A stretch of 64,000 nucleotides of DNA from Natrialba aegyptia DSM 13077 (lineage in GTDB: Archaea; Halobacteriota; Halobacteria; Halobacteriales; Natrialbaceae). This document shows positions 1 through 64,000 of the stretch, one piece after another (position 1 is the stretch's first letter; each line of letters begins with the position of its first letter). Made by a program: the position numbers and the translations under genes. The stretch is taken from NCBI RefSeq assembly GCF_000337535.1, contig NZ_AOIP01000031.1, positions 224,943 through 288,942 of the forward strand, read 5' to 3'. Under the pieces are notes generated by a model, which was not told where the DNA came from, did no database searches, and was given only the letters and a program-made list of their open reading frames with translations.

Positions 1-942
1 GCGCTCGTCGCCGTCGAGTCGGTCGAGGGTTTCGGTCTCGACCTGCAGGTCGCCGTGGTGGCGCTCGATTTCGCCTTCCAGTGCGACGACGTCGTCGACC
101 GTCACGTCGGGGTAGGCACGAACGCCAGCTTCTTCGAAGGCGGCGCACTCGACGGTGCCGGTCTCGTCGCGCAGTTCGAAGACCGTCGGGCCGCTGGTCT
201 GGCGGGCACCCGTGATTTCACCCTCGAGTCGGACGACGCTGCCGACCTGGTTCTCGATGGCGTCGACGGTGGTTCGCTTGAGCGCCGGTTCCTCGTCGAC
301 ATCGCTCTCTTCGTCTGCAGACTCCGCAGCGAGCGTCTCGTCCGTCTCTTCGGCTTCAGTTTCCGCATCGGCGTCGGTCGCGGGAGCCGAGGCCGCCGCG
401 GACTCGGTCGCAACGGAGCCGCTGCCGCCGGCGACGGTATCCGTCGCGTTCGGCGTCCCCGGCGTCGGCTGGTCATCGCTCGACTCAGCCGAGTCGTCGG
501 TGGTCTCGGCGGCGTCCGCGCCGGTATCGGTCTGCGTGCCGCTCCCGGTCTCGTCCTCGAACTCCTCGGGACGGAACTCGTCGTCGGCCGTCTCGATCAG
601 TTTGCCGCGGAACTCGCGTTCGCGCTGGCGGATCGACCAGCCCAGATCGACGTTGCCGTTGTCCCGCACGTCGAGCACTTGGACATAGACATCGTCGCCG
701 GGGTCCCAGTCGAGGCTTTCGAGTCGTTGGTCGAGTTCGCTTCTGTGCAACAGGCCAGTAACGTGTGATCCGATGTCGATGAAGACACCGAAGTCGGCGT
801 AGCCGTCGACGGTGCCCCGGTAGTACCGACCGGGGGAGAGCTGGGAGGCGGCTGTGCCTTCGAATTCGAAGACAGCATCCTCCTCGTGACTCTCGCAGAT
901 TTCACCGTCAACGGGTACACCACAGATGATACAGTTACCCAT
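1..942 (-). CDS. S1/OB-fold DHH-type phosphoesterase, N-terminal part (partial)
   Basis: The gene runs off the left edge, so 314 codons of the N-terminal part are visible. Residues 4-19 hold a small Cys/His cluster (C4, C7, C17, H19). Residues about 37-108 form an S1 RNA-binding domain (GRYYRGTVDGYADFGVFID). An acidic Ser/Thr/Glu linker follows (about 125-215), then an OB-fold nucleic-acid domain (about 232-310). In haloarchaea this order normally precedes a RecJ-like DHH/DHHA1 nuclease domain, which would lie outside the window, so the nuclease assignment is inference from architecture. A TATA-like TTTTAGG near 970 lies about 27 bp before the ATG and suggests a leaderless transcript. Likely role: single-strand nucleic-acid processing in the cytoplasm. 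Confidence 0.8.
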   Translation of the reverse strand, partial: MGNCIICGVPVDGEICESHEEDAVFEFEGTAASQLSPGRYYRGTVDGYADFGVFIDIGSHVTGLLHRSELDQRLESLDWDPGDDVYVQVLDVRDNGNVDLGWSIRQREREFRGKLIETADDEFRPEEFEDETGSGTQTDTGADAAETTDDSAESSDDQPTPGTPNATDTVAGGSGSVATESAAASAPATDADAETEAEETDETLAAESADEESDVDEEPALKRTTVDAIENQVGSVVRLEGEITGARQTSGPTVFELRDETGTVECAAFEEAGVRAYPDVTVDDVVALEGEIERHHGDLQVETETLDRLDGDER

Positions 943-1498
943 CTACTCGTATCAAGCAGTTTCGTCCTAAAACGGTTGTCGAAATGAGTCCGGGTTGTCA
1001 GGGTGACCAGCAGCGGTTTCGTCCACTCCTGTTCCCGCCTGCCCGCCGGGGACAGTACAGTTGCTCATCCTCCGGAGAACGGCCAGTACCGACCGATCGT
1101 GGTGATTCCTGATTCTGAACTCGTCCCGTCGTTCGGCCGCTGCTCTCGCTGGAGGGACACAGGGACAGGCAGAAATGGCACAACACGCGACAATGCGTCC
1201 GACCCGGACGAGTTCAAGCGTGACATCGAGGCCGAAAACGAACTTCGTCCGATCGACGGCCCGGAACCGGTCGAATGACTCCGTTGGTTGTAGAATGCGA
1301 GCAGTAGCGTTCGAGTCGCAGTTACGGCCCGGATTCCGGTCGATGCGGGGTTTCGAATGGTGGTAGATGGTGGTGGTCGGTGAGGGCTCCGATGGCGATC
1401 GTCTCCGCTCACCGGGCACACCGACCGGAACCCGATATCCCGCCGCGACCCGACGACGGGCGTGCAACGGCCACGGGACGTTGCACGCGGCGCTCGCG
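943..1498. other. Intergenic, no supported gene
   Basis: This 556-bp stretch separates the DHH-type gene from the small zinc-ribbon gene. Open frames occur on both strands, but none has a recognisable domain. A plus-strand frame at 1003-1278 ends in a plausible acidic stretch (DPDEFKRDIEAENELRP) but begins without haloarchaeal character. It could be a decayed gene end; I do not call it. Confidence 0.4.
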
Positions 1499-1792
1499 TT
1501 ACGCCTCGTCGGATCGGTCGGGTACGGGCGGCGCAACGCGACACCCACACGGCCCCGCAACCGCGTCCGTCGGCCCGATCATCGTCGTTCGCGTGATCGG
1601 CTCCCCGCATCGCGGGCACGTTCTGAACTCGTGGTCGGTCTCGCGATCGGGATTTTCGTGTGCGTCACCGGGGTGTTCGTGCGTTTCGCCCGGATTCTTG
1701 TGTGCGTTACCGGGGTTCTCGTGTGCGTCGGTCCGGGTTTCGGTCGGTTCGGTATCCGGTTCGCCGACTCCGTCGTCGTCACTCCGGGTCAT
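1499..1792 (-). CDS. small zinc-ribbon protein with hexapeptide repeats
   Basis: This 97-residue acidic protein has two parts. Residues about 24-50 carry four to five imperfect copies of a hexapeptide of the form NPG-x-[AT]-H-[EK], encoded by near-identical 18-bp DNA repeats. The C-terminal half contains CPRCGEPI and, about 20 residues later, GPCGC, a CxxC...CxC arrangement typical of the small zinc-ribbon proteins that are abundant in haloarchaea. Such proteins usually bind one zinc ion, and most have no known function. The ATG is preceded by an AGGA-like ribosome site. It stands alone between two unrelated regions. Function unknown; the zinc site is inferred from cysteine spacing. Confidence 0.6.
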   Translation of the reverse strand: MTRSDDDGVGEPDTEPTETRTDAHENPGNAHKNPGETHEHPGDAHENPDRETDHEFRTCPRCGEPITRTTMIGPTDAVAGPCGCRVAPPVPDRSDEA

Positions 1793-1875
1793 TCCTGATA
1801 CCTCGTGACTCCGCCGAATTCGGACGGTAGAGACGGCAGTACGCGGACGATTCGACTCGTCAATCGTGCGGGATG

Positions 1876-1990
1876 TTTATATCCCGTGAGAATGTACGCA
1901 AACATGGCTTCAAACCGCACGGGTTGGAAGCCACGCCTTGGGTGTTGGTGCACCCGGGGCACTTTCGTACCCCACGTTGTGGCTTCCGTT
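1876..1990 (+). ncRNA. candidate structured RNA with competing helices
   Basis: A TATA box (TTTATAT, 1876-1882) points to a start near 1903-1908. The following 80 nt fold strongly. Hairpin A pairs 1906-1911 and 1913-1916 with 1927-1932 and 1922-1925 (10 bp). Hairpin B pairs GGGTG 1940-1944 with CACCC 1951-1955. Hairpin C pairs GGGG 1956-1959 with CCCC 1970-1973. A 9-bp helix D pairs GGAAGCCAC 1926-1934 with GTGGCTTCC 1979-1987 and encloses B and C. Helices A and D use the same strand (1927-1932), so they exclude each other, as in a switch or attenuator. A 34-codon frame from the ATG at 1904 also exists. An old IS200/IS605-type end is an alternative. No RNA family was recognised. Confidence 0.4.
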
Positions 1991-2090
1991 CTAATTGGTA
2001 ACTGGTAGTGACTTATATCTATCGCTGACTGTCGGGAAGGATCGCTGCGATCACTCTCGCCGACGAGATAGAACTCGAACCACAATTCCG

Positions 2091-2098
2091 TAATACAA
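2091..2098. repeat. left target-site duplication TAATACAA
   Basis: TAATACAA immediately precedes the left terminal inverted repeat and is repeated exactly at 3320-3327 immediately after the right one. An 8-bp duplication is the mark of a transposition event and is the size produced by several IS families. Confidence 0.85.
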
Positions 2099-3319
2099 GA
2101 GGGTGTCATAGAACAGTTTTCATCCCCTCTCTCTGTGACTACCCGACAAACGGTAAGTCCAGGGCAAGCAGTTACCGAAGCGGCTATCGATCTATCCGAA
2201 CTATGCCAAAAGCTACCTGCTGAATATAGAGGTTGTAGGCAGCAGCCGATTAGCGTTTGTTTCCATGCTGATCAAGTGAATGTACCGGTCACGCGAACTG
2301 CTCACTGGTTGATAAGCTCAGCCTGTTCGTCAAGTATATCTTTGTGTTCCTCAGTCGCATCTTCGTGAGCATCCACATCGCCTTCGGCACGGTCAGAGAG
2401 TTCCTGCAACCTGCCTTCCTTTCCGTATAGGACGACAGTGTCGCCAGGATGTATCTCCGTATCTGATCCTGGGGCACCGATGTAGTCGCCATTTCGCCGA
2501 AGGCCGAGCAAGAGCACACCCTCTTCAGCGAGGTTCATTTCGTCGGCGCTATTGTTCGAAAGCCAGTCGTCCTGGTTCACGTCTACTTCAGCGACCTGAT
2601 ACTCGCTTTGGAGTCCGAGCATCCGGGTATAGTCGTTGATCGCCAGGTCTGTCGTCCTCTCGAGAACCCGTTCAATGAGTGGTGTAACGGCTTCATTAAG
2701 CAACTGACTCTTCGCGGTGGCAATAATCAGAAGCAAGCCACCAAGAACGTAGACGAGCGTAAGCGAATTTTCGCCACCAGAGTTGATGAACGACAGGAGA
2801 AGCGACGTGAGTGCACCCACGACACCGATACTCCCGATGCGAATTAACCATAAGATAGTGGATCGTCTGATGGGTTCGGAAACCGCGAATTCGGCCTCTT
2901 CAGTTGTAAAACCGGCCCCAGAGAACGCCGATGCGGCCTGAAATGTGGAGACATCGGGCGACAGTCCGGTCATCCGAAGCGCGACTGAGCCGATCCGGAT
3001 GACTAGTAGAGAGAGTGCGAAGATGATGAAGACCGAGAAAATTTGGGTTGTTGCAACCATGTGCGTCACCACCATGGTGCTGTAAAAGAGTCCTCGTACG
3101 TTTCACAGTGCACTGATAGTACCCTATACTGAGCGACTACCACCTTCTCAAACCGAACTGAATCTTGTGCTGCGTTTGCGCTGTGTATTCAGCACGGATC
3201 TGCCAACATCACCAATAGATGATAGAAGTACTAGCGTTCGATTCACAAATGTAGTGAACGGATAGTTCGCTCCAGATTGGGTGAAAAGAACGCCATGCGG
3301 ATCGTTCTATGACACCCTC
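2099..3319. mobile_element. transposase-less insertion cassette (TIR element with TrkA-C passenger)
   Basis: The element is 1,221 bp. Its ends are perfect 16-bp inverted repeats, GAGGGTGTCATAGAAC at 2099-2114 and its complement at 3304-3319, flanked by the 8-bp direct repeat TAATACAA. The interior is clearly more AT-rich than the surrounding DNA and holds one gene, a TrkA-C membrane protein, and no transposase frame on either strand. This fits a mobile insertion cassette or MITE-like element moved in trans by a related IS. Identical flanking duplications suggest a fairly recent insertion. About 65 bp of its left end is shared with a shorter relic at 17449-17590. The parent IS family cannot be named from this window. 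Confidence 0.85.
2302..3075 (-). CDS. membrane protein with TrkA-C (RCK_C) domain
   Basis: This 257-residue protein has about three membrane segments in residues 8-130. A loop reading FQAASAFSGAGFTTEEAE resembles the TrkH/KtrB pore-loop type (SAF-x-x-AGF). The C-terminal region, residues about 155-225, is a TrkA-C ligand-binding domain ending in GDTVVLYG. Proteins of this build are thought to sense or regulate potassium or other ion flow; the ion here is unknown. It is the only gene inside the inverted-repeat element and is transcribed toward its left end. Codon use is less GC-rich than in its neighbours, which fits acquisition. The first ATG is used as start; an in-frame ATG five codons later is equally possible. 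Confidence 0.75.
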   Translation of the reverse strand: MVVTHMVATTQIFSVFIIFALSLLVIRIGSVALRMTGLSPDVSTFQAASAFSGAGFTTEEAEFAVSEPIRRSTILWLIRIGSIGVVGALTSLLLSFINSGGENSLTLVYVLGGLLLIIATAKSQLLNEAVTPLIERVLERTTDLAINDYTRMLGLQSEYQVAEVDVNQDDWLSNNSADEMNLAEEGVLLLGLRRNGDYIGAPGSDTEIHPGDTVVLYGKEGRLQELSDRAEGDVDAHEDATEEHKDILDEQAELINQ

Positions 3320-3327
3320 TAATACAA
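3320..3327. repeat. right target-site duplication TAATACAA
   Basis: This is an exact copy of the octamer at 2091-2098, directly abutting the right inverted repeat of the insertion. It also lies about 45 bp upstream of the promoter of the frameshifted lipoprotein gene. Confidence 0.85.
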
Positions 3328-3370
3328 TGCTATTCGCTCGGCAGAGATTTTTATATACTGATAAATAAAA

Positions 3371-3381
3371 TACTTATATTT
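3371..3381 (+). promoter_or_regulatory. TATA box of the frameshifted lipoprotein gene
   Basis: An AT-rich block containing CTTATATT is centred about 26 bp before the ATG at 3401, the normal distance for a leaderless haloarchaeal start. It supports 3401 as the original start codon of the broken gene. Confidence 0.55.
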
Positions 3382-3400
3382 TCTCCTGTATGTGATTGTT

Positions 3401-3831
3401 ATGGTGACTCGCCGGTCCTTGCTCGCCTCGACGACAGCCCCGCCAGCGCAACCGTCGCCGGCTGTTCGGCCGTCCTCGGTGAAGAAACCGATCACCACTA
3501 CGTGGATATGCTCAACGGAAGCGAGGAATCCCACGTCTTTGCGGTCACCATAACCAACGACGCCGGTGAGACGCTCTTCCATCGGACATACGATCTTCCA
3601 GCCTGGAACGGCGACGAAAACAGGGTCATCGACGGTTCCCCTGCGTCGGTTGCCGTCGCCGTTGACGACGGTGAACCCACACAATTCCCGTGGGCTCCCC
3701 GAGAGGGTCGTCATGCTAATTCAGAAGAGTGCTCCCAGGGAACGTCTGCAAGTCTGAGCATCTACTATGATCCACAGTCGGGCGACGGAGTAACCCCGAT
3801 CTACGGGTGCGAAATCGCTCAAGATCAGTAG
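3401..3831 (+). pseudogene. small secreted lipoprotein gene, frameshifted in the signal peptide
   Basis: From the ATG at 3401 the frame reads MVTRRSLLAST, a Tat-type signal start. The signal end and lipobox (SATVAGCSAVLG, Cys at 3463) and the whole mature domain lie in the next frame, running to the stop at 3831. A one-base deletion near 3430-3440 explains this, and no start codon exists upstream in the second frame. The mature part (FAVTITNDAGETLFHRTYDL, PASVAVAVDDGEP, two further Cys) resembles the intact lipoprotein at 58767-59207, so both belong to one family of about 145 residues with a beta-rich domain. A sequencing error or programmed shift cannot be excluded. Function unknown. Confidence 0.65.
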
Positions 3832-3839
3832 TTCGTCAT

Positions 3840-3876
3840 TAGTACGACTACGAGTACGAGTACGAGCACAAGCACT
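3840..3876. repeat. short ACGAGT/ACGACT hexamer repeat
   Basis: Imperfect tandem copies of a hexamer (tACGACT, ACGAGT, ACGAGT, ACGAGC, ACAAGC) follow the stop of the broken lipoprotein gene. It is noncoding. Confidence 0.5.
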
Positions 3877-3986
3877 GTTCGGATGAGACAAGAGTCACCC
3901 CGAAGTAGCGCACCGAACTCGGATACTACGTCCGGGCGATTCCGCCGAAAATCAATTTTTGTCGTCGATTCCGCACACCGAGCGCA

Positions 3987-4250
3987 CTACTCGAAGACCG
4001 CCGAGTTCTCCTCGAGTTCGTCGAGATCGGCGAGGAGTTCTTCGATGTCTTCGGGGAACAGCGAGACCTGAATCTCGTTGCCGTCGGCGTCGTCGAAGAC
4101 GAGTTTGACGCGCTTGTCGCCGAACTCGCGGGCCTCGGCGGATTCGACGTCGAACAGTTTGATCGTGGCTTCCTTGTTGTTGGGGCCGACGTTCTTGATC
4201 GCGCCGTCGTTGAGCTCTACCATGAAGTCCTCGAGCGTCAGTGAGAGCAT
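3987..4250 (-). CDS. conserved haloarchaeal protein, 87 aa
   Basis: This acidic 87-residue protein begins MLSLTLEDFMVELNDG and ends with a Glu/Leu-rich amphipathic helix (PEDIEELLADLDELEE). The ATG at 4250 is preferred because a TATA box (TTTTTTAT, minus strand 4271-4278) lies at the distance expected for a leaderless transcript; an internal ATG at 4223 is the alternative. No catalytic motif or metal site is visible. The middle part looks like a small beta-sheet domain. It is not part of an operon. Function unknown. Confidence 0.75.
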   Translation of the reverse strand: MLSLTLEDFMVELNDGAIKNVGPNNKEATIKLFDVESAEAREFGDKRVKLVFDDADGNEIQVSLFPEDIEELLADLDELEENSAVFE

Positions 4251-4731
4251 ACCCTCCGTACGGGGGCCGGATAAAAAACGCCACGGCATTGCGGTCGCCC
4301 GGTGAACTCGTCCCAGTCTGTTCATCTCGTGGGATAAAACGCGGTCAGCCCCGTGCAATCGTGGGACACAAACCGGAACCGAGGCCGCCCCAAAATGGGG
4401 CCACCACGGACAGTTCCCGCCGGATCGGTTCCGGATGCCGGATCGCATCGGCCCGCTTCGAGTCGTGGTCCGCACCGTGCGGAGCACTCCGAGGGCCGAA
4501 CCGCATGCAGGGTGTGTCAGCGTGCGTGCGGCCGGTTATAATTTCGATCGGTGACGAATAAATACTGGTGATCGTTCACAGCATCGAACCGCGGCCCGGC
4601 ACCGGGCCACAATTCGTTCGGGTATCCGTCGCCTTCGGGCACTCGCTCGAACCCGTTCCGGCGACCACTCGCCGCCGGCGGGCCCTGCCCCACCCAACTT
4701 TAAGTCGCTCACGACGAACCAACCGAACGCT
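4251..4731. other. intergenic region with a perfect palindrome
   Basis: No gene is supported in these 481 bp. Two plus-strand TATA-like stretches (around 4533-4542 and 4557-4564) precede a GC-rich hairpin, GGCCCGG at 4593-4599 with CCGGGCC at 4602-4608, so a short transcript is possible. The last part holds the promoter of the next gene (TTTAAG near 4700). Confidence 0.4.
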
Positions 4732-5460
4732 ATGGAACTCATCTGGCACGGTCACTCGACCTGGCACGTCACCGTCGGTGAGACCGACCTACTGATCGAT
4801 CCGTTCTTCGACAACCCGAAGACCGATCTTGAGCCGTCGGACGTCGAGACGCCCGACTACGTGCTTCTCACCCACGGCCACGCCGACCACATCGCCCACG
4901 CCGGCGAGTTCAGCGAGGCGACGCTCGTCGCGACACCTGAACTCGTCTCCTACTGCGAGGACGAGTTCGGCTTCGAGGACGCGGTCGGCGGGATGGGGAT
5001 GAACCTCGGGGGCACCGTCGAGTGCGGAGACGCGTTCGTGACGATGGTCCGTGCCGATCACACGAACGGGATCATGACCGAAAATGATGCGAGCGGCGGG
5101 ATGCCGGCCGGATTCGTTATTTCGGATACGAAGCCGACGCAGGTCTCGGATGCAGAATCGACGACGTTCTACCACGCCGGCGACACCTCGCTCATGACCG
5201 AGATGCGCGAGGTCATCGGCCCCTATCTCGAACCGGACGCCGCCGCCGTACCGATCGGCGATCACTTCACGATGGGGCCGTGGCAGGCCGCCGTCGCCGT
5301 CGACTGGCTCGACGTCGACCACGCCTTCCCGCAGCACTACGATACCTTCCCGCCGATCGAACAGGACACGGACGACTTCGAGCGCGAAGTCCGGGCGACG
5401 GGCAGCGACGCGGACGTTCACGCGCTCGAGGCCGGCGAGCCGTTCGAACTCGAAGGGTAA
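4732..5460 (+). CDS. UPF0173-type metal-dependent hydrolase (MBL fold)
   Basis: This 242-residue cytoplasmic protein of the metallo-beta-lactamase superfamily has the signature HGHADH at residues 48-53, which binds two metal ions. Later His/Asp ligands include RADHTNG near residue 103, GDTS near 147 and the region around DHFTMGP. Length and motif order match the UPF0173 (YtkL-like) group, whose substrates are uncharacterised. A TTTAAG box about 27 bp upstream supports a leaderless ATG. It stands as a single gene, followed by T-rich DNA that could terminate transcription. Confidence 0.88.
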
Positions 5461-5463
5461 CCG

Positions 5464-5491
5464 CGTTCTTCTTTCTTCGCGCTCCTTTTGT
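5464..5491 (+). terminator. possible U-rich terminator after the UPF0173 gene
   Basis: Several pyrimidine and T runs (TTCTTCTTTCTTC, then CCTTTTG) follow the stop codon. Archaeal termination, including that driven by FttA, uses U-rich tracts. No hairpin is needed or seen. Confidence 0.3.
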
Positions 5492-5559
5492 CACGCTATC
5501 GAACGCTACTGCGTACGAGAACAACGTTTACAGCGCCGGCTGTGGATGGCACGAGTGCT

Positions 5560-5955
5560 ATGTCGAAACAGGCGACGACGATCTCCGAAGAGGGCTACAG
5601 CGCGACGAACGAGGTCCGCGAGTTCGAGACGACGATCGATTCGAACGGCGAGGAGGCTCCCGACACGCTCGAATCGCTGCTCGCGGCCTACGGGTCCTGT
5701 TACGTCCCCGCACTGCGAGTCGGCGGCCAACAGCGCGGGGTGGAGGACCTCGGACGGATCGAGATCGATTCGGAGGGCGAACTCAACGACGACGACAAAC
5801 TCGAGTCAATCACGTTCGATATTCGCGTCGAGGCCGAGGTCGACGACGAGACGGGCGAGGAGATCATCGAGCGCGCGTTCGAACTCTGCAAGGTCCACGA
5901 CGCCCTGAAAGAGAGCCTGCACGCGGACGCGAGTCTCGAGGGCGACGCGTTCTGA
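5560..5955 (+). CDS. OsmC family peroxide-detoxifying protein
   Basis: This 131-residue protein begins MSKQATTISEEGYSATNEVR. The two redox cysteines of the OsmC/Ohr family are present: C47 in AAYGSCYVPAL and C110 in FELCKVHDALK. In this family the pair reduces organic hydroperoxides using thiols or lipoyl partners. Residues 60-100 form the central sheet. The ATG at 5560 is chosen because it gives the family N-terminus and has a TATA-like GTTTACA about 27 bp upstream. It is a single-gene unit. Confidence 0.85.
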   Translation: MSKQATTISEEGYSATNEVREFETTIDSNGEEAPDTLESLLAAYGSCYVPALRVGGQQRGVEDLGRIEIDSEGELNDDDKLESITFDIRVEAEVDDETGEEIIERAFELCKVHDALKESLHADASLEGDAF

Positions 5956-6114
5956 GCACGGATCGACTTGTGAGCCGAGTCTGTCCTTGTCGATCGGCGG
6001 GTCCGAAGTGAACGGTGGGAACTGGCCGCCGGTCGTCACCCGTCGTTGCTCGTTGCACGGCGTTTCAGGCACCGATACTCGAATTCGCAGCCCGCGTGAC
6101 TTCCCCAAATACCC

Positions 6115-7272
6115 ATGTCACTGGATCTCATTGGGTGGCCCGTGAAACGAGTGGTGGTAGTGATCGCCGTGGCTACGATCGTCACGCTCGCAGGCTGTGG
6201 CGGTGGCTTCGGTCTCGGCGACACCGACCAAGAGCAGGACGACGGCGAGCGCGATTCGGACACCGCTCCGACGGCCGTCGAGGGTGAACTCGAGATCCAT
6301 CACATCGATGTCGGGCAGGGGGATTCGACGCTGCTGGTCACTCCCGAAAACGAGACCGTGCTGATCGATACGGGCGACTGGCCGGCGGACGGTCGGGACG
6401 TCATCGATTACCTCGATGAACGCGGAATCGACCGTATCGACCACCTCGTCGCGACGCACGCCCATTCCGACCACATCGGCGGTCACGCGGGCGTCATCGA
6501 ACACCTCGAGGAAAACGGCGACGGCGTCGGCGCGGCCTACGACTCCGGAGTCGCTCACACGAGCGCGACGTACGACAACTATCTCGACGCGATCGAGGAA
6601 TACGATGTCGACCTGTTCGAGGTCGTCGAAGGCGACACGCTCCCGCTCGAAAACGGGACGACCGAGATAACCGTGTTGAACCCGCCGGCGGGTGACTCTG
6701 GTGACGATCTCGACCGAAATGCGGTCGTCCTCGCCGTCGAGTTCGGCGAGTTCAGCTATCTGACGACCGGCGATATCGGGGAGGCGACGGAAGCGCGGTT
6801 GATCGACGCACACGGTGGTGTTCTCGACGCCGACGTTTACCAGGCGGGCCATCACGGATCGTCGACCTCCTCGACCGATCCGTTCCTCGACGCCGTCGAC
6901 CCCGACACGGCGATCGTCTCGAGCGCGCTCGACTCGCAGTACGGGCACCCGCACGACGAGGTGCTCGAAGCCTTCGCCGACCGGGGTATCGAAACCTACT
7001 GGACGGGCGTCCACGACTCGGTCGTACTCAGGACCGACGGCGAGGAGCAGTCGGTCACGCCGGAGACGGAAGCCTCGACCGATCCGTTGGTGTTGCTCGA
7101 TCGGAAGCACGAGGCGAACGAGCAGGCGGCCCTCGAACGCCGGCCTGATGCGGCCTCGACGCGAGTTCAGTCCGCCGCGGCGGGACCCGGTGCGATCGGG
7201 TCGACCGCGGCCGGGTTCCAGCCGACACCGCCGATTGATAGGCTCTCGGTTCCTACGTCACACCAGCCATGA
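6115..7272 (+). CDS. ComEC/Rec2-like MBL-fold lipoprotein hydrolase
   Basis: This 385-residue secreted protein has a hydrophobic signal segment (about 11-27) ending in a lipobox with Cys28 (TLAGC), so it should be anchored outside the membrane. The rest is a metallo-beta-lactamase domain of the ComEC type: HIDVGQGD near 63-70, LIDTGD near 83-88, metal motif HAHSDH at 115-120, and AGHHGSSTS further on. In bacteria this domain of ComEC is linked to degrading one strand of incoming DNA. Stand-alone secreted versions may be nucleases or phosphodiesterases; the substrate is unproven. It overlaps the following DUF3006 gene by four bases (ATGA), so the two are co-translated. Confidence 0.85.
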   Translation: MSLDLIGWPVKRVVVVIAVATIVTLAGCGGGFGLGDTDQEQDDGERDSDTAPTAVEGELEIHHIDVGQGDSTLLVTPENETVLIDTGDWPADGRDVIDYLDERGIDRIDHLVATHAHSDHIGGHAGVIEHLEENGDGVGAAYDSGVAHTSATYDNYLDAIEEYDVDLFEVVEGDTLPLENGTTEITVLNPPAGDSGDDLDRNAVVLAVEFGEFSYLTTGDIGEATEARLIDAHGGVLDADVYQAGHHGSSTSSTDPFLDAVDPDTAIVSSALDSQYGHPHDEVLEAFADRGIETYWTGVHDSVVLRTDGEEQSVTPETEASTDPLVLLDRKHEANEQAALERRPDAASTRVQSAAAGPGAIGSTAAGFQPTPPIDRLSVPTSHQP

Positions 7273-7577
7273 ACTCTCGAGCGACCTACACCGCCGTCCT
7301 TGACCGACTCGTCGACGGCGGAACGGCCGTCCTGCTGCTCGAAGACGGCGGCGATCCCGTCGCCGAAGTCACACTTCCCGTCGACCGGATTCCGGCGGCC
7401 GGTCGGCACGAGGGGGCCGTTTTCGAGGCGACCGTCGACGAGACGGCCAACGAGGAGACGACCAATGAGGTGAACTCGGTAGTCGATCTCGAGTACCGCG
7501 AGGACGAGGAGGACGTTCGACGCGAGCGGACACAGGATCGGTTCGATCGGCTGTCGGAGCGCCTTTCGGAGGAGTAG
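7269..7577 (+). CDS. DUF3006 family protein
   Basis: This 102-residue cytoplasmic protein begins with the typical DUF3006 pattern (YTAVLDRLVDGGTAVLLLEDGG, shown here in part) followed by VAEVTLPVDRIP. The C-terminal third is a charged helix. DUF3006 genes are often the immediate partner of ComEC-like MBL hydrolases in bacteria and archaea; here the start overlaps the stop of that gene. The fold is a small beta-barrel and the role is unknown. The shared transcript suggests that it supports or regulates the hydrolase. Confidence 0.8.
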   Translation: MNSRATYTAVLDRLVDGGTAVLLLEDGGDPVAEVTLPVDRIPAAGRHEGAVFEATVDETANEETTNEVNSVVDLEYREDEEDVRRERTQDRFDRLSERLSEE

Positions 7578-7917
7578 CTGCGTGCAGATGGGCGGACGCT
7601 GAATCGACGATAGTATCAAAGCCGACGCTCTACGGGACGCGGACATCGGTTACAGCCATCGAAAAGCCGGGTAGGGGTAGAGTGGGTGTGGTGGGTGGTG
7701 GGTGCCGGGTGCCGGGTATGCGGGAGTCGTGAATCCACTTGGCCCGTAACGGGAGGGCAGGGATCTCACAGCAGCGGTGCACTGGCAGTGGGGGCCAGTT
7801 CGCCCGCTGTATTTCATACATCTCGTGCCGCCATCTTAGCCGTGATGCCAAACTACATTGGAGCGGATACCGTCACCAAGACACACATTCAAGACCGTTC
7901 GCGAGACACCCTCGCAC
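7578..7917. other. intergenic region with G-quadruplex-type motif
   Basis: This 340-bp region has no supported gene. Its main feature is a run of eight GGG/GGGG blocks between 7669 and 7723 on the plus strand, separated by 2-6 bases, which satisfies the G-quadruplex pattern. The last 40 bp hold the likely promoter of the carbonic anhydrase gene. Confidence 0.55.
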
Positions 7918-8418
7918 ATGTTACGCTCGTTCAACGGGATGGCCCCGCGCGTTGCTGACTCGGCCTACGTCGATGACACCGCGGTCGTCATCGGCGATGT
8001 CGTCATCAAAGCCGACGCGAGCGTCTGGCCGAACACCACGCTTCGCGGCGATCACGGCACGATCGTCGTCGGCGAACGCGCGAACGTGCAGGATAACGCC
8101 GTCCTTCACGAGGAAGCCGAACTCGAACCCGCCGTCACGGTCGGCCACAGCGCGATCGTCCACGACGCCACCGTCGCCGAGGGCGCACTGATCGGCATGA
8201 ATGCGGTCGTTCTCGATGACGCACACGTCGGCGAGGGAGCTGTCGTTGCCGCCGGTAGCGTCGTCACCGAAGGAACCGACGTTCCCCCAGCCACGCTCGT
8301 CGCCGGAACGCCCGCCGAACCGAAGGGCGAGGTCGACGATCCTGAACTCGAGGCCACGGCGACCCACTACGCAACGCTCGCGACGCAGTACGCCGACACC
8401 GCCGAGCGAATCGACTGA
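7918..8418 (+). CDS. gamma-class carbonic anhydrase family protein
   Basis: This 166-residue protein is a left-handed beta-helix built of hexapeptide repeats (GDVVIKADASVWPNTTLRGD, VGERANVQDN). The gamma-carbonic-anhydrase residues are visible: R43 and D45 in LRGD, Q58 in NVQDN, and zinc-ligand candidates H64, H77 and H82. The loop between the first His and GHSAIVHD is short, as is common in haloarchaeal members, so the activity could be CO2 hydration or that of a related YrdA/CaiE-like protein. The ATG at 7918 gives the family start MLRSFNG. Confidence 0.85.
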   Translation: MLRSFNGMAPRVADSAYVDDTAVVIGDVVIKADASVWPNTTLRGDHGTIVVGERANVQDNAVLHEEAELEPAVTVGHSAIVHDATVAEGALIGMNAVVLDDAHVGEGAVVAAGSVVTEGTDVPPATLVAGTPAEPKGEVDDPELEATATHYATLATQYADTAERID

Positions 8419-8473
8419 ACGCCCTCGAAATCGGAGGGAAACGCTGATACAACTACCGTCCGAACCCTCGCGC

Positions 8474-8971
8474 ATGAGCAATACGTCCTGGACCGACCGC
8501 ATCGTCGGCGAGCGGATGGCCGTCGATCAGGAGTTCTCCTCGCAGATCGCGAGTTCGCGATTCTCGAACCAGCAGTGGAGTCTGATCATGACCGCGACGG
8601 AGTTCGAGATCGAACACCCCGACGACCCAGACCGGGCGCAGATCGTCGCAGATACGGACAAGCTCGAACAGATCATTCCCGAACTCGAAAACGTCCAGTC
8701 GGGGATGGGGGCGATGGCTGGGGCGGGTGGCTCCGGTGCCGGCGGTAGCGGCGGTTCGGGTTCCGGGGGACTCGTCGACTCGATCAAGGGCGCACTCGGG
8801 ATGGGTGGCGGAGGCGCGAACGATCACGCCGAGAAACGCGAGGCGGCCGAACGGTTGACCCAGACCTACGCCGACGAGTTGCAGTCCCACCTCGAATCGA
8901 AGGGGCGCTGGGAGTCCGTTCGTGAGGCCGCTGTCGTAACGAGCGAGGACGATACCGAAACGAATAGCTAA
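8474..8971 (+). CDS. DUF5799 family protein
   Basis: This 165-residue haloarchaeal protein has the characteristic start WTDRIVGERMAVDQEF, followed by FSNQQWSLIMTATEFEIE. Residues about 76-100 are a flexible Gly/Ser linker (GGSGAGGSGGSGSGG), and the rest is helical. No enzyme motif is visible. It follows the carbonic anhydrase gene by 55 bp on the same strand and may share its transcript. Function unknown. Confidence 0.8.
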   Translation: MSNTSWTDRIVGERMAVDQEFSSQIASSRFSNQQWSLIMTATEFEIEHPDDPDRAQIVADTDKLEQIIPELENVQSGMGAMAGAGGSGAGGSGGSGSGGLVDSIKGALGMGGGGANDHAEKREAAERLTQTYADELQSHLESKGRWESVREAAVVTSEDDTETNS

Positions 8972-9164
8972 CGGCCCGTTCACTGCTCGCTCAGTCGTTT
9001 TTCTGATCCCGTCGTCGTTCCACCGCCCGTCCGGACGTGCACCGTCCGCCGATACCGTCGCGCCCGAACGTTCATACGGACATACGGACTGCTGTCAGCC
9101 GTTCCGGCGCAACCGCTAACCGCCTCGCGGCGGTTGCGTCGGGAAATCGGTACAGCGGACCGTC

Positions 9165-9308
9165 TCAGTCGCCCGCGTGGAACAGCGTATACTCGCTCGT
9201 CTCGTAGATGTTGATGAGTTCCATGATCAACTCGTCGTTCGACTCGTCCTCGATGCGCAGTTCGTCCAACCGTTCGATCGTTTCCTCGTCGAGTTCAATC
9301 TGTGGCAT
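9165..9308 (-). CDS. DUF7557-type small protein (47 aa)
   Basis: This 47-residue protein reads MPQIELDEETIERLDELR then DDELIMELINIYE and FHAGD. The pattern, a short strand followed by two helices, is that of the small haloarchaeal ribbon-helix-helix-like proteins (DUF7557 type) that may bind DNA or act as antitoxins. No toxin gene is adjacent: the downstream gene on this strand is over 200 bp away and the upstream neighbour is divergent. It is too short for most gene finders, but its codon use is typical of the genome. Confidence 0.7.
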   Translation of the reverse strand: MPQIELDEETIERLDELRIEDESNDELIMELINIYETSEYTLFHAGD

Positions 9309-9413
9309 ATGTCCACGCACGGCATCAGCGGGCAAAAACATCGCGGGCTACTGGATGAACGCTCGGCAAACGCACCAGAATCCCACAGCACCTTTACGGA
9401 CGCTCCTCGACGT

Positions 9414-9716
9414 ATGAGTATGGCAGATACAACCGACGTGGAGACGACGACCATCTCGATCAGCGCCGACGACGACACCACGGACGAGGTCACAGTCCCC
9501 GCCGGACTCCTCGATCTCGTCGCGGAGGGCGACCAGACCGCAGCCGAAACGGTCGGCGACGTAACGCTGCTCTCGTTCGCCAGCCGCGCCCACCACATCG
9601 TCCACCACGGCGAGGAAACCGATCCCGAACTCGACGCCCAGGAAGAACGCATCATGGAACTCTTCGAGGAGCGCTTCGGCGTGACCTTCGGGGAGGCGAC
9701 CGGCCACCAGCACTAA
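9414..9716 (+). CDS. DUF7545-type haloarchaeal protein
   Basis: This 100-residue acidic protein reads SISADDDTTDEVTVPAGLLD, then an AHHIVHHGEE stretch and the C-terminal helix FEERFGVTFGEATGHQH. The pattern matches a small conserved haloarchaeal family (DUF7545) of unknown function. The His-rich C-terminus could bind metal; that is inference. A CTTTACGG box about 22 bp upstream indicates a leaderless start at 9414, with a second ATG two codons later. It is divergent from the DUF7557-type gene, with 105 bp between. Confidence 0.7.
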   Translation: MSMADTTDVETTTISISADDDTTDEVTVPAGLLDLVAEGDQTAAETVGDVTLLSFASRAHHIVHHGEETDPELDAQEERIMELFEERFGVTFGEATGHQH

Positions 9717-9769
9717 CTCGGCGCGATTTCGTTGCGCTTCGAACCGTTGTGAGGTAATATCACCAGTAG

Positions 9770-12700
9770 CTAGGTCCCCGTCTCGTTCGGAGCAGCACCG
9801 TTCGTCTCCTGCTGAGCACCGGGCTCGATCGATTCGGAATCGGGAATGGCCGTGTCGGCTATCGCGTTATCTTCCGTCGTGTCGTCCCCCGGTGAAGCTT
9901 CAGCAGCCGACTCGTCGGCGGACTCCGCCTCAGTTCCGTTCGTCGGCGGCGATCCATCGGTAGCGTCCTCGGTGGTCGACTCGTCCGGCGACGCTCCGGC
10001 GGGCGATCCGCCGTCGCCGTTCTCCGTCGGGGCCTCTTCGATCGGCTCGTCAGCCGGCGACTCGTCGGCCGGGACCGCAATGCCTTCGATCGTCACCGAC
10101 GCCTGTTCGTCCGCCGTCGCGACGGTGTGCGTCGACTCACCCTCCGGAATCGTCGACGAGAACGTCAGCACCGTCGTTTCACCCGGATCGAGTTCAGTTT
10201 CGTCCTCGGCGATCGTCGTTCCGTCGACGCTGTAGGTAACCGGCTGGCTACCCGGTCGATCACCCGTGTTCGTGATCGTCGCGGCGACGGTCACGTCCTG
10301 CCCGGCGACGAAGGACGAGGGTGCCGAGAGATCGACGATACTGAACTCGGCGGGATCGGCCGGCTCCGCGACGGTGACGGTCGTCTCAGCGGTTTCGTTC
10401 TCGGTCGCGACCGTCGCCGCGTACTCGCCGGGCTCGAGTTCACTCGTCTCCGCACTCAGCGAGACCGTTTCGGTGGCAGCGGGGTCGAGCGCGACGCTCG
10501 TCGAATCGACGACGGTGCCGTCGAGCGCGAGTTCCACGTCCTGCTCGCCAGCTTCGTCCCCGACGTTTTCGATCAGCGCGTCGACCTCGAGCGGATCGCC
10601 TTGCTCGACCGGCGAGTTCGTCCCGTCGATTTCGACGGCGAACGCGGCGGGATCGGGCGGCTCTTCGATCGTCACCGTCGTCTCTGCGGTCTCGTTCTCG
10701 GTTGCGACCGTCGCCGTGTACTCGCCGGGCTCGATCTCGGATGTCTCCGCACTCAGCGAGACCGTTTCAGAGCTATTGGCATCGAGTTCGAGAGCGGTTG
10801 CATTGACGACGGTACCGTCGAGAGCGAATTCCACGTCCTGCTCGCCGGTTTCGCCGCCGACGTTCTCGACGAGCGCCTCGACCTCGAGCGGGTCGCCCTG
10901 CTCGACCGGCGAGTTCGTCTCGGTGATCTCGACCGCGAACGCGGCGGGGTCGGTCTCCCCGAGGATCTCTCCTGCCGTCGGCGTCTCGGCGATCAGCGGC
11001 TCCTCGTACCCGAAGTGAGCGAGGTCGAACTGCCAGACCAGCCGTTCGTCCTCGTCCGCGGGCGTCCACTCGACGGTGAACTCGTCCTCGCCGGGCTCGA
11101 GCGCGTCGATCGGTTCCTCGTCGGTCGTCCCGTCGATGAACTCGCTGATTCCCGGCAGCGCGACGTCGTTCGGGTTCTCGGAACCGAACGTCACATCGAT
11201 GACGGGCGCATCCGGATCGGCGTCGACGACGGTCGTCTCCTCGACGGCGATTGCGGGCTCCGCCGGCCGAACCTCCTCGTTGCACGCCTGCGCCTGCGGA
11301 TTCGGATGGTCGATGCCGGCGAACGGAATCGCCTCCGGCGAGCTGATGCCGGAGATGTAGGTGCCGAAGGTGCCGTACTCGGGCACGCCGACGGTGACGG
11401 TCTCGCCGTCGAACTCGTCTTCCGCGCCGACCTCGAAGACGATCGTTCCCGTGAACGGCGCTTCGGTGTCCTCGCCGATCCTGACGAAGTCCTCGATGAT
11501 CGTGTTCCCGAACCCGCCGGCGGCGTAAAAGCCCGTGCTCGCGGCGATCCGCTCGCCCTCCTCGAACGTCCCCGTCACCTCGGCCCGCGTGCAGTTGGTG
11601 AACTCGACCTGGAACGACTCGTCGACCGTGTACTCGAGCAGCTCCGTTTCCAGCGTCCGGTTCTCCTCGACGGCGACGAGCGACACCTCGAGCAGCGAAC
11701 TCGATTCGAGCGGCGTCTCGAGGTCGATCGTTTCGTTCTCGATCGCCTCGCCGGCGTCGAACGGTTCCGTCTCAGCGAGTTGCGTCCCGTTCTCGTCGGC
11801 GACCGTCAGCGCGTAGTCGACCGACGCGTTGGCCGTCTCGATCGTCAGCGACTCGCCGTCGCCGGTCTGGTCGCCGACGGACAGGACGGCCTCGGGATCG
11901 ATCGGCTCGTCGATCGTGAACTCGATCGTCTCGTTCGCGAGCGCCTCGTCGTCGTCCGCCGCTCGAACCGAGACCGCGATGGGGCTATCCTCCGTGATCG
12001 GCGGCTCGAGTTCGAGTTCGAACGCCGAGACGGCGTCGCCCGCATCGATGGTGTCGCTGTCGACGCGCTCGCCGTCGTAGGTGGCGCTCACCAGGTAGTC
12101 GACGGAGGCGTTCGCCTCGTCGACGAGTAGCGTCTCTCCGTCGCCGGTTTGGTCGCTCACCGAGAGGGAGGCCTCGCGCCCGTCGGGAGCGTCGGATTCA
12201 TCGACGGTGACGAACGCCGTATCGAGTACCGGCGCGCCGCCCTCGGTGACGTACGGGTCGTCGTCGCCGCCGGCTCGCTCGACGTAGCGGAACGTCTCGT
12301 CGCCGGTCGTATCATGGTGGACGGCCGCGGTGAGCGCCTGGTCGGCCTCGAGCGGTTCCTCGAGTTCGATTGCGACGTTTTCGTGGTCGCCGGGCTCGAG
12401 GTATGATGAGACGCCGATCACGTCGTCGGGGTCGAGAGCCGCGGTCGTATCGTTGTAGATCGCGACGAAGCCGCCTTCCGAAAGGGACACCGCGTCGATT
12501 TCGACGGTCTCGCCCGTCGTGTTCTGGTTCGAGAACGAGATCGAGGCGTTGCCCTCGAGTTCGTCGATCTCCTCGATACGCTGGGTGACCTCGATCTCGA
12601 CGTACTGGACGAGCCGAGTCTCGTCGTCGATCCCTTGCTGGACGGCGTAACTCGTCGTCTCGGCTGCGGTTTCGGCGGTCAGCGTCTGAAGTTGCGTGAG

Positions 12701-14233
12701 GGAGATCCGCTGGGACTGGATCGCCCGTGCCGTCTCCTGACTCGCGCTCGTGGCCGCCACCTGTAGCTGGGTGACGGTCGCCTCCTGGTACTGGGTCAGT
12801 GCTCCCTGCGCACTCCCCGCGGCGAGGCGCTGGACCTGCGTAACGGTGACGACCTGCGTCTGAATCACGGCCCCCTCGCCGGCACCGCGGGCGACGGCCT
12901 GAATTTGCTCGATCTCGACGACCTGGTACTGGATCGCCGACTCGACCGCCCCCTTCGACGCACCCGTCGCGGCGGCCTGGATCTGCGTGATCGACACCTC
13001 CTGGTGCTGGACGAGCACGCCCTGCGCACCGCCGTCAGCCGCCGCCTGAATCTGCTCGACGGTGGCCTCCTGCGACTGGGTGATCGCCCCCGTCGCCGCG
13101 CCGTGTGCGGCCTCTTCGATCTTCGCCGTCGACAGCCGCTGGACCTGCTCGACGCGGACCGACTGCACCTGCTTGATCGCACCCGCACCCGCACCCCGCG
13201 CTGCGGATTGGGTCTGCTCGACCGAGACGGTCTGTTGCTGGACGAGCGCGCCCGCAGCCGCCCCCTTCGCCGCCGTCTGGATCTCCTTGATCGTCGCCCG
13301 CTGGCGCTGGTCGGCCTCGATCTGCTGGTCTTGCTCGAGCGCCGTCTCCGTGCTCCCCTCGAGCGTCCCCGCCGCAGCACCCGCCGCCGCGTGCTGTGCG
13401 TGCTCGACCGGTATCGCCTGGCGCTGCTCCGCGGTGAGTTGCTGGTACTGTGCCAGCGCACCATAGGCAGCCCCCTGTGCCGCCTCCTGAACCGTCGGCT
13501 GGTCGTCCACCTCGTGCTCGCCGGCCGAACTCGCGGCACCCGTCGCAGCTCCGTACGTTGCGACCTGGAGCTGTTCGACCGTCACGCGCTGTCCCTGGGC
13601 GAGCGCTCCGTGTGTCGCGCCCCAGGCCGCACTCTGCAACTGACTCGCAGTCGCCGTCTGGTGCTGTGCGAGCGCACCGTCCGTCGCCCCGGCGATGGCG
13701 GCCTGAATCTGCGTCGCGTTCACTCGCTGTTCCTGAATCAGCGTCCCGTGTACCGCACCCGTTGTCGCCGCCTGTACCTGCTGCGCGTCGGCTTCCTGGT
13801 ACTGTGCGGCGGTTGCGTTGGCAGCGTCCATCGCAGCCACGCGCTGGTCCTGTGTCACCTCGACGCCCTGAGCCTGTACGAGTTCAACCCCGCGATCGAC
13901 ACCCTCCTCGACGGCGGTTTCGAGCTCCTGAGTGAGGATGGCCTGGTCCGGTTGCGGGTGCGTGCCATCGGCGGTGACGCCGTCACGATCCGTCGCCGTC
14001 GAATCGACCGTCGCAAGCGGTGTCGGCGACGATTCCGCGCCGCCTCCGTCGCTAGCAACGCCGGGCGTCGAAGCGGAGGGCGAAGACGCGGGTGCGTCGC
14101 CGAACTCGGTGTTCGGCTCGTCGCTCCCCACGCCGGGACGGTCAGTTCCGAGCAGCGCGACTGCGGCCATGCTCGTGATCAGCAGACCCGCGACCGCGAC
14201 GACTGTGACTGTTCGTGTGCGCGCCCGCGTCAT
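9770..14233 (-). CDS. giant secreted Gln-repeat / DUF7282 / CARDB surface protein
   Basis: This 1,487-residue protein has a hydrophobic signal segment at about 9-29 and a Ser/Pro/Thr-rich linker to about 95. Residues about 130-530 contain roughly fifteen 23-residue repeats with consensus AAxGAxxGAL-x-QxQ-xVTVEQIQ, each combining a GxxxG-type Ala/Gly helix with a Gln-rich strand-like half. Residues about 563-900 carry DUF7282-like domains (SFSNQNTTGETVEIDAVSL; SVSDQTGDGE). After a further domain with two cysteines, three CARDB-type beta-sandwiches follow (about 1130-1390), then an acidic Ser/Thr tail. No C-terminal PGF sorting signal or membrane helix is present, so it is either released or held by its N-terminus. 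A surface or biofilm role is inference. Confidence 0.85.
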   Translation of the reverse strand: MTRARTRTVTVVAVAGLLITSMAAVALLGTDRPGVGSDEPNTEFGDAPASSPSASTPGVASDGGGAESSPTPLATVDSTATDRDGVTADGTHPQPDQAILTQELETAVEEGVDRGVELVQAQGVEVTQDQRVAAMDAANATAAQYQEADAQQVQAATTGAVHGTLIQEQRVNATQIQAAIAGATDGALAQHQTATASQLQSAAWGATHGALAQGQRVTVEQLQVATYGAATGAASSAGEHEVDDQPTVQEAAQGAAYGALAQYQQLTAEQRQAIPVEHAQHAAAGAAAGTLEGSTETALEQDQQIEADQRQRATIKEIQTAAKGAAAGALVQQQTVSVEQTQSAARGAGAGAIKQVQSVRVEQVQRLSTAKIEEAAHGAATGAITQSQEATVEQIQAAADGGAQGVLVQHQEVSITQIQAAATGASKGAVESAIQYQVVEIEQIQAVARGAGEGAVIQTQVVTVTQVQRLAAGSAQGALTQYQEATVTQLQVAATSASQETARAIQSQRISLTQLQTLTAETAAETTSYAVQQGIDDETRLVQYVEIEVTQRIEEIDELEGNASISFSNQNTTGETVEIDAVSLSEGGFVAIYNDTTAALDPDDVIGVSSYLEPGDHENVAIELEEPLEADQALTAAVHHDTTGDETFRYVERAGGDDDPYVTEGGAPVLDTAFVTVDESDAPDGREASLSVSDQTGDGETLLVDEANASVDYLVSATYDGERVDSDTIDAGDAVSAFELELEPPITEDSPIAVSVRAADDDEALANETIEFTIDEPIDPEAVLSVGDQTGDGESLTIETANASVDYALTVADENGTQLAETEPFDAGEAIENETIDLETPLESSSLLEVSLVAVEENRTLETELLEYTVDESFQVEFTNCTRAEVTGTFEEGERIAASTGFYAAGGFGNTIIEDFVRIGEDTEAPFTGTIVFEVGAEDEFDGETVTVGVPEYGTFGTYISGISSPEAIPFAGIDHPNPQAQACNEEVRPAEPAIAVEETTVVDADPDAPVIDVTFGSENPNDVALPGISEFIDGTTDEEPIDALEPGEDEFTVEWTPADEDERLVWQFDLAHFGYEEPLIAETPTAGEILGETDPAAFAVEITETNSPVEQGDPLEVEALVENVGGETGEQDVEFALDGTVVNATALELDANSSETVSLSAETSEIEPGEYTATVATENETAETTVTIEEPPDPAAFAVEIDGTNSPVEQGDPLEVDALIENVGDEAGEQDVELALDGTVVDSTSVALDPAATETVSLSAETSELEPGEYAATVATENETAETTVTVAEPADPAEFSIVDLSAPSSFVAGQDVTVAATITNTGDRPGSQPVTYSVDGTTIAEDETELDPGETTVLTFSSTIPEGESTHTVATADEQASVTIEGIAVPADESPADEPIEEAPTENGDGGSPAGASPDESTTEDATDGSPPTNGTEAESADESAAEASPGDDTTEDNAIADTAIPDSESIEPGAQQETNGAAPNETGT

Positions 14234-14714
14234 CGCCGACCACCGCGACGCCGGCCGCCATCACCGTCGCATCCGCCATCCCGCCGTGACCGCCGCGAGT
14301 ACCTGTCCCTCGAACGCGAACGCCGACAGGATACGCCCCGTCTCGCGCCTCGAGTAGAGCACCGGTATCGCCGTCCCGCTGTGCGATTCTCCCGATCCAA
14401 ATGGTATGCAGTACCACCCCACATCGTTTTCCATCACCCGACCGAATCCGCGCATAAGCTCGCCGGTCGTTTCAGCACCCGCGCTGACACAATCACTTGT
14501 TACGCTATGGCAGAGACAAGCGAGATGCGACTCGCCGGCGGACAACGCGAGTTCAGCGGCGACTGGCAGCACTACGCAGCGACGGTGACGGTAACGGACT
14601 GCGACAGGAAGCGACCGCTTTCGAACCCGCGCTGTCTCGAAGCGGGCGAGAATGAGGCTATGAGTGGGTGTAAACCGGCTTCCGCTCCCGCCGATCGTCG
14701 CGGTCGGTCCCACC
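14234..14714. other. intergenic region, no supported gene
   Basis: About 480 bp lie between the divergent giant surface protein gene and the biotin operon. Both strands have open frames, but these have no family resemblance and poor codon pattern. The region presumably holds the promoter of the surface protein at its left end. Confidence 0.45.
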
Positions 14715-14718
14715 TCGA

Positions 14719-14744
14719 AAACCGAAGTTTTGATCACGGTTTAC
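14719..14744 (+). promoter_or_regulatory. putative BirA operator of the bioYMN operon
   Basis: An inverted repeat, AAACC at 14719-14723 and GGTTTAC at 14738-14744 separated by 14 bp, matches the established bacterial and archaeal BirA operator form (TGTAAACC-N14/15-GGTTTACA). It lies 16-41 bp before the bioY ATG, over the expected promoter, so bound BirA-biotinyl-AMP would block transcription. Confidence 0.6.
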
Positions 14745-14759
14745 GAACGAGGCGGTGGC

Positions 14760-15350
14760 ATGGAAACAGATCAGCGTGAGGTTGAACTCGTCGGCGACGC
14801 CGCCGTGCATCGATTCGCTCGCGCGGCGTTGCTCGCGGCGCTTCTCGGTGCGGTTGCACCGGTTGCGATTCCGCTGCCGTTCTCGCCGGCTCCGATCACG
14901 CTGCAAGTTCTGTTCGTCTTCCTCGCCGGACTCGTTCTCGGACCGGTCTGGAGCGCGTTTTCGATGGTCCTCTATCTTATCGCCGGTGCCGTCGGAGTAC
15001 CTGTCTTTGCCGGGTTTAACGCGGGCCTCGGCGTTCTGTTCGGCCAGAGCGGCGGCTACCTCTGGTCGTACCCGTTCGCGGCGGCGCTTATCGGGCTCTT
15101 CGTTCATCGCGGAACCGACGTTCGAGACCCGGCGAACGTCTCGCTGCCCGTCGTCGTCACCGCACTCGTTGCCGCAACGACTCTCATCTACGGGATGGGG
15201 TCGGCGTACATGAGCCTGATACTGGAACTGAACGCCTGGGAGGCGGTTACCGCCGGTGCACTGCCGTTCATCCCCGGTGAAATCGTAAAGATCGCCGCCG
15301 CGATCGCCATCGTCAGAAGCGGCCGCCTCTCGCCGACCCGAGTTCGATGA
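14760..15350 (+). CDS. bioY: biotin transporter substrate-binding subunit BioY
   Basis: This 196-residue integral membrane protein has about six helices. It has the BioY family pattern PFSPAPITLQVLFVFLAGL, then GAVGVPVFAGF and GYLWSYPFAA, which form the biotin-binding S component of the ECF transporter. The ATG at 14760 is chosen because it starts just before the family N-terminal helix and follows the operator and promoter. Its stop overlaps the start of the ATPase gene by four bases, so the transporter subunits are translated together. It should import biotin for the ligase encoded at 27411. Confidence 0.93.
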   Translation: METDQREVELVGDAAVHRFARAALLAALLGAVAPVAIPLPFSPAPITLQVLFVFLAGLVLGPVWSAFSMVLYLIAGAVGVPVFAGFNAGLGVLFGQSGGYLWSYPFAAALIGLFVHRGTDVRDPANVSLPVVVTALVAATTLIYGMGSAYMSLILELNAWEAVTAGALPFIPGEIVKIAAAIAIVRSGRLSPTRVR

Positions 15351-16039
15351 TCGAGTTCAGATCCGTCACGTACGGCTTCGACGACGTGTCCGTCCTCGAG
15401 GACCTGTCGCTGACGATCGAAAACGGAGAGTTCGTCGTTCTCGTCGGCCCGAACGGCAGCGGGAAGACGACCCTGCTGCGCCACTGCAACGGGCTTCTCA
15501 CGCCCGACAGCGGCACCGTGCTGGTCGACGGCACGCGGGTCGAAGCGGACCTGATCGCCGCACGCTCGACCGTCGGCATGGTCTTTCAGCACCCGCGCGA
15601 CCAGTTCGTCGCCGCGACCGTCGGCGCGGACGTGGCGTTCGGCCCGGAGAACCTTGGACTCGATCGCCCGGAGATCGACAGCCGCGTCACGGCCGCCCTC
15701 GAGGCGGTGAACATGGCCGACCGAGAGGACGACCGCATCGAAACCCTCTCGGGCGGCGAGCAGGCCCGCGTCGCCATCGCGGGCGCGCTCGCGATGAAAC
15801 CATCGTACCTCGTCCTCGACGAACCCTTCACCGGTCTCGATACGCCCGCCCGCCGCTCCGTCCGCTCGCGACTCGAATCGCTCTCCGACCGCGGGACGGG
15901 CGTTCTGCTGGCGACCCACGACCTGCGCGAGATCCGCGACCTCGCAGACCGCGTGATCGGTATGCAGGACGGCCAGATCATCATCGACGAGCCACCCGAA
16001 CAGGCACTCGACGACTGTGCTGAACTCGCGATCCTGTGA
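15347..16039 (+). CDS. bioM: biotin ECF transporter ATPase BioM (EcfA-type)
   Basis: This 230-residue ABC ATPase has Walker A GPNGSGKTT (about 34-42), a Q-loop in VFQHPRDQFV, which is the EcfA-type Q-loop, signature LSGGEQ, Walker B YLVLDEPF and switch His in THDLRE. It powers the BioY-BioN membrane part. The start overlaps the bioY stop and the next gene begins 21 bp downstream, giving the operon order S component, ATPase, T component. Regulation is presumably by the BirA-type operator upstream of bioY. Confidence 0.93.
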   Translation: MIEFRSVTYGFDDVSVLEDLSLTIENGEFVVLVGPNGSGKTTLLRHCNGLLTPDSGTVLVDGTRVEADLIAARSTVGMVFQHPRDQFVAATVGADVAFGPENLGLDRPEIDSRVTAALEAVNMADREDDRIETLSGGEQARVAIAGALAMKPSYLVLDEPFTGLDTPARRSVRSRLESLSDRGTGVLLATHDLREIRDLADRVIGMQDGQIIIDEPPEQALDDCAELAIL

Positions 16040-16060
16040 TCCGTCGCCTCCGTCCAGAGT

Positions 16061-16780
16061 ATGCTCACCTACGTTCCCGACGATACGCTCGCCCACCGAC
16101 TCGACCCGCGGTCGAAGCTCGCCGTCCAGCTCGGATTCGCCGCGGCTGCACTGACACACACCGGTCCGCGTGCAATCCTCGTACTCTCGGCGCTCGCAAT
16201 CGGAATGCTGGCCGCTGCCGGCGTCTCACCGATCCGGGCGGTCATCGCCGCCCGCTACGCGCTCGTCATCCTGTCACTGGCACCGCTGCTCGCCGCCCTC
16301 ACGCTCGGCCCACCATGGATCGAGACCGACGCCGGACTCACCACCGCTCTCGCGAGCTATCGAGTGTTGCTCGTGCTCCTCGTCAGCACGGCTGCCGTCC
16401 GCTCGACGCGCGTCCGCGACTCCCGAGCCGCCATCCAGCGGACGATCCCCGGCCGTCCCGGCCACCTTCTCGGTATCGGCGTCGCGCTTCTCTTTCGATT
16501 CCTCCCCGTTCTTCGGGCGGACATCCAAACGATTCGAGACGCCATGGCCGCCCGACTCGGCGCCCAGCGACACGCCCACGAACGCGCCGGAACGATCGCA
16601 CTGCTCGGACTCTCGCGCGCGTTCGATCGAGCCGACCGCCTCTCGCTCGCTCTCCGAGCGCGCTGTTTCGCCTGGAACCCGACGCTGCCTCCACTCTCGT
16701 TCTCTCGCCTCGATATACCCGCATTACTACTCGCGACGACACTGTTGTGCTCGACGCTACTGACAACGATTCCGTTGTAA
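16061..16780 (+). CDS. bioN: biotin ECF transporter transmembrane subunit BioN (EcfT-type)
   Basis: This 239-residue membrane protein has about five helices. It starts with the EcfT-typical LAHRLDPRSKLAVQLGF and ends with a coupling region containing SLALRARCFAWNP, related to the A-R-G/A-R-C motifs that contact the ATPase. It is the third gene of the biotin operon. Only one ATPase gene is present, which fits a dedicated BioMNY transporter with an ATPase homodimer. Confidence 0.92.
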   Translation: MLTYVPDDTLAHRLDPRSKLAVQLGFAAAALTHTGPRAILVLSALAIGMLAAAGVSPIRAVIAARYALVILSLAPLLAALTLGPPWIETDAGLTTALASYRVLLVLLVSTAAVRSTRVRDSRAAIQRTIPGRPGHLLGIGVALLFRFLPVLRADIQTIRDAMAARLGAQRHAHERAGTIALLGLSRAFDRADRLSLALRARCFAWNPTLPPLSFSRLDIPALLLATTLLCSTLLTTIPL

Positions 16781-17448
16781 GACGACCAGAAGGGGGAGCG
16801 GCGAGCGCACGGCGAAGTTCGCCGCGCTCGCAGGCCGCAAACCCAGCCGCGTGCTTGCTCACTGGATGGGGGGGATGGATTGACAAGCGGATGGGGGGGA
16901 TGCCTCCAGACGAACTCGCCTGGATGGGCATTCGATTATTATTGGTGATTACTAATAACTGTTTGGCAGACGGGCGTCTGACGATCCCGGGCCAGTGTCG
17001 AACGAACTGATTGGTCGGCTTGTGAATAGGACCGGATCTTTGTTTCCCGATATCTCTCCTGAACTCTTCAGCGCCGATTATGAACTCGAGGTTCAGAACA
17101 GGGTCTAAGCACCTGTATAGCTGGTATACGCCATCGAAATAAGCGGTAAAGACAGTAACGGCTAGTGGTGTAGTATACTCACAGATCAGTCACTGAGAAA
17201 GATTGTCGAGAAGAAACTTGTTACAGATCCTCTAAAATTCTCGGCTATCCCTACCCGGAGGCTGAGTGAACGCAGTATGCGATTGTGCCGGGCGATTCCG
17301 CGCTGCTGAACGAAGGCTTACCTCTCCATGAGAGTGTACGATGAAACAAAACATATTTATATCCTAATAGAGATTGAATTTATAGACAGAAAAGATTATA
17401 TTATTTGAGTAGTCGGAATAGTTTCATCACGTCATCATTGCTATTGGC
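16781..17448. other. AT-rich gene-free gap
   Basis: About 670 bp without a supported gene. Near the left end a 14-bp G-rich word, GGATGGGGGGGATG, occurs twice (16864-16877 and 16889-16902). From about 17040 to 17440 the DNA is much more AT-rich than its surroundings, with a strong TATA-like block (ATATTTATATCC, near 17350-17361) facing right. Together with the adjacent MITE this looks like a degenerate insertion site. Confidence 0.5.
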
Positions 17449-17590
17449 CAGAGTGTCATAGAACTGTTCCCATACTCTCTCTGTGACTACCCGACAAACG
17501 GTAAGTACAGAGGATCCACTTTCTAGAAAACCCATCACATATGTGGCTGTAATCAGCCTCCGCACCGTGGAGGATTTCTATGACATCCTC
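17449..17590. mobile_element. 142-bp MITE related to the insertion at 2099
   Basis: The left end CAGAGTGTCATAGAAC (17449-17464) and the complement of the right end GAGGATGTCATAGAAA (17575-17590) share the core TGTCATAGAA with the 16-bp ends of the 2099-3319 element. The next 50 bp (containing CTCTCTGTGACTACCCGACA and then AACGGTAAGT) are nearly identical to the left interior of that element. No coding capacity is left and no target duplication is visible, so it is an older internally deleted copy. Confidence 0.75.
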
Positions 17591-17658
17591 CGCTTAACGA
17601 ATCACCGCCTTCACTTGCTTCGGAACGTTTTTACCAATGGTTATTGTCGTCTGACTAC

Positions 17659-18342
17659 ATGAAGAGAGTGACATATATTGTCACTCCACGGGAGAGGTAC
17701 TTCGATCCGACGGAACTTCGGTTTCGGGCGAACGGGGTGACACTCGAGGCGATCCACGAGGTAGACATCCTTACGGACGGGACGATAACGGTGTTTCTCG
17801 AGGTGACGGGCGAAGTACCGGCAGTTCGGCGGTCCTTCGACGAGGACCTGCCGCGCCTGGTGGACTGCGAGATTCTCGACACCGATCAAACGACGATGGT
17901 CCAGCTTCGCTACCACCCGACCGAGTTCAACCGAGCGATTCTCGAAATCCATCGGAGTTACGGGGTGTTGGTGCAGTATCCCATGGTGTTCGTCGACCCT
18001 GCACAGTCGTCCCTGCGGGTGACGGTCGCGGGGCCGAGCAAGGACATCCAGCAACTCGTCGCCGAGACGCGCGATCTCGCCGAGCTCACCGTCGAAGCCG
18101 TTATGGAGTACGATCACACCGCCAGTCGGCAGTTTCACGAACTCACGACCCGCCAGCGCGAGGTCTTGCTCACCGCCTACGAGTGCGGCTATTACGAGGT
18201 TCCACGAGAGGCGACCTACGAAGATATCGCGGCGGAACTGGACTGTTCTGCGAGTTCAGTCGGGCAGACGCTGCGGCGGATCGAATCTAGACTTGTCACC
18301 GTGACCGTCTCGAATCGAACGGGGGCTCGGACGGAAACCTGA
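17659..18342 (+). CDS. Bat-type HTH_10 transcription regulator
   Basis: This 227-residue protein has an N-terminal sensor-like beta domain and a C-terminal HTH_10 domain (residues about 170-222: ELTTRQREVLLTAYECGYYE, then TYEDIAAELDCSASSVGQTL). This family is restricted to haloarchaea and relatives and includes Bat, the bacterioopsin activator. A TTTTTACC box about 27 bp upstream supports a leaderless ATG at 17659; a TTG five codons earlier is unlikely. It lies 69 bp beyond the MITE. The target genes are unknown; the following CoA gene has its own promoter. Confidence 0.85.
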   Translation: MKRVTYIVTPRERYFDPTELRFRANGVTLEAIHEVDILTDGTITVFLEVTGEVPAVRRSFDEDLPRLVDCEILDTDQTTMVQLRYHPTEFNRAILEIHRSYGVLVQYPMVFVDPAQSSLRVTVAGPSKDIQQLVAETRDLAELTVEAVMEYDHTASRQFHELTTRQREVLLTAYECGYYEVPREATYEDIAAELDCSASSVGQTLRRIESRLVTVTVSNRTGARTET

Positions 18343-18432
18343 GACGTGTGATAGCAGTAACAAAACCGCCCCTAGGGCCACAATGTGGCTCGAATCCGCA
18401 ACGTTATACTCCCCGAGTCGCAAGGGTCGCCA

Positions 18433-19272
18433 ATGCGCGAGGAGGCGACGGCGTTCGTACCAGGGCACATAACGGGCTTTTTCAGCGCGCACCCGGCGGA
18501 CGATCCGACGAAAGCGGGATCGCGCGGTGCCGGACTGACGCTGACCGATGGCGTTACGGTCACGGTCGAATCGGTATCCGACGAGGCATCAGAGTCGATC
18601 GTCATCCTCGACGGCGAAATGATCGATATCGAACCGGTCGAGACCGTTCTCGAGACGCTCGGCGTCGTCGCTCGCATCGAAGCCGAGTCCGACCTCCCGC
18701 TGGGTGCCGGCTTCGGCGTCTCGGGTGCGATGGCGCTTGGCACCGCACTCGCAGCGAATCGCGTTTTCGAGTGCAAACTCTCGCGAAACGAACTCGTGGC
18801 GGTCGCCCACGGTGCGGAGGTCCAGGCCGGCACCGGGTTGGGCGATGTCGTCGCACAGGCTCACGGCGGCATTCCGATCCGTCTCGAACCGGGGAGCCCG
18901 CAGGAGAACGAACTCGACGCCATCCCCACGCGAGCGCGCGTCGAATACGTGTCGTTCGGTGAACTCTCGACGGCGGACGTGCTCGCGGGCGAAACGGAGC
19001 AGCTGACAACGGCCGGCAAGGAGGCGCTTTCGCGGGTCGTCGAGGAACCGACGCTCCTCTCGTTTATGTACGCCTCGCGGCTGTTCGCCCGCGAAGCGGA
19101 GTTGCTGACCGACCAGGTCGCAAAGACGATCGGCGACGTGACCGACGAGAACGGCCAGGCGTCGATGGCGATGCTCGGCGAGACGGTCTTTGCGCTCGGG
19201 ACGGGGCTCTCGGCGGCGGGGTACGAGCCGTCAGTTTGTGCGACCCATCCCGCGGGAGCGTTACTGAAGTAG
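18433..19272 (+). CDS. pantoate kinase (archaeal CoA biosynthesis)
   Basis: This 279-residue GHMP-fold kinase phosphorylates pantoate to 4-phosphopantoate, the first archaea-specific step of CoA synthesis. Family features are the start AFVPGHITGFFSAH, the glycine-rich ATP loop LPLGAGFGVSGAMALG (about 94-109) and GTGLGDVVAQAHGG. An earlier in-frame ATG exists at 18385, but a TATA box (GTTATACT, about 18402-18409) sits downstream of it and 27 bp before 18433, so the latter is chosen. The next enzyme of the pathway is encoded at 22809 on the same strand. Confidence 0.9.
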   Translation: MREEATAFVPGHITGFFSAHPADDPTKAGSRGAGLTLTDGVTVTVESVSDEASESIVILDGEMIDIEPVETVLETLGVVARIEAESDLPLGAGFGVSGAMALGTALAANRVFECKLSRNELVAVAHGAEVQAGTGLGDVVAQAHGGIPIRLEPGSPQENELDAIPTRARVEYVSFGELSTADVLAGETEQLTTAGKEALSRVVEEPTLLSFMYASRLFAREAELLTDQVAKTIGDVTDENGQASMAMLGETVFALGTGLSAAGYEPSVCATHPAGALLK

Positions 19273-19790
19273 CGCGTCGCTGCCGGGGCGCGACGAGCCC
19301 TCGTCGCTGGCCGGTCATACGCAGTTCGAAGCCTGAAACCTCGCCCGCTCGTTGCCGGCCCCAACCGGCGATCGACCGTCTGCGGATCCGTTCTCGACGC
19401 TTTCGTAAGCGTGTCGACAGTCTCGCTGCCGCGCCCGCCACGAGTTCATCCTCGAAACAGGGTCGAGTACTGCCGTCGATGCACGGCGAAGACGAGTCGT
19501 CTCATTGACAGTCGTTCCAGAAGAATGCAGGGTGTTAACACGATAGTGGTGACTATCATAGTCACAAAGTTGGGGTGTTCGAGGGCAAGCCGGAGTGGGA
19601 GTGTTTCAAGCGGCCCATTCGAATCACAGACGCGGCTAAAAACGCCGATAATCGGGGGTCTGGTGTCCCGTTCTAAAAATCAAAGTTGAAACCGTTGTCG
19701 GCCAAACAGTATCTGATGTTATATGTCTAAAATATGTCTGATGGCCAGAGGTTTATTATGGTGGGTTTCCGTGTTCCGGTCACATTTCGA
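19273..19790. other. intergenic region with a perfect 17-bp palindrome
   Basis: No gene is supported. A perfect palindrome, GTGACTAT-C-ATAGTCAC, occupies 19549-19565 and could be a regulator site. A TATA-like GGTTTATTATG (19747-19757) precedes the multi-repeat membrane protein gene by about 35 bp. The rest is unremarkable. Confidence 0.5.
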
Positions 19791-22727
19791 ATGTCTTCGA
19801 TCAGTGACCTTCACCACAAACTGTATCGGTTGTACGAACGCTACGTCGGGGAGCCCGACTCGACGAAGGACGTGTACGGCTACTGGGTATTCATCGTCGG
19901 CTACGTCGTCGCGATTGCGGGCGTCACGACGTTTATCGCCGGCTACGCGGCCGAGATCGATGCGTACGGGATTATCCGCGCCTCCGGCGTCATCGCCGCG
20001 ACGGGGCTTGCCCTCTGTCTCTTCGGCATCGTCCTGATGCTTCCCGTTCGAAAACGGGGGATTCAGGCGAGCGGTGTCGGACTGATTATCGCGTTCATCG
20101 GCGTCGGATTCTTCGGTTGGGCGTATCCCTACAACTGGCGGAATCTCGGCACTGACTACAGCGTGCAGGTCATTCTGGTTTACACGCTCGGTATCGGGAT
20201 CATCGCGGGCGTCACCGCGCTCGTTCCGGTGCTGACCGGTCGCAAGGGCATGTTCGTCACGGAGGAAGGCGAAACGGAGGAACCGCCGATACTCACCGGC
20301 GACGCGCTCGAAGGTGCACAGTTCGCGGTTTTCCGCGACGAAAACGGGGACTGGAAGTGGCACGTGCTCCACCTCGAAGCGCTGGCGAAGAGCAACGAGA
20401 GCGCCGTCACCCGACCAAAGGCGACGGAGGGAATCGAACGCGTTCAGTCCCAGATCAGCTCGGCCGGGCTGATGGAACTGACGACCTCCGCGTTCCGACT
20501 GTACGAGGACCGCGACGGCTCCTGGCAGTGGACGCTCGCTCGCGACGACGGCAGCGTCGTCGGCACCTGCGCCGGCGAGTTCAGCGAGCGCGACGGTGCC
20601 GAGGAGTCGGTGAGTTTCCTCAAGGATCGCGGTCCGGCGGCGGACGTGATCGAGATCGAAGGGGCGGCGTTTACCTACGCCGAAGAGCGCGATCAGTGGT
20701 ACTGGCAACTGGTCGACGACGAGCGCGCGCCGCTTGCCGCCGGCGAGGACGGCTACGGCACCCAGGAGCGCGCCGAACAGGCCGCACGGACGTTCGCCGA
20801 GCAGTTCGACCAGGCGCGACTGCTCGACATCGAACACGTCGGCGCCGAACTCTACGAGCGAAACGGCGACTGGACGTGGCGGTTCGTCGACGACCAGGAT
20901 ACGGCGCTGGCCGCCTGCACCGACGAGTTCGACGCGCGGCGGGATGCGGAGGAGGCGGCCGGTGCGTTGCTCTCGACGCTCGATTCGGCGTCGGTAACGG
21001 TGGCCGGCGAGCCGACTTACGAACGCTACCAGACGGGCGAGCAGTGGCGCTGGCGGCTCGTCGACGAGGCCGAACACATCGTCGCACAGAGTCCGGCGGC
21101 CTCCGAGACGGAGGCGGACGCCGCACACGAGACCGATACGTTCGGCGAGCACGCCCGCGACGCCGACGTCGTCGAGATCGACGACGCGGAGTACGAAATC
21201 TACCCCGCTCCCGACCGCGAGCTCACGTACGACGAGGACGACAGTCTGCCCGCGACGGCGAGCGAGGGGAGTACACTCGTATCCACGGATGGCGGAACGA
21301 CGACAGCCGACGGCGAGACCGACGCCGACGCGGATCCGACCGACGGTCCGGACTGGAACTGGCGGCTCGTCACCGAGGATCGCGACGTGATCGCCGCAAG
21401 CACCGAACGCCACCGCGACACCGAAACGGCGACCGAGGCGATCGAGCGCGTTCGCGATCAAGCGAGCGAAGCCGATCTCATCGAGTTCGACGAGGCGGCG
21501 TTCCAGGTCTACGAAGCGGACTCCGGTGAGTGGCGCTGGCGGCTGATCGACGAGGACGGGAACGTGCTCGCCGACAGCGGCGCGGAACACACCTCGCGCG
21601 GCGAGGCCGCCGAGGCGATGATGACGCTCAAAGAACAGGCTCCCGACGCCGAACTCTTAGAGATCGAAACCGCCGCGTTCGAACTCTTCGTCAACGAGGA
21701 CGACGAGTGGGGCTGGCGGCTGATCGACGAGGCCGGTAAACTCGTCGCCGAGGACCCGGAAACCCATCCGACCCGTGCCGCCGCCCGAGAGGCGATGAAC
21801 CGCCTGCTCGAGCACCTCGATTCGGACGTGCGGACGATGGACGAGGCCATCTTCCAGACCTACGCATCCGAGGACTGGCACTGGCGATTCGTGCTTCCGT
21901 CCGGCGAAACCGTCGCCGTCGCCGGCGACACCGCCGCGACGCGAGACGAACTCGTCGACACGCTTCCCGACGTTCGCGAGTCGGCGGCATCCGCACAGGC
22001 CTACACGATCGGCGACGTGACGGTCCAGCTCTACGAGAACGGCGACTGGAGCTTCCGGCTGCTCGATCGCGACCGCAACGAAATCGCCGACGCGACGGGT
22101 ACCTACGCGAAGCGCGAGGCCGTGCTTGCGACCGTCGACACGCTCACGGCCAACGCCGCCGATGCGCCGATCTTTACGATCGAGGACGCGGCGATCCGAC
22201 TCACCGACGAGGACGGCTGGTCCTGGGAGCTGGTCGACCGCGAGCGCACCGTCTTCGCGAGTTCGACCGACACCGCGTCGAGTCGGGACGAGCTTTACTC
22301 CCAGGTCGAGACGGTGCGCCAGCTCGCGCCGATGGCCGGCCGCGTCGACTTCGACGTCGCGTCGTTCGAACTCGTCGCGGACGAGGACGACCGCTGGCAG
22401 TGGCGGCTGATCGACGAGGACGGGCGCACGGTTGCGACCGGCTCCGAAATGCACGAATCGAGCGAGTTGGCGCGCGAGGCGCTCGAGAACGTACGCGAGC
22501 TGATCGAGGCGGCGAGCATCCTCGAGATCGACAGCGTTTCCTTCGAGTTGCACACGGCGGACGACGAAGACGGAGAAACGGACGGGTGGGTCTGGCGGCT
22601 GGTCGACGAGTTCGGGTCGACGATGGCCGAGAGCACCCAGACCTACGAGTCTCGGACCGACGCTCGCGAGGCGATGAACGACGTGAAAGCGGAGGCTCCG
22701 GAGGGCTGGATCACCTTCACGGAGTAG
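19791..22727 (+). CDS. membrane protein with thirteen DUF1508/YegP-like repeats
   Basis: This 978-residue protein has about four to five membrane helices in its first 160 residues. The rest is an array of thirteen domains of 50-60 residues with the pattern F-x-[LV]-[YF]-x-x-x-x-x-x-W-x-W-R-L-[IV]-D-E-x-G...A-x-[SR]...A-x-E-A-[MI], as in DGSWQWTLARDDGS and DDRWQWRLIDEDGR. This is the DUF1508 (YegP/HVO_2922) signature, normally found once or twice in small proteins. An acidic insert interrupts the sixth repeat. The ATG at 19791 fits the promoter; an upstream ATG at 19734 precedes the TATA box. The gene splits the two CoA genes. Function unknown; a membrane-tethered scaffold is possible. Confidence 0.85.
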   Translation: MSSISDLHHKLYRLYERYVGEPDSTKDVYGYWVFIVGYVVAIAGVTTFIAGYAAEIDAYGIIRASGVIAATGLALCLFGIVLMLPVRKRGIQASGVGLIIAFIGVGFFGWAYPYNWRNLGTDYSVQVILVYTLGIGIIAGVTALVPVLTGRKGMFVTEEGETEEPPILTGDALEGAQFAVFRDENGDWKWHVLHLEALAKSNESAVTRPKATEGIERVQSQISSAGLMELTTSAFRLYEDRDGSWQWTLARDDGSVVGTCAGEFSERDGAEESVSFLKDRGPAADVIEIEGAAFTYAEERDQWYWQLVDDERAPLAAGEDGYGTQERAEQAARTFAEQFDQARLLDIEHVGAELYERNGDWTWRFVDDQDTALAACTDEFDARRDAEEAAGALLSTLDSASVTVAGEPTYERYQTGEQWRWRLVDEAEHIVAQSPAASETEADAAHETDTFGEHARDADVVEIDDAEYEIYPAPDRELTYDEDDSLPATASEGSTLVSTDGGTTTADGETDADADPTDGPDWNWRLVTEDRDVIAASTERHRDTETATEAIERVRDQASEADLIEFDEAAFQVYEADSGEWRWRLIDEDGNVLADSGAEHTSRGEAAEAMMTLKEQAPDAELLEIETAAFELFVNEDDEWGWRLIDEAGKLVAEDPETHPTRAAAREAMNRLLEHLDSDVRTMDEAIFQTYASEDWHWRFVLPSGETVAVAGDTAATRDELVDTLPDVRESAASAQAYTIGDVTVQLYENGDWSFRLLDRDRNEIADATGTYAKREAVLATVDTLTANAADAPIFTIEDAAIRLTDEDGWSWELVDRERTVFASSTDTASSRDELYSQVETVRQLAPMAGRVDFDVASFELVADEDDRWQWRLIDEDGRTVATGSEMHESSELAREALENVRELIEAASILEIDSVSFELHTADDEDGETDGWVWRLVDEFGSTMAESTQTYESRTDAREAMNDVKAEAPEGWITFTE

Positions 22728-22779
22728 CGAGCGAGAGCGACGCGGGGAAGAATCGGTCGGTGCGGACGGATCGGGCCGC

Positions 22780-22787
22780 TTTTTATC
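22780..22787 (+). promoter_or_regulatory. TATA box for leaderless phosphopantothenate synthetase mRNA
   Basis: TTTTTATC is centred about 25 bp before the GTG at 22809. The spacing places the transcription start at the codon itself and supports the GTG start. Confidence 0.55.
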
Positions 22788-22808
22788 GATGCAATCGGAT
22801 GGTCGATC

Positions 22809-23585
22809 GTGAGCGATTACGATACCGTTTCGGCTGATGTCGAACACGAGGAGGAGATCCCGGCGGACCATCCCAGATACCAGGATCTACTCACTCGCCA
22901 CCGGATCGAAACCGGCATCGAGAAGGGCATCACCCACCTCCAGGGGATGCACGCCGAGGGTCGTGGCAGCGCCTTCGATTACCTGCTCGGCGAGGAGACG
23001 ATTCCGAGCGCCGATGGGGCAGAGCGGGCGGCGGCCGCACACCTCCTGCTCGCCGACCAGCCCGTCCTCTCGATCAACGGGAACGTCGCCGCGCTCGTCC
23101 CCGAGGAGATGGTCGACCTCGCGTCGGCGGTCGACGCCGATCTCGAGGTGAACCTCTTCAATCGAACCCCGGAGCGAGTCGAGGCCATCGCCGAGCACCT
23201 GCGCGAGCACGGGGCTGACGAGGTGAAAGGACTGACGGCGGACGCTCGCATCCCGAAGCTCGACCACCAGCGCGCGAAGGTGGACGCCGACGGTATCCAC
23301 GCTGCTGACGTGGTTCTCGTTCCCCTCGAAGACGGCGACCGCGCGGAAGCCCTGCAGGAGATGGACAAAACCGAGATCGTGATCGACCTCAACCCCCTCT
23401 CGCGCTCGCCCCAGGTCGCGGCGGTGCCGATCGTCGACAACATCATCAGAGCCGTGCCGAACATGACCGAGCACGCGCGTGACCTGGCAGACGCTGACGA
23501 GGCCGAACTCCGGTCGATCGTCGACGAGTTCGACCGCGAACAGGCACTCGAGGACGCCGAAGCTCGCATTCGAAACGGGCTCTGA
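22809..23585 (+). CDS. 4-phosphopantoate--beta-alanine ligase (phosphopantothenate synthetase)
   Basis: This 258-residue enzyme joins 4-phosphopantoate and beta-alanine using ATP, the second archaea-specific step in CoA synthesis. Recognisable family sequence includes IPADHPRYQDLLTRHRIETG near the start, INGNVAALVPEEMV, NLFNRTPER, VIDLNPLSRSPQ and PIVDNIIRAVPNM. The start codon is GTG, placed correctly for the leaderless promoter at 22780. Together with pantoate kinase at 18433 it covers the route from pantoate to phosphopantothenate. Confidence 0.92.
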   Translation: MSDYDTVSADVEHEEEIPADHPRYQDLLTRHRIETGIEKGITHLQGMHAEGRGSAFDYLLGEETIPSADGAERAAAAHLLLADQPVLSINGNVAALVPEEMVDLASAVDADLEVNLFNRTPERVEAIAEHLREHGADEVKGLTADARIPKLDHQRAKVDADGIHAADVVLVPLEDGDRAEALQEMDKTEIVIDLNPLSRSPQVAAVPIVDNIIRAVPNMTEHARDLADADEAELRSIVDEFDREQALEDAEARIRNGL

Positions 23586-23742
23586 CCCGTCGGTTGGATC
23601 GGGCTACTCTGGCTGTCTCCGAGACCGGCATCGAGCGGGAGCGAGAATACGACGGACACCGCACGAACGCGAGAAGAGCGCGAAAGTGTCGCCTCAACTG
23701 GACATGCAATGGCCAGTCAAACGGTTACAGTCGCGGCCCAAA

Positions 23743-24051
23743 ATGGCACGGGTACCGATGACCGAAATTATCGGGTCCCCGGGAAACTCCGACGAGATAC
23801 TCACGAGACGAACGCTCGACACCGAGCAGGACGCCCCCGCAACCCAGATCGTTGAAACGATCGCTGAACTCGAAAATACCGGCCCGACTGAGCTCTCGCC
23901 GATATACAACTGTATCGACGACCTGATCGCGAACCTCTTTTCATCGCCACCGCCCGGAGAAGCCGACGCAAACATCACGTTCACGTACCGAGGGTACCGG
24001 ATCCATGTACAACAAAACGGGAGAATGACGATTTTGCAGTCAACATCGTAA
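23743..24051 (+). CDS. HalOD1 output-domain protein
   Basis: This 102-residue protein is a single HalOD1 domain: ATQIVETIAELENTGPTELS, PIYNCIDDLIANLF, then FTYRGYRIHVQQNGRMTI. HalOD1 is a haloarchaeal domain found alone or at the end of sensor and regulator proteins, with a proposed signalling role. The ATG at 23743 or the in-frame ATG at 23758 could be the start; the TTACAG box near 23725 fits either. It is a single gene. Confidence 0.8.
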   Translation: MARVPMTEIIGSPGNSDEILTRRTLDTEQDAPATQIVETIAELENTGPTELSPIYNCIDDLIANLFSSPPPGEADANITFTYRGYRIHVQQNGRMTILQSTS

Positions 24052-24188
24052 TTCGGTTCCGCGGGGTTGTTGGTCGAACAATACTGGCTCCAGCAGGCGT
24101 CACCATGCGAATCACGGGAGACGGTATCGGTGACAGTCACCACAACGATTATTATTGGAAATGATGAACGGTTTCTGGGATTCAACCG

Positions 24189-26129
24189 ATGACGAACGAC
24201 CAGCCCTCACGCGGAGTCGAGACCGGCGAAGATCGAGACAGCGCCACAGCGGACGGTATCGACCGACAGGCGACGCGGCGCGGCTCGCTCAGTCGCCGGT
24301 CGCTACTGGCCCAGACCGGTATCGCTGCCGGAGCGCTCGCGGCCGGTCCGGCGGCGATCCCGGCGGCCGCCGACACGCAGCAAGTTACCGACGTTCCGGG
24401 ATTCAGCTGCGACAAGCGCCACTTCCGGTGCGGACAGCAGGTCACCGCGGCGGGCGGCATGGTCTCGAGCGTCGATCCGATCGCCTCGGGCGTTGCAGCG
24501 ACGATCCTCCGGGAGGGCGGGAACGCGGTCGACGCGGCCATCGCGCTGCAGTACGTACTGACTGTCACGCAGCCACATGGATCAGGAATCGGCGGCGGCG
24601 GATTCATGGTCATCTACGACGCGGCGGACGACGAGTTCAGCGTCGTCAACAGTCGCGAGCGCGCGCCACACGGCGCGACATCGGACATGTTCCTCGACGA
24701 GGACGGCGATCCGATCCCGTTCGACACGCGGATTCAGATGGGAGAGGCAGTCGGCGTGCCGGGGACCGTGTCGGGGCTCGAGACGGCGCGCGAACGACAC
24801 GGCTCGCGCCCGCGCCAGCGGCTGATCACGCCCGCGATCAAGTTGGCGTGGAACGGGTTTTCCATAGACGAGTTCCTGGCGGCGCAGATCCAGTCGAACT
24901 GGGAGAAGTTCAACGACGCGGCGCGGGAGGCCTACTCGGACGAGAACGGAGAGCCGCTTTCGGCGGGCGACACGTACGTCAATAAGGATCTAGCGGAGAC
25001 GCTCCTCTGGATCAAGCACCTCGGTACGGCGGGCTTCTACAGTGGCCCCGTCGCGGCCGATCTCGCGGCGACGGTGCAGGAAGCGGGCGGGAGTATGACG
25101 ACGGACGACCTCGCCGCGTACGACGCCGTGGTCGACGACCCGGTGCGAGCGGAGTGGGGCGACGTGGAGATCGTCGGCCAGCCCCTCCCGAGTTCGGGGC
25201 CAAGCGCGGTGATCATGATACTCAAACTGCTCGAAGAACTCGATTTCGAGGCGTACGACCGGGATTCACCCGAGGCGTACCATCTCGTCGCCGAGGCGAT
25301 ACGGTTGGCCTGGGCCGATCGGAACGAGTACATGGGCGATCCGGAGTTCGTCGACGTTCCGATCGACGGACTACTCGACGACGACTACCTGTCGGGGCGC
25401 GCCGCGCAGGTGTCGATCGGGGAGACGCTCGCGGACTACGGGGCCGGCGAGTGCGTCGAACCCGGCGTTCCGCCGGGAGCGGGAGACCAGCCCGCCGCAC
25501 CCGCCTCCCCCTATTTCCCGGGGTCGACGACGCACTTCTCGGTCGTCGACGCGGACGGAAACGCCGTCTCGTACACGTCGACGATCGAGCAGTTCATGGG
25601 CTCCGGGATGATGGTGCCGGGTCGGGGATTCATGCTCAACAACGAACTGACGGACTTCGATGCCGTCCCCGGCGGCCCGAACGAGGTCGAGCCCTGGAAG
25701 CGGCCGCTGAGCAGCATGAGTCCGACGATGGTGGTCCGCGACGGCGTCCCCGAGTTCACCGTCGGCTCGCCGGGCGGGTGGACGATCGTCTCCGCGACGG
25801 TGCAGACGATCCTGCACCGCTACGTCTACGGGCTCGACCCGCTCGAGTCGATCACCGAGCCGACGATCTACACCGGCGAGTGTCTCGACATCTCGTGGGA
25901 CGCGGGCGTGCCGGATCACGTCCGCGAGACGACCGCGGACTGGGGACAGGTCTGGGAGAACTCGTCCGAGGCGCTGGGGAACGTCCAGGCGATCGATATC
26001 GACGCCGATAGCGACGACCTGACGGGCGCGGCCGATCCGAACCGCAACGGGCAGGCGGTCGGGCTCGTGGAGATGGGGCCCTGGAATGGCGCTGCGGGTG
26101 GGAAGGACGAAGGCGGGAAGCCGGAGTAG
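24189..26129 (+). CDS. Tat-exported gamma-glutamyltransferase
   Basis: This 646-residue enzyme has a long N-terminus with a twin-arginine motif (LSRRSLLAQ, residues about 35-43) and an Ala-rich hydrophobic stretch, so it is exported folded. The mature part has the GGT family pattern: GMVSSVDPIASGVAATILREG, then GSGIGGGGFMVIYD, and the autoprocessing site STTHFSVVD with the nucleophile Thr at residue 447. It cleaves gamma-glutamyl bonds of glutathione-type compounds. Because haloarchaea mainly use gamma-glutamylcysteine, and some relatives secrete poly-gamma-glutamate, those are possible substrates (inference). It is a single gene with an AT-rich promoter near 24147-24155. Confidence 0.92.
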   Translation: MTNDQPSRGVETGEDRDSATADGIDRQATRRGSLSRRSLLAQTGIAAGALAAGPAAIPAAADTQQVTDVPGFSCDKRHFRCGQQVTAAGGMVSSVDPIASGVAATILREGGNAVDAAIALQYVLTVTQPHGSGIGGGGFMVIYDAADDEFSVVNSRERAPHGATSDMFLDEDGDPIPFDTRIQMGEAVGVPGTVSGLETARERHGSRPRQRLITPAIKLAWNGFSIDEFLAAQIQSNWEKFNDAAREAYSDENGEPLSAGDTYVNKDLAETLLWIKHLGTAGFYSGPVAADLAATVQEAGGSMTTDDLAAYDAVVDDPVRAEWGDVEIVGQPLPSSGPSAVIMILKLLEELDFEAYDRDSPEAYHLVAEAIRLAWADRNEYMGDPEFVDVPIDGLLDDDYLSGRAAQVSIGETLADYGAGECVEPGVPPGAGDQPAAPASPYFPGSTTHFSVVDADGNAVSYTSTIEQFMGSGMMVPGRGFMLNNELTDFDAVPGGPNEVEPWKRPLSSMSPTMVVRDGVPEFTVGSPGGWTIVSATVQTILHRYVYGLDPLESITEPTIYTGECLDISWDAGVPDHVRETTADWGQVWENSSEALGNVQAIDIDADSDDLTGAADPNRNGQAVGLVEMGPWNGAAGGKDEGGKPE

Positions 26130-26350
26130 CGACTGCCCGTCCGAACAGGCGCCCGCGTTCTGCGCTCTTTTCGGTGCTGTCTGCTCCGCATTCCATCTCC
26201 CCTCCGTATCCTACACTCTCCCCCACCGTCTCCTCTACTCTTCCCCGCCCCACACCTCACACTCCGCTCCACCCACCCCGCGCACCGACCGCCGTGCGAA
26301 CATCGTTCAAGAACGCATAAATCCGTCCGTTGATTCCACTGAGACAAGCC

Positions 26351-27331
26351 ATGGAGACGTACGATCTGATCACGCGAAACGCCGAGGAAGTCGTGACCGA
26401 CGAGGAGGTGCGCGAACTCGCCGCAGACCCCGACGGAAAGCGCGCCTACGTCGGCTACGAGCCCTCGGGCGTGCTCCACCTCGGGCACCTGCTCACCGCG
26501 AACAAACTCATCGACCTCCAGGAGGCCGGCATGGAGGTCGTCATCCTCCTCGCCGACGTTCACGCCTACTTGAACGGGAAGGGCACCTTCGAGGAGATCC
26601 GCGAGACCGCAGAGCAAATGAAAGCCCAGTTCGTCGCCTACGGGCTCGACGAGGACAACACCGAGTTCGTCTACGGCTCCGCGTTCCAACTCGACGAGGA
26701 GTACACCCTCGACCTGCACGAACTCGAACTCTCGACGACGCTCAACCGCTCCCAGCGCGCGATGGCCGAGATTCAGGGCGGCGAGACCGCGAAAGTGAGC
26801 CACGTCGTCTACCCGCTGATGCAGACGCTCGACATCGAGTACCTCGACTTAGACCTCGCCGTCGGCGGCTTAGACCAGCGCAAGGTCCACATGCTCGCCC
26901 GCGAGGAACTGCCCGAACTCGGCTACGACGTGCGACCGGCCCTGCACACCCCCATCGTCGCCGACCTCACCAGCGGCGAGGGCAAGATGTCCTCGAGCGA
27001 CGGCGTGACCATCTCGATGGAGGACTCGACCGACGATCTCGAAGAGAAGGTGAACTCGGCGTTCTGCCCGCCGACGCGCGATCCCGAGGGCGACCTCGAG
27101 AACCCCGTGCTCGAACTGTTCGAGTACCACGTCTTCCCGCGGTTCGACGAAATCGTCGTCGAGCGCCCCGACGAGTACGGCGGCGACCTGACCTACGACG
27201 ACTACGAGTCGCTGGCCGCCGATCTCGAATCCGGCGAACTCCACCCCGCCGACGCGAAGGGGACGCTCGCGACGTACCTCGACGAACTCATCGCGCCGGG
27301 CCGCGAGAAGCTTCGCGAAATCCGGAACTGA
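26351..27331 (+). CDS. tyrS: tyrosine--tRNA ligase
   Basis: This 326-residue class I synthetase is of the compact archaeal type. The HIGH motif is HLGH at 43-46, the tyrosine pocket region reads YVGYEPSG, and the KMSKS loop is KMSSSDG in the C-terminal half. There is no C-terminal anticodon add-on domain, as in archaea and eukaryotes. An ATAAATC box about 30 bp upstream precedes the ATG. It charges tRNA-Tyr in the cytoplasm and precedes birA on the same strand with its own spacing of 79 bp. Confidence 0.95.
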   Translation: METYDLITRNAEEVVTDEEVRELAADPDGKRAYVGYEPSGVLHLGHLLTANKLIDLQEAGMEVVILLADVHAYLNGKGTFEEIRETAEQMKAQFVAYGLDEDNTEFVYGSAFQLDEEYTLDLHELELSTTLNRSQRAMAEIQGGETAKVSHVVYPLMQTLDIEYLDLDLAVGGLDQRKVHMLAREELPELGYDVRPALHTPIVADLTSGEGKMSSSDGVTISMEDSTDDLEEKVNSAFCPPTRDPEGDLENPVLELFEYHVFPRFDEIVVERPDEYGGDLTYDDYESLAADLESGELHPADAKGTLATYLDELIAPGREKLREIRN

Positions 27332-27410
27332 AACCCGCTGCTAACACCGTTTCGCGCGCACCCGCTGTCGATCCCGCCGATTGAAGTACAAGCGCCACCC
27401 GCTTGCGTTC

Positions 27411-28361
27411 ATGAACGAAACGCGACGCGCAATCGTCGACGCCCTCGCCGACGGCCCCGTCTCCGGTCCCGAACTGGCGGACTCGCTCGCCGTCTCGCGG
27501 GCCGCCGTCTGGAAGCACGTCGACGCCCTCCGCGAGGCCGGCTTCGACATCGAGAGCGGCCCGTCCGGCTACGAACTCGTCGACGTCGACGCCTACAGCG
27601 GCCCGGCCGTCGAGTTCGGTCTCGACGCGCCGTTCACCGTCGAGTTCCACGACGCGGTCGAGAGCACGAACGCGGTGGCGCGAGAGCGGGCGACCGACGG
27701 CGCGTCGGATCTGGTCGTCCTCGCTGACGAACAGACCGGCGGCCGCGGTCGTCTGGACCGCGAGTGGTCTTCGCCGTCGGGTGGTATCTGGCTGAGTATC
27801 GTCACCCGGCCGTCGATTACGCCGGCTCGGGCTCCGCTCTACACACTCGCGGCCGCGGTCGCGACAGCCCGAACGGCTCGCGAGGCCGGCGTCGACGCGC
27901 GGATCAAGTGGCCGAACGATGTCGTCGTCCCCGCCGGAGAAAACGGCGACTACCGAAAGCTCGCGGGCATCCTCACCGAGATGGAGGGGGAGACGGACCG
28001 CGTCGCGTGGCTCACCGTCGGCATCGGCGTCAACGCGAACATAGACGCCGACACCCTCCCGGCGGGAGCCACGGCGGTTCGCGACGAGGCTGCCGACGTG
28101 GATCGACGGCGATTCGTCCAGCGACTCCTGGAAGCGTTCGACGACGCCAGAACCGATCTCGAAGCGGTCGTGCCGGCCTGGCGCGAACTCGCGCTGACGC
28201 TCGGCCAGCGCGTGCGGGTCGAGCGCCCGGCGGGCGAAGTCGTCGGCGAAGCGATCGACATCACGGCGGCGGGGGCGCTCGTCATCGAAACGGACGCCGG
28301 AGAAGAACGGACGACGGTGACGGTCTCGGCGGGCGACTGCGAGCACCTCCGTCCCGTCTAA
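27411..28361 (+). CDS. birA: bifunctional biotin ligase / biotin repressor BirA
   Basis: This 316-residue protein starts with a winged HTH (residues 1-55: MNETRRAIVDALADGPVSG, SRAAVWKHVDALREAGFDI), followed by the biotin protein ligase catalytic domain with ESTNAVARE, the ATP/biotin loop GGRGRLDREW and IKWPNDV, and a C-terminal SH3-like domain. Members with the N-terminal HTH both attach biotin to carboxylase subunits and repress biotin genes. The BirA-type site before bioY at 14719 is the obvious target in this window. The ATG at 27411 gives the family start; an upstream TTG at 27381 is less likely. Confidence 0.93.
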   Translation: MNETRRAIVDALADGPVSGPELADSLAVSRAAVWKHVDALREAGFDIESGPSGYELVDVDAYSGPAVEFGLDAPFTVEFHDAVESTNAVARERATDGASDLVVLADEQTGGRGRLDREWSSPSGGIWLSIVTRPSITPARAPLYTLAAAVATARTAREAGVDARIKWPNDVVVPAGENGDYRKLAGILTEMEGETDRVAWLTVGIGVNANIDADTLPAGATAVRDEAADVDRRRFVQRLLEAFDDARTDLEAVVPAWRELALTLGQRVRVERPAGEVVGEAIDITAAGALVIETDAGEERTTVTVSAGDCEHLRPV

Positions 28362-28376
28362 GGTCTGGGGTCCTCG

Positions 28377-28853
28377 TTACTCGACGATAGCGCGCGATTC
28401 GTTCGGTTGCTCCGGAACGTCGGACGGGTCGACCTGTACCGTCAGCACGGGAACGGGGGCCTGCCGGACGACGCGTTCGGTGACGCTACCGAGCAGTAGC
28501 CGGTCGATACCGCCGCGCCCGTGGGTTCCCATCACGATCAGGTCGCAATCCTCGGTCGCCGCCTGCTCGACGATGACGCGACTCGGCGACCCCTCGAAGA
28601 TCGCCGTTTCGACCTCGATATCGTCGGGTGCGAGTTCTTCGACGCGATCGACGGCCGTCTCTCCCTCGCCGCGCAGTGCGTTGTTGATCCCTTCCCAGGC
28701 AGTTTCCATCGGCAGTCCCCCGTAGCCACTGATGTTGACGACGTAGAGCGCTCTGATCGTCGCGTCGTGCGTGCGTGCGAGGTCGAACGCGTACTCGAGC
28801 GCGCGCTCGACCTCGGGCGAGCCGTCGGTCGGAACGAGGATGCAGTCGTACAT
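28377..28853 (-). CDS. UspA-type universal stress protein
   Basis: This 158-residue single-domain Usp protein begins MYDCILVPTDGSPEVERALEY. It has the ATP-binding pattern MGTHGRGGIDRLLLGSVTER followed by VPVLTVQ. Proteins with this motif bind ATP and act in stress or energy signalling, although the mechanism is unclear. It converges with birA, with 15 bp between the stops, and is divergent from nothing nearby. Confidence 0.92.
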   Translation of the reverse strand: MYDCILVPTDGSPEVERALEYAFDLARTHDATIRALYVVNISGYGGLPMETAWEGINNALRGEGETAVDRVEELAPDDIEVETAIFEGSPSRVIVEQAATEDCDLIVMGTHGRGGIDRLLLGSVTERVVRQAPVPVLTVQVDPSDVPEQPNESRAIVE

Positions 28854-28939
28854 TGGTTGTGTTACACAATGGCACGGATGCTATAAGAACGTTTTCGTGA
28901 CCATCGTGACCGTCAATCCGTCTTACGTCGGAACAGGAC

Positions 28940-29980
28940 TCACCCGTCGGGCTCCGGAGCCGCGATGACTTCGCGGACGTCGTCGACGCCCGCCCGACGA
29001 ACGACGGCACGGACGAGTTCGCGCGCGCCGTCGAGATTGGCCGATCCGCCGTCGAGGACGAGCAGTCGGGCCTCCCGTCCCGGTTCGATCACGCCGTAAT
29101 CGAGGCCGGCGAGTTCGGCCCCGTTGATCGTCGCCATCCGCAGAATTTCGGTCGCGGAGAGTTCCGAAAGTTTGGCCAGAAACTCCATCTCCCGGAACAT
29201 CGACGGCGAGTTCAGCATGACGTTGTCGGTGCCGAGCGCGAGCGTCGTTCGCTCGGCGAGTTCGGCGTAGGGGGAGAGTCCGACGCCGGTGACGAGGTTC
29301 GAGCGCGGGCAGACCGCGACGGGGACGTTCCGGTCGTCGATGCGCTCCAGGTGGTCCGGTTCGGGATGGACCATGTGAACGAGGAAGTCCGGTTCGAGAT
29401 CGAGCGCGGGGTCGATGTCGCTCGCGTCGACCTCGCCGGCGTGGATACCGAAGGGTTTGCCCGCCTCGCGGGTCGCCTGGCGTTCCTTACCGAACTCGGC
29501 GTCGTTGGCCCCGCTCGCGCCGAAGCCGTCGCCCGCGTCCATCGCGTCGACGGAGCCGCGGGCGAACGAAAGCGCGTCGACAGCGCCGTCCGCGGCGGCG
29601 ACAGCCGCTTCGAGCATCTCCACGCCGGCAACGTCGCCCTCGCGGAAGTCGAGACAGGCCGCGGTGCCGCTCCGATGCATGAACTCGAGCGAGGTCGCCA
29701 TCGCCGCGACGAGTTCGTCCCGCGAGGCGGCCCGGAGCAATCGGTGTTTCAGCCCGTCCGGCGGCGCGACGAGTTCCTCGAGCGAGAGGCCGCCGCCGGC
29801 CTCCTTGGCAATTGAGTCGCCGATGTGGGTGTGGGCGTTGACGAACGCCGGGAGGATGATGTCGTCGGAGTCGACCGACTCCTCTTCGATCGCCTCGATC
29901 CGTCCCTCGTCGTCGATAACGACGCGACCCTCGACCGGAGTGAACTCGCGGCCGCGAAGGATGATCCCTGTACGTTCCAT
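28940..29980 (-). CDS. amidohydrolase family protein (ATZ/TRZ-like)
   Basis: This 346-residue TIM-barrel metal hydrolase has FVNAHTHIGDS (metal HxH), GIHAGEVD, FLVHMVHPEPDH and LGTDNVMLN in the order of the ATZ/TRZ/deaminase group. The N- and C-terminal strands form the usual side beta-sandwich (MERTGIILRGREFTPVEGRV; EPGREARLLVLDGG, each shown in part). The likely reaction is deamination or hydrolysis of a ring compound; the substrate cannot be told. The ATG at 29980 gives the canonical start, although the frame stays open much further upstream. Confidence 0.85.
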   Translation of the reverse strand: MERTGIILRGREFTPVEGRVVIDDEGRIEAIEEESVDSDDIILPAFVNAHTHIGDSIAKEAGGGLSLEELVAPPDGLKHRLLRAASRDELVAAMATSLEFMHRSGTAACLDFREGDVAGVEMLEAAVAAADGAVDALSFARGSVDAMDAGDGFGASGANDAEFGKERQATREAGKPFGIHAGEVDASDIDPALDLEPDFLVHMVHPEPDHLERIDDRNVPVAVCPRSNLVTGVGLSPYAELAERTTLALGTDNVMLNSPSMFREMEFLAKLSELSATEILRMATINGAELAGLDYGVIEPGREARLLVLDGGSANLDGARELVRAVVRRAGVDDVREVIAAPEPDG

Positions 29981-30030
29981 ACGCGTGTGTTCGCGGGCAG
30001 TTCCATCAACGGTTCGCCTCGGGACCGTCG

Positions 30031-31269
30031 CTACGCCTGGTCCGTGAACTGATCGAGCGTCGCGTCGAGTCCGTTTCGCACCTCGCTGACCAGCGCGCCG
30101 TCGATATCCAGCCCGAGGACCGAAACCGCCGCGTGGCCGACCGCTTCCCGAACCGTCGACGGCGAGTACACGCCGAGTCGCCACTGGGAGTACTGGGCAC
30201 CGCGCAGCGCCTCGACCAGCGGCGACTGCTGCCCGAGCCGCCGCATATCCCCGTTTACCATCACGCGCGAGGAGGACTCGGTCATCGACGGCCGGCTCGG
30301 CACGTCGAGAATCACGTGTTCCGGATCGACACCCGCTCGGTCGGCGATCTCTCGCTCGAACTCGCGGATCGACTCGTGGTCGGCCTCGATGACGCCGCCG
30401 GGAACGTCGTCGATCTCCGCCCAGACGGCCCGCTTGAACAGGTCGCGCTCGTCGAGTCGGCAAGAGAACTCGCTGGTGGCCGCACACGAGCGCAGGGCGA
30501 CGATCAGGTCGTAGTCGTCCATGCGCTGGAGCGCCGCGGCGTCGGTGTCGGTCGTTGGCGTGTCGAGCAACCGTTCGGCCGCGCGGCGAAGCATCGCCTT
30601 GCCGATTCGGGCCACGCTGTGGCTGTAGACGGTCGGGTTCATCAGCGCACGGGCGACGAGCAGGCTCTCTGCGGTCTGGACGTTGCCCTCGTCGAGAACG
30701 AGTTCGTCGTCGACGAAGACGAGTTCGCGGATCAGTCGACCGTGGTCGATGGTGCCGTAGGGGACGCCGGTGTGGTGGGCGTCGCGCACGAGGTAGTCCA
30801 TGCGATCGACGTCGAGTTCGCCGGAGACGAGTTGGCCGAAGCGGCCGTCGCCGGCGACGAGGTCGGCGATCGTGTCGGGATCGAGGTCGTGGCCGCGGAG
30901 TACGTCGCCGACTGCGCCGTCGGTAAGGAGATCGTGGACGTCGTCGTGGTAGCGGCCGGTACGGCGGTGGGTCAGCGATTCGAGGTTGTGGCTGAACGGA
31001 CCGTGACCGACGTCGTGGAGGAGGGCCGCGGCCTGGACGCGCTGGCTCTGTACGCCCTCGATGCCGAGGTGGTCGAGGGCTTCGCAGGCGATGTGGTAGA
31101 CGCCGAGGCTGTGCTCGAAACGAGTGTGGTTTGCGGAGGGGTAGACGAGCGAGACCGTGCCGAGTTGGGAGATGCGCCGCAGTCGTTGCACTGCCGGCGT
31201 ATCGACGAGATCGCGGGCGACGCCGTCCACGGCGATGTGATCGTGGACGCTGTCCTTGATGATCTTCAT
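30031..31269 (-). CDS. HD-domain phosphohydrolase (dGTPase-like)
   Basis: This 412-residue protein belongs to the HD superfamily. The metal motif is HTRFEHSLGV, then LLHDVGHGPFSHNLE near residue 80-95, and a later VDRMDYLVRDAHHTG, which is typical of the SAMHD1/dGTPase-like archaeal group (COG1078). Such enzymes cleave dNTPs or related nucleotides; the substrate is not shown by the sequence. The ATG at 31269 (MKIIKDSVHDHI) is the family start; two upstream ATGs are in frame. Its stop lies 50 bp before the amidohydrolase start, so an operon is possible. Confidence 0.88.
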   Translation of the reverse strand: MKIIKDSVHDHIAVDGVARDLVDTPAVQRLRRISQLGTVSLVYPSANHTRFEHSLGVYHIACEALDHLGIEGVQSQRVQAAALLHDVGHGPFSHNLESLTHRRTGRYHDDVHDLLTDGAVGDVLRGHDLDPDTIADLVAGDGRFGQLVSGELDVDRMDYLVRDAHHTGVPYGTIDHGRLIRELVFVDDELVLDEGNVQTAESLLVARALMNPTVYSHSVARIGKAMLRRAAERLLDTPTTDTDAAALQRMDDYDLIVALRSCAATSEFSCRLDERDLFKRAVWAEIDDVPGGVIEADHESIREFEREIADRAGVDPEHVILDVPSRPSMTESSSRVMVNGDMRRLGQQSPLVEALRGAQYSQWRLGVYSPSTVREAVGHAAVSVLGLDIDGALVSEVRNGLDATLDQFTDQA

Positions 31270-31391
31270 AGCCGTCATTCCGGCGCTATGGTAGAAAAAC
31301 TGTCGCGACAACCGGGAAATGAGATTGAAACGGGCGTGGAGGGGCGCGTACGGGGCAGCGGAATGGATTACAGCGGCTAGTTCCTACAGTT

Positions 31392-31949
31392 CTACAGGAG
31401 GTATCGCAGCGCGAGGAGTCCGAGCAACGCGAGCGGAGTGAGGATGTCGGTGACGAGAATCCCGCCCGCGTTCGCGGGATTGAGATTCCCCCGCTCGCGG
31501 ATATCGCGGATGTGGACGGACGCGGCACCGAGCAGAAAGATCGAGATGCCGATCGCGGTTGCAATCCAGAACTCGCCGCGATAGACCACACAGAGGAGAC
31601 CAAGGATCCCGAACGCGAGGTTCGCGAACGCGATTTCGGTCTGGAACGGATTGCCGGCCGGCCAGCCGATGAGTGCAGCGACCATGTCGGCTTTGAAGTA
31701 GTGGCCGAGAAACGCCCAGATTCCCTGGAGCCCGACCGTGACGACCAGAAACGAGAGCAAGAACGCGTCGACGGGAGCCATGTTCCAGACGGTACTCAGG
31801 GCGAGTGCAAGTACGATCGCACCAGCGGGAAACGCAAGCGGTTGGATGTAGTCCTGAACTCGATAGTCGCGGTCCTGTTCTACTGGTTTCTGATCGCCGC
31901 TCCCGGAAGCCGCATCATCGGACGGAGATCGAGTCGAATGTGCAGTCAT
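31392..31949 (-). CDS. DUF6790-type integral membrane protein
   Basis: This 185-residue protein has a charged N-terminal 35 residues and four to five membrane helices. The stretch IGWPAGNPFQTEIAFANLAF followed by GILGLLC matches the DUF6790 family. No catalytic residue pattern stands out. The ATG at 31949 is used; a GTG four codons upstream is possible. It precedes the HD gene on the same strand with about 120 bp between. Function unknown. Confidence 0.8.
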   Translation of the reverse strand: MTAHSTRSPSDDAASGSGDQKPVEQDRDYRVQDYIQPLAFPAGAIVLALALSTVWNMAPVDAFLLSFLVVTVGLQGIWAFLGHYFKADMVAALIGWPAGNPFQTEIAFANLAFGILGLLCVVYRGEFWIATAIGISIFLLGAASVHIRDIRERGNLNPANAGGILVTDILTPLALLGLLALRYLL

Positions 31950-32162
31950 CGTGTGGTTCACCGTACACGTGTTGTCCTACCGTACGCCTCACACGGAGAT
32001 AAAGCAGTTACCGGCTGCCGCTGAGTGTCGCGCCGAGAGACACATTCCGGCCGTTCCGGACACACGAAAGACGGCGACAAATCGGACGGACACAGCACGG
32101 TCGTTCATCGAGGTCGTCGTGCAATCTCCGCCGACGAGTTCGTAACTATCCCTCGGGCCGCA

Positions 32163-32462
32163 TCAGTGCGTACACACCAACAGTTTCTCGTCGGTCCGTG
32201 CGAGACAGAACGGCCGCTCTACCGGCGTCTCGAACGACGCCGTTTGCTCCTCGGTGACGAACAGTCGATCGAACTCGCGTTCGCAGGCCGGACACAGCAA
32301 CCCCTCGCGGTTTTCGAGCGTTCGGGTCGTGCCGGAGTCCTTCAAGAGCTTCAGTTTCGTCCGGTAGTCGTGGATGCTAAAGCCGCCCGCGAGTTCAATT
32401 GTCGAACCCTGTTGTGTACGCGTCCGGTCCTGCTCGCCCGCTCCGTTTTGTGGCCCCGTCAT
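32163..32462 (-). CDS. DUF7385-type protein ('flagella cluster protein')
   Basis: This 99-residue protein has two Cys pairs: LLCPACEREF and, nearer the end, FCLAR and LLVCTH, which could form a zinc site. The central part reads IHDYRTKLKLLKDSGTTRTL. It matches a small haloarchaeal family often labelled flagella cluster protein (DUF7385), though no archaellum gene is nearby and the name has no functional proof. A TTATGTG box near 32498 supports the leaderless ATG at 32462. It is divergent from the gene at 32623. Confidence 0.75.
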   Translation of the reverse strand: MTGPQNGAGEQDRTRTQQGSTIELAGGFSIHDYRTKLKLLKDSGTTRTLENREGLLCPACEREFDRLFVTEEQTASFETPVERPFCLARTDEKLLVCTH

Positions 32463-32622
32463 GGCGACAGTACTGTACCGACTCGCGTCCTCGCACATAA
32501 CGATTCTCGCCGGCGCGTCGCGGTCCTGCGAGAGCGAACTCGATCGACACGAGTACAAAAGCTCCCGTCGCTTGACGTGTGTGCGTTTACCCGTCTCGCC
32601 GCCGGAGTACTCATACCCATTC

Positions 32623-32970
32623 ATGACCGAACTTACGATTCCGCGGGACGCCAGCACCGAGGAAGCGTCTCGACTCGTCGAGGAACACGTTACGGTCGGT
32701 GACTCCGTCGAAGTTCGAGAGGCCGATCGGACGGGGGCTGATGACGTCTCGGCCACGGGAGAGGTGACCGGCATCGAACCCGGCTACCTCGAACTCGACG
32801 GCCGGTCGCCCGGTGAGGGAAGTCCCCGGTACGATCAGATTCGGACCGTGATCAGGATCGAGGCTGGGACTGAGACCGAGACGGACGCTGGGACTCCCAC
32901 TGACACTGGTGCTCACTCTGGCGCTGATACCGATACTGATACTGATACTGATACCGATTCCAATACTTGA
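32623..32970 (+). CDS. hypothetical protein with repeated Asp-Thr tail
   Basis: This 115-residue acidic protein starts MTELTIPRDASTEEASRLVE. Residues about 20-75 look like a small beta-barrel (VGDSVEVREAD, TGEVTGIEPGYLELDG, VIRIEAG). The last 40 residues are an Asp/Thr repeat, encoded in part by six GATACT/C hexamers at 32926-32961. No family was recognised. The tail is probably a flexible acidic extension that varies by slippage. It is divergent from the DUF7385-type gene, with 160 bp between. Confidence 0.65.
   Translation: MTELTIPRDASTEEASRLVEEHVTVGDSVEVREADRTGADDVSATGEVTGIEPGYLELDGRSPGEGSPRYDQIRTVIRIEAGTETETDAGTPTDTGAHSGADTDTDTDTDTDSNT
32926..32961. repeat. GATACY hexamer microsatellite
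   Basis: Six tandem hexamers (GATACC, three GATACT, GATACC, GATTCC) code for the Asp-Thr tail of the preceding protein. Length change by multiples of six keeps the frame. Confidence 0.8.
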
Positions 32971-33086
32971 TCGACGCGTCCCCAGTACCGTCCGTGAGGC
33001 GATTCTCTCACTATCCGAACCGTCTCTACTGGCGGTATAGAGCTATATCCGCCCGTAGCACCTGTTCTCAACTGGTGGTGAACTCC

Positions 33087-33317
33087 ATGGTAGAAGCGTA
33101 CGTCCTGCTTATGACCGCCGCCGGAACCGCCCGCCCCGTCCTCGCGTCGCTCCGCGAACTCGACGCGGTCACTCGGGCGAGTATCATCGCCGGCGAGTTC
33201 GACATCATCGCCGAAGTCGAAGCCGACTCGAATCAGGAACTCCTGTCGCTGGTCACCGAGCAGATTCAGTCCGACGAGAACGTGGGCCGAACGCGAACCT
33301 GCATCGTTCTCGAATAG
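33087..33317 (+). CDS. Lrp/AsnC ligand-binding (RAM) domain protein
   Basis: This 76-residue protein is a stand-alone RAM domain: VEAYVLLMTAAGTARPVLAS, then IIAGEFDIIAEVEADSNQEL and TRTCIVLE. It lacks the DNA-binding helix-turn-helix of full Lrp/AsnC regulators. Stand-alone RAM proteins can form oligomers with full-length regulators or sense amino acids. A TATATCC box at about 33043-33049 and a GGTGG ribosome site precede the ATG. The MFS gene follows after 57 bp and could be co-transcribed. Confidence 0.88.
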   Translation: MVEAYVLLMTAAGTARPVLASLRELDAVTRASIIAGEFDIIAEVEADSNQELLSLVTEQIQSDENVGRTRTCIVLE

Positions 33318-33374
33318 GCGGATTTCGACGGGCTACCGAACAGCACTTTCGTTCTTCGGACCGTGTGACGCCGT

Positions 33375-34586
33375 ATGTCGGCCGACGAAACGACGATTCC
33401 ATGGCGTTCGCCCACGCTACAGGCGATTCTCGTCAGTACGCTCGTCCTGCCGCTTGGCGTCCCGCTGCTCAGTCCAGTGCTCCCCGCCATTCGAGACTCG
33501 TTCGGGATTACGGACGCCCGGACGAGCCTCCTCATCACGGCGTACTTCGTGCCGGGAATCGTGCTGTCGCCCGTCATCGGCATGCTCGCCGACCAGGTCG
33601 GTCGCAAGCGAGTCATGATCCCGAGCCTGCTCGCGTTCGGCGTCACCGGCGTCCTCGCCGCGTTCGTGAACTCGTTTTCGATCGTGCTCGCACTTCGCTT
33701 GCTGCAGGGGACCGCCTCGGCCGGCGTGTTCATCCTGACGGTGACGTTCATCAGCGACGTCTTCGACGGCGTCCAGCGAAACGCCGTCCTCGGTGTCAAC
33801 GCCGCCGCGTTGTTTGCGGGTGCGGCGATCTATCCGTTCGTCGGCGGTGCGCTCGGCTCGATCGACTGGCACGTTCCGTTTTTGGTGTACGCGGTCGCGA
33901 TTCCGGCCGGTCTCTTCGCGATTCGGGCACTCGAAGAGCCGCCAACCGGCGAGCCGCGGACCGGCCTGCGATACCTTCGCGGGGCAGTCGACGCCTTACC
34001 CGCCGGCGAGGCGAGCGCCCTCTACGGCGCGACCTTCCTGCTCGAATCGGTCGCGTTCGGGACGATTTTGACCGCGCTCCCGTTCATCCTGACGGCCGAC
34101 TTCGACGCATCGTCGGTCGTCATCGGTGCCGTGCTAACGATTCAAACGATCGCGTCGGCCGCCGTCGCGCTGAAGAACGGCGACCTCGCCAAACGCTGGT
34201 CGAACCACCGGCTGGTGGCGTGTAGCTTCCTCTGTTACGGTATCGGGTTGCTCGTCGTCTGGGTGGGACAGTCGGTACGCTTGCTCACCGTCGGTGCCGT
34301 CGTCGTCGGCGTGGGGTTTGGACTCGCGCTTCCGTCGATCGACGCCGCGATCGGCCGGATCGCCCTCCCGGAATACCGGGCCGGCGCGCTGAGCATTCGA
34401 AATGCAACGACCTTCCTCGGTCGCTCCGCCGGCCCCGTCGTCTACACCGGGTTGACGGTGCTCGCCAGTTACGCCGCACTCATCGCTCTCTCGGGAATCG
34501 CCATGCTCCTCCTCGGAATCGGCGCACTCCTGGTTACGAGTTCGGAGCCGCGAGTGCAGTCCTCCGAGAGTCCCCGCTCCCAGTGA
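33375..34586 (+). CDS. MFS transporter
   Basis: This 403-residue membrane protein has about twelve helices. The first-half motif A is GMLADQVGRKRVM (about 70-82) and motif C-like sequence GAAIYPFVGGALG occurs near 155, as in drug/proton antiporters of the major facilitator superfamily. The substrate is not apparent. It lies just after the RAM-domain gene on the same strand and ends 63 bp before a convergent oxidoreductase gene. Confidence 0.9.
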   Translation: MSADETTIPWRSPTLQAILVSTLVLPLGVPLLSPVLPAIRDSFGITDARTSLLITAYFVPGIVLSPVIGMLADQVGRKRVMIPSLLAFGVTGVLAAFVNSFSIVLALRLLQGTASAGVFILTVTFISDVFDGVQRNAVLGVNAAALFAGAAIYPFVGGALGSIDWHVPFLVYAVAIPAGLFAIRALEEPPTGEPRTGLRYLRGAVDALPAGEASALYGATFLLESVAFGTILTALPFILTADFDASSVVIGAVLTIQTIASAAVALKNGDLAKRWSNHRLVACSFLCYGIGLLVVWVGQSVRLLTVGAVVVGVGFGLALPSIDAAIGRIALPEYRAGALSIRNATTFLGRSAGPVVYTGLTVLASYAALIALSGIAMLLLGIGALLVTSSEPRVQSSESPRSQ

Positions 34587-34649
34587 CGGGCACGCGCCCG
34601 CGTTCCGTTACAGCGCTGAACGCCCCGTTCTCGTCGCGCGAGCCACAAC

Positions 34650-35774
34650 TCAGCCGAGAGTCACCCACTCGCCGCGCTCGTCGCTCTCCTCGATCGCCGC
34701 CAGGACCCGCTGGGCGGCCAGTCCGTCGTCGAAGTTCGGCGCGAACGATCGCCCGTCTGCGACCGCGCTCAGGAACTCGTAGTTCTCGTGGACGAACGTG
34801 TGCTCCCAGCCGAGGACGTGGCCCGGCGGCCACCAGTGGTCGAGGTACGGATCGTCCTCGTCGGTCACGAGAATCGTCTCGTAGCCCCGGTCGCCGTCGC
34901 GCAGGACCTCGAGTTCGTTCAGTCGCTCGAGGGAGAAGCGCAGGCTCCCCTCGGAGCCGTGAATCTCGATCGTGTGGTCGTTCTTGTGCCCCGTCGCGTA
35001 CCGGGTTGCTTCGAGCGCCCCCATCGCGCCGTTTGTGAACTCGAGTTGGGCGGAGTAGGCGTCGTCGACGGTGACGGGTCTCGTTTCGTCGCCGTCGTCG
35101 ACGGGGCGCTCGTCGATGAACGTCTGTAAGTGCCCGCTGAGGCGTTCGATGTCGCCGGCGAGGTCGTCGCCGCCGACGAGGAATCGCACGAGGTCGACCG
35201 TGTGCGCGCCCAGATCGCCCAGTACGCCGGCACCCGCGAGATCTTCGTCGAGTCGCCACTCCCAGGGTGCCTCGGGATCGACGAGCCAGTCCTGGAGGTA
35301 GCGACCACGAACGTGACGGATTTCGCCGAGTTCACCCGCGTCGAGCAGCCCCTTCGCGTACTGGATGGCGGGCACGAACCGGTAGTTGAAGGCGGCGCCG
35401 GCGGGCACGTCGTCGCCGGCGTCGGCCGCCGCCTCGGCCATCCGTTCTGCCTCTTCGAGCGTCGGCGCGAGGGGTTTCTCGCAGAAGACGGGCGTGCCGG
35501 CTTCGAGCGCGGCGATCGAGGGCTCGGGGTGGACGTGGTTCGGGCCGAGGTTGTAGAAGACGTCGACGTCGTCGACGACGGCTTCCCAGTCCGTCGAGAT
35601 CGAGTCGAATCCGAGTCGGTCGGCGGCCTCGCGCAGCGTCTCTTCGTTGCGGCCGACCAGGACGGAGCGCTCGATCGACGGCGCGTCCGGGAAGAACATC
35701 GGCAGCCGCGCCATGGCGTTTGCGTGTGCTTTGCCCATGAATCGATAGCCGAGAACGCCGACGTCGAGGGTCAT
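34650..35774 (-). CDS. Gfo/Idh/MocA family oxidoreductase
   Basis: This 374-residue NAD(P)-dependent dehydrogenase has an N-terminal Rossmann start (VGVLGYRFMGKAHANAM), the sugar-dehydrogenase signature CEKPLAP (about 93-99) and a C-terminal substrate domain with GDLGAHTVDLVRFL, which carries the catalytic-region His. These enzymes oxidise sugars, inositols or their derivatives. The adjacent GH3 beta-glucosidase on the same strand, 124 bp upstream, suggests a shared role in using glucosides or oligosaccharides (inference). Confidence 0.9.
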   Translation of the reverse strand: MTLDVGVLGYRFMGKAHANAMARLPMFFPDAPSIERSVLVGRNEETLREAADRLGFDSISTDWEAVVDDVDVFYNLGPNHVHPEPSIAALEAGTPVFCEKPLAPTLEEAERMAEAAADAGDDVPAGAAFNYRFVPAIQYAKGLLDAGELGEIRHVRGRYLQDWLVDPEAPWEWRLDEDLAGAGVLGDLGAHTVDLVRFLVGGDDLAGDIERLSGHLQTFIDERPVDDGDETRPVTVDDAYSAQLEFTNGAMGALEATRYATGHKNDHTIEIHGSEGSLRFSLERLNELEVLRDGDRGYETILVTDEDDPYLDHWWPPGHVLGWEHTFVHENYEFLSAVADGRSFAPNFDDGLAAQRVLAAIEESDERGEWVTLG

Positions 35775-35898
35775 GGTTACCCTTTCAGCGGTGTCCGGGT
35801 TAGATGTTTGTATCGCAGAAGCGCGCCGGCGTACCGAGGCGGATCGTCACGTCGCGCTCGCAGCCGATTCGTCGCCGACGAAACCGGATCTCACCGGT

Positions 35899-38397
35899 TC
35901 AGTCGTCACAGCGATCGCCGGCGGAACCGTCCCGACCGGGGGCCGGCTTCGGATCGGTGATCGACGCCGTCTTCCCGATCGTCAACGTCGCCGTCTCCTC
36001 GCCGACCGAGAGTTCGTACTCGCCGGCCTCGACGACCGTCGGCTTCCAGCCGGGCACGTCACCGGGGACGACCTCGAGCGCCGAGAGATCGAGTTCAACT
36101 GCGACGGTCTCGCTCTCGCCGGCCGCGACGTGAACTCGTTCGAAGCCGAGCAGCCGGCGGTGGGGCTGGAGGACCGACCCGTAGGATTCGGTGTTGTACA
36201 CCTCGACGATGTGCTCGCCGTCCATCTCGCCCGCGTTTTCGACGGTGACCTGAGCTGTAATCGTCGGATTTGATGCGGGGTTCTCGATGGTCGACGACGA
36301 CAGTGTCAGATCGGCGTACGACCAGTCGGTGTAGGAGAGCCCGTGGCCGAACTCGAACTGGACCGTCTGCGCGCCCGCGTCGACGGATTGTCGGGGCGGA
36401 TAGTCGTCGTAGCACTGGGGGACGTGGCCGACGTTGGCCTCCCACGTGAACGGGAGTCTCCCCGACGGGTTGTAGTCGCCGAACAGCGCGTCGGCGATCG
36501 CGACGCCGGCGTCACTGCCGGGTTGACCGGCGAACAGGACGCCGTCGAGGCGGTCGAACGTCTCCGCGGTCCCGCGCGGACTGCCGGCGAGGACGACGCC
36601 GATGAGCGGAACGTCGTCACCGGTCGCCGCGTCGACGAGCGCTACGAGTTCGCGCTGGGCCTCGGGGAAGCGCATCTTGTCGCGATCGCCGAAGCCCTCG
36701 TTGTGCGGGCCTTCGCCGAGGACGACGACGACCGCATCTGTAGCGGACGCCGCCTCGCGGATTGCGCGCTCCTGCTCGTCGGTCACGTCGAAAAAGCCGT
36801 TGTCGAAGTTCTCGTAGATGCTCTCGTAGGGCGCGGCCTCGAATTCGGTCGGGACGTGCGTCAGTCGGTCGCCGAGTCGCTCTTTCATCGCACCCTCGAC
36901 AGTTGTCTGGCGCGGGCGCGGGCCGTCCGCGGTCAGGTCGCCGTCTTCGACGCCCTGCCAGCCGAGCGTCCAGCCGCCGTGTTGCATCAGGAACCGGTTC
37001 GGCGTTCCGTCCTCGACTCCCGGTCCGGTCAGCAACACCCGTTCGGTCCCCTCGAGCGGCAGTACATCGCCCTCGTTCTTGAGGAGCACCAGCGATTCCT
37101 TCGCCAGTTTCGCGGACACGTCCCGTGCGCCGCCGACGAGGGGGCCGATCCGATCCTCCGGAACGAGCGGCCGCTCGAACAGTCCGAGCTCCCGCTTGAG
37201 TTCGAGGATGCGACGCACCGACTCGTCGATGCGGTCCTCGGGGATCTCGCCGCTCTCGACGAGGTCGACCGCCGTCTCGATGAACTCGGCCGGCGACACC
37301 TCGCCGCCGCACATGTGCATGTCGACGCCGGCCGTGATGCCCTCCTTGACCGCCCGTCGCCACCCCTCGTCCGTGTTCGGACGGTACTCGTGATTGGTGA
37401 GCAAGCGGAGGAAGTCGTCCCAGTCGCTGACGATCACGCCGTCGAATTCGTATCGCTCGCGCAACACCGTCGTCAGGAGCCATTCGGAGACGTGTGCCGG
37501 TTTCCCGTTGACCGCGCCGCTGTTGACCATCACCGTCTTGGCTTCCTCGAGCGCCCGCGCGTACGCCGGTAACTGCCTGGTCCGGAGGTCTCGCATCGAC
37601 GTACGAGCGTGTGCACGGTCGCTACCCGTGTTCGGCGTTCCGTAGCCGGCGAAGTGTTTGACCGTCGCCGCGACGCGACCGTTTCGTTCGAACCCGCGCG
37701 CACGTGCCCTGGCCAACTTCCCGAGAAGCATCGGATCTTCGCTGTGCCCTTCGAAGTACCGACCCCAGCGCATGTCCCGCAGGACGTCGACCGTCGGTCC
37801 GAAGTTCCAGTGACCGCCCATCGCCGCGATCTCCGACCCGGTCTGGACCGCTGCCGCTTCGACCAGGTCGATGTCGCGCGTCGCACCCATGTTGAGCCGC
37901 TGGGGAAAACTCGTACAGCCGTCGAGCAGGCCGTTCCCGTGGAGCGCATCGCCGCCCCAGAGGAACGGAACGCCGTGCTCCGTCTGCTCGATGGCGTACC
38001 GCTGTAACCCGTTCAGTCCCGCGACGAACTCCTCGCCGTCGAACGTCGGCCCCGACGCGCCGCCGCTGAGGATCGACCCGACGTGCAGGTCCGTAAACAG
38101 GGCTCCGACCGTCTCGGGTTCGTCGTGCGTTTCGAACGGATCGTCCGGGTCGAACCCTTCGCCCGCTTCGCCGAGTGCAACCTGGGTCATCTGTCCGACC
38201 TTCTGTCTGACCGTCATCGACTCGAGAAGACGCCCGATATCGTCCGTCGTCTCCGGATCGGCGTCCGTCTTCGACTCACCCGCACCGACCACGGCACTGT
38301 TCGCGCCGGTTCCGATTGCCATCGCGCTCGTCGCCTTGACGAACGTCCGTCGTGATGCACCACTGCCACTGCGATCGAATGCTCGTTCCGGTGGCAT
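35899..38397 (-). CDS. Tat-exported GH3 beta-glucosidase
   Basis: This 832-residue enzyme has a twin-arginine signal (SRRTFVKATSAMAIG, residues about 16-30), so it is exported folded. The GH3 N-terminal barrel contains MTVRQKVGQMTQ, the KHFAGYG substrate loop and the nucleophile Asp in VIVSDWDDF. The second domain (VLLTGPG, VVVVLGEGPHNEGFGDRDK) and a C-terminal fibronectin III-like domain (FEFGHGLSYTDWSY onward) complete the usual long GH3 build. The ATG at 38397 is chosen over an upstream TTG. It probably releases glucose or xylose from oligosaccharides outside the cell. Confidence 0.92.
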   Translation of the reverse strand: MPPERAFDRSGSGASRRTFVKATSAMAIGTGANSAVVGAGESKTDADPETTDDIGRLLESMTVRQKVGQMTQVALGEAGEGFDPDDPFETHDEPETVGALFTDLHVGSILSGGASGPTFDGEEFVAGLNGLQRYAIEQTEHGVPFLWGGDALHGNGLLDGCTSFPQRLNMGATRDIDLVEAAAVQTGSEIAAMGGHWNFGPTVDVLRDMRWGRYFEGHSEDPMLLGKLARARARGFERNGRVAATVKHFAGYGTPNTGSDRAHARTSMRDLRTRQLPAYARALEEAKTVMVNSGAVNGKPAHVSEWLLTTVLRERYEFDGVIVSDWDDFLRLLTNHEYRPNTDEGWRRAVKEGITAGVDMHMCGGEVSPAEFIETAVDLVESGEIPEDRIDESVRRILELKRELGLFERPLVPEDRIGPLVGGARDVSAKLAKESLVLLKNEGDVLPLEGTERVLLTGPGVEDGTPNRFLMQHGGWTLGWQGVEDGDLTADGPRPRQTTVEGAMKERLGDRLTHVPTEFEAAPYESIYENFDNGFFDVTDEQERAIREAASATDAVVVVLGEGPHNEGFGDRDKMRFPEAQRELVALVDAATGDDVPLIGVVLAGSPRGTAETFDRLDGVLFAGQPGSDAGVAIADALFGDYNPSGRLPFTWEANVGHVPQCYDDYPPRQSVDAGAQTVQFEFGHGLSYTDWSYADLTLSSSTIENPASNPTITAQVTVENAGEMDGEHIVEVYNTESYGSVLQPHRRLLGFERVHVAAGESETVAVELDLSALEVVPGDVPGWKPTVVEAGEYELSVGEETATLTIGKTASITDPKPAPGRDGSAGDRCDD

Positions 38398-38653
38398 GCT
38401 CGGAGACGGCAACTCTCTCCCGAATAACTATTTCCGGACTATCGGCGCTGTATCAGTAGCGTTCTTCGAGCAATAGCAACGTATTTCGGGAATTACCAAC
38501 CCTAACTAAAGCGGCGTCTGGGCTACCAGTCGAACACCGACGGGTCGATCCCAGTTACAATCGAAGGGAACGGACGACACACGGCACACAGCACCCGGCA
38601 ACGGACTCGTCTGCGTGTTTCGACTCTCGTGCGAGTTCAGCTGTCGGCGCGAC
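38398..38653. other. intergenic, promoter of the GH3 gene
   Basis: A minus-strand TATA-like AGTTATT near 38423-38429 lies about 28 bp before the GH3 start. The remainder (about 220 bp) shows no gene or repeat. Confidence 0.4.
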
Positions 38654-39271
38654 TTACTCGAACTCGCCGCGGAAGGCGATCTCGTCGACCGGCTTGCGGT
38701 CGCTCGGCTGTTCGCGCTCCTGGTAGTCCTCGGGAAGCGTCTCGACCGGTGCCCGCTCGCCGACGGCGAACATCGCTTCGACGGCGAACTCCTCGGGTAC
38801 GTCGAGTTCGGTCGCGGCGCGTTCGTAGTCGAAGCCGGCCATGCCGTGGACGGCGAGGTCGCGGCGCGCGCCTTCGAGCGCGAGGTTCTGCCAGGCGGCA
38901 CCGGTGTCGAAGGAGTGGACCGGCGCGGGTTCGCCGTTGTGGTCGAAGGTCGTCTTCGAGACGATGACGGCGAGAACGGCGGCGTCGCTCGCCCAGGCTC
39001 GGTTGCCCTCGCTCAGCAGGTCGACGAACGTGTCCCACTCGTCGTCCTCGCGGGTGGCGTAGACGAATCGCCAGTGCTGGTTGTTGAACGCGGAGGGGGC
39101 CCAGCGGGCGGCCTCGAACAGCGGGAGGAACTCCGATTCGTCGAGCGACTCGCCGGTCATCGCGCGCGGCGACCAGCGGTTGACGAACAGCGGGTCGATC
39201 TCGTGATCCGGATCGCGGTATTCGGCGACTTCGTCGTCGAGTTCGTGAGAGACTGAAAGAGACTCTTGCAT
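38654..39271 (-). CDS. nitroreductase family protein
   Basis: This 205-residue flavoprotein has the family start RWSPRAMTGESLDESEFLPL, the FMN-contact region ARWAPSAFNNQHWRFVY and GAAWQNLALEG. It reduces nitro or quinone compounds with NAD(P)H, or acts on a related substrate. The ATG at 39271 precedes the conserved part by about 25 residues; longer frames upstream lack family support. It is a single gene divergent from the aminotransferase. Confidence 0.9.
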   Translation of the reverse strand: MQESLSVSHELDDEVAEYRDPDHEIDPLFVNRWSPRAMTGESLDESEFLPLFEAARWAPSAFNNQHWRFVYATREDDEWDTFVDLLSEGNRAWASDAAVLAVIVSKTTFDHNGEPAPVHSFDTGAAWQNLALEGARRDLAVHGMAGFDYERAATELDVPEEFAVEAMFAVGERAPVETLPEDYQEREQPSDRKPVDEIAFRGEFE

Positions 39272-39471
39272 CGATTCGACCTTGGAACGCCACACACGTA
39301 TACATTTCCTGATATACGGGTTACCAGGTGACGACCGTGTCGTCGGTTCGTGGTTCCATCCCGCATACGCGCTTCGATACCCGAGGTCCGAAGACGGCTC
39401 CCTCGGAAACCCGCCGTCCACACGTTTGCCAATTGAGGCACGTATATGCGTCCCCTCCGCCAGTGTTCCGT

Positions 39472-40542
39472 ATGGAGTTACCCCCCTTCGAACTAGAGCG
39501 ATGGCTCGACGAGTACGAATCCGATGCCGACGTGATGCTCGCCGAAAGCGGCGTTCGAAGCCTTCCCGCCGATCGGTTCGACCTCGACGTGGGTGAACTC
39601 GGCTACGTCATCCCGACCGACGGATCGCCGGCGTTCCGCGCCGAGATCGCCGAGCGCTACGGACGCGACGCCGAGGAAGTCGTCCTCACCTGCGGCACGC
39701 AGGAGGCGGACTACCTCACGTTCATGGCGCTCTTGGACGAGGGGGATCACAGCGTCGTCGTCTCGCCGACCTACCAGTCGCTCGCGAGCGTGCCGGCCGC
39801 CGTCGGCGACGTGACCGAAGTCCGAACCGAGCCGCCGAACTGGGACCTCTCCGTCGACGCAGTCGCGGACGCGATACGCCCCGATACCCGGCTCGTCGTC
39901 CTCACGAATCCGAGCAATCCGACCGGCAAGTACCTCGGACCGGAGACGTTGCAGGCGCTGTACGACCTCGTCGAGGAGAACGACGCACATCTCCTGGTCG
40001 ACGAGGTGTACCGGATGCTCGCCGACGATCCGCATCCCCCGGCCGCGGCGCTCGGGCCGCGAGCGATCTCGACCGCCGGCGTCTCGAAATCCTACGGCCT
40101 CGCCGGCGCGCGTCTCGGCTGGGTCGTCGCGAACACTGAACTCGCGGACGCGGTCCGAAAGTGGAAGGACTACACGACGATTTCGCCCCCGATTCTGGGA
40201 CAGCACATCGCTCAGCAGGCACTCGGCGCGGCGGAGGACGACATCCTCGATGCGAACCGCGCCCACGCGAACGCCAACCGGGACCGCGTCGCCGAGTTCG
40301 TCTCCCGCTACGATCTAGAGTGGTTCGAACCGACGGGCGTCAACGGGTTCCCGACCGTTCCGGACGGGTTCGAGAACGGAACCGAGTTCTGCCGGTCGCT
40401 GTTCGAGGCCGAGCACGTCGTCCTCGCCCCCGGCGACGTCTTCGGCTACCCCGGTCGATTCCGAATCGGCTTCGGCCTCCACACCGACGAACTCGAGGCG
40501 GGACTCGAGCGGGTCGGACGGCACATCGAAACCCACGGCTGA
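39472..40542 (+). CDS. PLP-dependent aminotransferase, class I/II
   Basis: This 356-residue fold-type I aminotransferase has the substrate/cofactor segments CGTQEADYLTF, VLTNPSNPTGKYL and the PLP lysine in GVSKSYGLAGARLGW. The N-terminal arm is short. A TATATGC box near 39442-39448 fits a leaderless ATG at 39472. The amino acid substrate is not clear; the methionine synthase operon converges on it, so an amino-acid metabolic role fits, but this is weak evidence. Confidence 0.9.
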   Translation: MELPPFELERWLDEYESDADVMLAESGVRSLPADRFDLDVGELGYVIPTDGSPAFRAEIAERYGRDAEEVVLTCGTQEADYLTFMALLDEGDHSVVVSPTYQSLASVPAAVGDVTEVRTEPPNWDLSVDAVADAIRPDTRLVVLTNPSNPTGKYLGPETLQALYDLVEENDAHLLVDEVYRMLADDPHPPAAALGPRAISTAGVSKSYGLAGARLGWVVANTELADAVRKWKDYTTISPPILGQHIAQQALGAAEDDILDANRAHANANRDRVAEFVSRYDLEWFEPTGVNGFPTVPDGFENGTEFCRSLFEAEHVVLAPGDVFGYPGRFRIGFGLHTDELEAGLERVGRHIETHG

Positions 40543-40596
40543 CGAGTCGTGCACACGTCGGATTCGCGTCGTGCTGGGGCCGCCGCGGTCACCGCC

Positions 40597-40640
40597 GAGG
40601 AACAGCTGAGGAACAGCTGAGGAACAGCCGAGAAATAGCC
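40597..40640. repeat. four tandem 11-bp repeats
   Basis: Four 11-bp units, two identical GAGGAACAGCT then GAGGAACAGCC and GAGAAATAGCC, lie between the convergent aminotransferase and methionine synthase genes. They are noncoding. Confidence 0.8.
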
Positions 40641-40664
40641 GGAAAACGCCGTGAAACCGCCGGC

Positions 40665-41753
40665 TCAGTCGTCGGCGGGCGTCGGCGCGCCGCGCTCGAT
40701 ATCGAGTTCACCCGCGTCGAGGGCGGCTTCGACGTTGCGCGCGGCCTCGACCATGTTCGCCATCTTGCCGTAGGCGACCTCGCGGGGCAGCAGTTTCACG
40801 CCGCAGTCCGGCGAGACGACCAGTTGTTCCGGCGGGACGACCTCCAGTCCCTTCTTGATATTCTCCTCGATCTGCTCGACCGACTCGACCTCGGCGACGT
40901 GGGCGTCGGTGACGCCGAGTGCAAGATCCTTCGTGAACGCGGGATCTTTGAAGACGTCGAGCTGTTCGTAGTCGCCGTTCGCGAGTTCGAGGTCGAACTC
41001 GTCGACGGGGAACTCGAGAATTTCGGGGTAGATGCGCGAGTAATCGCCGTAACAGACGTGCAGGCCGATCCGGACCTCCTCCGGGATGTCGGCGACGATA
41101 CGCTCTAGGGCTTCGCCGACGATGGCGTGATCGTCCGGCGTCGTCGCGAGCGCCGGCTCGTCGATCTGGATGTAGCGCGCGCCGGCTTCGACGAGCTTTT
41201 CGATCTCTTCGTTCACGAGGTCCGCCAGATCGTAGGCGAGTTCCTCGTCGTCGTCGTAGGCCTCGTTGAACGACCAGTTGGCGAGGGTGTACGGACCGGT
41301 GATCGGAACCTTCACCGGACGGTCGCTTGCCGCCGCGGTGAACTCGTACTCGTCGACCAGCCAAGAATCGTCGTACTCGACTTCCGAGACGACGGAGGGC
41401 TTGTCGAAGTAGTTGTGTCCCCAGACCTTGACCGGGCCGTTGAACTCGTAGCCCTCGATCCGGTGGGCGAAGAACTCGACCATCTCGTTCCGGCGCATCT
41501 CGCCGTCGACGACGGCATCGAGACCCGCGCGCTCGTGTTCGGCGGTGATGAGTCGGGCGGCGTCGTCCTTAGCTTCCTGCCAGTCCTCGGCGTCGAACTC
41601 GTGGTCGTCGTCCTGGTAGAGTTCTTTCGCGCGGTTGAGCCACTTGGGCTTTGGATAGCTGCCGACGACGGTCGTCAGCAGGAAGTGGTCGGTGTCGTGG
41701 TCGTCCGGTCGGAACTGGTCTTTGTTTTCGTTGACGGGCGTGTCTGGGCTCAT
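40665..41753 (-). CDS. cobalamin-independent methionine synthase, catalytic (MetE C-terminal) unit
   Basis: This 362-residue enzyme corresponds to the C-terminal half of MetE and transfers a methyl group to homocysteine. The zinc ligands are present: H232 and C234 in GLHVCYGDYSR and C317 in VSPDCGVK. The start is TTVVGSYPKPKWL, and VPITGPYTLANWSF and IQIDEPALA follow. Archaeal stand-alone MetE units probably use a pterin or corrinoid-protein methyl donor other than folylpolyglutamate. It overlaps the stop of the upstream paralogue by four bases, so the two are co-translated. Confidence 0.9.
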   Translation of the reverse strand: MSPDTPVNENKDQFRPDDHDTDHFLLTTVVGSYPKPKWLNRAKELYQDDDHEFDAEDWQEAKDDAARLITAEHERAGLDAVVDGEMRRNEMVEFFAHRIEGYEFNGPVKVWGHNYFDKPSVVSEVEYDDSWLVDEYEFTAAASDRPVKVPITGPYTLANWSFNEAYDDDEELAYDLADLVNEEIEKLVEAGARYIQIDEPALATTPDDHAIVGEALERIVADIPEEVRIGLHVCYGDYSRIYPEILEFPVDEFDLELANGDYEQLDVFKDPAFTKDLALGVTDAHVAEVESVEQIEENIKKGLEVVPPEQLVVSPDCGVKLLPREVAYGKMANMVEAARNVEAALDAGELDIERGAPTPADD

Positions 41754-42754
41754 GCGGCTTTCACCTCGGCGAGTTCGGCGGCTTCGGCAAGGGCGGCGAG
41801 TTTCTCCTCGAATTTGGCGTAGGGAAGGTAGAACGTCTCGGTGTTCGTCGTCAGGTAGACCGTCTCGAACGCGGAGACGGGCAGTTGGTCGTAGATCCAG
41901 TCGACGCGCTCGCGGATCGCTTCGGGGTCCTCGACGAGCGTGTTCTGGCCGTCGACCAGCCCGAGAGAAATGTCGTCGGTCGTGTCGTACTCCTGGATGT
42001 TGTACAGATTGTCCTCCCGGTTCGCGACGAAGTCGAAGCCGACTGCATCGATATCGGCGTCGAGGAGGTGGGCGTAGACCTTCTCCTCGAGTGCGCCCCA
42101 GTAGGGTTGAACGACGACGTCGGCGTCGACCGCGCCGGCAACCCGATCGATCGCCTGGCTCGCGCGCTCGTCGACCCCGTCTTCGGGTGCGTGTTCGACC
42201 AGCGAGGGTTCGAGCAGAAACAGCGTCTCGTGCTCGGGAAAGGCCGACGCCTCGGCTTCGAGGAAGTCCGCGATCGCATCCAGGAACGCGGCCTCGTCGC
42301 CGTAGTGTTCGTCGGTCGCCAGATCGGCGAGCGAGTAGGGGCCGGGCAGGACGGCCTGCAGGTCGTCGCCGTCCGCGAGTTCAGCGGCCGTTTCGAGTTC
42401 GGTTGCCACGTCGCCGGAGAAGTCCAGGTCGTCGGTGACGACGGGTTCGCGGTAGAAGTTGTTGTTGTCGTAGTAGCGGACGATGCCGCGGGTTTCGACG
42501 GCGTCGTGGACGGCGAGGGGGTGGGCGAGCATGTCGTCCCAGCGGAGTTGGCCCTCGACGGTGCGGTCGAGGTCCGCGTCTTGCTGTCCCTCGACCACCT
42601 CTTTGCGAGCGTCCTCGTAGGTGGCGGCGATCTCGCCGCTTTCGTCACCGCTGATGAGGTCGTGCTTCTGGTGGCCCTTGAGATCCGAGAGGTCGTCTTT
42701 CGCCCAATCCGGGAGCGGAAAGAGCCCCGGTGTGGTCGAAACGTACTCAGTCAT
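41750..42754 (-). CDS. MetE-like paralogue lacking the zinc ligands
   Basis: This 334-residue protein begins TEYVSTTPGLFPLPDWAKDD and has MetE-like barrel segments (VLPGPYSLADLA; LFLLEPSLVE). Where the catalytic unit has its H-x-C zinc motif, this protein reads VVVQPYWGALEE, and no later conserved Cys is seen. It therefore cannot form the zinc-thiolate site. It is the first gene of the methionine operon and may act like the non-catalytic N-terminal half of MetE or bind the methyl donor (inference). The minus-strand AATATTAAG (42781-42790) is a likely promoter. Confidence 0.85.
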   Translation of the reverse strand: MTEYVSTTPGLFPLPDWAKDDLSDLKGHQKHDLISGDESGEIAATYEDARKEVVEGQQDADLDRTVEGQLRWDDMLAHPLAVHDAVETRGIVRYYDNNNFYREPVVTDDLDFSGDVATELETAAELADGDDLQAVLPGPYSLADLATDEHYGDEAAFLDAIADFLEAEASAFPEHETLFLLEPSLVEHAPEDGVDERASQAIDRVAGAVDADVVVQPYWGALEEKVYAHLLDADIDAVGFDFVANREDNLYNIQEYDTTDDISLGLVDGQNTLVEDPEAIRERVDWIYDQLPVSAFETVYLTTNTETFYLPYAKFEEKLAALAEAAELAEVKAA

Positions 42755-42906
42755 CGTGATGCTGGATAGGCTATACCGACGCTTAATATTTTCCATCCAC
42801 ATTAATACACGGTAGTAATTGTCCGGATGCACGTGGGGGAGTTTACATGGGTGACGAGACGGGCAGGGACGGGGTGGCTGGTAACGAGGTGAGAGAAGAA
42901 AGAGAT

Positions 42907-43524
42907 TCAGACGAATTCAAGTAGCAGTACTCCACACCCGACGATGAGCGCTGCGCCGAACGCGCCGGCGAACGGCACGTCCTCGTTTGCTGCATCGACA
43001 CCCTGCGTGAGGATATACACACTCCAGAGGACGACGGTAAGCGGGAGAACCACGTTGATGAGCGTCGACGATGTCTGTGAGAGGAACTCGGTTCCGGTTG
43101 CGAGTTCAGCGGGTTCGAGGTTCGTAAACGTATTCGTCGTGGCTCCCTCAGCGGTGACGAGTGCGAGGGTCACCAACTGTGCGATCGCGTTTGGGGCGTA
43201 CGACCAGCAGGCAACTGCGAAGGTCGCCACGATGTTTCCGTTCTTCCAGAGCGCGCCACTCAGAACGTAGAGCACGGCGGCGACGATGAACAGTCGACTG
43301 CCGAGGTTGATGACGATGGTGAACAATACGTGGATGACGGCTTCGAACAGGACGAACGGATCGGATGCGTACTGCCAGCGTGTTCCGATCAAGGCGATGA
43401 CGGAACTTGCCACAATGATGCTCGTCAGGAGAGATAGGGCAAAGACGCCCAGCGCAAGCGGCAGCGGGTCGTCAGTTTCGGCGAAGTATTGACCGGGAAA
43501 CAGGAGGGGTGTTCTCGGTGGCAC
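42907..43524 (-). CDS. Yip1 family membrane protein
   Basis: This 205-residue protein has five membrane helices. The start RTPLLFPGQYFAETDDPLPL and the helix pattern, with FAVACWSYAPNAIAQLV in the middle, match haloarchaeal Yip1-domain proteins. GTG at 43524 is chosen so that the protein starts just before the conserved segment; a TTG three codons earlier is possible. It is a single gene. Function unknown; membrane organisation or transport accessory is the usual guess for the family. Confidence 0.8.
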   Translation of the reverse strand: MPPRTPLLFPGQYFAETDDPLPLALGVFALSLLTSIIVASSVIALIGTRWQYASDPFVLFEAVIHVLFTIVINLGSRLFIVAAVLYVLSGALWKNGNIVATFAVACWSYAPNAIAQLVTLALVTAEGATTNTFTNLEPAELATGTEFLSQTSSTLINVVLPLTVVLWSVYILTQGVDAANEDVPFAGAFGAALIVGCGVLLLEFV

Positions 43525-43665
43525 GGGTTCCAATCGTTAGTGACACGACAAGTGAATTTCGAATGACTACAACCTGTAACCAATCTCATATATTATAGTT
43601 TCGGTGTTTAGAGGATGACCCGACTCGGAACAGTAGTGCCATCCAGTGGCGATCCGGGCGGTCGG

Positions 43666-44256
43666 CTACTGGAGTAATGTGAGAACCGTCAGCGTCTCGA
43701 AGGGGAACGACTCGTCGGCGATCGCAACGGCGCTGAATCCCGCTTCGCCCGCGTGCTCGACCACCTCGTCGACGCCGGTGAGGCTGCTGACGAGCAGGTA
43801 GACGACACCGTCCGGGTCGAGTACCCGTCCGACCGAGGCGAGAAACGGATCGATGACAGCCCGGCCGTCCTCCCCGCCCGAGAGCGCGTATTCCATCCAG
43901 TCGTCCCACTCGTTGTCGGGGTCCGTCGGCAGGTACGGCGGGTTGAACAACACGGCGTCGAACGCGCCGTCGGCGAACGGCGAGACGAGGTCGGCTCGGA
44001 CCGCCTCGACGCCCTCGCGTCGCGCCTGTCCCACGGCGTGGGGGTTCAGATCCGATGCGATTACGCGCGCGTTGGTCTCGTCGGCGACGCGGCTGGCAAC
44101 GTACCCCGATCCGGTCCCGACCTCGAGCACGGTCGTGTCGGGTCGATCCCGCGTCCGCTTCCCGAGGTGATCACACGCCGATTCAGCGAGGAGTTCGGAA
44201 TCCTCGGCGGGCTGATAGACGTCAGTTTCGACGCCTCGTTGGTCTTTCAAATCCAT
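43666..44256 (-). CDS. HemK2/MTQ2-type protein methyltransferase
   Basis: This 196-residue class I SAM methyltransferase has the AdoMet loop LEVGTGSGYVASRV (about 45-58), acidic SDLNPHAV and the catalytic FNPPYLP. The NPPY motif marks methylation of a Gln or Asn side chain, and the HemK2/MTQ2 group modifies class I release factor in archaea and eukaryotes. It overlaps or abuts the mscS gene and closes the conserved L21e-to-HemK block, which supports a translation role. A GTG two codons upstream overlaps the mscS stop. Confidence 0.9.
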   Translation of the reverse strand: MDLKDQRGVETDVYQPAEDSELLAESACDHLGKRTRDRPDTTVLEVGTGSGYVASRVADETNARVIASDLNPHAVGQARREGVEAVRADLVSPFADGAFDAVLFNPPYLPTDPDNEWDDWMEYALSGGEDGRAVIDPFLASVGRVLDPDGVVYLLVSSLTGVDEVVEHAGEAGFSAVAIADESFPFETLTVLTLLQ

Positions 44257-44258
44257 GG

Positions 44259-45446
44259 TCACTGCTCCTCCGGCGAGGTCATCTGATACTCCCGCGATGC
44301 CGTGTCGGTCGTATTCGCCGTGTTATCGCCGCTTTCGCCTTCGCCGATCCGAACGGCGGTCTGTTCGCGACTCGAGAGTTCGCGCTGGGGGTACGGAATC
44401 CCGATGTCTTCGTCGTCGAAGGCTTGCTTGATGGCGTTGATTGCGGCCGTCTGTGCCTGCCAGCGGCGTCTGGCACTCGGCTTGTCGATCCAGAAGCGAA
44501 CGCCGAGGACGATCGACGAGTCGCCGAATCGCTTGGTGACGACCTGCGGGCCGGGTGCAGAGAGGGTCAACTCGAGTTCGTCGACGGTCGATTCGGCGAG
44601 TTCGGTGGCGCGTTCGATGTCGGTTTCGTAGTCGACGCCGACCTCGACCTCGATGCGGAGGCGGCCGCGTCGCGAGCGGTTCGTCACCGTCCCCGCGGAG
44701 ATGACGTCGTTAGGGATCATGATGTACTCGCCGTCGAACGACCGAATGCGGGTGTTGACGATGGAGATATCGGTGACGATCCCTTCCTCGTTCTCGACTT
44801 CGATCCAGTCGCCGATCTCGAAGGGGCGGGCGAACATCAGGACGAATCCGGCCAGGACGGTCCCGAGGGTCTGTCTGGCGGCCATACCGACGACGATGCC
44901 GAGGAAGCCGGCACCGACGAGGAGGCTGCCGAGATCGTCGACCCAGACGCCGAGGATCACGATGAGCGCGATCGACCAGACGATCACCTGCGTGAGTCGG
45001 CGGGTGATCTCCCGCTGGTGGTCGGTCACGGCCGAAGCGGAGTCGAGGACCTCCTCCAGGACGCGTCTGAGAAACCGGACGACGATGAACGTGCTGACGA
45101 GGAGGATAAACGACACGATGAGCTGTGCGACGACTTCGCCGCCGATATCGAGTTCGCTGTAGAGTCTGTGGACCTCGCTCGTCTGGCCCCAGACGCCGAG
45201 GACGACCGATAGCGACAACACACAGGTCCCTGTCAGGACGACGGTTGACGCAATATCCCCGTAGAGCGGCCGACTCCGCTCGCAGATCCACTGCTGGAGT
45301 CGCCGGTAGGAGAGTAACACGGACAGCAACAGGCCGGCCGCGACGACCGTCACGAGGACCTTGAGTTCGGTCGCCTCGAACGTGTCCGCGAGCCAGTCGA
45401 ATCCAGGCCCCGATCCGATTCCGAGAAGCCCCACATCTACAACCAT
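44259..45446 (-). CDS. MscS-type mechanosensitive channel
   Basis: This 395-residue membrane protein has about five helices in residues 20-190, then the MscS pore helix and beta domain (GTVLAGFVLMFARPFEIGDW; TDISIVNTRIRSFDGEYIMI) and a C-terminal alpha/beta domain. It should open under membrane tension to release solutes during osmotic downshift, which is important in a halophile. The C-terminal 45 residues are hydrophilic and contain an RIGEGESGDN stretch. It lies between rsmA and the HemK2-like gene in the same orientation. Confidence 0.9.
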   Translation of the reverse strand: MVVDVGLLGIGSGPGFDWLADTFEATELKVLVTVVAAGLLLSVLLSYRRLQQWICERSRPLYGDIASTVVLTGTCVLSLSVVLGVWGQTSEVHRLYSELDIGGEVVAQLIVSFILLVSTFIVVRFLRRVLEEVLDSASAVTDHQREITRRLTQVIVWSIALIVILGVWVDDLGSLLVGAGFLGIVVGMAARQTLGTVLAGFVLMFARPFEIGDWIEVENEEGIVTDISIVNTRIRSFDGEYIMIPNDVISAGTVTNRSRRGRLRIEVEVGVDYETDIERATELAESTVDELELTLSAPGPQVVTKRFGDSSIVLGVRFWIDKPSARRRWQAQTAAINAIKQAFDDEDIGIPYPQRELSSREQTAVRIGEGESGDNTANTTDTASREYQMTSPEEQ

Positions 45447-45548
45447 AGGATGCTCGTCTCTGATCCTCTCGTCACCGAAGGTTTGAGTATCCGTCGGTCA
45501 GTTCGTTTCGCGCCCGATTCGGACACAACTCGTGACTATCCGTTCGGC

Positions 45549-46505
45549 CTACTCGTCCCCGCCCTCGGGCGCGCCAACGTCGCTCGCGAGTTCGGCGAGC
45601 GCCGCGAACTCGGCGGGTGCCATCGCGTCGGCGCGTTTTTGCAGCAGGTCCTCGTCGGCCGCGTCGACGACCGCCTCGGGGGCGTCGAGTCCGGAGATGT
45701 GGGCCGTGTTCCGGATCGCGTTTCGAATCGTCTTTCGGCGCTGGGTGAACAGCGCCTTGACGAACCGGAGGAAGAAGTCCTCGTCGGCGACTTCGTAGTC
45801 GGGCTCACGGGGACACAATCGCACGACTGCACTTTGGACCGCCGGCGGCGGCGAGAACGCCTCCTTCGGAATCGACTCGACGAGTTCGGCGTCGGCGTAG
45901 TGTTGAGTCGATACCGAGAGTCGACCGTACTCGGACGTGCCGGGCTCGGCCACCATCCGTTCGGCGAACTCCTGTTGGAACATCAAAACGAGCGGCCGTC
46001 CCTCCGGAAGCAAGCGAAACGTGATCTCGCTCGAGACGCCGTAGGGCAGATTCGACACCGACGCCGTGAACTCGGGGAGGTCGACCTCGAGCGCGTCGCC
46101 TTCGATCACGGTCAGTCGCCCGGCGTCGATCTCGTCGCTGAACTCGGTGCGGAGGAAGGATGCGAGTTCGCTGTCGCGTTCGACGACGGTGACCCGGTCG
46201 GTTTCGGTGCCGAGTTCGAGGAGGCGGTCGGTGAGTGCGCCGGTGCCGCCGCCGATTTCGAGGAGGTGGCTGGTGTCGATGGTGTCGGGGGCGGTCTCGG
46301 TGTCGGGGGCGGTCTCGGTCTCGGGAGCGGTCGTGGTTTCAGTGGGAGTTGTGTCGGCCTCGGTACCGGTGGTTTTCTCGGGATCACAGTCCGTCAGATA
46401 GGTTGGCAGTCGGTCGAGGACGCGGTCGTCGACGAGAAAGTGTTGATCGCGGTCCGGATCGCCGCGGACGCCTGCGCGGGCGATCAGTCCGTCTGGATCT
46501 CTCAT
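45549..46505 (-). CDS. rsmA: 16S rRNA dimethyladenosine transferase RsmA (KsgA)
   Basis: This 318-residue enzyme dimethylates two adjacent adenines near the 3' end of 16S rRNA. The motifs are DQHFLVD, the SAM loop LEIGGGTGALTDRLL, VVERDSELA, and the catalytic SNLPYGVSSE. Between the N-terminal region and the SAM loop sits a Thr/Glu/Pro-rich insert of about 30 residues (ETETAPDTETAPDT), coded by three 18-bp repeats. This insert is absent from typical archaeal members. The gene belongs to the leftward L21e-Rpo4-DUF655 block but is separated from it by an opposite-strand response regulator. Confidence 0.92.
   Translation of the reverse strand: MRDPDGLIARAGVRGDPDRDQHFLVDDRVLDRLPTYLTDCDPEKTTGTEADTTPTETTTAPETETAPDTETAPDTIDTSHLLEIGGGTGALTDRLLELGTETDRVTVVERDSELASFLRTEFSDEIDAGRLTVIEGDALEVDLPEFTASVSNLPYGVSSEITFRLLPEGRPLVLMFQQEFAERMVAEPGTSEYGRLSVSTQHYADAELVESIPKEAFSPPPAVQSAVVRLCPREPDYEVADEDFFLRFVKALFTQRRKTIRNAIRNTAHISGLDAPEAVVDAADEDLLQKRADAMAPAEFAALAELASDVGAPEGGDE
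46281..46334. repeat. three 18-bp tandem repeats inside rsmA
   Basis: The plus-strand unit GGTGTCGGGGGCGGTCTC occurs twice exactly (46281-46298, 46299-46316) and once with changes (46317-46334). It encodes the Thr/Glu/Pro insert of RsmA on the minus strand. Confidence 0.85.
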
Positions 46506-46632
46506 TGCTGGCGCTATGGGGAGAGATGGTGTAAACGCACCGTCTCGAGGTCGGGTCGGTTTCCGTTCGCCGATGTGATCGGCAGTGAGAATGAATCCTC
46601 GTTGTTTTACCCTCCCGCGAAAATGTAGGTGT

Positions 46633-47094
46633 ATGAGTTTGGATGTGGAGGATGAGCCGATCGAAATTTTACTCGTTGAGCCCAGTCCTGGTGACACTCG
46701 GCTCTTCACGGAATCGTTCAAGGACGCGAGCCTGACGAACAGCGTGCATACGGTTTCGGACGGAGAAGAGGCATTGGATTTCGTTCATCAGCGCAATGCC
46801 TACAGCGACAAGCCACAACCCGATCTTATTCTACTCGAACCGCAATTACCCGGGACGAGCGGGTTCGATGTTTTGTCGGAACTGAAAAACGAGGAGGCGT
46901 TGTGCGACATTCCGGTCGTCGTTCTGACGAGTTCAGATGTGGGGGAGAAGATCGTCAAGTCACACGATCTCGACGCGGAACACTATCTCCAGAAGCCGGT
47001 CGAGTCGGACGACTTCATCGAGTTCGTTCAGTCGGTCGAGAATTTCTGGTTGACAATCGTACAGCAGACGACGCCGACGCAGGAGCAGGGGTGA
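46633..47094 (+). CDS. receiver-domain protein with Asp-to-Glu substitution
   Basis: This 153-residue single receiver domain is similar to the Rcp1-like haloarchaeal response regulators (EILLVEPSPGDTRLFTESF; VVVLTSSDVGE; YLQKPVESDDFIEFVQSVE). The phospho-acceptor Asp of the usual LLDLNLP is replaced by Glu69 in LILLEPQLPG, and the acidic pair before it reads E16-P17 instead of E-D. The conserved Thr/Ser (99-100) and Lys121 are kept. It is probably not phosphorylated and may be locked in an active-like state. It is on the strand opposite the translation operon, between DUF655 and rsmA, with an AGGTG ribosome site. Confidence 0.85.
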   Translation: MSLDVEDEPIEILLVEPSPGDTRLFTESFKDASLTNSVHTVSDGEEALDFVHQRNAYSDKPQPDLILLEPQLPGTSGFDVLSELKNEEALCDIPVVVLTSSDVGEKIVKSHDLDAEHYLQKPVESDDFIEFVQSVENFWLTIVQQTTPTQEQG

Positions 47095-47175
47095 GATGAC
47101 GTCCCGAGAGGTTGCTTTCAGGGTGAGAGAGGGTGAGTGGGGAAGGTGAAGGGTGGAGAGGTCGTCAGTGGTTCG

Positions 47176-47778
47176 TCAATGGTCCTGTTCCTGTTCGTGG
47201 CGACCGACGAACGTCTGGTATTTGAGGTCCTCGTCGCGCAGTTCCTGGATGATGCGTTCGACGATGATCTCGTCGGGGTCGTGGAGGCCGGAGACGCGTT
47301 CTGAAAGTTCTTCGAAGCTCTCGAAGGGTTTGCGCTTTCGTTCGTCGAGGATGCCGTTGCGGAGTTTCTTCCCGATCCCGGGCAACAGGTTGAGTTGGTG
47401 GAGTCGGAGCGTAATCGGTTGGGCGTCGTTGTAGAAATCGACGAAGCGCTGTTCGTCTTCCTCGACGAGGTCGGCGACGACGTATTCGAGTTCGGACTGT
47501 GCGCCGGAGGAGAGGGCATCGTACTCGACGCGGTTGGCTTCGGTGACGATATCGCGTTCGGCCGGGGGTTCGATGGCGACTTCGCTGCCGATGGTGAGGC
47601 GTTCGTCCTCGTCGAAGGCGACTTCGTAGAGGCGAAAGTCAGTGGTGTCGAGTGCGTACCCGGCGGGTGACTTCGCGTACTGCGGTCGGCCGTCATCGGA
47701 GAGCCCGTGTGCGAGGTAGTCCAACACGACTGCGCGCCGAACGTCCGTCCCGTCGCTATCGACTTCGCTCATTGTCAT
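47176..47778 (-). CDS. DUF655 family RNA-binding-type protein
   Basis: This 200-residue archaeal protein has an N-terminal OB-like part (AVVLDYLAHGL; FRLYEVAFDEDERLTIGSEV) and a C-terminal helix-hairpin-helix region (LHQLNLLPGIGKKLRNGILD then PFESFEELSERV). DUF655 genes are regularly found between the RNA polymerase subunit Rpo4 and KsgA genes, which suggests a role in rRNA or translation, not yet proven. Two ATGs two codons apart are possible starts. The gene is 39 bp downstream of rpo4. Confidence 0.88.
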   Translation of the reverse strand: MTMSEVDSDGTDVRRAVVLDYLAHGLSDDGRPQYAKSPAGYALDTTDFRLYEVAFDEDERLTIGSEVAIEPPAERDIVTEANRVEYDALSSGAQSELEYVVADLVEEDEQRFVDFYNDAQPITLRLHQLNLLPGIGKKLRNGILDERKRKPFESFEELSERVSGLHDPDEIIVERIIQELRDEDLKYQTFVGRHEQEQDH

Positions 47779-47817
47779 GTGATACGGGGACGGCGTACTT
47801 AAAGAGTCGGCCCGCTT

Positions 47818-48174
47818 TCAGGCGTATTGTGCGACGACATTCAGAATGTCGTCGAGTTCGTCTCCGGACAGCGAGTATCGTTGCTGTGCGTACACCGATC
47901 GGAGTTCGTCCCGGTTGCGCGGGAGGAGGTTGGCGATTTTGTACGCCGTGGCTTCGTCGACTTTCTCCAGGTCCTGGAGGTCGTCGACGAGGGTCTGTGC
48001 CTCCTCTGGTTCGAGGACGGTGAACTGGTTGACGTGGTCGATCGCCCGAGCGAGTTCGTAGGGCAGTTCGCGGTCCTCGTCCAGTGCGCGGTCGGCTTCG
48101 ATGTCGGCGAGCAGCTCCTTCGTTTCCGAAACCGTCAGGAACTCCTCGTCGACGATCTCTTTGAAGATCGTCAT
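47818..48174 (-). CDS. rpo4: RNA polymerase subunit Rpo4 (RpoF)
   Basis: This 118-residue protein matches archaeal Rpo4/Rpb4 (MTIFKEIVDEEFLTVSETKE; AIDHVNQFTVLEPEEAQTLV; YSLSGDELDDILNVVAQY). With Rpo7 it forms the stalk of RNA polymerase, which binds nascent RNA and aids initiation and termination. It lies 25 bp downstream of the L21e gene in the same orientation, the usual archaeal order. Confidence 0.93.
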   Translation of the reverse strand: MTIFKEIVDEEFLTVSETKELLADIEADRALDEDRELPYELARAIDHVNQFTVLEPEEAQTLVDDLQDLEKVDEATAYKIANLLPRNRDELRSVYAQQRYSLSGDELDDILNVVAQYA

Positions 48175-48199
48175 TGTACGTGTACGTTGTACCGACGGT

Positions 48200-48508
48200 T
48201 CAGACGCGCTCTTCGGAGCGATCCTGGGCGCGCATGTGCGCTGCGGTGACGATGAGCGTCTTGTTCTTGCCACCGTCGTTGATCTCGACTTTGAAGGCGT
48301 CGCCCTGCGTCCCGACGACTTCGCCGGTGTGACCGTCGAAGCGCGGGTGGAAACGACCCTTGTGGATGCTTGGGTCGATCTTCAGGTGGACTTTCTCGCC
48401 GACCTCGTAGTCCTGAATCGCTCGCTGTGGCGGCGACGCACCGCGGTCTCGCGGATCGTTGGATAATTTGTTCCGGGTTCCCTGACGAGGGCCATTAGAT
48501 TTCGGCAT
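48200..48508 (-). CDS. rpl21e: 50S ribosomal protein L21e
   Basis: This 102-residue basic ribosomal protein begins [20 protein letters not shown], with the conserved [20 protein letters not shown] and [15 protein letters not shown]. It is the first gene of the leftward L21e-Rpo4-DUF655 operon. A minus-strand TTTTATAACC (48536-48545) lies about 30 bp upstream, giving a transcript with almost no leader. Confidence 0.95.
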
Positions 48509-48535
48509 AGTCGTACGACCGTCTTGACCGGTGAT

Positions 48536-48545
48536 GGTTATAAAA
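48536..48545 (-). promoter_or_regulatory. TATA box of the L21e operon
   Basis: Read on the minus strand this is TTTTATAACC, about 30 bp before the L21e start. It is the only strong promoter-like element ahead of the L21e-Rpo4-DUF655 genes. Confidence 0.6.
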
Positions 48546-48662
48546 CGCACGTCTTCCGCTCCGCTCGGTCGTCACTGACACGGGCCACCGATGGCGGCGC
48601 GAACCGGTCGTCACCGGCGCGGGTCCGCAACAATAATCCGCGCAGGCAACACGTACCGCAGT

Positions 48663-49832
48663 ATGGATACCGACGACGATCAGTTCCGGATCGAAACGCG
48701 GTCGATTCACGCCGGCCAGGACCCCGACGAGGAGACGGGCGCGCTGATGACGCCCATCCACGCGAACTCGACGTACGAGCAGGACGCGCCCGGCGACCAC
48801 CGGGGCTACGAGTACTCCCGGACCGGCAACCCGACGCGAACCGATCTCGAAGCCAACCTCGCGAGCCTCGAAAACGCCGAGTACGGCCGCGCGTTCGCGA
48901 GCGGAATGGCCTCGATCAACACCGTCCTCAACCTGCTTTCGGCGGGCGACCACGTCGTGACGGGCAACGACGTCTACGGTGGTACCCACCGCATCTTCAC
49001 GCAGGTGTACGAGGACTACGACATCGAGTTCAGCTTCGTCGATATGACTGACCTGGACGCGATCGACGCTGCGTTCCGGGACGAGACGGAACTACTGTGG
49101 CTCGAGACGCCGACGAACCCGCTCCTGTCGATCGTCGATATCGAGGGCGCGGCCGAGATCGCCCACGACCACGACGCGCTCTGTGCGATCGACAACACCT
49201 TCGCCACGCCGTATCTCCAGCAGCCGCTCGACCTCGGGGCGGATATCGTTTCGCACTCGCTGACCAAGTATCTCGGCGGCCACTCGGACGTGGTCGGCGG
49301 CGCGCTGCTGACCGACGACGAAGCACTCGACGAGCGCTTTGGCTTCTACCAGAACTCCGTGGGCGCGACGCCCGGCCCCTTCGAATCGTTCCTCGTCCTC
49401 CGAGGGACCAAGACGCTCCCCGTCCGGATGGAACGCCACTGCGAGAACGCCCGTGCCGTCGCCGAGTGGCTCGACGAGCAGCCGGCTGTCGAACGCGTCT
49501 ACTACCCGGGTCTCGAATCCCATCCCGGCCACGAAATCGCCAGCGAACAGATGCGCGACTTCGGCGGCATGCTGAGCTTCGAACTCGACGCGAGCTTAGA
49601 GGAGACGAGCGAAGTCGTCTCGAACACCGAGGTGTTCACGCTCGCGGAGAGCTTAGGCGGCGTCGAGAGCCTGATCGAACAGCCCGCCCCGATGACCCAC
49701 GCCACCATTCCGCGCGAGGAGCGCATCGAGGCCGGACTCACTGATGGACTCGTCCGCGTTTCGGTCGGAATCGAACACGTCGACGATCTGATCGCCGATC
49801 TCGACCAGGCGATCGAGTCGGCGCTCCGATAA
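48663..49832 (+). CDS. cystathionine gamma-synthase-type PLP enzyme
   Basis: This 389-residue enzyme belongs to the Cys/Met metabolism PLP family ([55 protein letters not shown]). The cofactor lysine is in [17 protein letters not shown]. The family includes cystathionine synthases and lyases and homoserine-derived sulfhydrylases, which sequence reading alone does not separate. An AATAATCC box about 28 bp upstream supports a leaderless ATG at 48663. It is divergent from the L21e operon. Confidence 0.9.
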
Positions 49833-49859
49833 CTCGCGGTCGACGCAGGTGCATTCGCC

Positions 49860-50906
49860 TCAGGTCGCGTTTCGAGTCGCGATATGTGACCGCAGGATCG
49901 TCTCGAATCCATCGAGATAGCCAGCCAGATCAACGCTTTCGAGTGACTTCTCGAACCGCGCTGCGTCGGCACACTCCACGCGCCACTGATCGAGGAAATA
50001 CTCTTCGACGGTCGAGCTCTCGATTGCGCGAACGACCGCGCGGAGCGCGTCGGGATTCGGATCGGTACCGAGAGCCCGCAGTTCGGTCGCGGGGACGACG
50101 TTCGTTTCGACGGCGCGAACGACGACACCGGAGCTGTAGTCGCCCTCGCCCAGTTCGCGTTTCCAGGTGGCCAACCAGTTGCCGATCCGGGCCATCCGCT
50201 GGGTTCTGTCGAGGGCCTGCCGGAGCGCAGACAACTCCTGGACATCGAACGCCGGCGCGTTCGCGAGATCGGTGTCGGCGTGGACGAACACCATCATGTT
50301 GTAGGCATCGTACCGCCAGAGTTCGTGTTCCGAGACGAGTTCAGGGCTGTGGTTTGTGAGGGCGGAGTACTCGATCGCGGCGAGAACCTGGCGCACGTCG
50401 AAACGGAGTTGCTCGCTGAACTCGTGTGCGCGCGGGCTGTCATCGTATACCCCCCGAAAGCAATTCCAGACATCGATTCCGAACCGGACGATATCTCCGT
50501 CGACATCGGGGTGGGACGGGTCCGCGTGCTGGTGATCGAAGGGGACGTTCGCCAGTTCGGCGAACGTTTCGCGGTCGCCGTGGCGTTCGGCGACGTCGTC
50601 TGCGACGGTGATGAACAGCGTCGAGAGGAGTTTTGCGATCCGAACCTGTCGCGTCCGATCGGTGTCGACACAGGAGAGCCGAAAGGCCGGGAAAGCGTTG
50701 TAGAGCCAGTCCCACTGTGCTTGGTCACGATCTGCGACGACGTCGTCGTATCGCTCGAGTAACTCGGAAAGGGAGTCGGGAAGCGACTGCCGAGCGACGT
50801 CGATGGGGTCAGTTTCGATATCGAGTGTCGGGAACTCGTGGTCGTCGTCACGGTCGGGTTTGGTTCCGATGGCAGCTGTGTAGCGCTCGCCGTCCTGATC
50901 GCCCAT
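49860..50906 (-). CDS. class I terpene-synthase-like protein
   Basis: This 348-residue helical protein has no obvious close named relative, but it carries both metal-binding signatures of class I terpene synthases. The first is an Asp-rich DDxxE, D103-D104-V-A-E107 in TVADDVAERHGD. The second is an NSE/DTE-type N-x-x-x-T-x-x-x-E, N243 to E251 in GNWLATWKRELGEGD. The 140-residue distance between them equals that in bacterial terpene cyclases. Such enzymes ionise prenyl diphosphates. A CNCFRGVYDD-like central part and Trp-rich helices fit the fold. A GGAG ribosome site precedes the ATG. It is divergent from an MBL hydrolase, with 105 bp shared. The enzymatic role is inference. Confidence 0.6.
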   Translation of the reverse strand: MGDQDGERYTAAIGTKPDRDDDHEFPTLDIETDPIDVARQSLPDSLSELLERYDDVVADRDQAQWDWLYNAFPAFRLSCVDTDRTRQVRIAKLLSTLFITVADDVAERHGDRETFAELANVPFDHQHADPSHPDVDGDIVRFGIDVWNCFRGVYDDSPRAHEFSEQLRFDVRQVLAAIEYSALTNHSPELVSEHELWRYDAYNMMVFVHADTDLANAPAFDVQELSALRQALDRTQRMARIGNWLATWKRELGEGDYSSGVVVRAVETNVVPATELRALGTDPNPDALRAVVRAIESSTVEEYFLDQWRVECADAARFEKSLESVDLAGYLDGFETILRSHIATRNAT

Positions 50907-51011
50907 GGTATCTCCACTAAGAATACCCGTAAATTGGTTGTGTTTCTGTCGTTTCGTTCGCCGCCCCGACCCCGTATCCATATCATCTGGGAGCGAGTAG
51001 TTCCGCGAACG

Positions 51012-51695
51012 ATGACGAACGATCCCGGGTTGCATGCACTCCCGAGCACGGTCGAGTTCGGCGGACGCGAACTGACGATTACCCCTGCGGTCGTCGAGAC
51101 CGAACGCGGGTTGGTCCTGTTCGATGTCGGTCCTGCCGATTCCGGGGCTGTGAACGCGCTCGAAACGCATTTGCGGTCGCTCGAGTACGATCTGGCGGAT
51201 ATCTGGCTGGTCGTCCTCACGCACCACGACGGGGACCACGCCGGCGCGCTCGCGACGCTGCTCGACCGAACCGATGCGGTCGTTGCGGCCCACCGCGAGG
51301 AAGTCCCCTACATCACCGGTGATCGGGCTCCGATCAAGAGCAGCGGCGACCGGTATCCACCGGTTACGGTCGACATCGCGCTCTCTGACGGCGTCCGGAT
51401 CCCGACGCTCGCCGGGCCGATGGACGTGCTCGAGACGCCAGGTCACACGCCCGGCCACATCTCGCTTTACTTCCCCGAAAGCGCATTGCTCGTTGCCGGT
51501 GACGCCCTCGTCGCAGACCGCGAGGCTCCCCTTTCGGGTCCCAAGCCGCGGTTCACGGCCGACATGGACCGGGCGCTCGAGTCAGTCGCTGAACTCGGGA
51601 CACTCGAAATCGACCACACGCTGTGCTATCACGGCGGCTACGTCGAACGGGGTGCCGAACGCATTCGAGAAATCGCAGCTGCGGCGCGCGAGTAG
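51012..51695 (+). CDS. MBL-fold metallo-hydrolase
   Basis: This 227-residue metallo-beta-lactamase-fold protein has the metal motif THHDGDHAGA (near 76-85), ETPGHTPGHIS and GDALVADRE, the order of the glyoxalase II/lactonase-like group. The substrate is unknown. A CATATCA box near 50976-50982 supports the leaderless ATG. It is divergently transcribed from the terpene-synthase-like gene, so the two promoters share a 105-bp region and may be co-regulated. Confidence 0.88.
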   Translation: MTNDPGLHALPSTVEFGGRELTITPAVVETERGLVLFDVGPADSGAVNALETHLRSLEYDLADIWLVVLTHHDGDHAGALATLLDRTDAVVAAHREEVPYITGDRAPIKSSGDRYPPVTVDIALSDGVRIPTLAGPMDVLETPGHTPGHISLYFPESALLVAGDALVADREAPLSGPKPRFTADMDRALESVAELGTLEIDHTLCYHGGYVERGAERIREIAAAARE

Positions 51696-51726
51696 TCAGT
51701 AGTCGCTGCTACAGCGCTGCACTTCG

Positions 51727-52857
51727 TTACTCCGTGACGACGTGGCCCTCGAGATAGTTCCGAGCCGTGTCGTTCGTCGCGGGCGTTCGCTTGCGAAACG
51801 TCAGTACTCGATCCCCGTCCTCGCGACGGTCGTCCTCGATGTCTATCTCGAGTCCCTGGCCGCGAAGGTGGGCGAGAAGGACGTCGATCGTCTCGGTACT
51901 GGCACGAACCGTGTGGCGCTCACCCACCGTCCCGCCCGCATCGATCGTCGTGATGGTTTCTCGCATCGATAGCAGTATCGCCTCCCCGAGTTCGTGTGCG
52001 CGTTTCCGGGCGGCCTCGTCCGACTCGTCCCGCTCGACGGTCTGGAACCCCTCCCGGATGAGTCGTCGGAACATGAACGGCCGCCCGTAATCGAACGGCA
52101 GCGAGAACGCGTACGCGAGGTCAGATTTCGTCGACGCCGAGGTCGTGTACTTCAACTGGGTCCGCCCGTCGGGCGATTTCATCACGACGCCCTCGCGGTG
52201 CTCGGCATCCAAATTGCGGATACACGCATCGACCGTCTCGGCCGCATCGTCGACCGCGACGAACTCGAACAGCGGCGTCTGCGGGATTTCGAAGCGCTCG
52301 TAGCGCGTCCGCCGTTCCTGGACCGGTAGCGGGTCACCCGTTTCGCGGTCGCGCCAGTCGAACGCGCGAAACGCGATGGAGTCGACGCCCGGGTAATTGT
52401 GTGCGGTGTAGGGGTTTTCGGGGCCGATCATCTCGCCACAGACCATCGCCATCGGGTACGCATCGAACAGGTCGGCGAGATCGACCAGTCGGTCGAGCAT
52501 TCGCGTCGTGAACGGACAGACCATCCCGCTCCTGGAGAACGCGAGCACGTCGCCGTCGATTCGTGCGACGCGGACGTTATAGCCGTTTAACTTCTCTTCG
52601 ACTGCGATCCGATCGTACTCGTCGAACTGCGTCGGAACTCCGCTCGAGAGGACGAGCGCTCGCGGCACCTTCGGAAACCCGCGGACGATTTCGCCGTCGA
52701 TCAACACCGTCCCGCGTTCGATCCCGCGACGGGCATCCGGGAGGTGACGGTACTCCCAGCCGTCGTAGTTTCGCTCCTCGAGGTGCGGTTCGAGGCCCTC
52801 GAAGGCGGCTTCACCGATCCCGAGCGCTCGATGATACTGAGACGCGAACTCGTCCAT
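51727..52857 (-). CDS. archaeal ATP-dependent RNA ligase (Rnl3 type)
   Basis: This 376-residue enzyme is of the Pab1020/Rnl3 family. The adenylated lysine is K89 in motif I EEKLNGYNVRV, with later motifs FSRSGMVCPFT, GEMIGPENPY, EGVVMKSPDG and LKYTTSAS. It seals or circularises RNA ends in an ATP-dependent way; the natural substrate in archaea is not settled. The C-terminal 130 residues form the extra helical region of the family. The ATG at 52857 is chosen because family members start MDEF/MDEY-like. Confidence 0.9.
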   Translation of the reverse strand: MDEFASQYHRALGIGEAAFEGLEPHLEERNYDGWEYRHLPDARRGIERGTVLIDGEIVRGFPKVPRALVLSSGVPTQFDEYDRIAVEEKLNGYNVRVARIDGDVLAFSRSGMVCPFTTRMLDRLVDLADLFDAYPMAMVCGEMIGPENPYTAHNYPGVDSIAFRAFDWRDRETGDPLPVQERRTRYERFEIPQTPLFEFVAVDDAAETVDACIRNLDAEHREGVVMKSPDGRTQLKYTTSASTKSDLAYAFSLPFDYGRPFMFRRLIREGFQTVERDESDEAARKRAHELGEAILLSMRETITTIDAGGTVGERHTVRASTETIDVLLAHLRGQGLEIDIEDDRREDGDRVLTFRKRTPATNDTARNYLEGHVVTE

Positions 52858-53079
52858 CGGTACTGCTACGTGGCGAACCCAAATAGAAGCGTGCGAACCG
52901 TTCGGATCGGCCGAACTACCACTGTGGTAGAAAATCACTCACGAACGACGGCGTCGAACCGGCGACCCGTTGCAGTTCTCTTTTCACCCTCGTTTCGTTC
53001 GTTCCCGCTCCACCTCTCCAGAAGCGACGAGTTCAGGTGGTGTCGATGAGAGTGTGACCAGCGTCCGACGAAAGACTGA

Positions 53080-55014
53080 TTAGAGGAACCGGAACGTCTC
53101 CAGATTCTTCGGTGCGAAGGTCCGCATGTTGTAGTCGTGGTAGAGCGCCGAGGAGAGATCCTGTGCCGACCGTTCGTCGCCGTGGACACACAGCACCTTC
53201 TCGGGGCGCGGATTCATCGTCTTGACGAAGTTCTCGAGCCCCGCGCGGTCGGCGTGGCCGGAGAACCCGTCAACGGTGTCGACGTCCATGTTCAGCGTGA
53301 GCGTCCCGCGACTGTTGTCAGAGCCCATCGCGCCGACTTCGCTGGTCGGGATCTCGTCCCAGCCGTTCTGGATGCGTCGGCCGAGCGTTCCCTGTGCCTG
53401 GTAGCCGACGAAGACGAGCGTCGAATCCGGATCGGGACCGATGTGGCCGAGCCAGGACATGATCGGCCCGCCGGTGACCATCCCCGACGTCGAGAGGATG
53501 ATACAGGAGTCGCCGTCGGCGACGTCCTGGCGCTCCTCCTCGCCGCCGTCGATGTGGTTGAACTCGTCGGCGAGGAAGGGATTCTCGTCGTCGTGGAAGA
53601 TGCGGTCCCGAAGATCGTCTCGCAGGTATTCGGGATAGGTCGTGTGGATCGCCGTCGCCTCCCAGATCATGCCGTCGAGGTGGACCGGCATGGAGGGGAT
53701 GTCGCCCTCGCGCATGGCCTCTTCGAGGACGAGCATGAGCTCCTGGGACCGGCCCACCGCGAAGGCGGGGATGACGACCTTGCCGCCCTGCTCGTAGGTC
53801 TCGTTGATGACCTCCTTGAGTTTCTCCTCGGAGTCCGCCTGGTCGGTCTGGTAGTCGTTCCGACCGCCGTAGGTCGACTCGAGGACGAGCGTTTCGACGC
53901 GCGGGAAGTCGTTGACCGCGCCGTTGAACAGGCGGGTGTCCTCGTAGTGAATGTCGCCGGAGAACGCGACGTTGTACAGTCCGTCGCCGATGTGGAAGTG
54001 CGAGACGGCGGAGCCGAGAATGTGGCCGGCGTTGTGCAGCGTGAGTTTGATGTCCGGCGCGATGTCGGTCACGTCTCCGTATTCGAGAGGGATACAGTGT
54101 TTGATCGCCTCGCGAACCATCTCGGAGTCGTACGGCGGCGTGCGCCCCTCTTTTGCGGCGACATCGAGGTAGTCGAGAGTGAGCAGCCCCATCATATCCC
54201 GCGTGGGTTCGGTACAGTAGATCGGGCCGTCGTAGCCGTACTTGAACAACAGCGGGATGAACGCGGAGTGGTCGAGGTGGGCGTGCGTGAGCACGACTGC
54301 GTCGATCGTCTCCGGACCAGCGCCGAACGCCTCGGGCGCGTGCAGGTACGGTACCTCGCCTTCCGCACCCGGCTTGTCACCGCAGTCGACGAGGATGCGC
54401 GTCTCCGGCGTCGAGAGAATAAAGGACGCGCGACCGACCTCGCGACAGCAACCGAGCGTCGAGATGCGGACGTACTCGTCGTCGGACATCTCCTCGCGGT
54501 GGATCTGTCGGCCGACCTTCTCTAAGATGTCCCGGCGCTCGTCGCGCTCCTGCTTGAGGAAGCTTCGAACGTTCGAGACCGTCGAGGACTCGATCGGCGG
54601 CGTCCGAACGACCTCGGGCGTCCAGCCGACGTTTTTCGTAATGTCGCGCAACGTCGACCCGTGGCGGCCGATCACCATCCCCGGCTTTTCGGCCTCGATG
54701 ACGACCTCGCCGGTATCGGCGTGGAAGTCGAGATCCGTGACGCCCGCGTCCTCCGGGATAACCTGCATGATCTCCTCGCGGGCCTCGTCCGGCCGCGAGA
54801 GGACGCTCGGGTCCGGTCGAACGGTGATCCGCTTGCGAAGCTTGCTCGCAAGCTTCCGGATGAGATCACCCTGCTGGGCGAACTTCTTCGGATCGCGCGT
54901 ATAGACGACCAGTTCCGGTCCTTCGTACTTCACCGAGGAGACCGAGATATCACTCGGTAACTCGCTCGTGATCTCTGCTTGCAAATCGTCGAGTTGCTGC
55001 TCTACAGTACTCAT
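53080..55014 (-). CDS. fttA: FttA/aCPSF1 beta-CASP ribonuclease (transcription termination factor)
   Basis: This 644-residue protein has two N-terminal KH-like RNA-binding domains (residues about 1-140, with GMVIGRHGSTLRDI), a metallo-beta-lactamase domain with THAHLDHSAFIPLL, and an inserted beta-CASP domain (PVHLDGMIWEATAIHT; GFSGHADRAGLE near the end). Archaeal members of this full length (aCPSF1/FttA) cut nascent RNA at U-rich sites and end transcription. It is a single essential-type gene. It is highly conserved, so function is assigned with confidence. Confidence 0.95.
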   Translation of the reverse strand: MSTVEQQLDDLQAEITSELPSDISVSSVKYEGPELVVYTRDPKKFAQQGDLIRKLASKLRKRITVRPDPSVLSRPDEAREEIMQVIPEDAGVTDLDFHADTGEVVIEAEKPGMVIGRHGSTLRDITKNVGWTPEVVRTPPIESSTVSNVRSFLKQERDERRDILEKVGRQIHREEMSDDEYVRISTLGCCREVGRASFILSTPETRILVDCGDKPGAEGEVPYLHAPEAFGAGPETIDAVVLTHAHLDHSAFIPLLFKYGYDGPIYCTEPTRDMMGLLTLDYLDVAAKEGRTPPYDSEMVREAIKHCIPLEYGDVTDIAPDIKLTLHNAGHILGSAVSHFHIGDGLYNVAFSGDIHYEDTRLFNGAVNDFPRVETLVLESTYGGRNDYQTDQADSEEKLKEVINETYEQGGKVVIPAFAVGRSQELMLVLEEAMREGDIPSMPVHLDGMIWEATAIHTTYPEYLRDDLRDRIFHDDENPFLADEFNHIDGGEEERQDVADGDSCIILSTSGMVTGGPIMSWLGHIGPDPDSTLVFVGYQAQGTLGRRIQNGWDEIPTSEVGAMGSDNSRGTLTLNMDVDTVDGFSGHADRAGLENFVKTMNPRPEKVLCVHGDERSAQDLSSALYHDYNMRTFAPKNLETFRFL

Positions 55015-55398
55015 AATCGCCAGATGTGGCTTGCGTGAACTCGTCGCCCGGGAGTATGAGCCGGGAAATCGCTGTCACAGCCGTCCGATCCACCCCACGC
55101 CACTGTCGAACTCGTGTGGGTGAGTAGTGAGACCGATACCGACAGAGACGTCGACGACGGAACCGCCGACACCGCCGCCGTCGATACCGACACCACGGTC
55201 CGCTCCCGTGAGACAACGCAGTCTGCGTCGTATCTCGGATCATTCGCTGTGACATCGTCCCATGACGAACATACTCCCAGGTCGGTTATCCTGGTCACTG
55301 CGGGAAGATTCCAGGGAGAACCCGCTTACCCGAGGCTATTCTTTGCGTGGTATAAAAGCCTTCGCAAAATCCAGGATGACGCCACCCGTAGTGGGCGT
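55015..55398. other. intergenic region upstream of a conserved unknown gene
   Basis: No gene is supported in these 384 bp. A frame from GTG at 55114 runs into the following gene but has no family sequence. A good plus-strand TATA box (GTATAAAAG, about 55350-55358) lies about 45 bp before the ATG at 55399, so the mRNA would have a short leader of about 20 nt. Confidence 0.45.
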
Positions 55399-55881
55399 AT
55401 GCGCCTGACACCGGCCCGCGTCGCCGACGAACGAGACTGGATTCGCACCCGCGCCGATACCGTCGTCCCGCTCATCAACGACATCCGCGACGACCTCGGT
55501 ACCCACTTTGACACCGATGTCGATCACGTCACGACGGCCCAGTACCAGCAGGCCGTCGACACCGTCTTCGCCGACGGCGACCTCGCTGTCAACGTCGCCG
55601 CCATGGTCGCACTGCTTCGTGAACTCGACGTTCAGGACGACTACCCCGGCTTCGTCGTCGACGAACTCCTCGGTCGCGAACTCGCTGCAACCATCGCCGG
55701 CACGCAGCCCTTGCGGACGCTCGGCGAGGCGACCTTCCACTACGCGGATATTCACGTTCACGGCGACCCGGACCAAAACGCGGGCCTCGACGACCTCGAC
55801 GCTGCCCTCGCGGCCGGCTTTCAGGAGCGGCTCCCCGGTTGGGACTGGACCGACCGTGAGAGCCCGTTTCGCGTCGAGTGA
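55399..55881 (+). CDS. conserved hypothetical protein
   Basis: This 160-residue acidic protein is probably all-helical (RVADERDWIRTRADTVVPLI; NVAAMVALLRELDVQDDYPG; ATFHYADIHVHGDPDQNAG) and ends PGWDWTDRESPFRVE. No motif for an enzyme or DNA-binding domain is visible. I do not recognise the family. The ATG at 55399 begins the region with haloarchaeal codon pattern and follows a strong TATA box. Its stop is 6 bp from the convergent lipoprotein gene. Confidence 0.7.
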   Translation: MRLTPARVADERDWIRTRADTVVPLINDIRDDLGTHFDTDVDHVTTAQYQQAVDTVFADGDLAVNVAAMVALLRELDVQDDYPGFVVDELLGRELAATIAGTQPLRTLGEATFHYADIHVHGDPDQNAGLDDLDAALAAGFQERLPGWDWTDRESPFRVE

Positions 55882-55887
55882 GGCGAC

Positions 55888-56547
55888 TTACTCGCTCGAG
55901 TTCGTCTCGCCGTCCGAGTCGGACCCCTCGTCCGTCTCCGATTCCGCGTCCGTCGTCGATTCGTTCTCGCCGCCGCTTTCGCCGTCGTTCCCGCTCTCGC
56001 CGTCCGAGTCGCCATCGGACGCGGACTCGTTTCCAGTCCCGTTCGCGCCCTGTCCCTGGGCCTGCTGGAGGACGAGTTCGTATTCCGAGCCGGGAAGCAG
56101 CGCGTCAACCTCCTCGGCGCGGAGCAACTCGACGAGGCGGTCGTCGGGGCCGTCGACGAGGAACGCGCCCTGTTCGGCGACGGCCGCCTCGAGCGAGACG
56201 TCGTCGTCTTCGAGCATCGCCGACTCGAACTCGGCGGAGCGTTCCTGAAACAGCTCGGTTTGTCGCTCTTCGTACATCGTCGCCAGCTCCTGTCGGGTCG
56301 CGTCCTCGCCGGCTTCGTCCCTGACCTCCTGCTCGAGCGCTACGAGGTCCTCTCGGGCGGGCTGAACGGAGGCGGTGATTCCGTCGGCCGGATCGATAGC
56401 AGGCTCCACGTCGGTTTCGAGTTCGAACTCGTCGCCGCCGTCGGACTCGTTTTGTAGCATATCGAACTGGCTACAGCCCGCGAGCGATGTCGTCGCGCCG
56501 ACGCCGGTCAGTTGCAGGACACGGCGTCGCGTTGTGAAATCGGTCAC
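55888..56547 (-). CDS. Tat-type lipoprotein with acidic tail
   Basis: This 219-residue secreted lipoprotein has a twin-arginine-like start (TTRRRVLQLTGVGATTSLAG) with lipobox Cys (LAGC, residue about 25). The middle part is helical, with a Glu/Gln-rich region (EQEVRDEAGEDATRQELATM) that could form a coiled coil. The last 50 residues are Ser/Asp/Glu/Gly-rich and disordered. GTG at 56547 starts the signal. No family was recognised; it is an extracellular protein of unknown role. Confidence 0.7.
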   Translation of the reverse strand: MTDFTTRRRVLQLTGVGATTSLAGCSQFDMLQNESDGGDEFELETDVEPAIDPADGITASVQPAREDLVALEQEVRDEAGEDATRQELATMYEERQTELFQERSAEFESAMLEDDDVSLEAAVAEQGAFLVDGPDDRLVELLRAEEVDALLPGSEYELVLQQAQGQGANGTGNESASDGDSDGESGNDGESGGENESTTDAESETDEGSDSDGETNSSE

Positions 56548-56688
56548 GGGTCAGTAATGGGCGAACGAACGGAAGAACCCCTCGCAACTGTCCGGCGTTG
56601 TGCGGGTGCCGCTCGGTTGAACTGCACCTAGCGCTCGCCTCGGAGTCGGTCGCGGCGCTTTTATCCGCCGCTTCGCTAGATATCGGCA

Positions 56689-57528
56689 GTGACCCACAGC
56701 CAGCAGGACCAGGAGTTACACGCTGTGACGCTCGAACAGCCCACGCTCGCGGCCGCTTGCGACGCCATCGCGGACGGAATCGACCGCGAGGCGCTCGTGA
56801 CGGTCTTCGGTCGCTGCACCGTCGAATACGACGGCCGGGCCTCGAGCACGCTCGACGCCGGCGACCGCCACGTCATGCTCAAACCGGACGGTGCGGCGCT
56901 CGTCCACACCGACGAGGGCCAACAGCCGGTCAACTGGCAGCCGCCGGGCTGCGACCACGAGGTCTTCTGCGAGCGGCGAGACGCCGATGCCGACCGGAGC
57001 GACGCCGCCGAGACTGCGGGAGGGACAGCGACGGAGACGGAGACGGAAACCGAGACAGAAACGACGGAGACGCTCACCCTCGAAAGCGTCCGTTCCACGC
57101 CCGGCGAACGCCTCCTCGTGCGCTTTCGGAACGTCCTGCAGGTGTCCGCGTTTTCGGGCACCGACGAAACCGAACTCGCCCTCTCTGGAACGGAAGAGGA
57201 TCTCCGCCAGCGGCTCCTCGACGAGCCCGACCTCCTCGAGCCCGGGTTCACGCCGCTTGCGACCGAGCGCGATACGGCCGCCGGTGCGATCGACATCTAC
57301 GGCGAGGACGACGCGGGCCGCACGGTCGTCGTCGAACTCAAGCGCCGCCGCGTCGGTCCCGATGCGGTGAGCCAACTCCGCCGGTACGTCGACGCGTTGG
57401 GCCGAGACCTCCACGCCGATGCCACCGTCCGGGGCATTCTCGTCGCCCCGTCCGTTACCGACCGCGCCAAGCGACTGCTGACCGAGCACGGACTCGAGTT
57501 CATCTCGCTGGAGCCGACCGCCGCGTAG
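56689..57528 (+). CDS. nucS: mismatch-specific endonuclease NucS (EndoMS)
   Basis: This 279-residue enzyme has an N-terminal DNA-binding beta domain (residues about 10-97) and a C-terminal RecB-like nuclease domain with D202 (GAIDIYG), E216 and K218 (VVVELKRR). It cuts double-stranded DNA at mismatches in archaea and actinobacteria. A Thr-Glu repeat linker (residues 113-128), coded by ACGGAG-type hexamers at 57031-57069, joins the domains. A CTTTTATC box (56658-56665) fits the leaderless GTG start. The mutS gene 2.3 kb away gives this region two mismatch repair systems. Confidence 0.92.
   Translation: MTHSQQDQELHAVTLEQPTLAAACDAIADGIDREALVTVFGRCTVEYDGRASSTLDAGDRHVMLKPDGAALVHTDEGQQPVNWQPPGCDHEVFCERRDADADRSDAAETAGGTATETETETETETTETLTLESVRSTPGERLLVRFRNVLQVSAFSGTDETELALSGTEEDLRQRLLDEPDLLEPGFTPLATERDTAAGAIDIYGEDDAGRTVVVELKRRRVGPDAVSQLRRYVDALGRDLHADATVRGILVAPSVTDRAKRLLTEHGLEFISLEPTAA
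57031..57069. repeat. ACGGAG-type hexamer repeat in nucS linker
   Basis: Five to six imperfect hexamers code for a Thr-Glu repeat between the two NucS domains. Length changes here would keep the frame and only alter the linker. Confidence 0.7.
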
Positions 57529-57625
57529 TGCCACAGCCGTGACTCGGGTTCGTGTCCCGTGTCCTGTATCCCGAACTCGTGACCTGAACCCGTGATCCGC
57601 CGCCTCGACTCACACGGGAATCTGT

Positions 57626-58084
57626 TCAGACCGGGTACGTCCCTTCGAGCGTCGTCGTCTCGATGACGCGACCCGCCGCCGCTGATTCGAGGGCGTCGGC
57701 GTCCGCCTCCGGCCCGAGGTCGAGCGGCGACTCGAGCGCGAAGAGCCTAAACCGGTAGGTGTGTTCCCGGTCGGGCGGGTTCGGCCCGCCGTAGCCGCGC
57801 TCGCCGAAGTCGTTCGTTCCTTCCCTGACATCGGTGTCGGGGTTCCAGTCCTCCGGAATCGACTCCCGATCGGGCGGGATATTCCAGACGATCCAGTGGT
57901 CCCAGACCTTGCCCGCGGGGTCGACCGCGTCCGGATCGTCCACGACGAGCGCGAGGGCCTCGGCCTCGTCGGGGACGCCCCCGAACTCGAGCGGCGGGTT
58001 AACGTTCGATTCGCCGTAGCCGTACTGCTCGGGGATCCGGTCGCCGTCCGCGAACGCTGAACTCGTAAGCGTGAGCGTTGTCAT
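57626..58084 (-). CDS. YbhB/YbcL (Raf kinase inhibitor-like) protein
   Basis: This 152-residue phosphatidylethanolamine-binding-fold protein begins LTLTSSAFADGDRIPEQYGY. It has the signature pattern DPDAVDPAGKVWDHWIVWNI, with the conserved DHW region, and YGGPNPPDREHTYRF. The ligand pocket binds small anionic groups; the bacterial and archaeal role is unclear. The ATG at 58084 is the family start, although two upstream codons stay open. Confidence 0.92.
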   Translation of the reverse strand: MTTLTLTSSAFADGDRIPEQYGYGESNVNPPLEFGGVPDEAEALALVVDDPDAVDPAGKVWDHWIVWNIPPDRESIPEDWNPDTDVREGTNDFGERGYGGPNPPDREHTYRFRLFALESPLDLGPEADADALESAAAGRVIETTTLEGTYPV

Positions 58085-58252
58085 CCTGATCACCGCCTGC
58101 CTCGCGTGTACAGGCCCGTAGGCGGTCCTTCGACGGCGTCCGGGAAAACGTTACAGGGGCGGTTGGCGGAACGACGGGACGGACGACGGCGGGAGCGGTC
58201 GCCTGCCATTGCTACGTCGAGTTCTAACCGTCCGCGCCCGTCCGTTCGAGAC

Positions 58253-58723
58253 ATGACTCTTCAATCGTGGTTCCAGTCGAGCGGGGACGGTGACGGAGAG
58301 GCCCCGGCCGAGCCCGTCGATGTCGAGCCGTCGGCCGAGACGAGTTGGGTGTTCCGCCTCGGTCGCGCGCTCTTCGGCGGCATTCTCGCGTTTAACGCGC
58401 TCGACAACCTCTGGAATCTGGACGAACGGATCGCGTACGCCGAGGCCAAGAACACGCCGATGCCCGAGTACGCGGTGCCGGCCACGAGCGGTGGGTTGCT
58501 CCTCGGCGGCATCGGCATCGCGCTGTGGCGACGACCGTCCGCGGCCGCGGCGCTGATCGCCGGCTTTCTGGTCAGCGTCACCCCGGTGATGCACGACTTC
58601 TGGAACCTCGACGATCCCGAGGAGAAACAACAGCAACTGATCCACTTCCTCAAAAACACGGCGCTGTTCGGGGCGGCGCTCGCGTTCCTCAGGTTCGGCC
58701 GCCGGAACGGCTCATCCAGCTAA
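58253..58723 (+). CDS. DoxX family membrane protein
   Basis: This 156-residue membrane protein has a hydrophilic first 30 residues and four helices. The pattern GRALFGGILAFNALDNLWNL and later MHDFWNLDDPEEKQQQLIHF with LKNTALFGAALAF is that of DoxX-like proteins. These are linked to redox or detoxification complexes in some bacteria, with an unclear archaeal role. It is a single gene 169 bp from the divergent YbhB-like gene. Confidence 0.88.
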   Translation: MTLQSWFQSSGDGDGEAPAEPVDVEPSAETSWVFRLGRALFGGILAFNALDNLWNLDERIAYAEAKNTPMPEYAVPATSGGLLLGGIGIALWRRPSAAAALIAGFLVSVTPVMHDFWNLDDPEEKQQQLIHFLKNTALFGAALAFLRFGRRNGSSS

Positions 58724-58766
58724 TCGTTTCCCACCATCCGCGGAAGCCGGACGGTGAGCGATAGCT

Positions 58767-59207
58767 TCATTTGGCGTAAACCGTATTGCATGTTGATTCA
58801 ATAACTAATCCGTTTTCAGGTGTCAGATATACACCAATACCGCCAGCCGATCTCTTACCCTGCTCCTCGCAACTCATCTTCGGCCAGGAATGTTCTGTTG
58901 GACTATCATTATCCACTGCTATGGAGATTATTGTCGGGTCCCCAGTAAACGATTCAGTGTCCTCCTCAGACTCTTCGTCTTCTAAGTTAAATTCCTGCTG
59001 ATAAAGCACGTTTTCCCTTTCGTTTTTAACGGTCACAGAGATCGTATGCGCCATATCTTCCCTATTATAAACTTCCGCTTCATGTGCGAGTTCCCTTGAA
59101 CTGGGTGTACTATTTGAACTAAGTACACCTGTACATCCAGCGGACGTAATAGTCGATGCTATTCCACTTGTTATAAGGAGTTTTCGACGAGTCATGGAGG
59201 CTTGCAT
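58767..59207 (-). CDS. small secreted lipoprotein, intact paralogue of the broken gene at 3401
   Basis: This 146-residue protein has a Tat/lipoprotein start (MTRRKLLITSGIASTITSAG, then Cys) and a beta-rich domain (ISVTVKNERENVLYQQEFNL; TIISIAVDNDSPTEHSWP), with further Cys residues near the end. The same order of motifs is seen in the frameshifted gene at 3401-3831. Codon use is much more AT-rich than in neighbours, suggesting recent transfer. The ATG at 59207 is chosen because a TATA box (TTATATAG, minus strand 59230-59237) lies 26 bp upstream, giving a leaderless mRNA; the ATG at 59195 is the alternative. Confidence 0.75.
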   Translation of the reverse strand: MQASMTRRKLLITSGIASTITSAGCTGVLSSNSTPSSRELAHEAEVYNREDMAHTISVTVKNERENVLYQQEFNLEDEESEEDTESFTGDPTIISIAVDNDSPTEHSWPKMSCEEQGKRSAGGIGVYLTPENGLVIESTCNTVYAK

Positions 59208-59229
59208 ACTAAATAATGATTGGTCATAG

Positions 59230-59240
59230 CTATATAATAG
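59230..59240 (-). promoter_or_regulatory. TATA box of the AT-rich lipoprotein gene
   Basis: CTATTATATAG on the minus strand is centred about 27 bp before the ATG at 59207. It is one of the clearest promoters in the window and supports the longer start. Confidence 0.65.
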
Positions 59241-59298
59241 TCGCCAACGTATCGGCGTATCCACAATCGATTTGGAACGGCGCACTCATCGTCACCGC

Positions 59299-59826
59299 AT
59301 GGCACAGCCGCTGACGATTCGTCGCTACCAAGCCGGTGACGGGCCGCGAGTTCAGGCTGTCCACGAGGCGGCCATGCGGGCTGCCGGCGCGTACGTCGAG
59401 GGCGTTCCGGACGACGATCTCGAGACGATACCGGAGACGTACCTCGACATGGCGGGGACGTTTCTCGTCGGCACGGTCGACGGACGGATCGTTGCCACGG
59501 GTGCCTTGCGCCCCGTCTCGGAGGCGACCATCGCTGCGAAATACAGCGCCACGTCGCCGGACTCGACGGTCGAACTGACTCGGCTACGCGTCGCGCCCGA
59601 CCACCAGCGATGTGGCTACGGCGGTCGCCTCTGCGATGAACTCGAGCGCCGAGCGCGAACGCGCGGAGCGACGGCCATCGTTCTCGATACGCTGTCGATC
59701 CAGTCCGCCGCGCAAGGACTGTACGAGACGCAGGGATTCGAACTCGTCCACCGCGAACCGATCGAGCAGTCCGCCGAGGAGGTCGATCTCCTCGTCTATC
59801 GAAAAGAACTCGTCGAGAGCGGATAG
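59299..59826 (+). CDS. GNAT family N-acetyltransferase
   Basis: This 175-residue acetyltransferase has the GNAT fold with acetyl-CoA loop RVAPDHQRCGYGGRLCDEL (Q/R-x-x-G-x-G/A type) and C-terminal SAAQGLYETQGFELVHREPI. It transfers an acetyl group to an unknown amine. It is divergent from the AT-rich lipoprotein gene, with 91 bp between, and converges on mutS with 24 bp between stops. Confidence 0.9.
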   Translation: MAQPLTIRRYQAGDGPRVQAVHEAAMRAAGAYVEGVPDDDLETIPETYLDMAGTFLVGTVDGRIVATGALRPVSEATIAAKYSATSPDSTVELTRLRVAPDHQRCGYGGRLCDELERRARTRGATAIVLDTLSIQSAAQGLYETQGFELVHREPIEQSAEEVDLLVYRKELVESG

Positions 59827-59850
59827 GTGGGTCGGAGGATAGACCGTCGC

Positions 59851-62547
<2,697 letters not shown>

Positions 62548-62613
62548 ACTGTGAGGTCGGCCGCCGGACGCTGAAATAGCTTGCTGGACGCGTCGATCTC
62601 TTCCCCTCGGCGA

Positions 62614-62988
62614 TCAGCCATCGGTGTCCCCGGTGTCAGCCTTCCCGGTGTCACACTCTCGGGTCGCCGTCTCGAAGTACCGATCTGCGTGCGCCTCACA
62701 GCCGGGATTGAACGGGGCGTCACAGTTCGGACAGCGATACGCACACGCGAGATACGCCGGGACGGTAAACGCGGAGTCACAGGCCCCACAGCGGACTGAC
62801 GGCTCGTTGAATCGATTTCGTGGCCAGGGAATCGCCTCGTGGTCTTCGACGGCCGCGTGGCACCGAAAACAGGGGTAGTACGCGTCGCAGCAGTCGAATC
62901 GGAACGAGACGATATCGCGGTCGGTGTGGTAGTGTCCACACCGCGTTTCGGGACCGACATCGACGCCGCGGACGGGGAGCGAAGACAC
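62614..62988 (-). CDS. CHY zinc-finger protein
   Basis: This 124-residue protein has a CHY zinc finger: TRCGHYHTDRDIVSFRFDCC, YYPCFRCH, VRCGACDSAF and YRCPNCDAPFNPGCEAH. The many Cys/His residues form two or three zinc sites. CHY fingers occur in ubiquitin ligases in eukaryotes; small archaeal versions have no known role. The start is GTG at 62988. It lies 66 bp upstream of mutS on the same strand and may be co-transcribed. Confidence 0.88.
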   Translation of the reverse strand: MSSLPVRGVDVGPETRCGHYHTDRDIVSFRFDCCDAYYPCFRCHAAVEDHEAIPWPRNRFNEPSVRCGACDSAFTVPAYLACAYRCPNCDAPFNPGCEAHADRYFETATRECDTGKADTGDTDG

Positions 62989-63212
62989 GAGTTCAGTCGA
63001 GCGAACGGCCGGGCAGCACTTCGAAATTGTGGTTCGTGGTCCGAGAGCGGCCTCCGGGAGCCGGATCCGGGGGCTGGATTCTGGATTGAGGTGGGTCGAG
63101 AGATTCTGGGTCCGGGTGTCTTGGGAGCGAGTGTAGTGACGTAGCAGTCGCTACTCGGCAGCGTGGGCGGCCGTCAGGTACCGGGTTAGCATCGGCTCCC
63201 GACTGCCGGGGG

Positions 63213-63785
63213 TTACTCGAACACGGTCGTATCGCCTCGCCGGTATCGGTCGAGGCGCCGATAGCCCTGGACGACGCCGTCCGTATCGAGGTCGATCTCG
63301 TACCGACCGAGCACGTCCTGCGTGTCCGGGACCGCCGAGCGCTCGACGACTTCGACGACGGCACACCAGCCCTCGTCGGTCGGCGAGATTTCGCTGACTC
63401 CGTCGAACTCGTGGCCGATGAGTTCGCCGGCGGTCGAGACGACGGTTCGGCGGATCGCGAGGATGCCCTCGATCTGGTCGGTGTCGACATCCGATTCGGT
63501 ATCGGCGTCGAGTTCGTCGGTATCGACGGCGTCGGGGTCGGTTGTTTCGTCGCTGGCCATCTCAGAGGTGGGTTGTGAGGTGTCGGTTTGGTTCGATTGT
63601 GCTTGTTCGTCTTCCTGTTCCTGTTCCTGTTCCTCGGCTGCGTCGTCGGCCTCGCTCACGGTGGGATCGCTCTCGTCGTGCTGGAAGCAAAAGCCGTCGT
63701 CCTGGGCCGGCCGCGAGCAGCGCTCGCCGTCCGCGGTGAGCGCCTTGCACTGGGTCGTCGCGTTCGCTGTCTCGGCGTTGGCCAT
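63213..63785 (-). CDS. gvpO: gas vesicle protein GvpO with N-terminal Cys/His finger
   Basis: This 190-residue protein has the GvpO domain in its C-terminal half (ILAIRRTVVSTAGELIGHEF; GWCAVVEVVERSAVPDTQDV; RYEIDLDTDGVVQGYRRLDR). GvpO is required for gas vesicle formation in haloarchaea. The N-terminus carries an added CKALTADGERCSRPA...GFCFQH motif (C-x8-C...C-x2-H), like a small zinc knuckle, then an acidic Glu/Gln repeat linker. Halobacterium GvpO is shorter and lacks this finger. It follows gvpN by 5 bp, the normal gvp order. Confidence 0.9.
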   Translation of the reverse strand: MANAETANATTQCKALTADGERCSRPAQDDGFCFQHDESDPTVSEADDAAEEQEQEQEDEQAQSNQTDTSQPTSEMASDETTDPDAVDTDELDADTESDVDTDQIEGILAIRRTVVSTAGELIGHEFDGVSEISPTDEGWCAVVEVVERSAVPDTQDVLGRYEIDLDTDGVVQGYRRLDRYRRGDTTVFE

Positions 63786-63790
63786 TGGTC

Positions 63791-64000
63791 TCAGAGTGTG
63801 TCGGTAATCCGTTCTCGGAGCGTCGACACGTCGTCTATCTCCGTGCCGGCGAGCTTCGAGCCGAGAACGTCCGTGAAGACATCTGCCAGTAACTCATCGT
63901 CGAGGGTGTGACCGCCGTCCGTCCGTTGCTGTGCCGACTCGGTACCGGCCTGGGTTCCGAAGACAGCGATCCCTTTCGCCGCCGTAATCGCCGCTCGCGT
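63791..64000 (-). CDS. gvpN: gas vesicle protein GvpN, C-terminal end (partial)
   Basis: The gene enters from the right edge, and its last 69 residues are seen (TRAAITAAKGIAVFGTQAGT ... LADVFTDVLGSKLAGTEIDD). Position directly upstream of gvpO and the helical C-terminus fit GvpN, an AAA-type ATPase needed for full-size gas vesicles. The ATPase motifs lie outside the window, so the call leans on context. The stop is 5 bp before the gvpO ATG. Confidence 0.7.
   Translation of the reverse strand, partial: TRAAITAAKGIAVFGTQAGTESAQQRTDGGHTLDDELLADVFTDVLGSKLAGTEIDDVSTLRERITDTL

Follow-up and report, generated by a model that had tools for sequence, protein, structure and literature searches.

The 64,000-nucleotide stretch of Natrialba aegyptia DSM 13077 analyzed in this study (hereinafter, the window) contains a 1,221-bp element, at positions 2099 to 3319, which very likely represents a young non-autonomous transposon of the mobile insertion cassette type and one member of a large, Natrialbaceae-centered family of transposase-less gene cassettes, in which two conserved end modules enclose varied host genes. 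For this family we could document the ends, the duplications, one empty site, and a wide variety of intact cargo genes; we also observed that related cargo recurs at separate sites and that a single site can hold different cargo. The complete interpretation also includes a helper, a cargo exchange, and a gene capture step, which are inferred.

The ends of the element are perfect 16-bp inverted repeats, the left one (GAGGGTGTCATAGAAC) at 2099 to 2114 on the plus strand and the right one, its exact reverse complement, at 3304 to 3319 on the minus strand, and they are flanked by an exact 8-bp target-site duplication (TAATACAA; left copy at 2091 to 2098, right copy at 3320 to 3327). A sequence-only reading of the same DNA had described the 16-bp inverted ends, the 8-bp repeat, the 1,221 bp in between, and a single membrane/TrkA-C gene without any transposase, all of which we confirmed exactly, and its proposal of a mobile insertion cassette is supported by our analysis. 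It had missed the modules that extend inward from the 16-bp ends, namely, a left module of about 63 bp (2099 to 2161, plus strand), ending in CTGTGACTACCCGACAAACGGTAAGTMCAG, and a right module of about 79 bp (3241 to 3319, plus strand), beginning with GTTCGCAAGTGTAGTGAACGGATAGTTCGCTCCAGATTGGGTGAAAAGAAC, as well as a second family member in the window, a 142-bp remnant at 17449 to 17590 with an intact left module, no cargo gene, and no duplication. A chance origin of the matches to the 16-bp end is ruled out by their number, since 5 were found in the window with up to 3 mismatches (0.28 expected) and 51 in the whole genome with up to 2 mismatches (1 for the reversed control). No transposase remnant was detected in the element by tblastn with the resident transposase described below. 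In all, 54 elements with both ends were extracted, a minority of them being less certain, with weak right ends; no other element of the set combines two perfect 16-bp ends with an exact 8-bp duplication, and the window element therefore looks like the youngest insertion.

Farther inside, the element presents a left inner repeat (CTGCTGAATATAGAG; 2217 to 2231, plus strand), common to a subset of the cassettes and to the Halalkalicoccus locus of a cargo homologue, and a right inner repeat at 3180 to 3196, which reads CGTGCTGAATACACAGC on the minus strand. A pair of inverted inner sequences, CGTGCTGAATACAGAGC, located about 115 to 150 bp inside the ends, recurs in a subset of cassettes (the window element, L014, L019, L091, L105, and L154), and it also brackets the cargo homologue L030 (1413 to 2392), which is devoid of outer ends. 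A separate inner transposon with CGTGCTGAATACAGAG ends was considered and rejected: with up to 3 mismatches, the genome has only 7 matches to the motif, against 1 for the control, and no version of such an element with a transposase came to light. As for the surroundings, a sequence of about 180 bp at approximately 1852 to 2046, upstream of a small zinc-finger-like open reading frame (1499 to 1792, minus strand), is dispersed in 7 of 7 congeneric genomes, with several to about 20 diverged copies in each and roughly 75 to 86% identity, and an Rfam search with it returned no credible match. On the right side, the interval from 3328 to 3672 is absent from the matching locus of Natrialba taiwanensis, where homology begins at about 3673, and is variable within the genus.

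The existence of a family emerged from a census of the left module, carried out with a 21-bp motif and up to 2 mismatches (0 matches for the reversed control). The motif occurs in 42 of 125 Natrialbaceae genomes, belonging to 13 of 29 genera, and in only 6 genomes outside the Natrialbaceae in a draw of 392 genomes of the order. For the right module, matches were obtained in 20 plasmid records of haloarchaea, with no annotated feature under the best matches, and no cassette ends were found in viral contigs and phage records. When the modules were aligned across 35 elements, their inner edges proved sharp and the interiors unrelated. The cargo ranges from none, in the empty cassettes of about 291 bp (L063, L109, and L135), through single genes, up to the four-gene ABC-transporter operon of a 3,823-bp element, which encodes a substrate-binding protein, a permease, an ATPase, and a TOBE protein. 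At least 14 Pfam families are represented in 20 cargo proteins, including GNAT, cupin-like, TrmB-like plus Amphi-Trp, response regulator, DUF7344, PNPOx, MFS, TehB-like methyltransferase, HTH_63, M48 peptidase, PF03458 membrane protein, FkbM methyltransferase, and EamA, besides many small membrane or unknown proteins; among the larger cargoes are a 1,158-aa PAS protein in one element and a combination of MOSC, aminotransferase, and DUF4188 in another. The cargo lies in either orientation relative to the ends, and pairs of related cargo genes are under purifying selection, with dN/dS values of 0.09 to 0.29.

These data bear on a simpler explanation, according to which the window element is a one-off mobile insertion cassette, i.e., an insertion sequence (IS) internally deleted, with the TrkA_C gene substituted and no family behind it. 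Taken alone, the window element fits this explanation, with its IS ends, its duplication, and its one gene. However, the same long modules recur in numerous genera, around many unrelated genes, and they differ from the subterminal sequence of the IS, so that the one-off explanation is contradicted by the census and appears very improbable.

On Haloterrigena and Natrinema plasmids, many cassettes adjoin a repeat of about 53 bp (CTCGAGTTCAGTGATACGCTGGAACACGCAAGATGGACAGTCACTTGTTGTT), as observed on pHTUR03 (NC_013746.1, 4674 to 5383 and 26676 to 27462) and at L180, L183, L245, and L246, and the insertion point within the repeat is TGGAACA. Cassettes also occur in tandem arrangements in which the spacing corresponds to about one unit of this repeat.

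Evidence for transposition comes from the boundaries of the elements. When a direct repeat was required to have 6 or more exact bp, or 7 matches in 8 bp, one was found at the boundary of 19 of the 54 elements; shuffling of the right flanks gave 0.6 on average and never more than 5. A clear duplication is absent from the other 35, which suggests that many elements are old or rearranged. Furthermore, an empty site is available for one family member, the 1,366-bp element L094, which in genome G077 is flanked by the 8-bp duplication CGGGTTCC: in dozens of other Natrialbaceae, its joined flanks, which we take (on the basis of the translations) to be the end of a CPBP-like gene and an hjc-like gene, give an unbroken alignment, whereas in G077 the cassette lies between them. 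The empty site of the window insertion itself was not found in flank searches of all 7 congeneric genomes. In one of them (G002), the left neighbor occurs without the cassette, with 88% identity over about 1.1 kb and homology that stops 20 bp before the insertion; the right neighbor is located about 3 kb further on, and the two flanks are not continuous.

It could be argued that the modules are not transposon ends and correspond to conserved promoter, terminator, or RNA sequences around ordinary genes, in agreement with their being non-coding and conserved. This alternative is contradicted, and all but excluded, by the terminal inverted repeats, by duplications far above chance, by the empty site, and by the presence of cargo in either orientation; moreover, the modules gave no Rfam match near the gathering threshold of any family.

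A candidate for the mobilization of the cassettes resides in the same genome, as an IS of about 1,068 to 1,070 bp whose ends are nearly the same as those of the window element; it is flanked by an 8-bp duplication and encodes an intact DDE transposase of about 330 aa. The transposase meets the Pfam DDE_Tnp_1 model; its nearest NCBIfam models are IS1182 and IS5, with scores below the curated cutoffs (68.6 bits versus 270 and 24.7 versus 140, respectively). One resident copy of 1,070 bp (L009) has perfect ends, identical to those of the window element in 16 of 16 positions, and has lost the matching duplication; another (L010), with the transposase at 1167 to 2159 on the minus strand, shows the 8-bp duplication TTCTACAC, a single mismatch in each end, and a gap in the assembly, and several contigs of the draft assembly end at IS copies. 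In relatives, the copies L201 and L203 carry the identical 16-bp sequence at both ends and duplications of 8 to 9 bp (TTAGAGAC and TCTTATTG, respectively), and duplications of this length are also found around L202 and L206, whose ends are slightly altered. The homology between IS and cassettes is restricted to the outer 24 to 28 bp or so, the modules of about 63 and 79 bp being absent from the IS, and we found no intact element that is autonomous and has both long modules. Cassettes and transposase co-occur in 21 of the 125 Natrialbaceae genomes versus 15.5 expected (Fisher P = 0.024), a weak association. In Haloterrigena turkmenica, which has the most cassettes after the source genome, the helper transposase had no match at an E value of 1e-60 or lower; in the absence of a close relative, another transposase may act there. 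The IS remains the best candidate mover of the cassette because of its same ends, its same duplication length, and its presence in the genome, and we infer that the resident 1,068-bp IS5/IS1182-like element would supply its transposase in trans, thereby moving the cassettes. Transposition in trans is itself an inference, as are the mode of gene capture and the identity of the acting transposase. Larger pieces may be captured when two neighboring cassettes are moved together, a step that is likewise inferred. A peculiar locus (L163; contig C1 of G038, about 1217188 to 1219472) combines the left module of the cassettes with a BBE-like oxidoreductase gene and with a broken, degenerate transposase of the helper IS family, the last adjoining an IS-like right end; it is possible to hypothesize that it is an intermediate between IS and cassette. 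The sequence-only reading had suggested looking for a complete IS with matching ends, for copies of the ends in different flanks, and for an empty site retaining one TAATACAA. The IS was found, with its 8-bp duplication, in the same genome and in relatives, and copies in different flanks are many; the empty site was obtained for L094 instead of the window insertion.

The passenger gene of the window element (2302 to 3075, minus strand) is an intact open reading frame of 257 aa, encoding a protein with predicted membrane helices and a C-terminal TrkA_C (RCK_C) domain; an alignment of its relatives indicates a conserved start probably at 3060, corresponding to a protein of 252 aa. The match to Pfam TrkA_C (PF02080; E = 4.9e-11, 42.8 bits versus a gathering threshold of 27) is present in all 15 aligned members, and the PDB matches of the domain, a relative of RCK_C, are 4xtt, KtrA, and MthK. 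In the N-terminal half, a GAGxTTxEAE stretch is invariant in the relatives, and we take it to be reminiscent of TrkH/KtrB pore loops, unconfirmed by any search; this half had no match among Pfam and PDB sequences. The AlphaFold model (pLDDT 63.7) is too weak for a pore fold to be recognized, and its Foldseek matches are led by RCK-domain proteins. A role of the protein in K+ or osmotic sensing is therefore no more than a possibility, guessed from the domain. The sequence-only reading had considered the gene an uncommon cargo that could spread a salt-response trait, which is a conjecture; the cargo turned out to be incidental, with dozens of unrelated genes carried by the same ends.

Relatives of the gene are mostly outside recognizable cassettes, with a patchy distribution and often on plasmids of several haloarchaeal families, and no constant neighbors were found in the five contexts read. 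The closest one (L030, in the Halalkalicoccus genus cluster, G127) is a non-cassette locus sharing 89% DNA identity over 2301 to 3208 of the window (minus strand), i.e., over the gene and about 133 bp upstream, with a dN/dS of 0.26 and a dS of 0.19. Neither outer ends at this locus nor, around the homologues, other inverted ends with a duplication were found. In the congener G003, a homologue (L168; contig C1, 2208500 to 2212500) is split by the insertion of an unrelated transposase of about 1 kb and adjoins a decayed left module, with an orientation the reverse of that seen in the window, which might point to a second, separate capture of the gene.

A further property of the family concerns the relationship between site and cargo. 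Pairs of cassettes sharing both flanks carry unrelated cargo in 9 of 10 cases, and those sharing one flank do so in 26 of 27, while 21 of the 23 pairs with related interiors share no flank; some elements enter into several of the flank-sharing pairs, which are therefore not independent. Related cargo at unrelated sites is exemplified by L059 and L144, from different genera, by L094 and L156, and by L066, L133, and L140. A view of a single site is offered by L073 and L141, in two Natrialba species, where the flanks are 96% identical, the end modules are 98 and 90% identical and share rare variants, and homology ends at the inner module edges, the interiors being unrelated. A similar pattern was observed for L105, L106, and L112, and the TCGTGG site presents three different interiors in three genera (L069, L076, and L125). 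Overall, the average similarity of the two modules is 0.90 and 0.84 for same-site pairs versus 0.81 and 0.78 for the others (permutation P < 1e-4, uncorrected for the non-independence of the pairs). Since same-site cassettes mostly carry unrelated cargo and related cargo is found at different sites, cargo has probably been exchanged in place, with an outcome resembling that of integrons and by way of transposon ends; this is a likely inference. Recombination between cassettes is shown by the hybrid elements L123, L109, and L145/L241, whose left and right flanks come from two different sites. On Natrinema zhouii plasmids, L149 and L150 share an FkbM segment with 99% identity over 1.1 kb, and L149 has an extra GNAT gene before the right end, so that it looks like the FkbM cassette of L150 after stepwise cargo gain.

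Three mechanisms could account for these patterns. In the first, a dedicated exchange system, a recombinase or the transposase itself would swap cargo precisely at the inner module edges. In its favor are the L073/L141 pair, with homology stopping at those edges, shared rare variants, and unrelated cargo, the similar pattern at the TCGTGG and L105/L106/L112 sites, and the sharp inner edges across 35 elements. However, the cassettes have no linked recombinase, similar patterns could also arise from homologous recombination in the conserved ends or from repeated insertion, and longer ends are shared in a subset (the window element, L014, and L019), so that the edges vary; we regard such a system as unlikely. 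In the second, the transposase would prefer exact sites, with an independent insertion each time and no exchange in place. The occurrence of several elements at the same position of the 53-bp repeat suggests such a target preference, and there the similarity of same-site ends is a weak effect and not outstanding. However, the ends of same-site pairs, taken together, are more similar than those elsewhere, and L073 and L141 share private variants, as expected from inherited ends with replaced cargo, and no common target is apparent at most other insertions; independent insertion thus also appears unlikely. In the third, which we prefer, recombination between the conserved ends would change the cargo of resident cassettes, and homologous recombination in the modules likely accounts for most same-site patterns, without excluding site-specific exchange or repeated insertion. 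A bolder reading, which can be put forward only as a possibility, would see in the family a haloarchaeal, transposon-based counterpart of integrons, i.e., a pool with standard end modules, in which the cargo of resident sites is swapped precisely at the inner module edges and a trans-acting transposase carries cassettes to new sites, so that single genes as well as operons travel among megaplasmids and from genus to genus.

Among the closest known systems is MIC231 of Bacillus cereus, related to IS231 of the IS4 family (cited in PMC2266710), where IS ends surround a passenger gene without a transposase. For MIC231, mobilization in trans is the accepted model. The window element has the structure expected of a mobile insertion cassette: its ends are those of a resident IS (16 of 16 positions with the 1,068-bp copies in relatives and with the 1,070-bp copy here), the duplication has the length expected from the helper (8 bp exact; 8 to 9 bp in several IS copies), and it holds a passenger gene without a transposase. 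Its mobilization in trans is inferred. Different from MIC231, whose ends are those of IS231, the haloarchaeal family has its own long modules, a likely IS5/IS1182-like helper, a very large diversity of cargo, and archaeal hosts, and it also shows apparent exchange in place and, as on pHTUR03, tandem arrangement in places. The definition of an autonomous IS of the IS5/IS1182 group, with its own transposase, is not met by the window element.

Miniature inverted-repeat elements (MITEs) of Haloquadratum, described in the haloarchaeal study that compares best with the present data, comprise five families, four of them non-coding and shorter than 500 bp, and only the ISH2 type has a non-transposase open reading frame (PMC3119063). 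These MITEs, including the ISH2-type HqIRS32, resemble the cassettes in lacking a transposase and in having only the terminal bases in common with the helper (PMC3119063), whereas most members of the cassette family carry different host genes, up to 3.8 kb. A short, non-coding nature is not a feature of the 1,221-bp window element, and only the three cassettes of about 291 bp would qualify. In TIMEs and TIME-COMPs (PMC4133298, PMC13367494), non-autonomous ends similarly mobilize adjacent genes and form mosaics, but these elements are of Tn3-family origin and bracket the cargo with two miniature copies, while a cassette has one pair of ends; Tn3 repeats with the corresponding duplication are not met, in view of the GAGGGTGTCATAGAAC ends, the 8-bp duplication, and the DDE_Tnp_1 helper. 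The Tn3-family features used in this comparison are general background. Pack-TYPE transposons of plants (PMC8903248) are also non-autonomous, with captured coding DNA between shared ends; different from them, the cassettes carry complete genes under selection, and even operons, show apparent exchange at fixed sites, and are found in archaea. Finally, integron cassettes, including those of archaeal integrons (PMC9668308), are similar in usually having one gene per unit, in the diversity of cargo, in some tandem arrangement, and in the replacement of cargo at a fixed site. Unlike them, the haloarchaeal cassettes are bounded by inverted ends and target duplications, where integron cassettes have attC sites; no linked integron integrase was seen, without a systematic search for either feature. 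No published account of the family was found in the open-access literature searched, which did not include ISfinder. It follows that its novelty is provisional: for the time being, we consider the family apparently undescribed and structurally akin to mobile insertion cassettes, from which it differs in modules, cargo, exchange, and host.

Gene flow among haloarchaea is extensive, but its small-scale vehicles are poorly known. The cassette family would be a concrete vehicle of this kind, with an end motif occurring in a third of the sampled Natrialbaceae genomes, ends that lack any annotation where public plasmid records match them best, and a cargo of sensors, transporters, enzymes, and regulators. 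With the end modules, the candidate transposase, the occupied and empty sites, and the pairs with different cargo at the same site, the acquisition and swapping of genes become testable.

Follow-up and report, generated by a model that had tools for sequence, protein, structure and literature searches.

A conserved glutamine-rich repeat array near the N-terminus of a putative haloarchaeal surface protein

The curlin CsgA is a secreted protein with repeats of approximately 19-23 residues, in which invariant Gln residues are thought to form ladders. The repeats of the ice nucleation protein are 16 residues in length. According to PMC3196904, these surface-associated repeats have been modelled as a beta-helix, and glutamine ladders are discussed for them. 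Alpha-solenoid and LRR-type domains are likewise built from short repeats in which the packing positions are conserved, and in repeat-variable adhesins the copy number differs among close relatives. Haloarchaea in addition possess proteins with CARDB and DUF7282 domains. Here we describe a gene from Natrialba aegyptia DSM 13077 (contig NZ_AOIP01000031.1), found in a stretch of 64,000 nucleotides (positions 224,943 to 288,942), hereafter the window. Its product contains both of the latter domains, together with a Gln-rich repeat array that lies outside either family. The array resembles CsgA in its putative secretion, repeat length and invariant Gln, and differs from it in lacking an invariant Asn, in having an Ala/Gly core with a GxxxG motif, and in being fused to Ig-like domains. 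Compared with the ice nucleation protein, the repeats are longer (23 residues), and only the array has the helix-like GxxxG core. Unlike alpha-solenoid and LRR-type domains, its invariant residues are Gly and Gln rather than Leu, and no match to such families was found in Pfam. Repeat number and order are fixed in the orthologues, position by position within the family, which is unlike the repeat-variable adhesins, although the number does vary among carriers in other families; the CARDB/DUF7282 part can be replaced by others from one carrier to the next.

The repeat gene (9770-14233, minus strand, with the stop codon at 9770-9772) encodes 1487 residues. All of the features listed here lie on the minus strand. 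Residues 8-30 (14144-14212), a segment that is hydrophobic in carriers, are predicted to be a signal peptide or signal anchor; a pattern search of this N-terminal segment revealed a motif related to TSxxALPLLGGG in 23/30 family proteins. An acidic linker leads to the array, in which two degenerate units recognized by alignment (residues 99-146; 13796-13939) precede 14 repeats scored by profile scan and conservation (residues 147-506; 12716-13795). DUF7282 follows at residues 563-676 (12206-12547; Pfam PF23951, 119.6 bits against a curated cut-off of 27, E 9.9e-35). Two similar modules, SVxDQTGDGExL...ANASVDY, were seen by eye in the translation between DUF7282 and CARDB (residues ~690-880; 11594-12166) and had no Pfam match at E<=0.1. 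The three CARDB domains occupy residues ~1091-1385 (10079-10963; PF07705 in three stretches, 54.2 bits against a cut-off of 22.7, E 1.7e-14), and composition and sequence mark the remainder as an acidic low-complexity C-terminal tail (9773-10078). The original prediction, made from the DNA alone, had joined the repeats to DUF7282 and three CARDB domains, which these matches bear out; it had also proposed a surface protein, and the order of domains is consistent with a secreted or surface-located product. A C-terminal hydrophobic anchor is absent from the 1487-residue protein, as judged from its sequence and from an anchor scan of the orthologues. Two ORFs lie opposite the gene on the plus strand (12905-14779, 624 residues; 10127-12130, 667 residues) and probably arise from the codon usage and composition bias of the repeat gene.

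Self-similarity of residues 91-560 is highest at a lag of 23, reaching 0.84 per residue (the maximum at any lag in 200 shuffles was 0.04), with secondary peaks at lags of 31 and 54. The 14 repeats of the profile scan have first anchor residues from 159 to 496, and counting by eye with the two degenerate leading units gives 16, close to the fifteen that had been predicted. The uniform spacing of 23 residues did not hold; it occurs in 8/13 gaps, the others being 26 (2), 31 (2) and 39 (1). A tandem repeat search at the DNA level (TRF) detected only the CARDB duplication (period 297, copies 82% alike) and not the Gln repeats, so the latter are old and diverged.

Each repeat divides into a core and an arm. 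The core, AAxGAAxGAL, is spaced in the manner of a helix, and the arm, QxQxVxVxQxQ, alternates strictly every two residues. In an alignment of 29 sequences, GxxxG and QxQ stand in invariant or nearly invariant columns, just as foreseen. When positions are numbered from the first Gly of GxxxG over 1069 unique 23-residue units, information is high at 0, 1 and 4 in the core and at 8, 10, 12, 14, 16, 18 and 20 in the arm; it is lowest at 19, 22, 3 and 7, so that the variable positions of the core are spaced 3, 4, 4, and next lowest at 9 and 11. The period of two in the arm gives a spectral value of 0.90 (p ~0.001, 5000 shuffles), and the 100-degree value of the core is 0.41 (p 0.14); a helical period is thus not significant from conservation alone. 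The longer spacings arise in the arms. The 31-residue gaps (residues 258-285, 13379-13462; residues 351-378, 13100-13183) each hold an arm with one added 8-residue module, and the 39-residue gap (residues 289-324, 13262-13369) an arm with two, all on the minus strand. These octads are close to V-T-V-E-Q-R-Q-R (consensus V-x-V-E-Q-x-Q-x) and keep the alternation, giving Gln-rich arms of approximately 11, 19 or 27 residues. Arms lengthen mainly, not solely, by eights; smaller shifts (spacings of 26, 25 and 22) are located where the core ends or within degenerate units. Growth by eights and a period of two fit an extended chain, and a helix does not easily explain the arm. The predicted Gln ladder and Ala/Gly helices are in keeping with this anatomy, in that Gln alternates as in a ladder on an extended chain, and the spacing in the Ala/Gly part is helix-like; for the same two reasons the solenoid suggested at that time is still among the possible folds, and the assembling fibre suggested with it, whether amyloid-like or a helical bundle, is conjectural.

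The array matched nothing in the family collections. No Pfam family reached its curated cut-off, either with the window protein or with 29 arrays scanned individually, and the 21 weak matches of these arrays at E<=10 did not include TPR, HEAT, LRR, pentapeptide or similar repeats. The curlin repeat, which we take to be PF07012, matched neither the whole protein at E<=0.1 nor the 29 arrays at E<=10. NCBIfam held no matching family, among PHROGs a match was obtained with the CARDB region alone, and a sequence profile of the array found no match among PDB sequences (best E 1.2). The profile search proposed originally hence returned no characterised family, and the claim that the repeat was undescribed stands for all four collections. 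In the open-licence PubMed Central literature we found no description of the repeat and no mention of DUF7282. The array domain is therefore new to the family catalogues, and its function we infer from the features described here.

Conservation of the array is strong. The nearest named relative, Natrialba taiwanensis, is 94% identical over residues 91-560, and in 28 orthologues conservation is higher in the array than in any other part of the protein, with very few gaps. Compared with distant orthologues, repeats at the same position share 67% identity and those at other positions 40%, and in 288/330 cases a repeat is matched best by its counterpart at the same position, from which it follows that the order and number of repeats are fixed and that the repeats predate the split of the family. 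In four pairs the dN/dS of the array was 0.17-0.24. In two more distant pairs it was 0.17-0.20, compared with 0.21-0.42 elsewhere in the protein, and in two close pairs it did not clearly differ from that of the other domains. Together with the conservation among orthologues and the invariant columns, these ratios support strong purifying conservation of the array.

Searches at E<=0.001 with the single sequence matched 30/61 relatives. Profile searches at the same threshold, which covered genomes within the phylum, matched 112/391 genomes drawn from the class and 20/392 drawn from the phylum, the latter all in the same order. The array is present in 105/125 genomes of the window's family and is patchy in four other haloarchaeal families (25/28, 3/9, 15/146 and 7/170 genomes). 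No array match was found in plasmid records, nor any relative in viral contigs. In another genome an array fragment with an in-frame TGA (G747:C5:131967-132194) is probably a decayed copy. Thus every family library searched lacks a strongly conserved domain that a large haloarchaeal family carries in most of its genomes.

In the carriers examined the array always lies near the N-terminus, behind a hydrophobic segment, and is followed by varied C-terminal parts. Among 33 carriers outside the orthologue group, matches at E<=0.001, some of them under curated cut-offs, were to DUF7282 (10), TSP3 repeats (7), beta-helix/NosD (7), DUF4399 (5), the phospholipase C C-terminal domain (3), a carboxypeptidase-regulatory domain (3), CARDB (2), CAP (1) and others; eight carriers were also scanned singly. 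The N-terminal module is thus constant while the secreted domains attached to it are exchanged, which suggests a shared role, either mechanical or in targeting. In other families several carriers have a C-terminal hydrophobic stretch followed by basic residues, which none of the orthologues examined within the family has.

In composition, too, the array differs from the rest of the protein. Exposed surfaces of halophile proteins are usually acidic. In the window protein Asp and Glu make up 10.0% of the array (Gln 17.4%) and 22-28% of the later domains and tail. Their content is lower in the array than in what follows in 63/63 carriers, the means being 12.5 v 27.6% in 30 proteins and 9.0 v 25.1% in 33, after ORFs of less than 500 residues or with short arrays had been dropped beforehand. 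Given the usual acidity of halophile surfaces, this low acidity suggests that the array is probably largely buried, through packing or assembly.

We propose, with a probability of about 0.5, that the product is a secreted, probably membrane-tethered surface protein, the N-terminal array of which folds into a structural module not described before and serves as a stalk or scaffold. In each repeat AAxGAAxGAL would form a short Ala/Gly helix, and the chain would then continue as an extended arm with Gln, Gln, Val, Val, Gln and Gln alternating on one face. Neighbouring repeats would pack through their GxxxG faces and their Gln/Val faces within one chain, possibly also between chains, and the array would lie near the membrane, as a stalk or as a scaffold for assembly, and display DUF7282 and the Ig-like CARDB domains at a greater distance. 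A bolder version, which we advance only tentatively, is that Ala/Gly helices and octad-growing Gln/Val arms constitute a new two-part fold restricted to haloarchaea and building a Gln-laddered, non-acidic surface stalk or fibre. Such a scaffold or matrix protein might avoid the usual need for an acidic surface in saturated salt. The repeat rule, a core and an arm growing in octads, is testable, the array is a target for structural studies, and it challenges the view that proteins of halophiles have to be acidic. To our knowledge, few genes are known in archaea for structural proteins of the envelope or of the biofilm matrix; if the array assembles, it would be a candidate.

Structure prediction, which had been recommended for the array, did not yield a confident fold. 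AlphaFold2 with six Natrialba sequences gave a helical array with a mean pLDDT of 43 (the best region, model residues 11-70, reached 60-74, and the N-terminal Gln arms were helical), and with five repeats and internal repeats as extra rows it gave strands with a mean pLDDT of 37. The two models contradict each other in secondary structure and neither supports a fold. For repeat proteins, PMC11795689 reports that AlphaFold2 can give confident but unrealistic beta-solenoids. An arrangement of all-helical hairpins with each Gln segment within one helix, read from the first model and from couplings at lags of 3 and 4, was dropped because the arms alternate with a period of two, couple at 2, 4 and 6, and lengthen by eights.

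Covariation bears on the secondary structure and on two ways in which the repeats might be arranged. Pooled couplings (1184 adjacent-repeat pairs, effective number 446) peak at lags of 3 and 4 in the core and of 2, 4 and 6 in the arm. With 100 orthologous sequences only, the arm couples at lag 2 (0.70 and 0.91) and little at lag 3 (0.00 and 0.36), and the core is weakly helical. One possible arrangement, about which we are doubtful, is a parallel alpha/beta solenoid in which each 23-residue repeat forms one coil and equal positions stack into in-register Gln ladders. The alternating Gln/Val face fits this, as do the pooled peak at lag 23, absent at 22 and 24, and the orthologue-only coupling of the same position one repeat apart (0.49+-0.12 against a background near 0.2); however, similarity of equal columns can also produce peaks at the exact lag, and the pooled couplings of adjacent repeats fall on the antiparallel diagonal. 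This diagonal reaches 0.75, compared with a mean of 0.16 and a maximum of 0.36 in 100 re-pairings within positions, and 100 random re-pairings never exceeded -0.27. It argues for an array of hairpins, a similarly tentative alternative, in which neighbouring cores run antiparallel and arm-turn-arm tips are centred on V-[TSDN]-V. The diagonal appears, in the same register, both when the window's family is taken by itself (0.44) and when the other families are (0.71), couplings occur across the turn (10/-7, 10/-5, 8/-7 and 5/-2), and most repeats have T, S, D or N within that triplet. On the other hand, the pooled signal is driven largely by rare, lineage-specific residue pairs, degenerate repeats may lose conserved Gln columns together, and with orthologues only the antiparallel value (0.42+-0.16) is about equal to the parallel one. 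Covariation thus does not settle the choice between parallel and antiparallel topology.

Two further explanations concern function. That the protein is a functional amyloid or fibre of the haloarchaeal biofilm matrix, with the Gln arms of different molecules stacked as cross-beta structure, seems unlikely to us. The alternating Gln-rich arms of up to 27 residues and the low acidity would suit it, and PMC4180959 states that biofilms of Haloferax volcanii stain for amyloid; the same paper proposes another candidate gene, HVO_1403. The array is moreover missing from most genomes of the two families in which it was found in 15/146 and 7/170, the fixed number of repeats suggests a defined fold, and Pfam gave no curlin match. 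A surface component linked to the uptake of vitamins or metal chelates is very improbable, although genes for BioY, an ABC ATPase and CbiQ (a biotin-type ECF transporter; 14664-16780, plus strand) are divergent from the repeat gene in the window and in 26/29 loci of its family. We rejected a function based on these neighbours: BioY adjoins the array gene in 0/28 loci of other families, neighbours vary by family, and vertical synteny alone accounts for the association. In another haloarchaeal family an ABC ATPase lies near the array gene in 4/9 loci, with a FecCD permease where scanned (permease at L113 2331-4650; ATPase at L114 10914-14851), which would favour a link with uptake. The part in adhesion, matrix or amyloid suggested originally may apply, but the stalk or scaffold reading remains the one that we prefer.

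On its other side the repeat gene is convergent with plus-strand genes for DUF7545 (9177-9716; kept in 27/29 loci) and DUF5799 (8201-8971; kept in 23/29 loci). In L113 and L114 an ORF resembling a secreted binding protein, with a PGF-type C-terminus, was noticed by eye between the transporter genes and the array gene. In 5/9 loci of that family the opposite strand carries a signal-peptide-peptidase gene close to the array gene (PF06550 was matched in L110 and L114, and L111, L113 and L127 have similar ORFs). The peptidase might process the N-terminal hydrophobic segment of the array protein. Elsewhere in the window, the GC content falls to 52% at positions 2001-4000, compared with ~63% on either side; the minus strand here contains an ORF of 257 residues (2302-3075) which, by eye, resembles a membrane protein whose end is similar to TrkA-C.

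Follow-up and report, generated by a model that had tools for sequence, protein, structure and literature searches.

A conserved stand-alone pseudo-receiver of Natrialba with proline and glutamate at the metal-binding and phospho-acceptor positions

Pseudo-receivers (PsRs) are defined, in the available sections of a 2025 review, as receivers in which at least one of the conserved positions DD, D, T and K is missing (PMC12632262). Within this group and among the aspartate-less receivers (ALRs), glutamate is the commonest replacement of the phospho-acceptor and the second acid of the metal-binding pair is usually lost (PMC4395418 and PMC12632262, both available in part). The same portions of the review state that glutamate at position D can partly activate many regulators and that in some PsRs it has been shown not to be what makes them active; how the bacterial PsRs are switched is called a mystery there, though such proteins are common, and for archaeal PsRs no functional work had been published to its authors' knowledge (PMC12632262). 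Plant pseudo-response regulators (PRRs) are described as acting without aspartate phosphorylation (PMC4395418, PMC12632262, available parts), and replacement of the glutamate of Chlamydia ChxR by aspartate or alanine did not abolish DNA binding (PMC4395418, available part). The receiver EpsW appears to need phosphorylation, and the equivalent single substitutions yielded no constitutive form and led to loss of function according to the accessible text of PMC4671073.

The receiver described here is encoded on the plus strand at positions 46633-47094 of the window, i.e. the whole stretch of 64,000 nucleotides of Natrialba aegyptia DSM 13077 DNA that was analysed. The open reading frame translates into a single-domain receiver of 153 amino acids, residues 12-132 of which match Pfam Response_reg (PF00072) with an E-value of 8e-16 and 58.6 bits, compared with a gathering score of 30.2. 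The first acid of the metal-binding pair is retained as Glu16 and the second is replaced by Pro17 (codons GAG CCC, 46678..46683, plus strand), while the phospho-acceptor position is occupied by Glu69 (GAA, 46837..46839, plus strand); both sites lie where a preceding sequence-only reading had placed them. The alignment further depicts the conserved switch threonine Thr99 (46927..46929, plus strand) as well as the switch aromatic residue Tyr118 at position K-3 and the conserved Lys121 (codons 118 to 121, 46984..46995, plus strand), and Pro73 and Gly77 are retained at D+4 and D+8. With proline at DD2 and glutamate instead of aspartate at D, the protein is, as read from its translation, a pseudo-receiver of the aspartate-less type by the definition in the available part of PMC12632262, and it is no canonical phosphorylatable response regulator, which would have the acid pair and the acceptor aspartate. 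As both the metal ligand and the acceptor aspartate are missing, normal phosphorylation is unlikely.

The EpsW equivalog (NF041866) is the top NCBIfam match; its score of 51.9 bits lies far below the curated cut-off of 200, and this assignment was rejected. A role as defence gene was discarded as well, PADLOC having returned 0 families. A literature search, mostly confined to papers available without subscription, found no paper on the gene, and none turned up in the available parts of PMC5847659 and PMC3403918. A second Glu-type copy is present in the same genome (L033, C30:425972-426391), in which the switch residue Thr99 is replaced by methionine.

An AlphaFold2 model calculated from an alignment of 49 rows shows the five strand-helix repeats of a receiver in (beta-alpha)5 order with a mean pLDDT of 78, and the closest PDB folds to this model are Rcp1, at the top, and RcpA. 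A sequence search of solved structures returned a Burkholderia receiver (5te9, 6e-29), followed by Rcp1 and RcpA (1i3c and 1k68, 1e-24 and 5e-23), and hence an Rcp1-type relationship is found by sequence as well as by fold. The PhoB double mutant D10A/D53E (2jb9), titled constitutively active, occupies rank 21 among the fold matches. Wild-type and other PhoB structures score similarly among these matches, so that this match reflects the shared fold only. Residues are equated here with those of CheY and Rcp by equivalences that are presumed.

The gene is present in all seven Natrialba genomes searched, always antisense between the DUF655 and rsmA genes, with named matches of 99% in N. taiwanensis, 98% in N. 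asiatica and 72-73% in three others. Glu16, Pro17, Glu69, Thr99, Tyr118 and Lys121 are invariant in all seven, and synonymous codon changes are found at four of these six sites. The ratio dN/dS (NG86) amounts to 0.03-0.17 in 20 of the 21 Natrialba pairs and to 0.34 in the remaining one, and judged from these values the gene is under purifying selection, and a pseudogene was rejected on this ground. Given the same place in all seven genomes, the recurrence of Glu16, Pro17 and Glu69 and the low dN/dS, the open reading frame is not a chance one. Whether orthologues share Glu69 had been posed as a check; they do in 7/7 cases, together with Pro17, and since glutamate is also found in most relatives collected, a strain-specific mutation was dismissed.

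In order to place the protein among its relatives, 115 distinct receivers were collected, matches spanning less than 111 residues and identical cores having been removed before counting. They comprise 75 sequences with P17 and glutamate, 21 with P17 and aspartate and 19 with an intact acid pair and aspartate, and by this comparison the window protein is a member of a haloarchaeal subfamily marked by P17. The resulting share of glutamate, 75 of the 96 distinct P17 sequences, is not a population frequency, because the patterns of the named-genome scan favoured EP and Glu and several loci were picked by the EP pattern. When the P17 motif was sought with a strict DNA pattern, 47 of 392 genomes of the host order matched, seven of which lie outside the host family, in three other families; the P17 sequences from six genomes outside the host family and L018 from a seventh all carry glutamate.

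A tree was calculated from 96 of 98 rows, two near-duplicates being omitted, and with columns 17 and 69-70 excluded. The 18 canonical rows fall on one side (support 100/96), and 13 P17/Asp rows group as a clade (100/90). A third clade (100/99) unites the full set of 62 Glu rows with three Asp rows, of which L016 and L027 are basal and L010 lies inside. The first split of this Glu clade is weak (90/54). The minimum number of changes over the three states is 3, and the fewest-changes reading suggests one gain of glutamate and one reversion to aspartate in L010, the latter suggesting in turn that glutamate may at times be dispensable. Rooted on the canonical rows, the tree would have the metal ligand lost first, in a clade keeping aspartate, and aspartate exchanged for glutamate later. 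A strict search at DNA level for Leu-Leu-Glu following an intact pair, which demanded the exact motif E-D-N-P-G-D and fixed spacing, had hits in 0 of 125 family genomes with each of the two codon starts, whereas the control with Leu-Leu-Asp (GAG start only) had hits in 82 of 125; within the sequences examined, the acceptor glutamate thus occurs only alongside a lost metal site.

The remaining switch residues are largely preserved in the Glu rows of the tree: the threonine in 57/62 (three Met, one Leu and one Ser in the others), the lysine in 62/62 and Tyr or Phe at K-3 in 62/62. Valine at K+2, which favours active CheY according to the available part of PMC12632262, is present in 55/62 Glu rows and in 15/18 canonical paralogues; being equally common in the latter, it does not point to locking in particular.

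Taken as a pair, P17 and Glu69 mark what is, by these comparisons, a conserved and selected subfamily, whose window member retains the receiver fold, the T and K residues and the Tyr-Thr switch pair, with proline at DD2 and glutamate at the acceptor position. The preferred reading, held at roughly even odds (probability about 0.5), is that of a stand-alone pseudo-receiver with Rcp1-like kin that is mostly in the on-state and acts by partner binding, with its output set by dose. Phosphorylation by the usual route would be impossible for the protein; instead, Glu69 would reach toward Thr99 and Lys121 as a built-in phosphate mimic, and the missing metal ligand would lift a restraint. Glutamate as mimic and the lost restraint together would leave the protein mostly in the on conformation, in which it would work through binding a partner, the output being set by the amount made from its own promoter. 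The phosphomimic part of this reading is plausible, and a locked-on state is the leading inference, by analogy with PhoB and the reviewed glutamate mimics. Counter-evidence comes from EpsW, whose function was lost on like changes, from the PsRs whose activity does not stem from glutamate, from the reversion in L010, from the five Glu rows with an altered threonine and from the kinase genes close to some Glu relatives. Extended to the subfamily, it is possible, if not quite probable, that a haloarchaeal locked-on lineage arose by loss of the metal ligand and subsequent exchange of aspartate for glutamate, at the very sites altered in constitutive PhoB, and that the Glu forms then spread with dose as their signal.

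The surroundings of the relatives bear on a different possibility, namely that the protein serves as a decoy or brake, binding a histidine kinase or the partner of a canonical paralogue without accepting phosphate and so competing. Neighbours were counted for 92 of the 96 P17 receivers, those flanked by 2.5 kb or more in both directions. In the P17/Asp clade, 18/18 loci (L122, L123, L134-L137, L182, L185, L187-L190, L192, L265-L267, L269, L273) have a member of a HAD-type hydrolase family (one member identified via Pfam) downstream on the opposite strand, 17 of them at a distance of no more than 160 bp, and none of the 71 Glu loci has it. The Asp group hence keeps one place and the Glu group is scattered, although close relatives within the latter share neighbours. 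No gene family is found near more than 11 of the 71 Glu loci; two reach this number, one being a PAS/kinase-type cluster within 4 kb, only some members of which were checked with Pfam. In at least four Glu loci, namely L116, L173, L264 and L274, the receiver gene is divergently oriented to a gene whose product has a HisKA domain along with PAS/GAF or MEDS domains. At L117 a Glu-type receiver gene lies downstream of, and co-oriented with, a gene for methionyl-tRNA synthetase.

Kinases near Glu loci are odd for a protein that would ignore kinases, and they speak for a competitor, as do the canonical receivers with intact pair and aspartate that are encoded in the same genome; such competitors are moreover a stated PsR hypothesis in the available part of PMC12632262. 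However, Pfam finds no kinase among the five neighbouring genes of the window gene that were searched, and a pure decoy would not need glutamate, yet most of the clade retains it. A decoy is considered unlikely.

Also doubtful is a non-phosphate input, where another modification, a partner protein or a heterodimer would set the activity and Glu69 would be merely structural. Inputs of this kind are reviewed for other PsRs in the available text of PMC12632262. A V-x-[LF]-P tail at the C-terminus occurs in 15/18 canonical sequences by regular expression (16 by eye, the L-P expression having misread L140) and in 11/16 P17/Asp sequences, but it is gone in 64/64 Glu sequences, and the tail-less P17/Asp rows include all three Asp rows within the Glu clade. 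With the loss of this tail, which may have a role in the dimer, a possible oligomer or partner surface would have been altered along with the active site. On the other hand, the phosphate-sensing T and K and the switch tyrosine are mostly kept, more than a free scaffold would call for.

The position of the gene offers a third alternative, that the receiver regulates rsmA or translation through its location. The rsmA gene, encoding the 16S rRNA dimethyltransferase (Pfam and NCBIfam matches), occupies 45549..46505 on the minus strand with its ATG start taken at 46505, and the convergent DUF655 gene (Pfam) occupies 47176..47778 on the minus strand. The receiver gene is 81 bp from DUF655 and 127 bp from rsmA, overlapping neither and on the opposite strand to both, in agreement with the sequence-only reading. 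Among 122 family genomes with a DUF655 match, the stretch after this gene was examined in 115, and rsmA was reached in 105 and missed in 10. A short spacer of at most 300 bp with none of the queried inserts is found in 63/105 loci, bearing out the expectation that both genes are usually neighbours. The longer spacers of the other 42 loci hold the receiver (7), a USP (13), a GNAT-like (4), a lipoprotein-like (3) or a VOC gene (1), or are unmatched (14). One USP-bearing spacer also holds a TnpB-like gene, and a single weak match is among the four GNAT-like ones. For USP, VOC and GNAT one representative each was borne out by Pfam; the lipoprotein-like representative has no Pfam match. The spacer between DUF655 and rsmA (L034-L088, L197-L256) is a recurrent site for differing single genes across genera. 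The receiver is found there in 7/7 Natrialba and in 0/108 other family loci examined, so that its position is genus-specific, as the proposed comparison of gene order in relatives could reveal. Since other genera carry other single genes, the place seems permissive, and the location beside rsmA is, from these gene orders, most likely a landing site and not a functional link.

Promoter-like elements lead to a similar picture. A box GACGGTGCGTTTACACC is located at 46528..46544 on the minus strand, some 30 nt ahead of the rsmA ATG, as identified by family comparison, and a TATA-like TTTTAC at 46605..46610 on the plus strand lies some 28 nt ahead of the start of the receiver, in a block conserved in seven Natrialba. 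The 14-mer form of the rsmA box, GACGGTGCGTTTAC, precedes rsmA with at most two mismatches in 97/105 family loci (57/63 with short and 40/42 with long spacers), compared with 0/2100 shuffles that preserve base composition only, and TTTAC is found 31-32 nt ahead of the rsmA start in 92 of the 97 box-bearing loci. With the box present at short spacers too, rsmA is likely its own transcription unit. Of the earlier description of a gene inserted in a translation operon, the genus-specific position stands and the split operon transcript is not supported; operon disruption was rejected, the box preceding rsmA with or without insert. The GGTG..CACC inverted repeat of GACGGTGCGTTTACACC around TTTACA is nearly invariant across the family and the box has a single exact copy in its own genome, the second-best match lying within a reading frame that was named peroxiredoxin-like by eye. 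The box is longer than a usual TATA element, and a dedicated regulator of rsmA acting via GACGGTGCGTTTACACC is possible as judged from this pattern.

Control of rsmA by the receiver could draw on its position and on the conserved blocks that precede both genes in 7/7 Natrialba, the receiver block containing TTTTA. No sign of rsmA being controlled in antisense was found, as the genes do not overlap and both blocks are conserved. The absence of the receiver from all other family loci, the many places taken by its Glu relatives, the USP, GNAT, VOC or lipoprotein-like genes in the same spacer elsewhere and an rsmA box that is much alike with or without insert render control through location quite improbable. 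A decaying paralogue without function, as the loss of two active-site residues might indicate, is hardly credible in view of the low dN/dS, the conserved upstream block and the retention of both changes across genera.

The family offers canonical forms, metal-ligand-less Asp forms, Glu forms and Asp forms within the Glu clade, mostly 45-70% identical to the window protein, by which each step of the loss of phosphorylation becomes testable in related proteins.

Compared with the described systems, the Natrialba protein shares with ALRs and PsRs a receiver fold without acceptor aspartate and differs in being archaeal and stand-alone, in its P17/Glu69 pair and in its ordered history. Rcp1 and RcpA (1i3c, 1k68) are likewise single-domain proteins and close solved relatives; in the alignment, however, Rcp1 and 5te9 have an intact E-D pair and the acceptor aspartate. 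PhoB D10A/D53E (2jb9) is altered at the same two sites, Asp10 being presumably the second acid and Asp53 the acceptor, equivalent to P17 and Glu69, with loss of the metal acid and exchange of aspartate for glutamate. Yet it is an engineered form of a DNA-binding regulator and carries alanine at the metal site, where the window receiver has proline. Glutamate at the acceptor site is also found in ChxR and the plant PRRs, which are multi-domain proteins with DNA-linked outputs, and EpsW (NF041866) is a single-domain orphan receiver like the window protein. By its residues, its relatives and its selection, the latter is a real and conserved archaeal member of the known pseudo-receiver kind, with an ordered history.
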